Shown here piece after piece: positions 1-64,000 of a DNA stretch of 64,000 nucleotides. The first letter of the stretch is position 1. Each line of letters starts with the position of its first letter. Made by a program: the position numbers and the translations under genes. The stretch comes from Panorpa germanica. Taxonomy: Eukaryota; Arthropoda; Insecta; Mecoptera; Panorpidae. Location: positions 26,775,034 through 26,839,033 of the forward strand of contig OY783205.1 in the NCBI GenBank assembly GCA_963678705.1, in the 5' to 3' direction. The notes beneath the pieces were generated by a model, which saw only the letters and a program-made list of their open reading frames with translations, was not told the DNA's origin and did no database searches.

Positions 1-3000
1 GGAATATGAGGATAGATCAAATGTAAAGAAATGAAGAAAACTATTATTTCTAAAGCGCTAATTTTTAAATTAAATTACTAAATTGAATTGAACTTTAGAT
101 ATATGTAAAACCAAGTAAAGCCTCATTGTTTTTATTTAAATTCTAATTTCTAAATCATTTTCTTTAAGATACACCCCAAAATTAAGGCTGATAAACAAAA
201 TATTTGTAATCAGCACATGCAAATGAATAAAAAAAGTTTATTTACCAAATTCTGGATTTAGAAACTTGTTTTCAAACCTTTCTCATGTAAATCCTTTTAA
301 CATAACCTTAAAACTTTGCGTTTGTAGAAACAAGCACACTGCGCCGCGCCGCGCATGCCACACGTTCGTAATCCTGACAACATTAGCTAATTGTATGCCA
401 CATCAAATGTCAACGCTTAACTTGTTAAATGATTCCCCTGGAACGCCAAGAAGCCAAGGAAGAACCTGAAGAGACTTAGCGAAGCTCAACGTCACCACGT
501 TTACATTAAACAGTCAGACGTTTCGCACAAACAAGCAACAAACATCAACACGGGATTTCCACATTTCAACAACTATTCAAAATAAAATCGTTGACTTACT
601 ATGAATGTTTTATTCATTTAACTTGTTGAATCTCATTCACAGATGGCACTAACAACGTAGCTTCAATTAAAATAGCATAATTTATTAAATTTAAAGGAAA
701 TATGGAAAAGGTCTTACTTTATACATGATTTTAAATGTGGAAATAACCTAGAACATAATATATTCTTACAAATCACACAACATTACTATATACAAACATG
801 TATAATGACTTAATTATGTTTTACCTTTGATTAATAATATGAATAATTTAATTATGACCATAAGAATGTACCTGGGAGTTGAATTATCAACTACAATGTA
901 CGTTGTACATCAACGACTACATTTCTCACGGGCCTTTGTAATCTTACTATCATTACAACTTCCTTTCGTTCAGTCGTTCTTAAACTGTGAGAACAGCGAG
1001 ATAGAACAATATTTTATTTAAGATTACATGAAAACAGAATTATTAAACCTAAGTTCAACAAATAAAGTTTTCCGATTTTGTGATTAGTTTTAAATTAGCC
1101 ACAATACGTCCTCTTTCATTACATGGAGTAAACTGGAAAGAAACTGAAGATTTTCTAAGTCCCTAGTCTTAAAAGTTATGCATTTGCTTATGTACCACTC
1201 AAAATTCTACTTTTACTTGTATTTTTCATTTCAGTCACAAGTACACTTTAAATTCATTTATATCCTGTCTTCTGAAGCTCGAGGATGAAGCCTGTTCATA
1301 AATAGACCCGTTCCAATTACTCTGATATTCTTTTCTTGTACTATTTTAAATAGACTAATTATTGTAATTAAATATTAACATTTGTATACCACAATAGCGA
1401 AATTCCCACGGGGTTGCATAAAGATAATAAGTACATTATAAAGAGTTAGCAAATAATTAGCATAACATGGAAATTTTATAGTCTATTATATTATTTAATT
1501 ACCTAACAGAACTTAAAAACTTTGTAGACTCTCGAGCTGAAATTTGTACAAGCTTCACGGTCGTAAATACGCGTTCCTTTGCAAAAAAATCACGTTCGTT
1601 TCTAGATCTGTAAATTATCTTTAACTAGAACTTAATCTTAAAAGTTTATAGAAATTATTAAAGTGTTTATAAAAGAAGAAATTGAGAAACGCTATCAAGA
1701 TCTTATCGAATCTCCAGCCACTGCATTGTGCATCCATGGAATCTATTGTAGACATAATGCCTATCCCTCCATCTGCTGAGTTAATGTAGTAATTGTCTCT
1801 AAGAGTATCCGGGATGTTTGGCAGCTCCTAGTCTACAAACTTGAAATACTTTATAAGCAACACAGACTCTTGACAGATGTGAAGATTCGTAGAATTTATA
1901 GAATTATCTAGAAAATTGTAACAACACAGAAAAATTTGAAAAATGTTAATGATTGGAATAACAGCAATCAACACTTCTATAATTATCTGCTGCGTTTAGA
2001 ATTGTTGCGTTTTATTCAAGAATTTAATTCAACATTCAATAAGAAAAAGGTACTATCATTTACATTAACTAAACATGATTATATCAAAATATTTAACGAC
2101 AAAAGAAATCTTCCCAAGCTGCCTTCTCCAAGTCCGTGTCCAGCAACTGTTGTAAACTTGTTCATTCCATTTGTGCTTTAGTTTTGTATAATTATAATTA
2201 CCTTTCAAAAGATTCTGGATTTATGAATGGAAAACAGTTACAAAGTTATTTAACAGTCAGGTATATTCAGGTGTAAATGAATCGTAAAGTTAACCTGGAA
2301 TTGGATAACCGATACCGTCGACCGTTAAATGTTCAATGTTCAATGTTCCAATGTGACCAACGTTCAGACCTTGATAGCACTGTTACATTTCTACATCATG
2401 TTGTCTTCCAAGTATCGAACTAGATACTAAGGTGGTATCACACTTTATCCACAAAAGAACCTCTAGAAATGGTGTATATATTATTCCAATAGATTTTGGG
2501 GGTAAATTTTTCATGTATTGGTCGCATGAAAGATTCCCAAAACCTTTGGATTAATTTAGGAAGGCATTTTTCAACACAGAAGGTTGGTAGAATTCAATAC
2601 TACCCGGTTCAAAAAGGAAGGAGATTCCATTAGAGCAGAAGAATATAAAAATAAATAGTACAACATATTAAAAATTCAAGTTGTGAGGAAATCAGAAGTA
2701 ATTTGTAGTTAACAACATCTTAGAGGTTACTTAATTGAAGACTAATTACTCCCAGGTGTGATATTAACTGAATTCATGGCAGATGTCTGCATCCCGATTC
2801 CCGAGGACTTCCCATATATTTCCATACTGTCATATCCACGTATTACTGTAACAGAGCAGAGCACCAAGAGTTCAGCCTTCGAAGATGCTGGGTGCCAGGA
2901 CAGTGGACGCACAACAAGAGCCAACAACACGGACCAGTTGCAAGCGAATATTTCATTGACTTATGACCACTTGCAGTTATGATTATAAAATCAACGTTTC

Positions 3001-3784
3001 CAATTCGAACGAACACATTTCTCTGAACTTTCTTTCCACAAAGGGTGCAATAAACTTATAAATAGTGAAGTTTCACACATAAATTTCAAGTAATTATCGT
3101 TATAGAATGTTTCACCTTTGACCTTTCAACCTATACAAATAGATATGCAATTTAATAGCAAGAAAAATTAATAACATTTTTTTAGTTTTCAAAATTATTG
3201 TTATTTCTGTTTAGGTCTTTATCTTATATATGTTAAGAAGCCGTATAAAATATTTATATAATAAAAGTGAATAGAGCTTTGTGAATAACGATCTTTATTA
3301 TGATAATAAGAATACAATCATTTTATCAGCACTATACAGGAGAACCGGAACATTTGTTGATGTGGATAGTTTTAAAAAACAAAATTACTTTGTCCTCACT
3401 GTAAAATGTAGACATCGATCGAGAGTACCACTCTGTATACCCAGAGTACCCAGATAACTCCCAAATAGGAATACGAAACTCAAATAGAGGATATAAAGTC
3501 CCATGGAGCAGCCTACAGAAATTTCCCCTTGTGCTATATTCCTTTTTTAATGTGTGACGTCACTTGTTAGCGCGATGTAGTTTATTCTTTTAGATCATTT
3601 GCATCATTTAAACTCAATTATTTATTTCAACTTATGCTGATTCTATTTAGAAGACATGTTACCCTTACTTGTGGTTAAAACAACAAAAATACAACGGGAC
3701 AAGAAACCCTTAAGTTGTGTAAGACCTTATTAATCACATTTACAATATAAACGCATATATTGATGCGCAGTGCTATTTTTTACC
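1..3784. other. AT-rich stretch without a supported gene
   Basis: No exon with recognisable protein similarity was found on either strand. The open frames here (for example 2758-2982 on the + strand) are short and show no domain, and none could be joined to neighbours through convincing splice sites. The segment 2758-2900 is less AT-rich than its surroundings and could be decayed coding or transposon sequence, but I cannot assign it. A short run of the word caatgtt is repeated near 2333-2352. Confidence 0.5.
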
Positions 3785-3975
3785 CTCACTCGCCTCCCCA
3801 TACTTAAAACAAGTTGTGGGGTATAAACTGCCGATATAACTAAAAAGCACGGACTCATTTATTTTTCTATAATGTATATAGAAACCAATAAGATATAATT
3901 CATTATCGTTTTATAGATTTATACCGCTCTTATAACCTCTTTTAAGTATAAGTCGTCGGCGAACTCTCGTGATTT
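3785..3975 (-). mobile_element. MITE family A, copy 1 (about 200 bp, terminal inverted repeats)
   Basis: One of five copies in this window of a roughly 200-bp element. Its ends are inverted repeats of about 35 bases around the core gagttcggcggcgact. The interior contains a palindromic-looking word pair, gttataagagcggtataaat and cccacaacttgttttaa. This copy lies in the orientation that begins with the acaagttgtgg side, and its left terminus is eroded. There is no coding capacity, so it must have been mobilised by a transposase supplied elsewhere. Confidence 0.8.
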
Positions 3976-6112
3976 TCCTGATGCGATGTCGCGTTGTTTC
4001 ACCACACAAGTCGGTCCCCGATTTCCTCTAACAAAACTTTTAATAATACCATAATAGATTTAATTTAATATTATTGGTAGAGAGACATTAAATTCACAAT
4101 AAGGAGTCCGTTAGGTTGGTTATCGTTAATCCACAGACCAGAGCAGAGCAAAGCAGGCCCAGAGACATCGTGTGTGTCAGTCAGTCGTACCAATGTCAGC
4201 TCATACGACAATAACATGTCGTATTATCAATCAGGATATGTCGGAACCCTTGTATGAGACTTGTTGCTCAATTCCTATACTTCTTAAACTGTTCCTTTAG
4301 TCACATGTCATTATAAATGACTATAACCATATAGCAGTGAAGTTGCAACACATTCTATTTTGGTGAATTAGGTTTACATTTGCAACCGTCACTGTTTAAG
4401 AGTATCGTGTCCTTAATGGCCTACTCAAAATCGGCAACTGAGTCAGAGAAAAGTGGTTGTAAGCGCTATAAAGATTTCCACTGTAGGCGAGTGATTTTAT
4501 GAAGCAAAATAATTGAAAAGCACGACTTAGTATTCTTTATTTTGCAAAAGCAGGCAAAGATAATAAGGTATTAAAGTGTCAGGTTAAACCTGTAGGTCTA
4601 GATGTTCAAAGGCTTGATATTCGAAACATAAGACCACGATAAAGCACCCTAAACATTGTAAAAAAATTAGGAATTAGTTTATTCTAGTTGTAGATATTAT
4701 CGTTTCCTTCAATCCAAATGAAAATCACATGTGACAATCCCTTAAGAAATGTAATTAATAAAAGAAATTATATTTAATAATCGTCCACTTCAATTTTACA
4801 AAATAAATATTTCATGTTATAAAAAAGTAATCAGATAAAAAATAATGGCGTTGATTTTAAAATGATGCTGTTTTCGTGATACCGTTGCAAAATACCAATA
4901 TTTTTAATATCGACATTTGATTAAATTAGCAATTAGCAGCGCACCTAGTGGATGATCTGGAAACTACGTCATCTTATGAGAAACTATAAATAAATAAAAA
5001 TATAACCTTACATTTTGTTGCATATACCTACTCATACGATGTAAATTTTGATTAAAAATAAAGCAAACTGTATTTTATACAGATCTCAAGTAAAAAATTA
5101 TCTTGCATTGCAAGTAAGACTTTTGCTAGCTTCCCACAAGCTAATTAAAGTGTTATTTTTTATATTAATTAGATTAAGAGAATGGCTCGTACTTTATTAG
5201 AAATTACAACTTTTCTATATCTACGATCTATATACATATATACGAGAGAACATATATGCGTTCTTTCACTAACAAAATGACGTCATAAAGACTACAATGA
5301 TGACGTATGTCTCTTTAACTGTACATATTTCAAAATTATGTAGCAAATAAAATGAAAAGTTAATAAACAGGAATTACTAATTAATTTTAATGACTGACTG
5401 GCCTTGAGAAAACAATTACAAAAATATGTATCAGTCTATATCAAAACTTAAAATAAATACACAAACATAAATGAAATGCTTTTAAATCCGTAACTTATTT
5501 TATTACACTGCAATTAACCCAGCAGATAATATTGCATGAGTTAAATTCTAAATAGAAATAATTATTCGATAATTTCTGGTCTAGTATTTGTAGAATTAAA
5601 TCACTGTACCTGTGCCTGGCGTGGTCAATTCAAGTAGAGTTATAAAAAAACGTGGGAACAAAACGCGCTAGGTTGTCGGACGTCTAGAGGATGCCTAACA
5701 CGCAGAACTGACAGTAAAAAATAACCTTAAAAAAAACTAACCTAAAAAAACATAACTTAGAATGTAAATTATATTGTTTTTGTACACGTAAAAAGTGGAA
5801 GTGCAGCTAATTGGTTCGATAAAAAGATCTGGCTTAAGTATTAGAGGTAGTGTTAGATATAATTGTATCTAAATACAATTCAAATACTTACACATATATT
5901 TTAGTTATATTGGTGTGTAAATGACGTATAAGATGTTAGTGTGATTTTGTTTCAATCATCAACAAATTAATTGTGAACAGTTTTTGTTTGTTGTGGGTTT
6001 GTGGATCTTAATACAGCATCTTTGTCATTGATCTTGCGTTGCTTATGCTCAAGTGTAAGTCTCTACTCAAATATTTATTCTGTGTTCAATTCGTCTAACA
6101 TATCATATATAG
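3976..6112. other. Intergenic, no gene seen
   Basis: AT-rich sequence with no exon I can support. Around 4136-4200 there is a less AT-rich patch (gagcagagcaaagcaggccc) that could be part of a noncoding exon or an old repeat. I see nothing that decides it. Confidence 0.4.
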
Positions 6113-6318
6113 TCAAAATCACGATAGATCGCCGGCGACTTATACTTAAAAGAGGTTATAAGAGCGGTATAAATTTATAATACGATAATGAATTTTGTCT
6201 TATTCGTTACTATATACATTATAGAAAAATAAATGAGTCAGTGCTTTTTAGTTATATCAGCAGTTTATACCCCACAACTTGTTTTAAATATGAGTCACTG
6301 CCGAACTCTCGTAACTTC
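6113..6318 (+). mobile_element. MITE family A, copy 2
   Basis: A nearly full-length copy of the same 200-bp inverted-repeat element as 3785-3975, in the opposite orientation. The left end reads caaaatcacgatag and the right end reads gccgaactctcgtaac, which are inverted-repeat partners. The interior aligns to the other copies without large gaps. Confidence 0.85.
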
Positions 6319-6469
6319 AACCATATATAATATTGTGTATATTGATTTAATTTTTTTTTAGATAACCAAAAAAATTACTGAAATGTATGTACTTTAAGTT
6401 CGAAGTCATTTTTTCGCGGCTAATCGCATTTAATCTTAATCTGTTCTTATGTTTATTATTAGGTCTTTA

Positions 6470-7032
6470 AGGCCCGGTTTTATGGTTCGTCTTACTACCG
6501 AACTAAATAGCTAACTCCCGAATTAAACGAACAATGAGTTTTATCATCAAGGGTTAACGCTAACTCGGAACTAAAATCACGGAGTAAGATATCCCGTCAT
6601 AAATCAAGGTAATAATATTTAACCCGGAGTAAGTGTGCAACAGAGATAAAATATCATGCTATCTCAGCCAGTTTAGCTATCATTATTATAATATTTTAGG
6701 TTATAATATTAAATTATTGTTTATTATGAATTTTGTGAGTGACCTTAATCAATTATCAATAACAGATGATGAGGAAGTTCAGCTATTATACAAATATAGT
6801 ACTAAGTTGAGATATCCGTCATTTTTTAAACAATAATTAAACTGAATCTTGCATTCCCATGGATTTACAACTGTAAACAAATATTCGAATTTCTTAAAAT
6901 ATGGTTTACGTCTCTACTAACTAACTCGGGATTAAATTTGGATGATAAAACCCGATACAAAAATAAGTACCGAACTAAGCTAACTCGGGGATTCGTAACC
7001 CCGAAGTAAATAAAAGACCATAAAACCGGCCC
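6470..7032. mobile_element. Harbinger/PIF-like non-autonomous DNA element
   Basis: The element is bounded by inverted repeats: ggcccggttttatgg on the left and ccataaaaccggccc on the right, with one mismatch in 15. It is flanked by TTA-type trinucleotides (6467-6469 and 7033-7035), which fits the 3-bp TWA target duplication known for PIF/Harbinger elements. Motifs built on ctaactcgg recur inside both ends, giving a longer imperfect subterminal inversion. A 67-codon frame at 6633-6836 lies inside but shows no transposase motif. The superfamily assignment rests on the termini and the flanking triplet only. Confidence 0.65.
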
Positions 7033-7035
7033 TTA

Positions 7036-8265
7036 GAGATTAATATCTTCTACAATATTGTCACAAACTAAACTAAAATTACACATAGTTATTAGCAATT
7101 CTTCAGAGGCTCAAAAAACTACTTTAAAAAACAGTATGTTATCTGTAAATTATTTTACACACAGTTCAGATTTTTATCCTAGAAAAAACAAATATATATA
7201 AATTTCAACACAGTTTGAGAACGCTTGGCACACTATCAACATAGATTTTTAACAATCTCTAAGATTTAATGTTACTTTTATGTAATTTGTATTTATATTA
7301 CACCAGTTTTTTTAAAGTCACGAATTTTATTTTATATTATTATAAAATGATTGTGCAATTTTCTGTTTCATTATTCTAATAATTTTATTATAGCATGGGT
7401 ATTCTGTATTCTATATTCTATATTCTGGAGTATCACTGGGAGTTGTTGGGACTGTGAGAGATAATTTGTTCTCCATGCGCGGTATTCGGCATGCTGTATC
7501 AGATGTCAATGTAGATTATTATGATTTATGATATGGAACTAGATGAGATCAGAGGAGGCTGTGCTCTATGGACTTGTACACTGATCTCTTTGTCAAACCT
7601 CTAGCTTTTGTTCAAAATAACACTTTAAAAATTACAATACCTTCTAATCTAATTAAGAAGCCGTATCTTAGTCAACAACTTCGCTAAAATAAATAAATTT
7701 TTAATTTTATAAGTCTAAATTTCTAAACAATAAATTCAATCAAGTAAACCAGCTACTACGTATCGAAAGTCTTAACGCATTATGCATTTACATTCTTGAG
7801 ACACTCTTGTAAATAATATCAAAGAAAGCAACGGCCTTCAACCAGTAAAATATATAACAATATTATCAACATCAAGGATTCAAGGCTGCAAGTCATGAAT
7901 TAGACCACTTGCAACAAATTGACCTTGCTGCATTCATTTATGCATCGCCTAACAACTTAACTCTCATAATAAATATATTCTCATTTACTGTCATTTCTAT
8001 GCATTGAATACAAAACCACATTTTCATATAATAAAAATCTATATATTATGTTCTTACAAGATATTTCTTTAGTATATACTTAGTTATTTTATATTGTTAT
8101 AGGATATGCGTGGTAATCTTGGTTAAAACTTAATTTGTAGTCATTTATAGTCAGTGTTGTTAAGTATATAGATACGTGAAGCATTCAGATACTTTTACTG
8201 TATAAAAACGTATCTAAGACCCTGCATTTGTATCTGAACGGGTTATTTGTATGAGATATGTTTAA
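7036..8265. other. Intergenic, no gene seen
   Basis: AT-rich sequence with no supported exon. A short tandem of attctatattct occurs near 7400-7424. Nothing else stands out. Confidence 0.4.
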
Positions 8266-8942
8266 GGGTCAAAACGAAAAAAAAGAAGCACATTTTCGAT
8301 AATGTTTTTTGACGACACAGTTAATATATATTACTTCTATAATTACTACATGATAAAATGACATTTGAAGAATACTTTGTGAAATTTTCATAAATAAATA
8401 TCAAGAAATGAGGCATTGACAGTGAATCTCCGCAAACGTCACAAAAAAAAGTAACATTGCGGTGTCACTCATAACTCATCACTGGATTTTCTGAAATCGA
8501 TGTACCAAAATGATTTCATTAGTTGATAAGTTTCTGCAGATAACGCTGTCGAGTTTTACTTTTTTTTATTGATTTTTCAATTTTTCACAGCACTTAAAAG
8601 TCAAAATACCGATTTTTCATGAAAATCAGAAACTTTGTTATTTTAAAATACGTTAAAATTAAAAAAATTTAAAAAAAACTCGACAGCGTTACCTCGACAT
8701 TTATGTAAAGAAAGAGTGTGCAAAATTTCAAAAGAATCGGTCCAGTAGATTCTAAGCTAGAGAGGGCAACGACTCTGAAAAAGCGCATTTAAAAGTTTCA
8801 AAGTAACACGAAAGTATAGATCAGAGAGACTTAAAACTCTATATCTCGACAGTTTTACTCTAATCGACTTCAAATTTTTACACAATAAACTTAATATGTT
8901 GCACAATAAATAAATAAAAAAAAAAAATTTTAAAAAGTTGAA
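8266..8942 (-). mobile_element. Dispersed repeat family D, copy 1 (about 680 bp)
   Basis: This segment is the reverse-complement counterpart of 49385-50053, and of part of 50978-51345, with many identical blocks of 20 bases or more across about 670 bp. A subterminal inverted pair (aacgctgtcgagtttt and aaaactcgacagcgtt) sits inside it at about 8541-8695. No long frame or transposase motif is visible, so it is probably a non-autonomous element whose superfamily I cannot name. The small frames within it arise from the repeat and are not genes. Confidence 0.75.
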
Positions 8943-10067
8943 ATTTGATCGAGTAGCATTTCTACTCTGAAAGAGTTTTAGAACTTTCTGCAAATTTAAG
9001 AAGAACAGAATTACAAAGCAGAGTCATTACATTAGCCTCTCTATCTCTCTCTTTCTAGAGTATATCTCCTAAGAATGCATACATCACTATAGATATAAAC
9101 CATGAAGTAACAACTTGTCTCTTAAATTAGTCGAACATTTTTCATCTATTTCATTAGAAGTGCATATAAATGTTGTCAATACTAAAGTACGAGTATGTTC
9201 TACCAGGAAATTAAGACTAGAATGGTCGCGTGTTTCGTGTTAGAACTTGTCCTTAGTTTCCTCTCTCAATATGAAACATGTTGAATGTTTTAATGTTTCC
9301 AGAGAACTGACTAGAGGCTTAGTTTAACGCAGTTACCAACCTAACAAAATAAAAAATACTCTACGCAAATGATTAAGAGTTTACGAGCAAAAATACTACA
9401 TATATTTTATGATCTTACAAGAAAAAATCAGGTCAACGACCTAAAAGGTAAAACTATGTAATAGATATGAATAAATATTTATAGCTATTGGAACGGTGTT
9501 GTTGGCTATTGGGAAATATGTTGGAAAGCAACCTAACTGTCAGATGAAACTCATTTTCATGAAGTTAACAAGATACAGTTAAATAATATTAGTAGAGTAG
9601 CTGTGCAGGTTCTGGGATGGTGTGTAGTACTTGTAGTGGGGATGAGAAAGGGCGTGTGCAAATTAGTTAAAAACCTAGTAGGGGTATGTGGAAGTCATCA
9701 ATTATGACTCAAAACGACTCACTGTTTAACAAACACAACATCAACTTACTATTTCTACATATCATCATGTTTTAATGTATTCATTTCTAATTCATGTGAT
9801 TGTTTGTACACAGAATTCAATGAATCTTTACAAAAGTGTTACCTCAGTACAGTAGTGTATATATTGTCGATTAGTATTGCTATGGAGGTCTTTATTACCA
9901 GTACTATAAATGTTTAAGTTTCAGATAATTACGGCTGAGTTTATTACTTGTGCTATTTCCGGTTACATTTTAATTATTGTTATTTTAAAAATACTTCTTT
10001 ACTTTAATCTTTATAGCGACTTCAAGTATGAAATAATCGAATGCAGGAGCTGAGAACTAAGTAACTA
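8943..10067. other. Intergenic, no gene seen
   Basis: No exon, RNA gene or clear repeat border could be supported here. Confidence 0.4.
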
Positions 10068-10435
10068 TCCTATATTATAATGTCCGAGGTGTATGTTTGT
10101 TTTCTTATATAGTTATATTCTTATATACTTATATTCTTATATGTTTACGCGATTCGTATGGTAGCTCAAAAACGGCTCCGAGAAAAAAATTCTAAGATTT
10201 TTGGCGTCCCCGGATTTTTCTCTGAATTTCCTGGAAACCCGTAATTGAAATGTTTTTGAAAATTCCCTATTTCGTAGAGAAAAGAATTCTAAGACTTTTG
10301 GCGTCCCCGAATTTTTCCCTGAATTTCCTGGAAATCCGTAATTTAGGAAAAACTGGAAAAAAAAGTGAGCCTTTGACATGAAATTTAAGCTACACACAAA
10401 AAACAGACGTCGCTTGCGACGGGGGTACAAGCTAG
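10068..10435 (+). mobile_element. Short non-autonomous Helitron-like element
   Basis: The 5' end reads TCCTATATTATAATG and the 3' end reads CTAG, and the element sits between a host A (10067) and T (10436), as Helitrons do. A short hairpin (CGTCGC-TT-GCGACG) lies 11 bases before the terminal CTAG. Inside is a two-unit direct duplication of roughly 70 bp, at about 10182-10250 and 10278-10346. Both units contain ggcgtccccg and gaatttcctggaaa. There is no coding capacity; autonomous Helitrons encode a Rep/helicase that is absent here. Confidence 0.85.
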
Positions 10436-10520
10436 TAAATTCTATAAGGTTCTATTATGAGGTTTAGATTTACCCTAAACTAAACTAACGAAATTAATTT
10501 TTTTTTAAATATTACTATAG

Positions 10521-10680
10521 TCCAAATCACGATAGTTCGGCGGTGACTTATACTTAAAAGAGGTTATAAGAGCTGTATAAATCTATAATACGATAATGAA
10601 TTTGGTATTATTCGTTTCCTATACACATTATAGAAAAATAAGTGAATCAGTGCTTTTTAGTTATATCGGTAGTTTATACT
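10521..10680 (+). mobile_element. MITE family A, copy 3 (right end damaged)
   Basis: The left terminus and interior match copies 2 and 5. The sequence breaks off in the cggtagtttata segment, and only a short ttaagtat remnant of the right arm follows. This fits an internal deletion that removed the right inverted repeat. Confidence 0.8.
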
Positions 10681-11324
10681 TTTAAGTATACTAGTTAAGT
10701 ATACTACGTTATTTTTCAATTTAAAAATAAATGTAAAATTCTTTGTAGATATCTTTATATAAAATATTAACTCATTGAAAAAAAATTAATGCTTCTTTCT
10801 TATATAACCAAATTTATGTTTTGGTATATAGCACGTTAATATTATGTTTACAACCCCTGGTCCATTGAACACCAGCTACTACATAATCTTTATTAAATGA
10901 ATATTAAAGAAGTTTATTTTCTGTTAATGATAGAATTATATTATAGTCGGTATTACAGGTTACTGTAAATTAAAAAAATATTATTAAATAAGAATAAAAA
11001 AAATAATATTATCATATAATGAATATTATAATTGCGAGTTTTGGTATACAAAAAGGGAGGGAAAGAAGGAGAGAATAATTAAAGAACTGAGAATTGATCT
11101 TTAAAATTATTCTACAAAATTTGACGTGAGAATCATCGTCTAATGACTTAAACAGACTGGACTATGCATAAAAATGGTTAGGTTGATGACCTGCATTCCA
11201 CGGATTTTAATTTTGTTGCATTTGAAATAAATTTCTTGGAAAAATGATGGACAAAAACAAAGTAATGTTTGGTAACACTTGAAGTGTTATTATTTACTAG
11301 TGTCTAGTGTTGCAGAATACTCAT
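10681..11324. other. Intergenic, no gene seen
   Basis: Very AT-rich, with no supported exon or repeat border. Confidence 0.4.
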
Positions 11325-11640
11325 TCAAAAAGACATATCTAAAATTCCTATTAGTGCAGGCGCAGCTAAAATTTCTTTTTTCGCCGCTAAAATTTCTTTT
11401 TTCGGCGCTGAAATTTGTTTTTCACAGAGTTTGCATATAAGATGCTTAATCATAAGGAAATTCATCCCTACAAACAATTTTTCTAAGTATTGTACGATTC
11501 GGTTATCGACAGTCTTGATACCTGAACTCACACTAACGAAACGTAACAAATATAGCGCCGGTTCGAGAACTGAACCAGAAGACACACCAATCAGACGTCA
11601 AGCAATATCGCTTTCAGCCACAATGCCGCCTATTTTGTAT
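11325..11640 (-). mobile_element. Diverged SINE-like repeat with tRNA-type head
   Basis: The segment around 11555-11632 resembles the tRNA-related head of the SINE at 51484-51752, in the same (-) orientation. Both share the layout B-box-like ggttcga block, then gaagacaca, then gtcaagca. The rest of the body is too diverged to align by eye, and neither tail nor target duplication is visible. A small tandem of about 24-26 bp (core aaaatttcttttttcg) repeats two to three times at 11365-11420. Confidence 0.45.
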
Positions 11641-12213
11641 ATAATTAATAAAACCAATACAAACAATAAATAATAACGGATCAAAATGATAGATAACCCC
11701 AAAATTTGTAACATGAAAGATACATATATTAATATTAATAATTTTATAATCCAATAAATATGTTATAGCATAATTTGTATCCAATAAAAATCAATCACGA
11801 AATAAATTAACATATGCTTAAAGCAACGGATCGGATCATATCACTACATATCGTATTGTACAGCTCACGATCTGACCAGCAGCAAAAGAGGAGAGAGAGG
11901 GGTGCAATAGGAGTGTGTGGCACTAAAGCAAAGCAAGAAAACATCTTCCTTCTTATAAACAAACAACCAACTAAATATATGTAACGCGTACCTATCAGAT
12001 CTCATAATGACAACACATTTTAGTGTTAACCGCTTCAGGTATCAACAGACAGAGAAACGTACAAATGGACGCACGGAAGAACTCTGAACAGGCTGAGGTT
12101 GTCAAAATGTGAACCCAATAATCATGAGCTCAAAACCGAAAAGACCAAAAAAAATTTAATAAAAAAAATTGATTGTGAATTTAAATTATGTACAGATGAA
12201 AACTCTGCATAGA

Positions 12214-12419
12214 TCAAATTACGAGAGTTCGGCGGCGACTCATACTTAAAACAAGTTGTGGGGTATAAACTGTCGATATAACTAAAAAGCACTGACTCAC
12301 TTATTTTTCTATAATGTATATAGAAACGAATAAAATAAAATTCATTTTCGTATTACAGATTTATACCGCACTTATAACCTCTTTTAAGTAAAAGTTGCCA
12401 CCGAACTATCGTGATTTGG
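12214..12419 (-). mobile_element. MITE family A, copy 4
   Basis: A full-length copy. The left arm (caaattacgagagttcggcg) pairs with the right arm (ccgaactatcgtgatttgg). It lies in the same orientation as copy 1, opposite to copies 2, 3 and 5. Confidence 0.85.
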
Positions 12420-19755
<7,336 letters not shown>

Positions 19756-20365
19756 GGAGTCACTTTGCCATCATATTGAAGATGCGTTTAATTTTTTATC
19801 ATGAAAAAGTTTAATTTCTTCACAGTCGCTCCTATGAAATGTCTATCAGCTAATTTTTTAATTAAGTAATTAATTCAAATTTAAGTAAGAAAAGATGTTT
19901 TAGAAATGAGTCCCGCAAAATTATATCAATTATAATCAGAATCAATTTAATCATTGCAAAACTCCAGCTCACCTGTACAAAATTAATATTATATCTAACG
20001 ACAGATGTCAATGTGGTGAAGAAGGAACTTTGGATCATATTATATTTGTTTGTTTATATTTATTTATTAAATTCGATAGTGAAATATTAGATGTGATTAA
20101 AACTGTTCCTGTTAATACTAAATTTTTGTTAAGTAATTCAAAATTAATTAGTGAATATTTAAATATTTAGAAATTTGTAGAAATATGTATAAAAAATGTT
20201 TGATGGTGGCTATGACGAATAAAAGTAAGGCAAATAAATAAATAATCAGCTACAAATGACGAAACCACTCCTCCTGTTGGAATACAAATGAAGATAAAGT
20301 CAATGCAAAATATAATTGAAGTGCAAACTTCACAAAACGAGACACTTCATCAAATTGTTTACTGC
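19756..20365 (-). mobile_element. MITE family C, copy split by a LINE insertion
   Basis: The two flanks, 19756-19852 and 20245-20365, together align to the reverse complement of the 250-bp elements at 23915-24166 and 44232-44471. Shared landmarks are gagtcactttgccatcatat, the block around tgttggaatacaaatgaaga, and the terminal caaattgtttact. The interruption is the LINE fragment at 19853-20244. Confidence 0.8.
19853..20244 (+). mobile_element. 5'-truncated LINE 3' end nested in a MITE
   Basis: The + strand reads through a LINE C-terminal region up to a TAG at 20168-20170. It includes the cysteine pattern RCQCGEEGTLDHIIFVC, typical of the end of ORF2 in Jockey/CR1/I-type non-LTR retrotransposons. 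A short 3' untranslated region and an aaataaataaat tail follow. The insertion is bracketed by an 8-bp duplication atcagcta (19845-19852 and 20245-20252), a sign of target-primed reverse transcription. Everything upstream of the last ~70 codons is missing, so the copy is dead. Confidence 0.8.
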
Positions 20366-20790
20366 GATGAAGTTAATTAAATATTTGGCCATCCCTGCTA
20401 TTAAACCAATAACCCTATGTTTAAACAAACAATTAGGTTTACGTGAACGTGAACCTAAACCCCAGGCCGTTGGCCAGCAGGCGTATTTCTCGCCATGCGT
20501 TAGTCTATGAATATTCACATAGAGTCAACATAAATTAAAGGTCAACCATTTCTAGACGATTCAATGTTTATTTTCTGCATGTTTACGGCATTGATTTATT
20601 CATACAAATAGTTTATACATTGTTGGCTACAATGTGTTACAAATTATTATAAAACTAACTTACCATGAATTGACTTGACTCTTTCTACTGAAATTATGAT
20701 ACGTAGTAGACGTTTGCCACTGCTGATAGCACCAAATAAATGTATAGTTCATAAATGCCACGACCTCTTCTCGGGGTAATAGAATCATTA

Positions 20791-21029
20791 AGGTAACCGT
20801 TCATAGTTCCGCGTCCAACGCATTAGGCCTGTCTCAGTATGGGACCGTATTTAAGCGACGGCGTATTCGGACGTAAATCGGCGGATTGGATGAGCTACAA
20901 AGCAAACCTATGTGTGTCACAGATGTCTGTAGTCGTGTATTAGGGGGTGTATTGGAGTTCAGCACTTATATAATTTATCATGAGAGCACACTTTAGGTAA
21001 CCGTTCATAGTTCCGCGTCGAACGCATTA
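20791..21029. repeat. 35-bp direct repeats flanking a GC-richer segment
   Basis: The words at 20791-20825 and 20995-21029 (both beginning aggtaaccgttcatagttcc) are identical apart from one base. They enclose about 170 bp that is distinctly less AT-rich than the surroundings. This is consistent with a tandem duplication, or with a decayed insertion whose flanks were duplicated. No protein frame is evident. Confidence 0.7.
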
Positions 21030-23914
21030 TATTTATTGTTTCTAACGTATAAGAGAAAGAGAGAAAGGTTGATAAAGTGGATAAAGTAAACAACTAAAAT
21101 TCCAACCCTGTAAATGTAATGAACTATCGCACTCTGCAAACGGGCGTTACGCCGCCCTTATACTGGAAGAATAAATCAGTGAATTTTAACGAAAAGTATG
21201 CATGCTACAACGCTAAATCTATCCGAACCTTGTAAATGCAATCAGCCGTCTCAGACTGAAAGAGAATACAACAGTCTTTTTCATAACAGTGGTGTATCGA
21301 TAAAAATTAAAGTAAAAGGTTGTTCTCATGTTAAATTATGTTAGTGTAAAACAACTCCAATACACAAGTTTGACTTGGCGTGGTATGTATGTATTGTGAC
21401 ACAACTTAAATACGCTTGCAGTGTGCGACAAGCTTAATGCTTTTGATAAGCGCCATGAGTAATTTGAATTGAATGAAACCAAATAAATGTACAATGCAAA
21501 TGAATTTGTTGCATACTTGAAACTCAAATATCATTTTCGTAGTCATTTTCGAAAATACCTGAATAATGAACTGGATAATCGTTGTTATGAACATTAAATT
21601 GACTCTTCCATCTTAACAATTTAAATTTAAATACAGGAAACGCTTTTAGTAATTAGTTAAACATTAATTGCCAATAATTGTAATTACCTTCGGATGATTA
21701 ATACCATTTGAATCTTAGCGCTGCAAAACACTTGTAACTTTATTATTGTTATGTTTTTATTGAAGTAAAGCAATTACCTAATGAATAATATAACCAAAAC
21801 ATCAATAACAAATAATGTATACACAGTGCCGAATTTAATTCTAAAATATTTTTATTCCAAACGATTCTATTCTAAAAAAAAGTTTTATGTGATTTTTATA
21901 TAAGATTAAAAATGTAATTTCCGATTTTAAAATAATACAAAAACTTTGTTTAATCTTCTTGTATACAATTTGCGGTTTCTTAGTTTCCTGTGGGAGGGTT
22001 CTAAAATGTTTGGTACACCTGTGGTTCTAAATATTTTCTAAATTCTGTAAGTAATTCCAAATTCACTCTAAATCAAATGAAATCTTATAAATCTCTCTAG
22101 GATAAATCTTTTTTGTAATTACAATACGGATTGTCAGAGAATGCGATTATGAATTTATGGACAATGGATCGTTTCACACTCATTGCTTTAATAAAATATT
22201 GAAATTAAAATGAAGAGGCCCCAAATTAAAATTCGCCCAAGTCCTTAAGCAAGATTTCAAAGCTTTTGAAGTAAAACTAAATCCGCGAAAGAGATGATTT
22301 TAATTGCGTATTGCGGTTGTAATTATCAACTAATTTTACGGATATTAATTTTAAGTACGGCCCGACGCCTGGCGTAATATAAATGAACTAAGTTCAAGAA
22401 AACGATGATAAATTGAATGAAGTTAATTTCTGTTTCCCATTGAACTAAGCCATCATTATTTGAGCTCCTCCAATTTCTTTTATGAGAGTTTATAATTATT
22501 TGCAAATATAGATATTTGAATAATTTATGACTCTTCTTGTAGTCAAATTGTCATAAATATTATTTATTGGTATCTTGGCAGTTCAATATGAAACTTCAGA
22601 TTGTAATATTTATGATAAAAAGTGGTTACATCAATAAATTACCGTATTGCACTTAAGAAATGATTGTTTTTTAAAGCCATATAGTGATTTGATAAGAATT
22701 TCTAATTTTTCACAGAAAATACGATTTAATTTTGACGTCTACTGCAACGCCATCTCTTAAATATTAATATTTGTAAGTATTTGAGGTTATTATACAATAA
22801 TAAAAACTTGTGATCTTTGCAACAAACTAGACTACACAAAATTTAAATGTTAAATAATAAAATATCGTTATAAATTAGTATCTAGTTGTATGTTTGAAAA
22901 CATTAATTGTATTTATGTATTTCTAACCTCAAATGTAGGTAGATGGCGTGGGTGAATCTAACCTTGAATATATGTTTATGTCAAATGGATTCGATTGTGA
23001 ACCAAACACTGTTCAATGGCAAATAGAAACAGAAACATTGAAGTTGAACAAGAACAGTGAATAACAAACATGGTTTTTGCAAACAGCAGTGGCAATAGCA
23101 ACAGAAAATATATATATAAGTAATATAAATCAAAGATTTTCAAAGTGTGTTTACTATGGTACATAGTATTAATATTAACATATGTTGGTTGTCAAGAATT
23201 CAAGGTTTCTTTCTCGAAATTCATTGGATCTTTTTCTTAAAGTAGCTTCATATATTCACGACTTTATGAAACGATAAATGCGACCAGATGCTGTTGGAAA
23301 TTATAACAATAATTCAAGACCACCATTTTGCTACTTGTTACTTAGTTAACTATAGATATATATATATATAGTTACTAAGACATTATTCAAATGTCATTTT
23401 TTTAGGTTAAGTATCTATTATATATAATTGAATTAATTCAATTTCAATTTAGTACAGTTATTAAACAATCATTCTTTAAATCTTATTTAAAAAAAGTTAA
23501 ACACTTTGTAAAACTATGACATAACCTCACATTTTTCATAACGTGTTTACACTTTACTTAATTTTATAAATAAATAAAGTCAGTCAGTTCCATTACTGTT
23601 TGAAGTTTAAGTACAATAAGTTCGTCTGGTAATGCAGCTTATTTAATCTATAATAACCTGTGTGTGCTTTTGAATTATGTACTACTAGAAATACTAAAAA
23701 CATTGAATGAGCGTGCGAAGGCTTATGTGAAGGTTCTACTTTAAATAAATAACTCATATAACTTCTAAGATCTTAAATTATAACCGCTAAACATAGTTAC
23801 GTCTATATTAGGTGTATTTAACATTGTTTAGGTAAATATAAAGTAATATTACATAACAAAAGTTCTTTTATGACATAAATGTATATTTTCTGACGTTAAT
23901 AAATTGTGTTTAGC
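21030..23914. other. Intergenic, no gene seen
   Basis: AT-rich sequence with only short frames. A symmetrical (AT)n block occurs at 23348-23378. No exon, RNA gene or repeat border could be supported. Confidence 0.4.
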
Positions 23915-24166
23915 ACCAAGTAAACAATTTGGTGAAGTGTCCCATTTAGTGATGTTTCTATCACTATTTCACTTCAATAGTTCGCATCAACTTTATCTTC
24001 ATTTGTATTCCGACAGGTGGAGTAATTTCGCCATCTGTAGCCAATAAAGTAGACATTTTATATGAAAAAATGTGAGAAACTGAACTATAAATGAACTCTT
24101 TTATAACAAAAAAATCATGACGCATCTTCAATATGATGTCAAAGTGACTCCTAAATGTTTACTGGG
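23915..24166 (+). mobile_element. MITE family C, copy 1 (about 250 bp)
   Basis: The left end is caagtaaacaatttggtg and the right end is aaatgtttactggg, inverted-repeat partners at the core (c)ccagtaaaca. It aligns end to end with 44232-44471 and with the two halves at 19756-20365. The terminal word aatgtttactggga is duplicated immediately to the right (24167-24180). It is noncoding. Confidence 0.8.
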
Positions 24167-24178
24167 AATGTTTACTGG

Positions 24179-24212
24179 GAAATCGTAAGTATTTGCAAAT
24201 ACTTACGATTTC
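24179..24212. repeat. Perfect 34-bp palindrome
   Basis: Two 17-base arms (gaaatcgtaagtatttg and its complement) meet without a spacer. It sits directly against the duplicated end of the family C element at 23915-24166. Confidence 0.9.
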
Positions 24213-24907
24213 TTTCTTTCTACAAGTCTGTCTTAAGAGATAATTGTTTTGTGATCACATAAATAGAGCCAAGACAAATTAAATTCTATAAGTAACGTAT
24301 ATGACTGCGCAGACTTGAGACAAAACAGTTTTTAGAGCGAAATACTGGCCGCACCATGCAAACACGTAGACTCAGTCAGTATTGATATATCTATCTCGTT
24401 TGTTCTTATACTATGCATACATAAGTGCATCCCGCTTACTCTAATATGTCTTAAAACAAACTTATCTTTGATAATATGGAAAGTTGCTGTTTTTAGGGTT
24501 AGGAAAATGAAAAGAGATTTAACTACTACATTTAAAAATATAAATTTTATAATAATACATCTATATTTATATTAGTCATTTTATAAAATATAATAAATTT
24601 GTTGGTTTTGTCTGTATGTGTGTATATACAGTTAACTTACTAGCAGTGAGAGAGAATCATGATTATTACAAATGATATGCAAATGTATTTTATATGTTTT
24701 TTGAAATGTGTTACCAGTTACAAGATTGCCATTAGCTAATTTAACTTTCATGTTTTATATTATTATTTTTTTTAGTTCATATTTTAACACTCAAAGACTA
24801 TTATGTCATCATAATGCGGTTTATAACATTGTATTTTATTAACAAGAGTAAAATGACGTCATTGTAAGTTTTGTGTAACTGTGATTTCCAGAAATGCATT
24901 AAAACTT

Positions 24908-25162
24908 ATGGACTTGTATACCATATTTTAATTTCTATAAAATTGTGCAATATATTGATAAAGTTAGCTACCTAAACACTTATAACAAATAGCTGACCTA
25001 TCTTTTAGTAGTGCAACATGTGACGTCATAAATATGGCCGACATCTCTAGCGCTAAAACTATAATTCAAATTTTTAATTGCTGTATCTATTTAATATCTA
25101 TATTTACATATATTTCAACCAACAATTAAAAAATTGACCCCTAAAAAATGGGACATGTTTAA
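24908..25162 (+). mobile_element. Family B element, short deletion derivative
   Basis: The left part (tttctataaaattgtgcaat, tattgataaagt) and right part (ctctagcgctaaaactataa, ttcaaatttttaattgct) match the two ends of the ~600-bp family B elements at 31551 and 59063. The central ~350 bp is absent. The right end (aaaaaatgggacatg) is a diverged form of the family terminus. Confidence 0.7.
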
Positions 25163-26604
25163 AAATGCAGCTGACATAACGCTTTCGTCACTATAAAGCT
25201 CGTTATTGCAGCAGCTACATCTAAGAAGCCACTGCGCACAAGATCCTATACTACTCACTATATATAGTTATAAATAAACAAGAAACAAAAGACAGAAAAT
25301 GTCTCTTTAAGTACAATTTGTTTCTGTGCCATCGAACAAGCCAGCGCAACGGCACAGAACTGTAGTCAGCATCTCCGGCTGTACCACGCCACGCCAGATC
25401 TAGGACAGAACTTTACTTGAAACACAATTGTTATTTTATTTGTTTTTATCGGTTTTATTGTCATTGAGCGCATAGATTATCTGTCTGTTATTGATGTTAT
25501 CTGCCATCGGCAGATGGAACTGTTGTCACAGTATGGTGTAACAGGATGTGGTCTTTGATACCGTGTGGGATACAATTGTTGTTAAAAGCTATTTTAGGTG
25601 TTATACTAAATATCTAACACTATAATTACTATATTATATCATTGAGTATAATTATAGCATTAATATAATATTATTAGGTTTGTCGAACAGTTTATAGTAA
25701 ATCTACCTTTCTGTATTTGAACATATTTACCATTATTAACTGATTACAAACGGATGTGTTGTTACCTTCCTTGAAATGTGGCAAAATATCATTGAAATAC
25801 ATGTTTCCTAATCGTGTACAATCCATTATTTAGACAATTTTTATCATTTATTAAATTAATCCTAATTAAATGAATCGTGACTTTAAAAAACTATCTAATA
25901 CATTTTCCCATAGATTTAACATATTACTCTATCAATGGTTACGATGGTAAAAGCTATTAAAAAACTATTAGATTTAATCTAAAAGCGGTAGTTATCTATT
26001 CAAATTAGTTTTGAAGTTCTAATTTTTGTTTCATTCACAAGAATTAAAAATATGATGTGCATAGAGTCATAGAGAGTGTTCTAAATGAGGTAATACCTTT
26101 TTCTTAGTACGCCATTTTTGTTGTAATCAATTCTGAGAGGTCATATTTGGCAGGTATGTAGTATAGACGATAATAATTCATTAAAGCATCTTAAATAAAT
26201 TAACTGTGTATTTTGAATAAGAAAAAATTGAAAGGAAAGTAATCGCAAAGCAAAGAAATAAATTTTAATTTCAATTAGTAATTACTAATTTTGTCTTATT
26301 TAAAAAATCCATTGTAATAAACTAAATGAAATATTGTAATATGTAGATATATATATATATACAATTAACACGTAATTCTAGTTGTCATTGTCATCGCTAA
26401 AGCCACTTGTCAATTGACTTAAGTGTAACCAGTTGTTGCTTGTATGGGTTCATCGTTATGTACATAATATTATGGTTCTATTATATGCAAAAAAAACACA
26501 GGACATGGTTTGAAAAAGACATCAAAAAACCTGTGGTTATAGAAACTACAGTCCGAGTAATACTTGTCAAGCGATTGCTTTGCTTCAACGATATTTTTCC
26601 CATT
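25163..26604. other. Intergenic, no gene seen
   Basis: A GC-richer patch around 25330-25400 (catcgaacaagccagcgcaa) could be part of an old repeat or noncoding exon. An (AT)n run lies near 26347-26361. No supported coding exon. Confidence 0.4.
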
Positions 26605-27345
26605 AAAAGCAATTCAATTGTTTTGAAAATCACAAAAGTAGTGTCATTAAAATCAAGCAATTGGTAAAGTAATGGTTGAAATGTTGTGAAATTTTAACAC
26701 ATATTATTTGAATATTGGCACTGTCAAGCTTGTGGCTGGGTTGCATAAGGAACATGAAGAGAGAGGAAGTACTAAAAGAGGCAGTGAAGGGAAGCAGGAG
26801 AAAGAAAGATGTAGCGAGGAAACAGTTAAACTTCAGTCCTGAAAAATAGAGGATTTTCGGAAAGGAGATAAGGACAAGAGGTAGATGACGGAGATAGAGA
26901 CAATAATAACATAATAAAGGTAGAGAGTCAAGAAGAAAGAGTAAAGTAAGAGAGTCAAGAGGAAATAGTAAAGATAGAGCGTTTATGCCTGTAATAGACA
27001 TAAGTGGAGAAGTGAAAACGAAGAGAGAAGGCAGGAAGGATAGTGAAAAGATAATAGAGGGTTTGTCGAGAGGAGACAAGGAAGGCAAGAGGTGATAGAT
27101 GAAGATACAGGCAATAAGGAAGGAGAAGCAGGAAACGGTAAGAATAAAGGAGAAGTAGGGGACATGAAGAGAGAGGATCAAGAAAAGAAGAAACAGAAAG
27201 TACTATTCGAAGTAGTAATAGTCTTGAATAGTTTAAGTTTAGTTTTTTTTTAACTTTGAAATGTAGATTGTAAAGCCGAAAGGCACACAACTAATATAAT
27301 ATAATAATAATATTGGCACTGTCTAAAAACCATATTTGTTAATCT
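26605..27345 (+). mobile_element. Mariner-like dispersed repeat (family M), split by a LINE fragment
   Basis: The flanks 26605-26725 and 27324-27345 resemble copies at 27945-28081, 48518-48690 and 57393-57452. Shared landmarks are the core gaaattttaacacatat, the ttggcactgtc/ttggtactatc block and the following taaaaacca. I call it mariner-like only because it behaves as a dispersed noncoding repeat of that size class; no transposase frame is present. The interruption is 26726-27308. Confidence 0.6.
26726..27308 (+). mobile_element. LINE-derived insertion with 15-bp target duplication
   Basis: The insert is bracketed by a 15-bp duplication, aatattggcactgtc (26711-26725 and 27309-27323), and ends in an (ataat)n tail. 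Its last ~130 bp (from gaagagagaggatcaagaaa to gccgaaaggcacacaa) match the 3' end of the LINE fragment at 29231-29884. That defines a shared 3' untranslated region. The rest, 26745-27215, is an extraordinarily purine-rich strand. The 183-codon frame on the opposite strand here is a low-complexity shadow of that bias. No ORF of the element survives. Confidence 0.75.
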
Positions 27346-27944
27346 GTAATAATAAGAGCCTCTAATTGTCCCCAAATTTTTGTTCCTTTAACCAATAAAG
27401 GGATGTAAACTTATAATAACCTCATCCCCTCCAATCAATTGCTATCTCTCTCTCTCTTATACAACAGAGTGATGAAAATAGATGAACAAGAGTTCATAAC
27501 GAAAACATACAAGTATATACTTATCTATATAAGAATGCAGATAATTAAAAATGAATAAACCGAATAAATAATCATGTTTAAAAGTCTCACGCGGTTCGAG
27601 TCTCGGCTTCAGCTTAGAATAAACATCATTCTTTATGCTCTGCTGTTGTAATTTTCTAAACTGCGATGCGATGGGAAACGATGCAATCTCCGGCGAATCT
27701 ATACTTTGTATAACTTTATTAATATATTTATGTAACAGCTAACAAACAAGTTTTAAGTTCTTTGTATGAGAAGTAAGTTCTTTATATGTAGCTAAATTAA
27801 TATAAAATGAGATTTTATGTATATTATATTTAGATTTTATAAATTTAAATAAATATATATTTGAAATAAAATTGTAGACTAGGAAAATTAATAATAATAT
27901 ATTGTTTAGTTAAAAATATTTGCTCTTTTATATCAATGCTTTCT
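27346..27944. other. Intergenic, no gene seen
   Basis: Contains a short (CT)n run near 27447-27457. The word gcggttcgagtctcgg at 27591-27606 resembles a pol III B box but has no tRNA fold around it. Confidence 0.4.
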
Positions 27945-28081
27945 GATTTTTCTATGGTTTTGAAAATTACAATAAAACCACTGTAACTTGTAAACTAATG
28001 ATCAGAATGTTATGAAATTTTAACACATATCGCTTGAAGGTTGGCACTATCTAAAACTCACATGGTGGCGCCACCTGTATA
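27945..28081 (+). repeat. Family M dispersed repeat, copy 2
   Basis: It matches the reverse complement of 48518-48690 over more than 130 bases, including acttgtaaactaatgatcag, gaaattttaacacatatcgc and tggtggcgccacct. It is noncoding. Confidence 0.7.
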
Positions 28082-28457
28082 CCATCTTAAGACATTATTG
28101 AACGATGCATTACCTTAAACTTGACGTTCAACAATATTATGTTTAATTAAAAAAAAGTTTAAATTCTCAGTACACTCTATTACAGAATTATTTGACTGGA
28201 CTAACAAAATACATTGTACATCAAGGAGTTAAATGTATGTAAATGTCTTTGAAAATGTCATCAAGTATATGTATTTATATATTTCTAATAGTACCTATAA
28301 AAATTATCACATGGAAATATTAGAATTATCACTTATGAAAAAATGGTACCGTTATAAATGTATCTACAGGTATAAAAATTAGAATTAAAAGTCCCAGAAA
28401 ATAGCTACTTCCATTTAAGTAGATTTCTAAGGTAGATTGTAAGTGTCTTGCTAATTA

Positions 28458-28811
28458 TCTTAATATATATAAATTACGTGTCACTGTGTTGTCCGCTATG
28501 GACTCCTAAACTACTTAACCGATTTTAATGAAATTTGTACACCGTGTGCAGTTTGACCCAACTTGAAAGATAGGATAGCTTACATCTCAATTTATTTATC
28601 TTATTGCTAATTATTTGTCTATTAATTATCTGTATATGACATATGACATCGGGCGACGATGATGGCGACATCTGTTGACTAGATTGAGTAAATATTCTGT
28701 TGAGTAAATCGAAATCTGTTGACTAGATTGAGTAAATATTCAATAGATGGCGCTATGTAATGTAATATGACAAAAACGTTAGGCACAGCAACGCGTGGCC
28801 GGGACAGTTAG
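28458..28811 (+). mobile_element. Short non-autonomous Helitron-like element
   Basis: It begins TCTTAATATATATAAATTAC after a host A and ends cgtggccgggacagttag before a host T, the A|T insertion pattern of Helitrons. The internal phrases actacttaaccgattttaat and gacccaacttgaaagatagg are ones I associate with short lepidopteran Helitrons, which is part of the case for the host order. The usual terminal CTAG is here TTAG. Inside, the word ctgttgactagattgagtaa occurs twice (from 28672 and 28714). No Rep/helicase coding sequence is present. Confidence 0.8.
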
Positions 28812-29230
28812 TATCAATATATATTTAAGATAGAAATCTCAGATATCTTGTGATTCTGGTTGCTAAAATTAATTTCTATTTATTATAGTTTAAATTTATA
28901 TATACATGCAGAAGATGCCTTCGAGGAGTCGATAGAGTCGACTGTCCCGGAATTAAATTTCTATATAATGGAATGTCTTTATAAGAAACGTTTTCTCACT
29001 CTGTGCTTTTCTATAAGGTTTATAGAACATAACAAAAGTTATGTGACTATTTTTACCTAATCTTCATTATTTTGTAACGTATTTTACTGCGCTATTTATA
29101 TTAGCATAATCTTGAAACTACTTAAAAGCATCCTTTACAGGGTTGTGAATTTTGAAATGTCCTTTTCAAGGATTAAAAGCTCTTAGAAGCTTTTTTGACT
29201 TAATAATACTATGTTAGAGAGAGAGAGAGA

Positions 29231-29884
29231 GATACATTTTTATTTATTATATTAATTGTGTGCCTTTCGGCTGTACAATCTACATTATTATATTTCTTAA
29301 TGCATTTCATATAAACTCAAAGTCAAAAACTAAACTTAAACTATTCTAGACTATTACTACTTCGAATAGTACTTTCTGTTTCTTCTTTTCTTGACCCTCT
29401 CTCTTCATGTTACCCCTGAAAACCAGATAACGAGATTATCATTTATTGTAATGTTTTTCGTTCCTTTTCTCTATTTCCGCCATCCACCTCTTTCCTTCAC
29501 TGCCTCCCTTTAATAACTGCACAATATTCTTCTCGCTCATTACTTTTTCCTGACAAGAAAACTTAATGTGCTCCAGTGTTTCAATCTCCGTTCCGCACAC
29601 TCTACACATTCTTTCCTCGCTATTTGCCCAGTATCTGTTTCCTTTCTCCTCGTTTCCCAATCTTAATCTGGCAATCCTTCTCATGGTATTTGTGTCTTAA
29701 GTAATGTGGTATCTCTCTCTCCCAAATCTTTTTATATCTTGTGTTGTAATTGCTCTTCTCGATTTTTTCCATTCTTTTCTGTTGCTGTATCTCCTTGCCC
29801 TCATCTCCTTAGCTCATCTTCCACACTTGCGCCTCCTTCTCTTCTTCTTTCTGCCTCCTCGATTGCCATTCCATTCCTTTCATA
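29231..29884 (-). pseudogene. 5'-truncated, frameshifted LINE ORF2 C-terminus
   Basis: On the - strand an 81-codon frame (29684 to 29439) includes RRIARLRLGNEEKGNRYWAN and then CRVCGTEIETLEHIKFSC. This cysteine/histidine pattern is typical of the extreme C-terminus of insect non-LTR retrotransposon ORF2 proteins. Upstream, at about 29690-29760, the frame continues in another phase (KIWEREIPHYL), so at least one frameshift separates the pieces. The 3' untranslated region, down to 29231, matches 27160-27308 and ends in an AT-rich tail beside a (GA)n run at 29215-29231. The element is dead. Confidence 0.8.
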
Positions 29885-31151
29885 CATACATACTAATAAT
29901 ACAATGTTTTATTTAGGTAAAATATTAATAGATATTGTGACTTGAAATATTTCGCATCTGGATCCTGAATATCGGAAAAATGTTATGTAAAATATGAAAT
30001 TGGATTCTATCTATAATAGTATTGTAAATTTTTCAAGAAGTGTGCAATATCAAAGCTTTTAATTCCTTATTTCGATTTGTGGCTATTCCATCATTGGTAA
30101 AGAACTTTTAAAGAAAAAGAATTCACTTCAAAATAAATGTAAAATTTCTTTCAGAACACAGTAACATTTAAAAATGAATACTCTATAGTATAAAAACCGG
30201 CTTGTTGATAAATCCAATAAAAATATTGAATTATTATATACACTAGTTCATTACAATCGTTATTTCGTTTTATAATTGTAATTATTACTTAATTAGTTTA
30301 ATTTATGGTATATCTTATTAATCACTATATAAATAAACGTGGCTACCAGTATTTATTTAAGATATTAGGTAAAGATATTATCTTTTATCTTTTTATGACA
30401 ATCTTGCTTTAGGTGTAACATAATAGTAACGTACTAGCACCTCTAGCGGGATTATTGTGTACTAAATATTTATATAACAGTTTTTCTTATTTTATAAAAT
30501 ATACAACTAATTAAATGTAACAACTGTAGTTAACTAATTGCACTTAACGTTAATACAAATAAATTCAAACGTAGTATCGTAAAAATACATCTACTTAATG
30601 AATGTATTAAACATAATCTATAAATATTTCTGACAGTAAATGTTGATTATTTTGAAAGTGTCTTCGACTGCTCATCCAATATCCATTTATCACTAACCTT
30701 ACAGTATTATGACTAACATTTAGCATGCATGCGTAAAACAAACACAAAACTATAACTAAACGAGTTAGTATTAAAATAAGAATTTCTCAAATGCATTTAT
30801 GTACCGTATACCACTGCTGTATGTGGTATATGCCCATGCCCATACCCATACCCATGCTTGTCTTACAAGAACTGAACAGTTTTGATCAGTGATGTCAGAT
30901 ATGTGGTCCGTAGTCTTTATTACGCTCATAGCTCTTTAGAAAGCTCTAGAGATATCATACTATCTGTACTATTAATATAGTTATCATTATAGTTAAATGA
31001 TATTACATATTAACTCATTATCCTGAAGATTTGAAGTCGTTTGACCGTTTCAATCTCGAGACAAATCTAATCAAAGTTTCACTCATTTAGTTGACAGTAG
31101 CACAAATACAATCAACGTCCTCAAGTTAATAAAATTAGTAAAAAAAACTTA
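29885..31151. other. Intergenic, no gene seen
   Basis: AT-rich. A small tandem of the hexamer cccatg/cccata lies at about 30829-30857. No exon supported. Confidence 0.4.
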
Positions 31152-31298
31152 ATGAGTTATATGTAACTCATACTATATTTGGTGCAGAAATTGTCTGAGT
31201 TACATATATTCAAAACGATAAATATTACTCTATGTTTTGTGAGTTAATTCTATATTTCGTGAGTTCTCTTAACGTTTCATGAGTTACATATAACTCAT
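31152..31298. repeat. Inverted pair of 20-bp semi-palindromes
   Basis: The word at 31152-31171 (atgagttatatgtaactcat) is the exact reverse complement of 31279-31298. Each word is itself nearly palindromic. The 107 bases between carry further copies of gtgagtt/gagtta. No function can be read from the sequence. Confidence 0.8.
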
Positions 31299-31550
31299 GA
31301 AATTAATTTTCTATAAAATATTCAATATTTTTAGCTGTGTAATGGACATTACTGTTTTAAACTGTAAGAAAACAGTCTAACATTAGCTGTAGCTAAAATA
31401 AACAAAAGAAATACTTAAAATGAAAAAGTGAACTATGGTGGTGCAAGTATATTTATTAATCTAGGTGGATCAATGACCCCTTTTTTATTTATAATTAATT
31501 TACAATATATGTGTGCATCAATTCTAAGGTTGGCAAGATATTAGGATTAA

Positions 31551-32146
31551 ATGGGCTTGTGTCCTCATTTTTTAGTGGTCGATTTTTCAATTGTTGATTG
31601 AAATTGATGGTAATAAATGTGTATTAGCGTGTCTATTTTATTAAATATCTAAATGTTGACGGAGATATAGCAATTAAAAATTTGAATTGTAGTTTTAGCG
31701 CTAAAAATGGTCGGCCATATTTGTATGACGTGAAATGCTTTTTAACGTCAGTTATTTGTTGAGTAGTACTGTTGGTATTCGAAATAATCAAGTCAAGTCA
31801 AATAATAATAAGTTGTTATTTTATTTAACCCTGCTAAGGCAGACATAATATTGAAATTTTATTGTTCCTTGAAATAGCTGTAAATAATATTTGATATATA
31901 AATACATATAGCAGAGATTTATGAGCTGTTAGGTTGGCAGCGGGTGTGATGTCACATGCATTTGGAATGTGTACAACGTTGAATCCCTTTAATAATTAAA
32001 GAGACAAAACGACTTTTTTAATTGTTAATATCTCTTAACATATAACGAGTTATTAAAAAATAATTGAACATTTGAGGTTCTAGTAACCCACTTTATCAAT
32101 ATATAGTACACTTTTATAGAAATTAAGACATAGGGCACAAGCCCAT
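31551..32146 (-). mobile_element. Family B element, full-length (about 596 bp)
   Basis: It runs from atgggcttgtgtcct to its inverted counterpart aagcccat. It is co-linear with the reverse complement of 59063-59658, with an identical measured length of 596 bp. Landmarks are tttagcgctaaaa, taaccctgctaaggcagaca and gtgatgtcacatgc. There is no coding frame longer than background, so it is a non-autonomous DNA element of unnamed superfamily. Confidence 0.85.
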
Positions 32147-33874
32147 TCTTTTTGAGCTCGCACCTATTTTGCTTTGGCTAAAACTCTTTATTACTCTTAC
32201 AATAGGTAAGACCACCCATATTAGTGTTAATAGGGAAGGACTCTTATACTGGGTATCCCAAAAGTAAGATTCCCAGAACATTGTAAATTTCTCTAAAATA
32301 GCGACTGAATTCCCGAATGATACACTATATCATACATATACGAGTATTTATAACATTTGTGTTTCATATACATTTCTGAGTTTCCATATTAATAGTTTTA
32401 TTAATACCAATGTGTGAGTTCAACTCCAGGTCCAGCTCCAGCTTTCTGCTCCAGACTGTCCCTCACTTACCCGTTTCTTCCTCTCCCGTGATGTATTTGT
32501 ATGGTTAAAACATCAGAACATATGAAATAAGTGTTGTACCAACGTGTTTGTTTTAATAATGTTATTTGACATATTGTTAAAACGCCAGGGGTGCAATTGG
32601 TGGCGACAGGATAAATATAAAAGGGGCTTATTGATTAGTAACAGAGAGGGCACTTTGAAAACAGTCGTGTCTAAGGTCTAACTAGTGAAAAAGTCTTCAA
32701 GAACATGATTTCAAAATACAAATTCTTAATATTTATTTTTTGGTAATTATTAGTCATTTTTTAAGACGATACTACACAACTTGGTGAAACCATAACCTTA
32801 AAATACCTACAGCAATGAAGTTATCGGTATATTATATCCGCCATGTTTAAATATATGACATATACAATATGTTTTCTTGTAAAATGTAAATATGTAAATT
32901 ATTATATGATAAAATTTCTTTAAGATTTTAAATAACATATCTGTTTGTGAGACCTGTAAATGAAAATACTGAGAAATATTAATGTCAACGCTGTTTATGC
33001 CATTTATAATGTGCATTAAGATATATTGACCCATCTCTTAGTTTGCATGACAAAACGAAAAGTTAAAAGCAATTTATCTTTTTTTTTTTTTTATTATTAT
33101 GTATTTACAATTGTATGCGGTAACGGTGGCGATAGCATTTTAAAATATAAGTGTTTTGTAGAATGTAAACTATAGAGATTTTAAATTTATTGCTTCTTTT
33201 AAAAACCTATAACTTTTGTACCTATATCTTTGTAAGCTATTTTATATAATCATCGTCTTCTAAATAATAACTAAAATAATTTTAAATTTAAAAACCAATT
33301 AATTGAATTTCGCATCACGAAGAGTCCTTGCTAGCACAAGCCATCTATCTCTGAGTTGATGAACTTAATACAAAAGTTTAGTTTTAATCCTTTATTATTT
33401 ACTTATTATTTTATGCATAAATAAATAATTAAATATATTATAATTAAGAAAATAATGTATTATAAATATAAATCGATGATTTAATTTAAAAAGTGCTTCA
33501 TTACTTTTAAAGCAAGCGTTGACAATAACGGTAATAATCAATAAAACTTTATATATTTATGAATTGTTTAATATTTAACATGAATCTTATACAGTTGCTG
33601 TTACTAATTATATATATTAACAGCTATTTATTATTAATTAATTCAAAAGTATTGATCCTTTTTATTTGATACCACTAGTGTTAGACAAGAGATGGCAATA
33701 CTAGGAAGAAATAAATATTTCAACATAACCTTCATTTTTGATAGGTTTTTATAACAAAAAAAAACTTTTCGGCTCTGTCAATACAAAATTACATGTAATG
33801 TCAAAACAAAAAAATAAAAATGTATAATAAATAATAAATAAATTAGTAACTAAATTCTGGTTTTTTAAATAAGT
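32147..33874. other. Intergenic upstream of the RNF123-type gene
   Basis: No exon supported. Around 32413-32458 the sequence ccaggtccagctccagc is the reverse complement of a motif at 19171-19205, a shared short repeat. The last 150 bases before the ATG at 33875 are very AT-rich, with no clear TATA/initiator pair, so the transcription start is not placed. Confidence 0.4.
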
Positions 33875-36800
33875 ATGGATGTTCAGGAAATAATAGAAAA
33901 TGTATTTGGTGATGATTATAATCTTAAAACTGCAGGAGTTCAGTCTGTTTCCTCTGAGACAGAAAAGTTTTATGATGCCGAACGTGACATGAAAATAATT
34001 GATGATCTTAATACCTGGTTAAAAGTTTTTTTAAAGCAGAATAGCTCAGCAAGGAATATACCTCATCCTGATATTCGGGATGGTCGAATTGGACCAGCAC
34101 TAGTGAGATACAGTGTCTTCATTAAAGATTTATTAATGTAGTAGCAAAATATTTATTCCAGAACATGTTTCCCTTCATTTAAGGTACGTTTTGATACAAC
34201 AGCACATTCAGGACTATTTATGATAAGCCCAGATAGATTAAATGTTCAGTCACAGAGTAATTTTGCCTCAATTAAAGCCAATGCTTGCGTCTTTGCTGGG
34301 AAGTGGCAATTTGAAGTTCAGCTTGGTACTAAAGGCGTAATGCAGGTTAATATTTAATGCTATTTAATATAAAGCTATGATATTGATAAACATTAAGTGA
34401 AACGTTACGGTGTAGGTAGGCTGGTGCACTGCGAAATGTAGATTTTCTCAAGACGCTGGCGTTGGAGATACAGTAAATTCATATGCCTTTGATGGAAATC
34501 GAGTCCGCAAATGGAATGTTGCTACAATGAAATATGGTCAGCCTTGGCTCAGCGGTGACATTATAGGTTGCTGTGCGGATATGGATAATGGAACAATTCA
34601 TTTCGTTAGGTAAATAGCTCTGAAAATTATCACTAAGCTATCAGAAAATATTTAATATATTAATGTTGTAATTCCAGAAATGGAGAACATATGGGTCTTG
34701 CATTTGAACATGTACGTTTAGGTCCTGGCATCAGCTTTTTTCCTGCAGTTTCTTTAGCTTATAATGACCATCTATACGCTAATTTTGGTGGCATGCCGCT
34801 TAGATATCCAGAAGAATCATTTCGTCCTTTACAAGTATGAAAACGACACTTACGTTTTATATTTGATTATATTTCAAATTAATGAGCAGGTTTTTTAAGA
34901 GAACCTTATTTTTATATACTATCTATCAACACCTTTGCATCGTTATATATTATTTCCGTAGGAACCGCCACGGGGAGACATTGTAAAAGCAAACCTGCTG
35001 CTTAAATATCTAGTAAGATTAATAGCTATATCAGAACAGGTCCAGAATTCGTCTGATTCTTCTCATCAAACACCTCCTTTATCTAATGACGCTGTAATTT
35101 TACGTTTATGCTCCGTTATAATGGAACCTTTAGGACCCCTTTTGACAAACTCTTATATTGTTGCTGACTGTTTGATGCCATGTTTGTCTGCAGTTAGTAA
35201 AACAAAAACGTGAGTACCCTTGATACGAAAGAAATGTAAAATACCTACTGGATATGAACTTAGTCGGTAAATTTATATAGTTGTTACTTGCAGAGTTGGT
35301 AATTCATCTAAAAATAAGAGCAGTTTATCACCTTCTTATAATAATAAGCGACTAGCAACAGTGTTTGATATATTTTGGTCATTTTGTGAGGATTTTGAAA
35401 TTGAGAAATGTATTGACCATATATTTCAAAATCTGTTATCAATCTATAAACAAGTTTCTAGGAGTTTAAGTTTTGAACAGCAGAAAAATAGCCTCAGTTT
35501 ACTCTTGGAGATTTTGAAACATGAACAAACCAGAAAGTTTTTATTGGGAACCTTACTTTTCAGAAAAGTTGGGTAAGTTATTAAATTCCTGTCCCAAAAG
35601 TATTTAAATCTTTATATACCGTAATGAATCTTATTTTAGATTTGCTAATTTTATGCACTTAAAACCTGTTGATGAAAAGTGTTTCGCTGAAATTATACCA
35701 GATGTTTGGTGGCAGTCAATAAATGGTGATGTAGAGAGAGAGAAAAATAGAAAAAATTATATGGAAGCTGTAAATCGAATCCGAGACGCTACGATGCCTT
35801 TAGAAGATATGCAGATTGAAATGTTACTACTTTTACTAAATAATGGTGATGGAAGCAGAGTAAGATTTCATATAGCATATTTTTTATTTTCCCCTCTAAC
35901 TGTAAACACTGATTTTACAATAACATTATTACGTTTAGACAGAGCCATCCTCCAGGAAAATATTTTTGACACGTTTCCGAAGGTATGCCCATGAACAACT
36001 AATGAACAGCAAGGTACTAATGTCTCGGGTAAAGATTATTTTTTAAAGCTATAACTTATTAAAACAATTTTAACAGTTATTAACATTTCAAGCATTATGT
36101 GTTAAGAGTTGCATATACATTACAATTTTTACATTATAATCATTACGTTAAAGAGTGTCTCTTCACAAACTCCTCCACCGGTGTCCTTGTGTACATTTCA
36201 TCGACTTCTGTCAGCTTTGTGTAAGATATGGGCGATAGAAGAAGAGGAGGATGAAAGATCTAGGAAAAGTGGTGCACAACCAAAACTAGTTGCTAAACTT
36301 TTTTATGATGGAAGCATTGAATATTTTGGTATAGATAGATTAGGTGATAATATTTGTTTTACTATACTAATTGTAGTACAATAAACACTTGAGAATTATT
36401 TGAACGTCATTGTTAATATATATGTAGGTGGAGTATTGTCCCATATTCGAAAAGCATTTCGTGGAGAATTGGTTGCTACCCTCGGGGAAGAACACGCCGC
36501 ATTTACACCTGATCGCAATGTCCATGACACAGAATTCGATGATCTGAGTAAGTCTGGTTTGTTCAATTTAATTGTTCAAACTGTAACATACTTTTTGTTG
36601 TATTTTATAATGGATACACTTTAGACCTGATGGATGCCGCTCTAGGATTATTCTTGGCAGGTCCATCTGGTCAAGGTATGCAAACAGCAGGTGGTGCCCC
36701 AGTGTTTCCGGCTTTAGCGAGGGTCATGACTCAACCAAATGCGCAAATGCTTCTAACAAGGTTCGGAAAATAATATTTGATAAACACTTCATTCTTTCAC

Positions 36801-39510
36801 GTAACTAAGGAATCCATTCAAATTAGAAATTCAAGTTTATAATTTATTTACTACTCATCAGTTTGTAAATTATTATGATGAATACTTAGGTTGGCTCATG
36901 GCAGCAACAACCCACGAGGATTTGGCGGTCCTGTGTCTCCCGGATCATTGGACTCAAAACAATCTCGCTATGAATTTTTAGATGGAATTATATTGTATTA
37001 TCATGCTTTGGCACATAAGCAATTAACAAAGGTAGTAAGATTATAAGTAGCTGTTGATAGCAATGTGATCAATTTATACGATTAAATTAAAATTTACATT
37101 TTAAAGATTGGTGATATGAGAGATAATCAAGTTGAGCTAGTGACTTCATTAAAAGATGCAAGAGATAGAATTCAGTATATTAACCATCAAAGTAAAAAAT
37201 ATTTAAAACCATTTAACGGCAGTAGAAAATCAGATCCTGGTCCAAGTATTATACAACAGACTACCGATGTTGTAAATATTCTTCAAACATCGGAAACAGT
37301 TTTTGTAGTAAGCATCTCTCCACATGTTTTTACCATTTATAATCATTGCAGTTTTTTATTATTTTATATTTTAGAAAAGGTTAGAAGAACTCTCACGGCA
37401 GTTAGCTTGGGCGCGAGCTCTTATCGTATCACCAAGTAGACGACGAGATTTTGCTATTTTATTAGGAGTTGTTTTAGGAGTTCTTTTGGAAGCTGCTAAC
37501 ACAGGACAATTATTTGCATTTGTACCTGATTTTTATATTGAAGCCCTTTGCCAACTTACTACTGCAGTTAGAGATATCGGACATCCTGTTCCACCAAAAG
37601 CTAAAGATTTAGACGGTTAGCATTAATTATTTATAGAAACATTTTTTTCACAACTTTCTGATTCACAATATTTTTTACAGAACACATAGTATTAATAGAG
37701 GGAGTAGCTGCTTGGCTTTGTACATATTTTTCTGATTCTCGTGTTATTTTAGCAGGAGCTAAAGATTCTCTTGTTCAAGGTTTAGGCTCTTTAGCCATGT
37801 GCCCTACTTCATTACATGCCATGGAAAGAGTACCACTGGATTGGTAGATATAATCAAATATGTTAAATGTAAAGATTCCTTTATGGTATAATATTTTTAT
37901 AAATATTTTAGTCGAATTTGTATGGTAAAAGCTTTATTAAGACCATACGAAAATCGTGCATGGGCTCAAAGTAATTGGTTGCTTGTTCGTTTTTGGCAAG
38001 GAAGAGGTTTTGCATTTCGTGAGGCAAGAGCCCCACAGGGTTTCATGGGCCCTACTCCTCGGCCCAGTCCCACTATGTCAGATACCGGGCTCCTTCATAG
38101 ATATTGCGGTATGAATAAATATTAAAAACCATGTGTAACTTCATTGCGTTGCTTGCATTGAATAATTTTTATTTACAGAACCATGTCCATCGGAAGTGTT
38201 TCAAAATCATGTCGGAGAATTATTAAGACATGAAGCATTGGCAACTGCTTTTATAAACTCAGTATTAAATCAACTAAATTGGGCATTTTCAGAATTTATA
38301 GGGATGCTTCAAGAGGTTTGTTTAATGTAGAGTTGTTAAAGAAACTTGTCAAGCTATTAACTAATTCGTTTACTTTTATAGATTCAAAATATATCACTGC
38401 GCCCAGAACGTGTATATATTGAGTCTAGGCAGCTTAAAATTTGTGCAACCTGTTTCGAATTAACAGTATCTTTATTAAGAGTTGTAGAAATGGTAACATA
38501 TGTTGCCCCTCATGTTTTTCTTGACCCAAGCTTGCCGGCCAGTGATTTATTACTATCAAGATTACTCCAGGTATATACAATTTTCTTTTTACCTATTCGA
38601 AAATTGTATTTTAATTTTAACATTTCCATTACAGCTGATATGTCAAATATTAAACAGAATCAGCAGCACTTCTGGTTGTTTTCAACATGCGGTTGGCCTT
38701 AGTTTACCCGATTTAGGAGTTGTTGGGCACTTCTCAATTTTAGCAGCCTCTATTGGAGTATTACTGGGTCTACTTGAACCAGAAATTTTACGAAAGGATG
38801 TCACTCTCCCTCAAGTACAAAGATTTCAAAATAATAAAGATAGCTAATATTCAATAACGGATGATAATTCGTTTTATGTTTAATTGCAGATACCTAGAGT
38901 CTGCCGAGCATTATTAACAGAGCCTTCTTTCCAGCTCAGTTCTATAAAATTTTCATTAGGAGAAGTTTCAAATCAACCAGTGCCTGATTCTACAATAGAA
39001 ATATTTTCATTTTCAAACTGTAAGAATATGAAACATCTCATTTTAATTTAAAAATTCGTAGTAGAGAATTTGTTACTCTTTTAAATTGAATGTATATATT
39101 TATTTTTTAAAACAGCTTTTTAACTGTATTAAAATTTAGATCCCAACAGTGTGACAGTATCTGAAGTAGGACAAATTCGAAAGGTAATAAGTGGCTTGGA
39201 GGTGTACCAAAGTTTATTAAGTGCATCTACCATTCTTGGCGATGATATAGCGTGCCCGATTTGTTACGCTCGACCACTTAGTGCAACCTTTAGCCCTTGT
39301 GGGCATCGGTCCTGCGCGTAAGTTGTGTAAAAAATAATGTGTATTAATCTTTATCCAAATATTTTAAGAAATTGCATTTAATTATTGAATTTCAGAGCTT
39401 GCATTGCACATCATCTAATGAATTCTCGAAAATGTTTCTTCTGCATGGCAAAAATTGAAAAAGTTTATGATTTCCAGGGCGCTACATTACACGTATTACC
39501 GGCGTCATGA
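33875..39510 (+). CDS. RNF123: RNF123/KPC1-type E3 ubiquitin ligase, 22 exons
   Basis: Joining 22 exons with GT-AG borders gives 3882 nt, or 1293 residues plus stop, in one frame; human RNF123 is about 1.3 kb of codons too. Exons: 33875-34102, 34184-34345, 34416-34609, 34678-34834, 34962-35209, 35294-35572, 35640-35859, 35939-36013, 36154-36343, 36428-36547, 36625-36760, 36890-37031, 37107-37307, 37375-37615, 37681-37843, 37912-38108, 38179-38315, 38382-38570, 38635-38814, 38890-39019, 39140-39317, 39396-39510. A SPRY domain (about residues 75-235, with GWCTAKCRF and GNRVRKWNV) is followed by a long helical middle with the conserved [17 protein letters not shown]. At the end is a C3HC4 RING finger (C1235, C1238, C1250, H1252, C1255, C1258, C1269, C1272). 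RNF123 is the catalytic subunit of the KPC complex, which ubiquitinates cytoplasmic targets such as p27/Kip in vertebrates; the insect substrate is not known to me. All introns are short (about 64-140 bp) and free of transposons. Confidence 0.96.
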
Positions 39511-41457
39511 CATCCATGATAAAAATCTACCTTTGTGTAGTTCAACAATAGGAATTTTATAGAAAAATAACAGAAAAAATATGTTGAAATATTATTCTTA
39601 AAAATATATCCATTAGAAAAATTACATGTAGTAACGGAATTAGTTATATTATTTGCAAATTAATTTATTAAAACAAAACATTTTTACTTATATTATTTTG
39701 ATAAAAAGCAATTTAGGTATTTTTTCAGTTTTGTGGTGTTCATACATATCAATATTTTTTATATTAATAATAAATATACCAAATATTTCTAGTCAACGAA
39801 GCATTCCTGTATATTATATACTACCTGTTCTTCGAAATTGCATTTTACTCCTTAAGAGGTGAATTCGTTTGTCATTCTTCAATTCTTCAATCTCGAAGAG
39901 CTTTCGAACAAAACATTTAACCAATGTCGTCAAATTATCCTATTTCTAAATATGCATTTTTGTACACGCTTTATTAATTACTCTTAAACCGCATTCCCAG
40001 TTATCAAGTTTTATTTTTAATTTTACACAAGCAGAAACTCACTCATAGATTTAGGTTTAAAACTAAAACTCGGTAAGTGGGAATGATACTTTATATTTAA
40101 TTATACTCTACAAAGAGTGCAGTCATTAACATTTAGTCTGATTTGTGATTCGGAATACCTCATAGTTTTAAAATATGTTCTAATTTAAATTTAAGTTAAT
40201 AATTTATTTGATCATCGACCATTGTAACACGACATATTTATAAGTCTAGCTTTAGAAAGTGCACTGTACACATAACATAACATTTATGTAGCAATTATGT
40301 AAATGTTAAATAGCCTTGTTCAACGCATTAGTGATTTTTATGTATACTCTTAAATTATAAAAAATTTACACCATAATTGACCAAATTTATAATCTTTTTA
40401 AATTAATGAAAAACACTTTTAATACATATCGTAAGAAATATAATCGAGCTTCTTGGCACCAAAATAATTTATATTTTATTTATCCTTTATCTATTGTCCT
40501 AATAAATGTATTATGTGTTAACAAATTTAGACTAAATACAATTGAGTCTTTGTCGGTGGCATCGCAGCTAACTAACTAGAAGAATTTGTACGTATCGATC
40601 AAAGTGTTTTCTATATACTGGTTATATAATTATCACATAATATTTTATATTAAATGGTTAAAGAGACATTAAAAGCGAATCGTAAATCTTGTGAAAGTCA
40701 TTCGGTTCTGTCATTGGCTGAAAAGGTTAATCCTTTTAAGGACCTATAACGAAAGCATATTTCTTTTCGCTATTTATTAGATTTAGTCCTTAACGACTGA
40801 AGGATTTGTTTGTTATAGCGAAATAGTTAATATAAAAAAGTAATAAAAAATAAGTTTTATTATTGCTTTAACAGTACTTTAAATTTATTACTCATACATA
40901 TACATATATTGAAATATTTAATTATTAATTTAAAAACTAAATATAAAATGTGATATATATATATTGCTACACTAGTTTATATATACTAATTTAATATTAT
41001 TTATTTTTATTACAAAAACATAACACGTTCTTTTTACATATTTTAATTTATAAATAGATTCGTGTTGAATTGAGTAAAACTATACGATCATCATCGACAA
41101 GATAAAACGCAGTTATTTTAATATTTGATTAAGTTTTTTATATTGCAAAATTTAACACGCCCTTTTGAATGTAAATTTCTTATTTTTATTAAGCTATAGG
41201 TTCTTTAGCTACTTAATAATAATAACAAATTTGAATTCTTCAATATCCTTGTTTATAAAATTATTACAGTTAAAAAGATTTTTACAATATTAATTATGAA
41301 AATGTATTTTTTTTTTCTGAAACAAACTACCTCAGCTCTATAAATATTACGTAAATGTTACCTCAATGTGTTAACTGGGTAATTTCATATATATTGCTAG
41401 TTTATTTAATGAATTTGGGCATTTATTCTTATCAGATTTAACTACAAGTCTTCAAAA
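39511..41457. other. 3' flank of the RNF123-type gene and convergent intergenic DNA
   Basis: A polyadenylation signal AATAAA at 39769-39774, about 260 bases after the stop, is the first plausible 3' end for the RNF123 transcript. The remainder is AT-rich with no exon. The next gene is transcribed toward this one, so their 3' ends converge here. Confidence 0.5.
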
Positions 41458-41502
41458 TTTATTGAAAAAATAAGATATAAAATAGTTGGCCTTAAGTTTA
41501 TT
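41458..41502 (-). terminator. Polyadenylation signals of the peptide-precursor gene
   Basis: On the - strand AATAAA occurs at 41502-41497 (12 bases past the stop) and again at 41463-41458 (51 bases past). The second is at the more usual distance. Both support a gene ending at 41514. Confidence 0.55.
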
Positions 41503-41513
41503 ATAATATTTGT

Positions 41514-44500
41514 TTATCGTCTGCGCCGTTTGCCTAATCCGGTCCACATAAGTGCAGGGTCGTAATAATTAGTACCCTTATATCTTTGAGGTTCTGGAGC
41601 AGATACAAAAGCTCGAACTAGCCCAGAAGGTCTATGTGATCGCATTGCGTGAAGATATGCAGCTGTTGCACTTGGACGAAATAATTTCTCAGAGTGATCT
41701 GAAAAATAACATAACCAAAAATTATTAACTAGTTTAGGATATTAATAATAGATGGTGTTGTCGAAAATAATTATTTCTTAAAGAAAATTATTCATCGTCA
41801 TAAATTTATAATTTCTGCTTGTGGTATTTAAAATCTCACTTCTGACTATATCCTTTAATTAAATTAATTGATGTTAAAAGTAAAATATGAATTCGCAAAT
41901 TAAAGCACGTGTTCAAAGCTATACTTTACAGAATACAGCTTACTTATAAAGTAAGGATTACTCAGAAAGGGCTTATTAGTAATTACATTATCAAGCTTTG
42001 AAAGTTTACAATGTTAAAGGGCACTAAAAGGACTACTTTGATTTATTATCGTACAAATTTTCTAATACAGTTTATCAAGTTATTATGTCTTGGAAATTGA
42101 AAACAAATTGAAAATTGTTAAAGTAAAAGTTTTGTGGTATAACAAGTGTTTGAAAATGTGTTTTAATCTAAGTGAATTATTTTCTAAAGCATTTTAATAA
42201 GTAATTACTTTAAAGTAAAGTTTCTGAAGATTTGGATTCAATTTCTTGATGAAAATTGAGTTAATTCTTCAATTTTGATATTTAACTCTTTAAAGCTGAT
42301 TTAAACCATGACGTAAAATGTATAGACACGCCCCTGCATTCAGTTTTTATGAAAAAATGTGAATTCTATTTACTTAGTACCTTGCTACTTCGACTGACCC
42401 CTAGTAATACCGAGTGACTCCGCCTTACTTCGACGTATTCCAAATTTTATCTTTTCTATAGAACCTTTTACGCCTTGTGGATAGTCTACCATTATTACAA
42501 TCTCACAAATAAATTGTTTTTCTTTTTAACATTTGACGGCACAGTGTCCGTCAACAAGCAGCGGAGTAGGGCACCATAAAAACTGGTAACACAGTGGAAG
42601 GTCGTCCTTCAGTGAGAGAATATAGTATTGAAAATACGCTGACGTTACATAAATTAAATTTAGAAAAAACATTTTTGGTGGTGGAAACGCCGGATATTTC
42701 ATTTTATATTGTTGTAATATTCTTCAACGAATCCGTTATTATTCTAAAGTCACTAAATGATATTGTTGTTTATTAAATAAAGCTTTCTACATCAAGAACT
42801 TTAACACTGTCATTCTCTTAAGCGCTTTTTAAATCGTTTATTACATCTAAGACAAATGTAATTCATTCAACTGTTTTGTTTCTAATGTAGTGAGCTTTTA
42901 TTTTCATAAAACTTAAATCATTAGAAAGAATTAAAAGTCATTTTCTCGCCTACGAAATGTCTTTAGTTAAAGGTAATGTTCTAAAAGTTGATTAAAAACT
43001 TTTTGAATAAAATTAAACAATTATTTGAAGTTTTGTGCTTAATTTTCCGATTAATTAAAGTTTCTGCTTTGTGTTTAAAAAGTTTATATTTGTAATTTAG
43101 TTAATATTGTTATAAAGAAAATAACAGAGTATTGTATTTTCCTGACTTGATATTAATCATATGTGAATTAAAGCACAAAAGCTTTAAATGCATTTTAAAA
43201 CGGGAAAAATTAATTTTGCGTAGGTTTGAATTTTTATATACAATTACATATATAATAAATACGAATGTAAAATTATTTCGAGTTATACTTCAAAGACACA
43301 TATACAAAGAAAATAAAAAGAGAAATTAAAAATCTGTTTCCGGCATATCAAAAATACAGTCATTAAAAGAAAATATTATACGCAGCAAGTAGAATAGATA
43401 ATACTGTAAATATATATTCGCACCTTTGACAAAATATTAAGTAGAATTATTTTGTTAATTTCGATTTTTCCACAAAATTAGTTGATTTCTCTTGCTGATA
43501 GTGTATCTGGATTATGGTCTTATGTTACATAAACACGAAAATTAAGTGGTCTGCGTTTTTTATAATTAATGGATCATTATTAATATGAGTATTAGTATAC
43601 CATCCGTCCCAACGGGGGCTTGGTGGAAAAAATTGGACCTAATTTGTCAAAGAAGATGTTAATCAATTAAAACACATGAGTACCGTGTTTATCAGGTACT
43701 AATTAAATAAGTACAGGGACGGACTAAACGTTTATTGGACCTTACAGTTTAAAGCGTTTTCTTCTTTGTGAATAGGGCCACTCAAAATGATTCGTTTTAT
43801 ATACAACTGTGACATAACCTCACATTTCTTAACAGATGTAATTAATTTACTAAAATAATTAAATTTAAATACAATTTGTTAAAACTTTTATTACTTTAAC
43901 TTACAAATTAATTATCTATTAGTAAGATAAAACAATTTTAATTAATAAGACAAGGAATGTTTATAGATTTATCATTAAAACGTGAAACAAATTTCAATAA
44001 GTTCAATCGTGGATTCCTTTATAAATAAATGTTGCTATATGTAGAGAATTATAAGTTAGGAAAAGCGTGTTAAGTTGGCAGTCCTGCAACGCGATCCCTT
44101 AACGTTATTGATAATTTGTTTGTGTTGGTAATTAACAAGAAAGCAAGACCGAACTACTATACTGGAGATTTAGATGTAGGCAAGCTCTCGCCCAGCGCCA
44201 TTTTAATTCTTTATTCAGACTTTGTTGCATTCCCAGTAAACAATTTGGTGAAGTTTCCTTTTTTGTGACGTTTCTATCACTATTACACTTCAATTATAGT
44301 TCGTATCAACTTTATCTTAATTTGTATTCCGACAGGTGGAATGGTTTCACCATTTGTAGCAGATAAAATAGACATTTTATATGAACGACTGTGAAAACTA
44401 AACTCTTGCATGACAAAAAAGTCATACGCATCTTCAATATGATGGAAAAGTGACTCCAAAATGTTAACTGAGTTGTTTAGTTATGGAATTCTGTTACTTT

Positions 44501-47500
44501 ACTTTTTATTAATTTACTGCTTTAGAAATTAGTTTTTTGAAAACACATGTTGGAAAAAGACTTGTATGTAGAAGTTCCGTTATAAAGAAGTGGATATTTT
44601 GAATTCACGGCAAAAGGGAAGTAATGCAGTTCCACTCTTCAATATCTCAGTATTTTAAGAGTTGTATAATTTAAATAATTATAAATGATCCTACCGTAAA
44701 ATTTTCATTAAATATTTGTTTCAAGTTATATTCATTCTTGGAACATAGTAGAATACAATTCGGTGACATTTAATAATAATTTTGATGAATTTTCTTTATT
44801 GCTTGTTTTTAAGTCCCACGGGACGTAGGAGGTGGGTTTTTATTTATCCAATTTCTTTTAGGTTATTTCAAATAATTTTGATAAAACTTTAGGCTATAGA
44901 TATAAATAGATTTCTAGATTAATAGTAGTGATGATATATATACCTTTTAAAATTTCTGTGAAATTATTTTATACTATCCCTATAAAGTATAGGTTAAATA
45001 AACAGTTGCATATAAAACTAAGCTTCTTATTAATTGTAGGTAAATATGTCAGAAGTAATTAAAAATGTTCAATTTCAAAGCAAATCATTTTTTTATTAAA
45101 GAAACACTTGTAAAACAAAATACATCCTTTGACGGAGTATTGGCTTCGCTTTATTACTTTTTAATAACGATTGATTACATATTATCTATCAGTTTTGTTT
45201 GCTGAATATTTGCAGAGTTGTAAAACTTTCCTGTCGGTAAAAAAGAGACGAATATTTTATATATCATTTACATTTAGTATATTGTTATTTAAATGAGTAG
45301 CAAATTATATAAGACTTGCTTCAAAACTTCTTAAAAGTACAAGCCGAACTTCTGTTAAAATCGCAGTCACGATATCAAGGTCACGATAAAATTGTAGTCA
45401 CGATTATATCGTGACAACGATATATCGTAGTCCGTATAAAATCGTAGTCACGATAAAATCGTACTGGTTTATATATATATATATATATACAATAACATTT
45501 TCTTTTAAATTGGAAATGTTTTTACAATATACTGAAGTTTTTAAATAAAATAAATCAAAATTGACAAAATTACTGCATTTTTAATTCGTCACATTTTGAG
45601 CGCCGACCTCTGTATATATAAAACAGACGTCACTTTCCGACGGTATAAAAGCAGGAGTGCCCCAGGGTAGCGTCCTTGGACCAGTTTTGTATTTACTATA
45701 TACAAGGGATATTCCACAACCTGAGAATGCCACAATAGCTACCTTTGCAGATGACACTGCAATAATGGTTACTGGGAAGAAAGAAGAAGAAGTGAATAGT
45801 AAACTGCAGCAATCGCTTAATGAGGTTTATAAGTGGACAAAGAAATGGCGAATTAAGCTGAACGAAGCCAAATCAACGCACATAAATTTTACAAACAGGA
45901 AAACTATTCCTTTCGCAGTTACCCTCAACTCACAAACAATACCTTACTCCAACACAGCGAAATACCTAGGTATGACACTAGATGCGAAGCTCAAGTGGAA
46001 GGAGCATGTCAAAATGAAAAGAGAGCAGCTAAATATTAAACTCAGAAAAATGCATTGGTTAATGGGAAGGCACTCACAGCTGACCGTGCATAACAAGCTG
46101 GTATTATACAACCAAATACTGAAACCCATTTGGACCTATGGTATACAACTGTGGGGTTGTACCAAGAAAACCAATTTGAAGAAAATACAAACGTTTCAAA
46201 ATAAAGTACTGCGTAGTATTACAGATGCGCCATGGTACATCAGAAATGAAAATCTACATCGTGACTTAAAGATGCCCACCGTAGACGATGAAATCAAGAA
46301 GGCAGCGAGTAGACATTTGCTACGTCTACAAGACCACCACAACAATGAAATATTGCAGTTACTCGATACGAGAACAGATCTGCGTAGATTGAAGAGGACC
46401 AAGCCTCAAGACCTGACCCTGTGATATCTACCACTGTACCACACAATAAGAAGTGTGTAATATAAATCTTTCGGAACTAGTCAGTGGATTGGATCTGGAA
46501 TACGTATTGTAGTTATTATATATAAAAATTGCTAGATAAGCAAATTTGCTTAGTTGTAATTACCTTGTAAATAAAAAAAAAAAAAAAAAAAAAAACTTTC
46601 CGACGGTGAGTTTACGCTAGTTTAATTATAATAATAGTTGATTTAAAATATACATAACTTTGTTTAGTGAGATTTATTATTATTATAAAATTCCCAGTCA
46701 ATATAATGTAGTTTTAGAAACTATCTAAAATGAAATATAGAGCTTTTATTAATGTTTGAGAGCTTTCTATGAATGTGAACTGTAACTACACTTAAAGCTC
46801 ATATTACGTTTGTTCACAAAGAGCTTTTTAACTTTAATTATACTGCAAACACTCGCTATTTAAATGGTGTTAATTAAGTTATCATGTAATATTTTAACAT
46901 TATTAATTTAGTATTTAATTAATATACTATGTCGTGTGTCATAGACTCATAGAACTCAAGTAAACGGGCTTGGAAACGTCGGATTTTTTATTAAATTTGT
47001 ATTGAAATATATTTGTTAAATATCTAAAAGTTGACAGAGATATAGCTACTTAAGATTTTAATTTCAGTATTTAATTACTTAATTTTTAGTTTTAATCTTG
47101 TCGTCACTAAATACGAATTGAAATCTGTATACTAAAGAGTATTCAATTTCATTTATCCTTATGCAAGTTTTTAAGAACTTTGGGTGTTCATCTCCTTTAC
47201 ACTCTACTATATAACAGAGACTGCAATTTATAGAAGGGAAAAGAGCTAAATAGCTGTCATGATGAATTAAAGGTAGAGAGTAGATATTTTATAACTGTTC
47301 CTTGGCGTGTATGACCTAAAAGTTGGAATCATCCTAAAACAATATAGAAACAATTTTAAATTACTCACCAGCAGCTCTGAATACTGTCTGCACTGGTTCC
47401 TTTTCTTTTGGTGGAGTCTTCATAGATCTTATACTGTGCCTTAAATCTTTGAAGAAGCTGCTTAAATCTGATAGAACTCCCGGAAATTTTTCTGCAGATA

Positions 47501-50500
47501 ATTAATAAGTATTTGTTAATAAGAAGTTTTTTTTAAAGCTACACACGCTACATAAAAGGGTGTTTCAACTAATGCAACCTTCAACTTTTTAGTGTAGTAA
47601 TTCTTGCAGTTCTTGAAATAAAATTGGAATAGACTCTTTGGTAGTGCATTTGGCATATGTGAAGCCATCTTTGCCTCTCTACTAGTATCATCCTAACTTC
47701 AACACTGTCCCAGAACACTATTTACCTCTCTACTGATTTCTATATAAGATAATAACGTTATAAAACTATAAACTACAAACCTAAATTTTGAATACTGTTT
47801 TTAAATTCGTCGATTTTTTGTTTTTCAAGTTGTTGTGATCTTCTTGCAACCACTCCCCTTAACGCTGATCTTTTGTCTTCTCCGGGAAGCAGCTCATCAT
47901 CTTCTTCGGATAACTCTGTCTCGTAATCGTCTTCATTATACGATGGATATTCATCAGCGTTGTAAAAATCTTCACTGTTATCCAAATCAGAATCTGAAAT
48001 GAAAATATTCATTTTATTTCTATAGCAGTAATTATAAAACAGTTTGAAAACAACTGAGAGAACACTTTACTCACTACTCTATTTTATTTAAATACGATTA
48101 TCATCCTGTGCGAACCAATATATGCTGATCAATATCATCCCCTAGGAGTTAGTTTATTAATTAAGAATATCATTGGATTAATTATCATTTTATCAGGAAA
48201 TCACATTAGTAAATAAACTAGCAGCAAATTACACAAACACATTTAGATTTAGGTTATCAGAATAATTATTCTAAAATTTTCTGTTTTAGGGTATTAATAA
48301 AATTAAATAACTTTCCAATACCTTAGCAATTAATTTTACATAGAAAAAATACGAAAATATTTGAAATTAGTTTAAAAAATTCTGTAAGTTTATTGCTTTT
48401 TTACACCCACGCCTGAGTGAGAGAAGAAAGTAAGCTTGAAAATACAATATTTTTAAATAAAATATTTTTAATATAAATAGTAACACATCCTTTAATTAGT
48501 TCGTAGCTTGTAATATAGATGGCGCCACCATTGGCAAATCCATATGATTTTTAGATAGTACCAACCTTCAAGCGATATGTGTTAAAATTTCATGACAATC
48601 CGACCATTATTTTACAAGTTGTGGTAGTTTTAGTAACGCTACTTTTGTAATTTTTAAAACAATGGAAAAATTTGAATTTTGTGTGTTGATAAAGCATTAT
48701 AATACAGATAAAATAACCAAACGTATTGAAATTGAAAATAGATAGAATTGGTGATCGAAAAATCGAAGTTACATAGTAACTTAAATTAATGTCTTGGAGC
48801 ATAATAATGTACACAAAAAAGTATATGTTTTAAATAACAAAAATATAGGTTATGTAAAACATCTGTCGTTCTTATTTATTAAGAACACATAAAATACTTA
48901 TTCTTTTAAAAAGTAGTCCACATGCCTTAAAATACTTCAGACATGGTAGAAGAAGGTGGCCTAATTCTTTATCAAACAAACCAAGAAGTTTTATGAGGTA
49001 TCTGAATGAATAAATTACAATTGAATTAAATTATGATACGTAAAGTAAAAATAACCTAAAAATTATAATTGCTTTTTTGTGGGAGTAGAATCTAAACATG
49101 TAAAGCTTCTGACAGCAATGAGTTTTGTTTCTGACGCGTACAAATCAAAAATTTGATATATATAAATATGTATAGTATTTTTATAAGAATTTAAAAAAAT
49201 ACAAAAATACGTAATAATTTACATACCCGTATATAACTCTGGTAGGTGTATGTTATATTTATATTTAGTGAACATAAAAAATGATTGTGGGAGGCTATAT
49301 TTAAATTGTAAAGTTATGTAGCTGCTATATAAACGTATCAAGTTTTTAAATAATATTTTTATCATTTAAGGGGAGGGATAAGGTTTTAACTTTTTTTTAA
49401 ATTTATTTTTATTATTGTACAACATATTAAGTTTATTGTGTGAAGTCGATTGAAGTAAAACTGTCGGAGATATAGAGTTTTAAGTCTCCACCTCTCTGGT
49501 CTGCTTTCGTGTTACTTTGAAACTTTTAAATGAGATTTCTCACACATAGCTTTTTCAGAGTCGGTGCCCTCTCTAGCTCAAAATCTACTGGTCCGATTCT
49601 TTTGAAATTTTGCACACTTTTTCTTTACATAAATGTCGAGGTAACTCTGTCGATTTTTTTTTTAATTTTAACGTATTTTAAAGTAACAAAGTTTCTAATT
49701 TTTTTCATAAAAAATCGGTATTTTGACTTTTAAGTGCTGTAAAAAATTGAAAAATCAGTAAAAAAAGAAAAACTCGACATCGTTACCTGCAGAAACTAAT
49801 CAACTAATGAAATCATTTTGGTTTTTCGATTTCAGAAAATCCAGTGATGAGTTATGAGTGGCACCGCAATGTTACTTTTTTTGTGACGTCTGCGGAGATT
49901 CGCTGTCAATGCCTCATTTCTTGATATTTATTTATGAAAATTTCACAAAATATTCTTCTAATGTCATTTTATCATGTAGTAATTATAGAAACATTTATAT
50001 ATTAACAGCTTCTTGTGTGCTTCTCTTTTATCGTTTTGATCTTAACCTTAAATAATAACTAATTCTTCTATTTTCTTTTTTCAGAAATACGTTGTGCATG
50101 GGTCTCCAGATATGCATGGTGGGTCGCTTCCATTACGGGGTAAGTCCATTATTAAAATAACTTTTAAAGAACAAATCTTCTTCTTGATAGACTATCGATT
50201 TCGATACCCTTCATCAACTAATTTCCTATTCACTGATCCCTTTTTCTTTTTAACGTAAAATTTACTTATCTTCACGCGACATGGTTTTAACATCTTCTCC
50301 AGTTTCATCCTAATGTAATTTCTTGGTTCATAAAACGTAGAGCTTACAGCGTAGGCTTGATTCTACGTACAACGTAGAAGTTAAATTGAAATAACAGTGA
50401 TGCTGACAAAGATATAAATTTCTTTTTTTTTAAATATGATTATGTTCCTCATGTGTGTTTATATTTTTTTTATTTTGAATATTAAACTTGGAAGAGATTT

Positions 50501-52041
50501 AGGGGATGAAATCATCCACGTTTAACACAAAAGCGTAGAGGGAGGGGATGTATTCGTAGCTTTCCTTGGGAGCTAATAACGTATGGTGGGTTATCACTTC
50601 CAATATGATGGATATATTTTAAATCCAGTTTTTGTTTCAAGTGATTCAATTATTTTACTTGAGTTGTTTTTATCTTTTTTACTTTTTTGAAAATGGTGAG
50701 AATTTTAAGATAAGTGCATAAGGTTAACGAGTAAATCAAATATATTTTTAAAGGGCCTTTCATAAATTACGTCACGCAAATTTCTTGCTATTTTGGCCGC
50801 TCTGTCCACCGCACATCCTTATCACATTTCTTCGAGGGGCGAACGTGACTGCATGTGACGTCACAAAGCTTCTGACTCCTCCCCCAAGTTTCAACTTTTT
50901 TTTTTTACTTATTTAATTATTGAAAATATAATAAACTATAAAATATAGTATATATAAAATATAATATAAAATATTAATGAAAAATCGGTATTTTGACTTT
51001 TAAGTACTGTAAATAGTTGAAAAATCAATAAAAAAAGAAAAACTCGACAACGTTACATGCAGAAACTTATCAACTAATGAAATCATTTTAGTTTTTCAAT
51101 TTCAGAAAATCTAGTGATGAGTTATGAGTGGCACCGCAATGTCACTTTTTTGTGACGTCTGCGGAGATTCGTTGTCAATGCCTCATTTCTTGATATTTAT
51201 TTATGAAAATTTCACAAAGTATTCTTCAAACGTTATTTTATCATGTAGTAATTATAGAAACAATTATATATTAACGGTGTCGTCAAAAAACATTATCGAA
51301 AATATGCTCCTTTTTCCTTAAAAATGACGTTAAACCGTTTTGACCTTAAAAATGGATGTTATTCTTTAGTTATACAGCTTTGCGTGAAACTCGAAAAATG
51401 ACGTGTATAGTAAAGTAGAAAATGTTAGACAATAAAAAATTGTATGTATATTTTAAACCCGTGACTTAATTTTATTATTTATTTTTTTTTTTTTTTTTTT
51501 ATTTAACGTCGGCCTATTTCCGATGCTGAGTCCTATCACCGACGACCTCCTTCAATGTTGTCAGTATTTATGGTGTCGTGGCCTCATATATGTGTGCTAC
51601 ACCACTCCCTAATAACTGTACGATTATGTATGACCATAATCAATATAAGTTCATAATAACCAAACCCAGAAAATATATATCTGGTCCGGGGATCGAACCC
51701 GAAGACACAGCAGTCGGCGTCAAGCATCAATGCTCTCGCCCACTGTGTCGTCTTATTATTTATTATTTTACACTAACGACTGAGATTTTAAAATATATTT
51801 TATATACAGAAATATCTCTGTGGTTTAACGTTCTTTTTACGTAATAATATTACCATAATTTCACATATGCAGTGGACTATATATTTCAATGAAATTAATT
51901 TTTATAAATTGAAAAGAAATACGTAATTTTAATTTGACGCCTACCTTTAGATTCTTCATCAATTGCCATGGCCAACACTTTGTTTAACGACATCATGCAG
52001 ATAAATAACCAAATAATTTGAATTTTAATTAGCACCATCAT
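41514..52041 (-). CDS. Secreted precursor of a C-terminally amidated peptide (probable neuropeptide), 4 exons
   Basis: Exons on the - strand: 51945-52041, 47781-47993, 47369-47491, 41514-41698. All borders are GT-AG and every junction is phase 1, giving 205 residues. Residues 1 to about 25 form a signal peptide (KIQIIWLFICMMSLNKVLA). Residues 33-72 are very acidic. Dibasic sites lie at 73-74 (KR) and 83-84 (RR). The protein ends YYDPALMWTGL-GKRRRR, i.e. glycine as amide donor followed by basic residues. That is the processing grammar of insect neuropeptide hormones, predicting a mature peptide ending MWTGL-amide; cleavage at R183 would give a 16-mer starting at Tyr184. It does not match the classical families I know well (FMRFamide, pyrokinin, kinin, allatostatin). 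A less familiar family such as HanSolin is possible, but I cannot confirm that from memory. Function should be as a signalling peptide acting through a receptor. Confidence 0.85.
44232..44471 (+). mobile_element. MITE family C, copy in intron 3 of the peptide gene
   Basis: It begins cccagtaaacaatttggtga and aligns end to end with 23915-24166; the right terminus (aaatgttaactgag) is mutated. It lies inside the 5.7-kb last intron of the gene at 41514-52041, antisense to it. Confidence 0.8.
45343..45490. repeat. Short tandem array of a cgatatatcgt/agtcacgat motif plus (TA)n
   Basis: The words agtcacgataaaat, gtcacgattatatcgt and cgtagtcacgataaaat recur between about 45360 and 45462. A (TA)n run follows at 45472-45490. 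The units are internally palindromic (atcgtgacaacgatatatcg). Confidence 0.6.
45645..46594 (+). mobile_element. 5'-truncated Jockey-type LINE with intact reverse-transcriptase end
   Basis: A 950-bp insertion is bracketed by a 13-bp target duplication, actttccgacggt (45632-45644 and 46595-46607). It ends in a run of more than 20 A. It carries the 3' part of a Jockey-clade ORF2, open from the element's first base to the TGA at 46422-46424. The reverse-transcriptase motifs are AGVPQGSVLGPVLY, FADDTAIM (the catalytic YADD-type box) and KYLGMTLDAKLKWK, followed by the usual QLWGC region. No stop or frameshift is present over about 260 codons, and the tail and duplication are clean, so the insertion is recent. 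Without the N-terminal domains it cannot be active. It lies within intron 3 of the peptide-precursor gene, antisense. Confidence 0.95.
46595..46620 (+). mobile_element. Helitron-like 3' terminus interrupted by the LINE
   Basis: Removing the LINE at 45645-46594 restores aaacagacgtc-actttccgacggt-gagtttacgctag followed by T. This matches the 3' end of the Helitron at 10068-10435 (aaacagacgtcgcttgcgacgg, then ctag and T). The LINE therefore landed in the hairpin region of an older Helitron-like copy, whose 5' part lies left of 45632; I could not find its 5' end. Confidence 0.7.
46963..47060 (-). repeat. Fragment of a family B element
   Basis: A degraded terminus (cgggcttggaaacg) is followed by ttaaatatctaaaagttgac and agatatagct, matching the terminal 100 bp of the 31551-32146 copy. 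The rest is lost. Confidence 0.5.
48518..48690 (-). repeat. Family M dispersed repeat, copy 3, in intron 1
   Basis: It is the reverse complement of 27945-28081. It begins atggcgccaccattggcaaa and includes agcgatatgtgttaaaattt. It lies in intron 1 of the peptide gene (47994-51944). Confidence 0.7.
49385..50053 (+). mobile_element. Dispersed repeat family D, copy 2, in intron 1
   Basis: It aligns in opposite orientation to 8266-8942 over its whole length. Landmarks are tgtcggagatatagagtttt, ctactggtccgattcttttg and gacgtctgcggagattcgct. Its 60- to 70-codon frames are repeat-derived and are not genes. Confidence 0.75.
50755..51345 (+). mobile_element. Dispersed repeat family D, copy 3 (internally deleted) with attacgtcac-type left end
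   Basis: 50978-51345 repeats the right half of 49385-50053 in the same orientation, about 0.9 kb downstream. The left part (50755-50977) carries aaattacgtcacgc and, inverted, tgacgtcac, then a pyrimidine-rich ctcctcccccaag stretch. A similar attacgtcac block occurs at 61687. Whether the left part belongs to the same element is uncertain. Confidence 0.55.
51484..51752 (-). mobile_element. tRNA-derived SINE with 12-bp target duplication
   Basis: Read on the - strand it starts with a tRNA-like head (gtgggcgagagcattgatgc, then the B-box ggttcgatcc). It continues through an unrelated body and ends in a poly-A tail of about 20 (seen as poly-T from 51484). It is bracketed by ttattatttatt at 51472-51483 and 51753-51764. 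The clean tail and duplication argue for a fairly young insertion, in intron 1 of the peptide gene. Confidence 0.85.
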
Positions 52042-52233
52042 TATAAACGCACAAATTGATTAAAATGCCCACAAATTAACTCCAATTTAATTATCACTAA
52101 GTTCTGTAATATTTTTAGTTTATTTTATTTTCTTTTTTTCTGGACTATTAATTTTTTTGAAATTAAATTATTTTTACGTAATTTTTCCAACACTAATTTT
52201 CAAATTTCCGTGATGACCAAATGAAAAGTCAAC

Positions 52234-52268
52234 AATGAGCGTGCAACAATTGTCCTCTGCATTTTATA
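52234..52268 (-). promoter_or_regulatory. TATA box and initiator of the peptide-precursor gene
   Basis: On the - strand TATAAAA lies at 52268-52262. TCATT, an insect-type initiator, lies at 52238-52234, which places +1 at 52236 and the TATA box at -32. A GC-rich block (cggcgcggcgcg) lies just upstream of the TATA box, unusual for this AT-rich window. The predicted 5' leader is 195 nt and leads directly to the ATG at 52041. The spacing is the canonical one for a focused TATA promoter. Confidence 0.7.
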
Positions 52269-52972
52269 CGCGCCGCGCCGAAGAGATTAAACCGATCATG
52301 CGCATAAGGGTTTGATTCTTGCTATGAGTGGGGTGCTTCGCTTGGGGGTAGTTTGTAGTATTTGAGAAATTATTAGAAGTGGGTGAGAAAAAGGAAAGAG
52401 GAATATGTATGTATGTGTGTCATGATTAACTCTCTTTAATTGTAATTATTAGAATGTGAATTATATTTTATTAGTGTCATCACTTTTTTTTTTATAGATA
52501 AAAATGTAATTAATTTCTTGTCAACGTCGATAAGGAGATACTGTCCTGATTGAGTTCTGAACTTATTGAAATATATGCTAAGATTTTCAGTAAACATTTT
52601 GGAGTAAATTCTATTTCATTTCTATTACTTTTCATGAGTTTCTTGTCATGAACGCGTTTGTTTTCTATTCAGTCATTCATAGGGAAAGTCTCTTTTATGA
52701 GCTACAGACGGCGCAACGACTGCTCCCTGTTGAATAAAAGCGACTCCTGTGACAGATAGGGAATCAATTTGAACTAAAATTTATTTTCTGTGTTGTTGCT
52801 CCAACTTGTAAAACGTTAGAATTGAAATGTACGAGTGACTAGAACTTCACCTAGCCATTCTATTTCACCAAATGTTTACTAGGTTAGCGCCTTTATTTTT
52901 TATAAACAACCAGAAGTTCTCGAAGATATATAAGAAGCTATTTAAAATTTGAAATTCATATTTCAATATTTC

Positions 52973-53383
52973 ACTGTTATTTGTTGAGTAGGTCAGTGCT
53001 GTGGTAATGTTTTGTAGCTGTTGGTAGTCAAATAATCAAGTCAAGTCAAAGAATAATAAGTTTTTATTTTATTTAACCCTGGTAAGGCGGACATAATATT
53101 GAAATGTTATAATTCCTTGAAATAGCTGTTAATAATAGCAGAGATTTATGAGCTGTAAGGTTGGTAACCTTACACAAGGATTGTGATGTCACATGCACTT
53201 GGAATGTCTACAACGTTGAATCCCTTTAATAATTAAAGAGACAAAATTACTTTTTTAATTGTTAATATCTCTTAACATATAAGGAGTTATTAAAAAATAA
53301 TTGAACATTTGAGGTTCTAGTAACCCACTTTATCAATATATAGTACACTTTTATAGAAAATAAGACATAGGACACAAGCCCAT
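52973..53383 (-). mobile_element. Family B element, truncated copy
   Basis: The right two thirds of the element, ending gacacaagcccat, match 31551-32146. The left ~190 bp is missing. It lies between the divergent peptide gene and the membrane-protein gene, ending 248 bases before the latter's ATG, so it may lie within its promoter region. Confidence 0.8.
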
Positions 53384-53630
53384 TGTTTGTCAGGTAGTAA
53401 CGCAAGAGACTCTCATTTGTTTTACAACGAAGCTAAATCAAGTCTTCATAGAAACTAACATAAAATAACATTGAACAAATGCTAACATGATTTTATTTGT
53501 GATCTAAATTCTAAAAACAAAACAGTATTCTAGTTATTTATAATATATAATTTCGTCATAATAAAATTTTTCGTGAGTGTCACTATTAATAATGTAACAA
53601 AATTATATAGTTAAAAATATCGTTATCAAA

Positions 53631-54350
53631 ATGTTCGTTTTAAAACGCGTTATTGACTTAAACGCTTTTGTCATAATAGCAGCAGGGCTAATTACACATA
53701 ATTTAAAGTTATGTTTCACTGGAGTCTGTCCTTATACCATCAGTAATATGGCGGATCCAAGTATTGCATCGAATATAGTGGCTTTATCGGTATCCCTGGT
53801 TGTTTTTCATTTTAATGCATTTTGGCCAAGCAGTTTTAAAAAGCCGAATGACATTGTTAAGGCATTCTACAACACGCTAATGTCTTCGTTAGTTGTTAAC
53901 CTGGTGATAGCATTGGTGTGGGACAACATACAATATTCGTTAAGGGTGTTTGGAATTAATAACTTGTATAAAACTTCAGCAGGAAGTGGACTTGATGATA
54001 CAGCTAGATTTATGTACTGGTGAGTGTTAGAACTATTGTAACTCATAAACTAATGATCGTAAAGTCATGAAATTTTAGTTTAGTCAGTGATTTATATATT
54101 TTTTAGGACAAGCACGGACGCTGGGTTTGCCTTTATGCGAACTTCCGTTGCAATGATGTTTTTCGTAACAGTTCTCTTCCTAACCAGCGCTCAATTAGGA
54201 TCCCCCCAACGTATACAAAAAGAAGAGGAGCCCTACAGACGTGGACATAGTGCCACTGGAGATAACTTCCGTGAATCACGCATGTCTTCAGCGCAGAAAG
54301 TCTTTCGGTTACACTCCACCGAAGGCTTTATTAAACCCAGTCGATTTTAA
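53631..54350 (+). CDS. Four-helix membrane protein of unknown family, 2 exons
   Basis: Exons 53631-54019 and 54107-54350 join in frame to 210 residues. Four hydrophobic segments are visible, at about residues 10-29, 45-65, 79-97 and 140-158. A polar loop with GINNLYKTSAGSGLDD lies between the third and fourth. A basic/polar, probably cytosolic tail of about 50 residues carries RR, RGHS and RMSSAQKVFR motifs that could be phosphorylated. There is no signal peptide distinct from helix 1. I do not recognise the family. The first ATG of the frame was taken as start because it follows an AT-rich leader with stops. AATAAA at 54377-54382 gives a plausible 3' end, only 27 bases after the stop. The 87-base intron resembles a dispersed repeat. 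The next gene starts 198 bases after the stop. Confidence 0.8.
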
Positions 54351-54376
54351 TTATTAATTTTGTTACATTTTTTGAA

Positions 54377-54382
54377 AATAAA
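54377..54382 (+). terminator. Polyadenylation signal of the membrane-protein gene
   Basis: A canonical AATAAA, 27 bases after the stop at 54350. A second, tattaaataaaaat, lies at about 54443-54456. Either would leave the downstream gene its own short promoter. Confidence 0.6.
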
Positions 54383-54548
54383 AAAACTAATCTATATACC
54401 ATTTATAACAAGTTATAAATTTTGTATTAGCTTTTGTTTTTTTATTAAATAAAAATTTATGTATTCATAATCTTATAGTTTCATTTTTAGTCAGTTTTAG
54501 GTAAATCAAAATTTTGGGTGTATTATATATTTTGTACAAAATTTTATA

Positions 54549-55382
54549 ATGGGAAAAATTGATATTTTTAAGTTGGGTGCTTTAGATAAAACGAAAACTG
54601 TGTTTTTATTATGTGATGTGCAAGAAAAATTTAAGCCGGCGATGGTACTTTTTGATCAAGCTTGTGCTGGAGCTAGTAAAATGGTATATTATACAAATAT
54701 TTATAGACTTATAAGTAAATAGCGTCAGTAACATTATTTTTAGGTAACAGCAGCAAAAATATTTAAAATCCCTTTATTGGTTACTGAACAAAATCCGAAA
54801 GGTCTTGGACCCACAGCAAAAACCATCGATATATCGGCAGCAAAATGTGTTATCCCAAAAACAGGATTATCGATGAAGCTTCCTCAGATGGACGAACAAT
54901 TTAAATGCTTGTTCCAAGATAAATTAAAGTCCGTTGTTATTTTCGGATTAGAGGTACATAGATTTTGTTCCTAAATTTCTAAAACTTTGTCAACGTTTTC
55001 GTTATTTGATAATTCTTTTAAACGGTAGGCTCATGTTTGTGTGGAACAAACCGCTATTGATTACACCGCTGCTGGATATACCGTTCATATTGTTGCAGAT
55101 GCTACCATATCTAGATCACAAGAAGATCGTTTCCTGGCGTTCAAGGTCAGTTCTTCCAGCATTAACGGAGATGATTCTTCTAATCCATTAATAGTACTGA
55201 TACATTTATTCTTGCAGAGAATGGCTTCCATAGGTTGTCGCATTTCTACAAGCGAACACGTGATTTTCTATTTATTGAAAGATTCTAAAGCTCCAGAATT
55301 CAAAGAGATTGCGAAGTTAATTCGACCCGTCACACCATTTACTGGATTAGCTCCCAAATTGGAAATTGAAAAAAAGAAATGA
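54549..55382 (+). CDS. Isochorismatase-domain hydrolase, ISOC1/ISOC2 type, 4 exons
   Basis: Exons 54549-54683, 54744-54953, 55029-55145 and 55218-55382 all join at codon boundaries (phase 0) and give 208 residues, the usual length for the animal ISOC family. It is a single cysteine-hydrolase (isochorismatase-like) fold. The likely catalytic triad is Asp23 (in LLCDVQEKF), Lys84 (in VIPKTGLSM) and Cys119 (in AHVCVEQTA). The conserved VTEQNPKGLGPT and AGYTVHIVADATISR blocks are also present. Animal ISOC proteins are placed in the cytosol, peroxisome or mitochondrion. Their physiological substrate is not established, and animals do not make isochorismate, so the name describes the fold only. The C-terminus ends in KKK without a peroxisomal SKL-type signal. 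No defect is visible. Confidence 0.95.
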
Positions 55383-56364
55383 ATTAATGAACTTAAAGAA
55401 ATGTAATTATGTAACTGTATTCCAAAAACTATGTGTTCTCAATACCTCTATTTTTTTGTTTTCAACTCTTTCTACTAGCCCTAACGTTCTCATTCCCGCA
55501 CCTTCTCTTAGATGTTTTTTCTCTATTTAAAATTGAACCGGGAGACACCGGATATGTGCATTTACTATCTGTATCTATAAACTCACGCTTATAGTGTGAT
55601 AATTACTCATATTTCCGGAACCGCACATGGGTAGTTCCGCAGAACTACGGGAACCTCCCCTCGCCCCCCACGTTGACACTAGCGCTAGCGTAGTATCCTC
55701 CTACGCTCCGTAGGGATTAAGCTGTTATGACACTAGCTTGTACCCCTAAATGATTCCTTGGGGTTGTATCAAGTCAAGGGATTGAATTTAATAGAAAAAT
55801 AATAACAGGGTTGTGATTCCAGGAAACATAAATAATAACTCATATAAATTATAGTCAGTGTGGTGTCTTCTAGACTTTGCCACGTGCAATGAAACGTTGA
55901 TGATTAAAAATGACGTCAGAATGACATTGCTTTATTACTCATACTATATTCCTATTACAGTAACAGCTTGGAATTTTGTAAAAGTAATACCAGTACAACA
56001 GCCTGGCTTTTACAGTAGCACGAACGTCGTCGAGCTTACTAAAATAAATTATTAATTGATTTAAATTAATTAAGAATATTTTATGAAAGAGGAGTATATA
56101 AAAAGTACTTCATTATTTTTCTTTTATACTTTTTAGGTTAAATTAAATTTAAATAATTTATTATTTTTATCTTAAAATTAAGTAAGGTATATGATAAGGT
56201 ATTCATTAATTTTCTTTTGGTTTTATAAAAACTGTAAACTTGAGATATAAAAAGAAATATGAAGAATATAAGTAGAGTTTGATAAATACTCATTATTTAA
56301 GATTTAGACCTCTGTTGGCCAAATATTACATTAAAAAATATAAGGAAACTATAGTAACCTCTCC
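55383..56364. other. 3' flank of the ISOC-type gene, no further gene seen
   Basis: A GC-rich patch at about 55618-55765 contains gttccgcagaactacggga and the palindrome actagcgctagcgtag. It has no open frame of note and may be a decayed repeat. The rest is AT-rich. Confidence 0.4.
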
Positions 56365-56368
56365 TTAA

Positions 56369-56724
56369 GGTGTAACGATACTTGGCCATTTTTTCTCGCG
56401 AAATATAGATGGCGATATTTTTGATGGCGAATATTATCAAAAAAAAAACATGTTTTTTTTATGTTTAAATCGTTTTATGTAAGTAACTATAAACGCGAAT
56501 CAAAATCTAAAGCTGCAATTAGTTAGATGAATAACGTATCTACATTTTAAGCTTTCTTCCACTGACTTTTAATGAGTTGGAACCGCAAAAATAAGTTTTA
56601 AATAGGAATATTGCTATATTTTCTAGTTAAATTCTTTTAAAAGTTTTTTTTGATAATATTGAACCTGCTGTATAGTATCGCCATCTATATTTCGCGAGAA
56701 AGAATGGTCAAGTATCGTTTCACC
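56369..56724. mobile_element. MITE with ~50-bp inverted repeats and TTAA flanks
   Basis: The left arm (ggtgtaacgatacttggcca onward) and the inverted right arm (ggtgaaacgatacttgacca onward) agree over about 49 bases with three mismatches. They share tctcgcgaaatatagatggc. TTAA flanks both ends (56365-56368 and 56725-56728). TTAA is the target of piggyBac elements, although piggyBac ends usually begin with CCC, so the superfamily is open. It is 356 bp and noncoding. Confidence 0.85.
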
Positions 56725-56728
56725 TTAA

Positions 56729-59062
56729 TCTAGAGCGCTTGGGAACACAAACATGCCGGATTAACGACACGTTGCTCTATTAAGTTAATCATGAAAAGAT
56801 ATAACATATATAAGCCTTGGCCTATTTCTATAAACAAACCAAATTTATACTTTTATAAAACAGGAAATATAACCACCTCGTAAGTTAATTAATATCTGGG
56901 TTTAACAAAACCTAACCCACAAAATAACGCTTCCGTTAAACGACGAATAACGCCGTTAATTTTAATGACGAGGATAAAGTTGACACAAAAAATAAACACA
57001 AAAACAAGACATTTAAATTTAATAAAATAAATTAGTTCTGTCATTGTTTTAATTCATCATAATTATATGTTGTTATTAAAGACAATTAATTTGAAACGAA
57101 TGCGGAAGCGAAAGCGGAAAATGCGCAGCGACCTCAATAAGCTTTAGCTGACCATGTTATTACAGGATTATTGTTCTTATTTTTTAACTAAATTATATTC
57201 TTTGTTTTTGAAAGTTGTTTTTTGAAGAAACGATCCCAATAAGATTAAAATCGTGGAAGTCATTTGACAGATATTTGATATAGGGTGTCTTAACTGCCCA
57301 CATATTTTTAAAGGGAACGAATTTCATATCAGTCAGCTAAAGAAATAATTTCTTTTGCCCAAAACTTTGCAAATTATTATTTTACTATTCGCATGGTGCC
57401 ACTATTGACAAATTCATATGATTTTTAAATAGTACCAACCTTCAAACTAAAGTTAAAGTTATATTTTTTAGGTTATGTTTCTATTTTGTGAAAAATATAT
57501 ATACACCTATTAAAATTGGATTACTAATTAACTCTACGAGGAAACTGAAAAACAAAAGTTTATAATTTAATCTCCCCAAGGTCCTATAAAAAACATTAGT
57601 CCCGCAAATTCGTCGTATAAAAATGTTCCGGATTATATAATTATTTTTTTACATTTTAACATTATACTACAACTTTGGGATTAATAAAAACAGATTAAGG
57701 CTTCACCTAGTCAATTAGTTTGTGCGTAATTAGTCATTTTGCTGTTTACGTTAATTACCAGAACTGTTTTTCATTAATTTAAAATATACGGAGTCTCTAA
57801 AGAAAGTTTCGATTTGATTTACTAGGGCATGGGCGCGTCAGTAGTATGGGTTTCGAGAATATCTTCGCTACGGAGCGTTTCTTGGGTAGCAACCAACTTG
57901 GCATTCATTAGGAATCGAAACTGAGCATTCTTCAACATTCCAGAACATTCAGTTTTCATATGAATCATATTTTTCCCTTAATTTCTGTTTTAATAAGCAC
58001 AGAATTTTCAAAATTTTGTTTCTAATTTTGAATAATTTTTAAATGATTGAATAATAGAGGCATCTTTTTCGAGTATTATAAAGAAACACTTTTTTGGGCA
58101 CTTTTTAATATATTAAAGCCCCTTTCTGTGGTACATTTTTAATATTAGTTAGAGCTTAAAAGCTTTGACTATGAATTACTTAACTAACTCCAAAAAAAGA
58201 CCATTTCTTTAATAGTATTTAGTTCTTTTAGTCTAGCCCAGAATGGTTCATTACATTCGATAAAAACTTTACTGTAATTCGAGCTTTTCAATTTCAATTT
58301 CAAGCTTCTACTTTTAGTGTGACATTCGAGCTTTAATTTAGAACTCTAAATATCAAATTTCTTCATTATTTTCTTAGCACCTCAACTTTTGTAAAACCTT
58401 TGATTTTACTAGAATATCCTGTAGGTTTTTCGTGAAATATTTTGTTGTATTTGATACTGTTGAAATAAACAGAATGCAAAATAATTATGTGAGCATATTT
58501 GATGCGTTAATATTTACATTTTTTAAATTACTAAAAGCAGAATTTAACCTCAAATTTATTTGATAAGTAATATCTATTAAACGTATTATACACCGCTCCA
58601 AAAACATGACCCTAATATTTCCGCGAAACAAATATTTTTAATAAATCGGTTCCAGGTTTATGTATTTTGTGTGGAGTGAAAAATGAGAATACACACCGTG
58701 GGCGACTGGCAGTCAAGTCAGGCGCGACGCTCTTTGACGTTCCACCCCCTAACCACCCCACCTATCGCTCAACAGATACCACCCCTACGCTTTATCGTTT
58801 TAACGTATGCTTCAACATCCCTATTAACAATTTTTGTTAAATTCATGTCTGTCCACATGTCACAGCGAATGATTATTAAACAAAAAATTGTAACATGATT
58901 AGAAGGAAACTAAAACATCAATTGTTAGCAAGCTTTCAAAAATTTGAATATTTGTCAGACGATGACAGAAAATTAAATTTTTTGTTTACTGATTTTGTAT
59001 TTTATATATTTGTTTTTTTCATCAAAACCGTGCATTTTTGGTACGTAGCAATTTTCTGTTTC
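56729..59062. other. Intergenic, no gene seen
   Basis: Contains a family M fragment at 57393-57452 (tggtgccactattgacaaat, taccaaccttcaaa). A GC-richer patch at 58683-58800 has a 71-codon frame on + but no recognisable domain. No splice-supported exon found. Confidence 0.4.
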
Positions 59063-59658
59063 ATGGGCTTGTGTCCTATATCTTAATATCTATAAAACTG
59101 TATTATATATTGATAAAGTGGGCTACTAGAACCTCAAATGTTCAATTATTTTTTAATAACTCCTTATATTTCAGGAGATATTAACAATTAAAAAAGTCAT
59201 TTTGTTTCTTTAATTATTAAAGGGATTCAACGTTGTACAACATTCCAACTGCATGTGACATCACAACCGCTGCCAACCTTACAGCTCATAAATCTCTGCT
59301 ATATGTATTTATATATCAAAATATCAAATATTATTTACAGCTATTTCAAGAAGCAATAAAATTCCAATATTATGTCTACCTTAGCAGGGTTAAATAAAAT
59401 AAAAACTTATTATTCTTTGAATTGACTTGATTATTTCGACTACCAACAGCTACAAAACATTACCACAGCACTGACCTACTCAACAAATAACTGACGTTAT
59501 TTCCATTTCTAGCGCCCACCATTTTTAGCGCCGACCATCTCTAGCGCTACAACTACAATTCAAATTTTTAATAGCTATATCTCCGTCAACATTTAGATAT
59601 TTAATAAAATAGACACGCTAATACACATTTATTAACAACAATGAGGACACAAGCCTAT
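59063..59658 (+). mobile_element. Family B element, full-length reference copy
   Basis: It runs from atgggcttgtgtcct to gaggacacaagcctat, its inverted partner, and is 596 bp, the same length as the copy at 31551-32146. Near the right end it contains a local duplication of ctagcgcc/tagcgccgaccat. It is noncoding. Confidence 0.85.
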
Positions 59659-60445
59659 TCTTGAATTAACTAACATTAAGATATATTTTTGCTTATAACT
59701 TTTTTATTATAAAAGTTCCAACAAAAAGTTATTCACAAAAGTTGTAGACAATGTTGTTATCTACAAAAAAGCTCTTCACAAAATTTTTGTGGAAGTTATA
59801 GTTTTCAAGATAAACAAATAATTGTTTCTCCTTAACCTCAAAATATAATACAAAGATTTAACTTTGTGAACTATGCTTCTAATAATACAAATAGTCTTTA
59901 TAATAAAGGTAATACTATCCTTCTCTGTTGACCAAGAAGATTGCGCTGTGGTCTGTGGACAATAAATATTTAAGGTGTTAAGGATTAAGCAAAGACAACA
60001 ATAAGACGACGAGGTTAGTCGGGTAATATTTAATTAGAACAGTGTTCTAAGCAATGTTAATGTAGGTGTTCAACGTTCAGTTCCGTTCCGTTCCGTTGGG
60101 TGGCAAGAGACTAATAGTGGCGCTGTGGTCGTGTGTCCCTTGTGGGTGGTACGCTAGAGGGTTTATTATAGTGTTGGTAGCGTTTATTAAGTAATTCCCT
60201 GAACCAACACGGGGATTGTTGGTGATGTCATTTGTTTTTGTTTACAGATAATGAATGGCTACACCAAACCCCCCTTTAACAAGCTTCTGTTCTATATGAG
60301 CTATAACTTAATCACTTCATATGCAGTTGTTGCACACACGTAGAAATATATGCAGGGTCGGATTTAGCAATAGGCTCTGGACAATTTTTAACCCGTTGAT
60401 GTTTTGAAAGGATCACAATATAACAAACGAGTTTTTTAAGTAACA
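59659..60445. other. Intergenic, no coding exon seen
   Basis: The stretch 60060-60200 is less AT-rich. It includes three tandem ttccg units (gttccgttccgttccgtt) just after a tcagtt initiator-like word, then ggcgctgtggtcgtgtgtcc. It could be a noncoding first exon or promoter of a gene to the right, but nothing in the window confirms this. Confidence 0.35.
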
Positions 60446-60453
60446 GGTCTAAG

Positions 60454-60759
60454 CAGAGATGTGCGTTTTTCAAATTCAATTTTTATTTTTAAAAATTCTA
60501 GATAGTATTTTTATGAAGCAAAATTGTTTCAAAACGAACTCGGTCTTTATCAAAGAGAATTCACATAATTATTAAAAAAAATAAAATTTATATTAGTAAC
60601 ATAAAGAGTATTCTATTTTCTCAAAAGTATTTTTAAAATACGTATTTTATATTTAAATACCTAACATGAAATTTTTTTTTTTTTTTTTAAATAGAAAAAT
60701 AAAAAGGTATTTTCATTTTGTATTTAAATGCTTTTAAAAAGCATTTGTGCACATCTCTG
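60454..60759. mobile_element. hAT-type MITE, 306 bp, with perfect 8-bp target duplication
   Basis: Perfect 11-bp inverted repeats (cagagatgtgc and gcacatctctg) are flanked by the exact 8-bp duplication ggtctaag (60446-60453 and 60760-60767). An 8-bp duplication and CAG..CTG ends are diagnostic of hAT elements. The interior is AT-rich and noncoding. Confidence 0.92.
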
Positions 60760-60767
60760 GGTCTAAG

Positions 60768-62193
60768 TATATCTTTTACAATTCGTCCACCTAAATTTTA
60801 CTATTCCCTGCAACTAATCCTTGTCTTAATTATCATAATGAGTGGGTATCAAAATACATACACATAATTTATCAAACCACCTTCTAACACGCTGCGTGAA
60901 GCGTTGAAGCTTTATGTGTAAAAAGGGTAACTCAGTGAAAACTTGAAGGGGTTACTAGGGGAATAATTCATTTGTAATTTTAACAGGTAATAATTTAATA
61001 ACAAGTAATACAGGTATTAGTTACCCATATTAACACATCTTTATTGTTGTTTTAATTTAAAATATTAAACCTTGCTTAATTAGTAATTTTGTAAAATACT
61101 AATTTAATATTTCGTCGTTGTGGGTTCAATCTCTGCTAAGCGAGATTTTTTTCTTAACATTAAACGTATATAAATAATTGTCAAGATTTATGATCCAAGT
61201 GATGTTTGATTACATTTATTATATATTTATTTATACATTACTGTATATTTAACAATTTGAAATGAAATATTTTGAAATGTAATCAATCAACACTGCTTTT
61301 GTGCTGCGAATTTAATTTTTAAGCTGTTACAAATCTGACATTTTTATTACTGTAAAATTATTATGGTTTCAGATTTATTTCCATTTATTAATTATATTTA
61401 TGGATATAATATGTTATACAATCACGATCGGTAGACGACGTGACCTAGTAATCCATATACTGCCAAATAGAAATCATACTTCGTTCAGTAGAAATTGACA
61501 TTAATAGCGTTTTCTTTTCAAAGAGAGTGTTGCACTTTCTTGTGCATTTTTTTTTATTGAATAAAAAATTCTGCCCTTTAAATTATGTCGTGTACATTTT
61601 TGGCATTTAATTTTCAAATTACTATTAATTACCAAAAAAAACAATACGTTACTTTCTTTATTATATTAGGAACCATGCATTAATTACGTCACACGCATAG
61701 GTTGCCGGGGGGGGGGGGGATGGTGATGGAGACCACAAAGTGTGAAAAGACGTGGTAAGAGGGGGAAATCTAAAATATCACTTCGAAAACAAATAGAAAC
61801 AAGACTAAAAAACAAAATAAGATTTTTGAAAAAACGTTCTTTTCAAATGTGTGACTTAACAACGATGTTGTAGTAAGGGGAGAGGAGGGAGGTTCATAGT
61901 GTGTGACAAGATATGACAAGATGTGACAATGAAATTGTGTGGTGTAATTTATTTCGACGATTTATTGTGATGTTTTATCTCCCAATAATTGTAATATAAT
62001 AATTGTACATTTGTATCACTTTATTTGTTATATAATGAGTGTATAAAAAGGGCAAAACTAGTGTAAAACTGCACTGTACGGTGTTAATCTGACAATGCGA
62101 TATAAAACGATGAACGAGCTCGATTCTATGACGACGTTTCTAGTTCTATTTCATTTTATAGTCTTCTGAGAATATGCAAAGATTTTATATAGT
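60768..62193. other. Intergenic, no gene seen
   Basis: Holds an attacgtcac-type repeat end at about 61672-61780, with a run of 12 G at 61708-61719 and a flanking purine-rich stretch. No exon supported. Confidence 0.4.
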
Positions 62194-62390
62194 TCAAATT
62201 GCGAGAGTTCGGCGGCGATTTATAATTAAAAGAGGTTATAAGAGCGATATAAATCTATAATACGATAATGAATTTTATCTTATTCGTTTCTATACACATT
62301 ATAGAAAAATAAGTGCTTTTTAGTTATATCGGCAGTTTATGCCCCACAACTTGTTTTAAGTATGAGTCGCCGCCGAACTTTCGTAATTTG
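62194..62390 (+). mobile_element. MITE family A, copy 5
   Basis: A well-preserved copy: left arm tcaaattgcgagagttcggc, right arm gccgccgaactttcgtaatt. It aligns with 6113-6318 throughout, with a small deletion after the gaaaaataagt word. Confidence 0.88.
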
Positions 62391-63671
62391 TACTATATCA
62401 TCTAGTTTATCCAGTTACTAGTGGATTTATTTTTAAAAAAATCTGTGCTCTAATTATTAATTTAAAAATCAATTTTAGTAACCTTAAATAGGTCAATGTT
62501 ACAATCGTAAATATAATTAAATGAACAAATGTTTTTTTTTAAATTACTGTTTAATTATTTTAAATGAAGACGTAGTTTGATTTATTTGTTTTAGGCGCCA
62601 GTTAAGATTTATTATGTACTTGAACCAGCAACTGTTTATTAAAATGACAATGTGAAGTAATTAATCAATCAAGGAAATGGTGTGAAAAAACAAATTGGTT
62701 CAACTGGTAACTTTGAGTTAGTTTAACGATAGATGCATTAATAATCATCTTGCATTAAAAATAAATATAAATATAAGTAATACGTATAATAATAAGTAAT
62801 TGATTATGATGAGCAAATGAAAAGATGGCATCCAAAGTGGGAAAACATATCAAAAAATTGAATCCATCATGAATAATTTCTTTCCATGACGTCGTACAGT
62901 TTGTGTCCCGACTTTCATTCATTCGCTACATCATAAGTAACAAACGGGAGAATAAGTTCATTAACTTTTAGAAATAGAATATTTAATTTTTTTTAATTTT
63001 AAATATATTTTTATCAATGCCTTTACAGAAGTTGAATAAATTAGGGAATTGGATTTGCGCAGTTAACAAATGATGATTAATTTCTATTGGATATTATTAC
63101 AGGTGTTTTTTATTTTTAATTAAAGAAATATAAAGTAAATGACGTCAATATGTTATATTTGTAACATATAAAAGATAACAGTTAATTGAAACAATATTTA
63201 GCAACTTAAGTAAATAGATAATTAAATATGTTAATTAGATTTTACAGAAAAATATTTATCTGATATTTGTCCTATTTCATAGGAGACTATCACTCGAAGT
63301 GATACCAATCTTCGTGGAATACTTAATTACATTTAGAAGCTATAGAAAGAAAGAGTATGTCCTTTAATAACTAAAAAGAATATTAATTATTTCATTTAAA
63401 TTTACAAATATCATAAAATATATACTTTTGTTTTACAAATCAGGTAAAGCATTAAACATAAAGTCTTCTTCAGCACTTCATGAATTTAAAACTCTGCTAT
63501 TCATTCTATCAATAAACTTATTATGCTTCCCTTGTTTACATTCGATTAAATACGTTTTCAGTCTACGACAGGCTTAATCAGGACCTAAAACAGGGCTATA
63601 GTAGTACACTATTTAGGTACTAGCGCGTCTGACGCACATTACTGACTACTTTGTCGTTACCCAGCTCGATA
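62391..63671. other. Intergenic, no gene seen
   Basis: AT-rich with only short frames; no repeat border or exon could be supported. Confidence 0.4.
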
Positions 63672-64000
63672 ATGGGTGTCCTATGTCTTAATTTCTATAA
63701 AAGTGTACTATATATTGATAAAGTGGGTTACTAGAACCTCAAATGTTCAATTATTTTTTAATAACTCCTTATATGTTAAGAGATATTAACAATTAAAAAA
63801 GTATTTTTGTGTCTTTAATTATTAAAGGGATTCAACGTTGTACACATTCCAAATGCATGTGACATCACAATCCTTGTGTAAGGTTACCAACCTTACAGCT
63901 CATAAATCTCTGCTATATGTATTTATATATCAAAATATCAAATATTATTTACAGCTATTTCAAGGAACAAGAAAATTTCAATATTATGTCTGCCTTAGCA
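63672..64000 (+). mobile_element. Family B element, left part; cut by the window edge
   Basis: It matches 59063 onward with few differences and continues to the last base of the window. The terminus reads atgggtgtcct, having lost the cttg of the consensus atgggcttgtgtcct. Confidence 0.85.

What the first reader, a model, noticed from the sequence alone, without database searches (positions are those of the whole stretch)
41514..52041. Candidate amidated neuropeptide precursor ending in MWTGL-amide
Four exons, all joined at phase-1 GT-AG junctions, give a 205-residue protein. It has a signal peptide, an acidic spacer, KR and RR sites, and a terminal glycine followed by lysine and four arginines. 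This architecture is specific to peptide-hormone precursors. The predicted C-terminus (YYDPALMWTGL-amide) is not one of the classical insect families I know, so it may belong to a recently described or undescribed family.
Basis: partly seen in the sequence, partly recalled or inferred. Interest (0 to 1): 0.8.

Follow-up and report, generated by a model that had tools for sequence, protein, structure and literature searches.

The report
Unnamed insect WTGL-amide peptide hormone precursor
This gene appears to encode a secreted hormone precursor ending in an amidated peptide (…YDPALMWTGL-amide); its relatives, so far without a name, occur in many insects, water fleas, shrimps and crayfish, and probably a millipede, so it may be an overlooked arthropod peptide hormone whose receptor and function are unknown.

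Summary
Four minus-strand exons joined at phase-1 GT-AG junctions encode 205 residues: a signal-peptide-like start, an acidic spacer, KR and RR sites, and a terminal YYDPALMWTGL-G-KRRRR-stop. Exons 3 and 4 match only here in the 464 Mb genome.

Three searches returned 96 proteins from bugs, stick insects, orthopterans, roaches and termites, a louse, Lepidoptera, Daphnia, decapods and a millipede. 88 of 96 end in GLG plus K/R; 83 of 96 carry [DN]PxxLW[TSA]GLG. None bears a functional name. A second block, GVLSDMxxFFxxLRxNL, matched in 78 of 96, is the best-predicted internal helix of a termite relative.

Tested features argue against HanSolin, iPTH/PXXXamide and fliktin/PaOGS36577. Sequence strings tried in open full texts found no paper on this peptide; subscription papers and supplements were not searchable. 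Best explanation: a peptide prohormone of a conserved, apparently undescribed family. Amidation, mature N-terminus, expression and receptor are inferred or unknown.

The parts
51945..52041 (-). Exon 1: start codon and signal-peptide-like segment (residues 1-32 plus one base)
   Evidence: ATG at 52041 preceded by an in-frame stop; donor GTAGGC; signal peptide judged by eye
47781..47993 (-). Exon 2: acidic spacer, KR 73-74 (about 47874-47869), RR 83-84 (about 47844-47839)
   Evidence: RR conserved in the first ten relatives aligned; KRSA...RR also in lepidopteran relatives
47369..47491 (-). Exon 3: conserved helix block GVLSDLSSFFKDLRHSIRSM (residues 108-127, 47480-47421)
   Evidence: Block matched in 78 of 96 relatives; exon found once in the genome; helix in the model of a termite relative
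41514..41698 (-). Exon 4: conserved FRPSATAAYLHA...RPS..VR.FV segment and C-terminal amidation/cleavage signal, stop at 41516-41514
41535..41567 (-).
   Evidence: Sequence; motif [DN]PxxLW[TSA]GLG in 83 of 96 relatives; amidation inferred
41517..41534 (-). Amide-donor glycine G200 and basic tail KRRRR
   Evidence: Sequence; GLG[KR]* end in 88 of 96 relatives

Best explanation
The gene encodes a secreted peptide prohormone of an apparently unnamed family found in insects and crustaceans and probably a millipede. Shown here: the gene model, a single genomic match for exons 3 and 4, homology, a conserved C-terminus with glycine plus basic residues at the end of the reading frame, and a conserved helical block. 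Inferred: the signal peptide routes the precursor into the secretory pathway; convertases cut at KR/RR and in the basic tail; a carboxypeptidase trims K/R; PHM/PAL converts G200 into the amide of ...YYDPALMWTGL-NH2; the amide acts on a cell-surface receptor, most likely a G-protein-coupled one. Whether the active unit is the C-terminal piece alone or a long peptide that also holds the helix block is open.
For: Precursor anatomy and splice structure. Homologs at E down to 1.9e-23 across hemimetabolous insects, Lepidoptera, branchiopods, decapods and a millipede. 88 of 96 end in GLG[KR]*, although the number of basic residues varies, as expected of a tail that is trimmed off. The N-terminal propeptide is poorly conserved while two downstream blocks are kept. 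A termite relative is modelled as mostly unordered apart from helices (mean pLDDT 62.9, pTM 0.25), as many prohormones would be. No Pfam family for the window protein and only insignificant matches for relatives.
Against: No expression, mass-spectrometric or receptor evidence was available. The signal peptide was judged by eye. In this protein no dibasic site lies within 115 residues before the amide, and R-S-H-R at 32 residues is followed by Pro, a poor cleavage context (recalled), so the short peptide is not clearly released. Decapods lack the WTGL end (PYAHSGLGK instead) and their E-values are weak (5.2e-4 to 4.2e-2), as is the millipede's (1.1e-3). The held peptidome papers that I looked into by passages (for example) do not mention it, and no such sequence was found in open texts.
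Confidence: 0.82

Rival explanations
1. The hormone is one long amidated peptide of roughly 93-115 residues: the helix block is its receptor-engaging N-terminal part and the amide its C-terminal end. The short WTGL-amide is not the natural product.
For: The helix block is as widely kept as the C-terminus (78 of 96) and is nearly constant in decapods, whose C-terminus differs. Helix block to amide spans 91-94 residues in 13 of 19 representatives, and 12 of 19 have no dibasic site in between. The block is amphipathic: 5 of 6 sequences exceed at least 98% of shuffles, Daphnia 84%.
Against: The lack of dibasic sites is not significant in any sequence (lowest P 0.094), and 7 of 19 do have one or two. 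Lepidoptera have a dibasic site 21-27 residues before the amide in 23 of 31 rows and 37-38 in 8 of 31, Daphnia rows 37-39, and two Macrosteles isoforms 52, which fits shorter products.
Confidence: 0.35
2. It is a divergent member of a family already described, most likely in a subscription paper or a supplement that could not be searched, or of iPTH/PXXXamide, whose sequences I could not compare directly.
For: Many neuropeptide lists sit in supplements. iPTH has a conserved SD near the N-terminus of its mature peptide and this family has S-D in its helix block. A mollusc relative of iPTH also makes different peptides by alternative splicing.
Against: iPTH is reported absent from Lepidoptera and, in Tribolium, continues beyond GRR, whereas this family has 31 lepidopteran rows and ends at the basic tail. 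Strings from the family were not found as this peptide in open full texts.
Confidence: 0.3
3. A secreted protein with another role, such as an antimicrobial or structural peptide, with a basic tail that is not an amidation signal.
For: No functional data; one relative is named only 'Secreted protein' (Chilo); the product is basic and holds an amphipathic helix.
Against: The glycine just before a basic run of varying length at the end of the reading frame is kept in 88 of 96 rows, which is hard to explain without amidation. Small in-frame exons that add GLG-KR recur in insects and decapods.
Confidence: 0.1
4. The four-exon join is a chance construction and no such gene is expressed.
For: No RNA evidence is available here.
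Against: The joined product matches independent proteins over exons 3 and 4 at E 1.9e-23, with no internal stop, and two junctions sit at isoform boundaries of relatives.
Confidence: 0.02

Closest known systems
Unnamed orthologs: Nilaparvata LOC111053922, Macrosteles LOC128997682, Zootermopsis LOC110826489, Bacillus rossius LOC134533534, Galleria LOC116413226 and others
   Same: Helix block GVL(S/N)(D/N)..., exon-4 core in hemimetabolous insects, DPxxLWTGLG plus basic end
   Different: Many have a small alternative exon adding GLG-KR before the helix block, not found by motif in the window gene; the window row is on a long branch, 46% at best to Nilaparvata
iPTH / PXXXamide / QSamide (PMC7224569, PMC8398477)
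   Same: Single amidated peptide precursor; an S-D pair in a conserved stretch; splice variants in the oyster gene
   Different: Reported absent from Lepidoptera, has a C-terminal extension after GRR in Tribolium, Pro at -4; the Tenebrio precursor is 110 residues
HanSolin (PMC7179676)
   Same: Single C-terminal amidated peptide
   Different: Ends GQPLRW-amide or similar; precursor of 88-139 residues in Polyneoptera
Fliktin / PaOGS36577 / Pea-NPLP (PMC9552230, PMC12604039)
   Same: Recently described insect neuropeptide-like precursor
   Different: 691 and 679 residues in two tenebrionids; counted among multi-copy genes
Allatostatin A (recalled)
   Same: Ends in GL-amide
   Different: Recalled to have many (Y/F)xFGL-amide copies; here one WTGL-amide

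Membership tests
Amidated peptide-hormone precursor (general kind) | N-terminal signal peptide | tested here: inconclusive
   Hydrophobic core and A-M-A site by eye in residues 1-26; helix predicted at the N-terminus of a termite relative; no signal-peptide predictor was available
Amidated peptide-hormone precursor (general kind) | Glycine followed by basic residues after a conserved peptide | tested here: met
   G200-KRRRR-stop; GLG[KR]* end in 88 of 96 relatives
Amidated peptide-hormone precursor (general kind) | Processed, amidated peptide detected in neurons or endocrine cells | not testable with these tools
   Needs mass spectrometry
iPTH / PXXXamide | Absent from Lepidoptera and Diptera | tested here: not met
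   31 of 96 rows are lepidopteran
iPTH / PXXXamide | Pro at position -4 of the amide (described as only mildly conserved) | tested here: not met
   Position -4 is W196
iPTH / PXXXamide | Sequence extension after GRR (reported for Tribolium) | tested here: not met
   Reading frame ends directly after KRRRR
iPTH / PXXXamide | Ser-Asp at positions 7-8 of the aligned mature peptide | tested here: inconclusive
   S-D lies in the helix block (residues 111-112), but the mature N-terminus is unknown and no iPTH sequence was at hand
HanSolin | C-terminal GxPLR(W/F)-amide and precursor of 88-139 residues | tested here: not met
   Ends ALMWTGL-G; 205 residues
Fliktin / PaOGS36577 | Long precursor with several peptides | tested here: not met
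   205 residues here against 679-691; no direct alignment was possible
Allatostatin A | Repeated (Y/F)xFGL-amide copies (recalled) | tested here: not met
   One WTGLG and no FGLG in the 205 residues

The most novel reading that the evidence does not exclude
An undescribed hormone system of mandibulate arthropods in which alternative splicing sets the products. Skipping a small exon fuses ...GLG to the helix block and gives one long helix-plus-amide hormone. Including it inserts GLG-KR and releases a second GL-amide (for example ...TPWLGL-amide in Macrosteles...TMDVGL-amide in crayfish) beside the C-terminal amide. The insertion is seen as a clean isoform difference in five species, three insects and two crayfish. 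The window's lineage appears to have lost the switch. Against it: the insert begins KP in Daphnia and KA in Lepidoptera, so the dibasic cut is not universal.
Probability: 0.28. Interest if true: 0.8.

Novelty: new member of a known kind. Interest (0 to 1): 0.6.

Why it matters
If true, a peptide-hormone family kept from crustaceans to moths has been sitting in databases as uncharacterized proteins, several of them in pests such as planthoppers, leafhoppers, locusts and stem borers. It would supply a defined candidate ligand for orphan arthropod receptors and can be tested at once in species whose neuropeptidomes have already been measured.

Tried and rejected
Rejected: HanSolin, fliktin/PaOGS36577 and iPTH/PXXXamide, each on reported features, since I had no sequences of theirs to align; allatostatin A on recalled features. 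Domain and structure libraries gave nothing: Pfam none for the window protein and only insignificant matches for 14 relatives; NCBIfam one insignificant match in 3 proteins; PDB best E 0.82 and 0.094. A resemblance of the helix block to vertebrate PTH came to mind from memory; it was not tested and is not claimed.

Led nowhere: string searches in papers and locus names. Searches listed 8 and 10 papers; I judged them unrelated by title, except one crab neuropeptide paper whose passage proved to mean FGLGKR of allatostatin A. Dibasic depletion was not significant. The tree (33 of 39 rows; six short or unnamed rows dropped) puts the window with Lepidoptera at 90/86 but warns that long branches may join falsely. 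The host species was not identified. The alternative exon was sought in the window gene by motif only. No fold search was run on the low-confidence model.

Full report
What was checked. The gene is on the minus strand. Splicing 52041-51945, 47993-47781, 47491-47369 and 41698-41514 gives a 618-nt frame and 205 residues; the three junctions are GT-AG and phase 1. An in-frame stop lies upstream of the ATG, and AATAAA follows the stop codon at 11, 50 and 86 nt. The window is C2:26775034-26839033 of an unnamed 464 Mb genome, in which a degenerate pattern for the C-terminal codons matches once and the exon 3-4 protein matches only these two exons (E 5.1e-19 and 3.8e-36).

Anatomy. Residues 1-26 read as a signal peptide by eye; 27-72 are an acidic spacer; KR 73-74; RR 83-84; 108-127 GVLSDLSSFFKDLRHSIRSM. 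Exon 4 encodes FRPSATAAYLHAMRSHRPSGLVRAFVSAPEPQRYKGTNYYDPALMWTGL, then G200, KRRRR and stop.

Homologs. The spliced protein found 10 proteins at E <= 1 among 148 candidates, best 1.9e-23. A five-row profile found 21 at E <= 1 among 7997 scored candidates, and a profile of the conserved parts 93 at E <= 10 among 7992 scored. In both profile searches only the candidates sharing most words were scored, so absences carry little weight. Together these are 96 distinct proteins, isoforms and fragments included: Hemiptera, Phasmatodea, Orthoptera, roaches and termites, the louse Menopon, 31 lepidopteran rows, Daphnia, decapods and the millipede Chamberlinius, and a number of unnamed rows. No named beetle, wasp or fly was among them. 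Names given were uncharacterized, hypothetical, unnamed, of unknown function or, once, secreted protein.

Conservation. 88 of 96 end in GLG[KR]* and 83 of 96 contain [DN]PxxLW[TSA]GLG. The 13 without it are P0018-P0021, P0041 and P0088 (fragments or other ends) and seven decapod-type rows ending PYAHSGLGK, one of them unnamed. The helix block is matched in 78 of 96. Weak members: decapods at 5.2e-4 to 4.2e-2, Chamberlinius 1.1e-3, P0020 5.6e-3 and P0021 0.30. For decapods the near-identical GVLSDMRKFFNELRTNL(D/E)SVEEV block supports kinship.

Splicing in relatives. Isoform pairs of Macrosteles, Nilaparvata, Periplaneta, Cherax and Procambarus differ by one in-frame insertion that adds KR right after GLG (13 residues in four pairs, 45 in Nilaparvata). 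A second variable stretch precedes the exon-4 core in Macrosteles and Homalodisca. These places lie 4 residues and 1 residue from the window's junctions 2/3 and 3/4, which backs the gene model. In Daphnia the insert begins KP and in Lepidoptera KA, so a dibasic cut there is not universal. A pattern for the insert matched 30 of 96 rows and missed variant forms visible by eye, the decapod ones among them. In the window gene the insert was not found by motif.

How it probably works. A secreted prohormone is cut at KR/RR, its basic tail trimmed, and G200 turned into an amide; all of this is inferred from the anatomy. What is released is uncertain. In the window the last dibasic site is 115 residues before the amide, and R-S-H-R at 32 residues is followed by Pro. 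Lepidoptera have a dibasic site 21-27 residues before the amide in 23 of 31 rows and 37-38 in 8 of 31; Daphnia rows 37-39 and two Macrosteles isoforms 52. The span from helix block to amide is 91-94 residues in 13 of 19 representatives, range 85-119. Twelve of 19 have no dibasic site in it and 7 have one or two; depletion is not significant in any (lowest P 0.094).

Structure. The model of the termite relative P0027, from 32 sequences, has mean pLDDT 62.9 and pTM 0.25. Besides the N-terminal helix 2-32 it has a helix at 82-102, the conserved block, with block means of 65, 87 and 82 for residues 81-90, 91-100 and 101-110; shorter helices at 106-112, 133-140 and 168-171 are less sure. The block is amphipathic: five of six sequences exceed at least 98% of 5000 shuffles, Daphnia 84%.

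Known families. Seen of the papers: PMC7224569, abstract, first part of its main section and passages; passages only of PMC7179676, PMC8557429, PMC8398477, PMC8426621, PMC12604039, PMC10148640, PMC9552230, PMC10570428, PMC6425005, PMC6585902 and PMC4655400. iPTH is reported absent from Lepidoptera and extended after GRR in Tribolium. HanSolin ends GQPLRW-amide or close to it. Fliktin/PaOGS36577 is 679-691 residues in tenebrionids. That the peptide is not in print rests, open-licence full text only; supplements could not be searched, so it may already have a name elsewhere.

Surroundings. An RNF123-like segment at 38500-38844 (+), a reverse-transcriptase fragment at 45657-46424 (+) within intron 3, and weak DUF4818 and isochorismatase matches, both below Pfam's cut-off, at 53631-54023 and 55041-55382 (+). 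No Rfam family reached its threshold in the window.

Verdict. An amidated peptide prohormone is likely; which piece is active, and what it does, is open. It looks like an undescribed family of a known kind.

Noticed in passing
window 45657-46424 (+), A-run near 46576: Reverse-transcriptase fragment (RVT_1, E 9e-15) followed by an A-rich run, inside intron 3 and antisense to the gene; looks like a truncated non-LTR retroelement.
   Followed up: partly
window 45380-45463: About five copies of a 17-base near-palindromic repeat (GTCACGATAAAATCGTA) shortly before the retroelement fragment.
   Followed up: no
window about 49680-49990 and 50980-51270: Two long similar stretches (starting near GAAAAATCGGTATTTTGAC) in intron 1, seen by eye; probably copies of an interspersed repeat.
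   Followed up: no
window 38500-38844 (+): Open frame matching the RNF123-like TPR family (E 4.6e-10), a neighbouring gene on the other strand.
   Followed up: no
window 53631-54023 and 55041-55382 (+): Open frames with weak DUF4818 and isochorismatase matches, both under Pfam's cut-off.
   Followed up: no
relatives P0001/P0002, P0003/P0005, P0031/P0036, P0093/P0095, P0094/P0096: Isoform pairs in three insects and two crayfish differ by an in-frame insertion that adds GLG-KR before the helix block, so splicing may switch a cleavage and amidation site on or off.
   Followed up: partly
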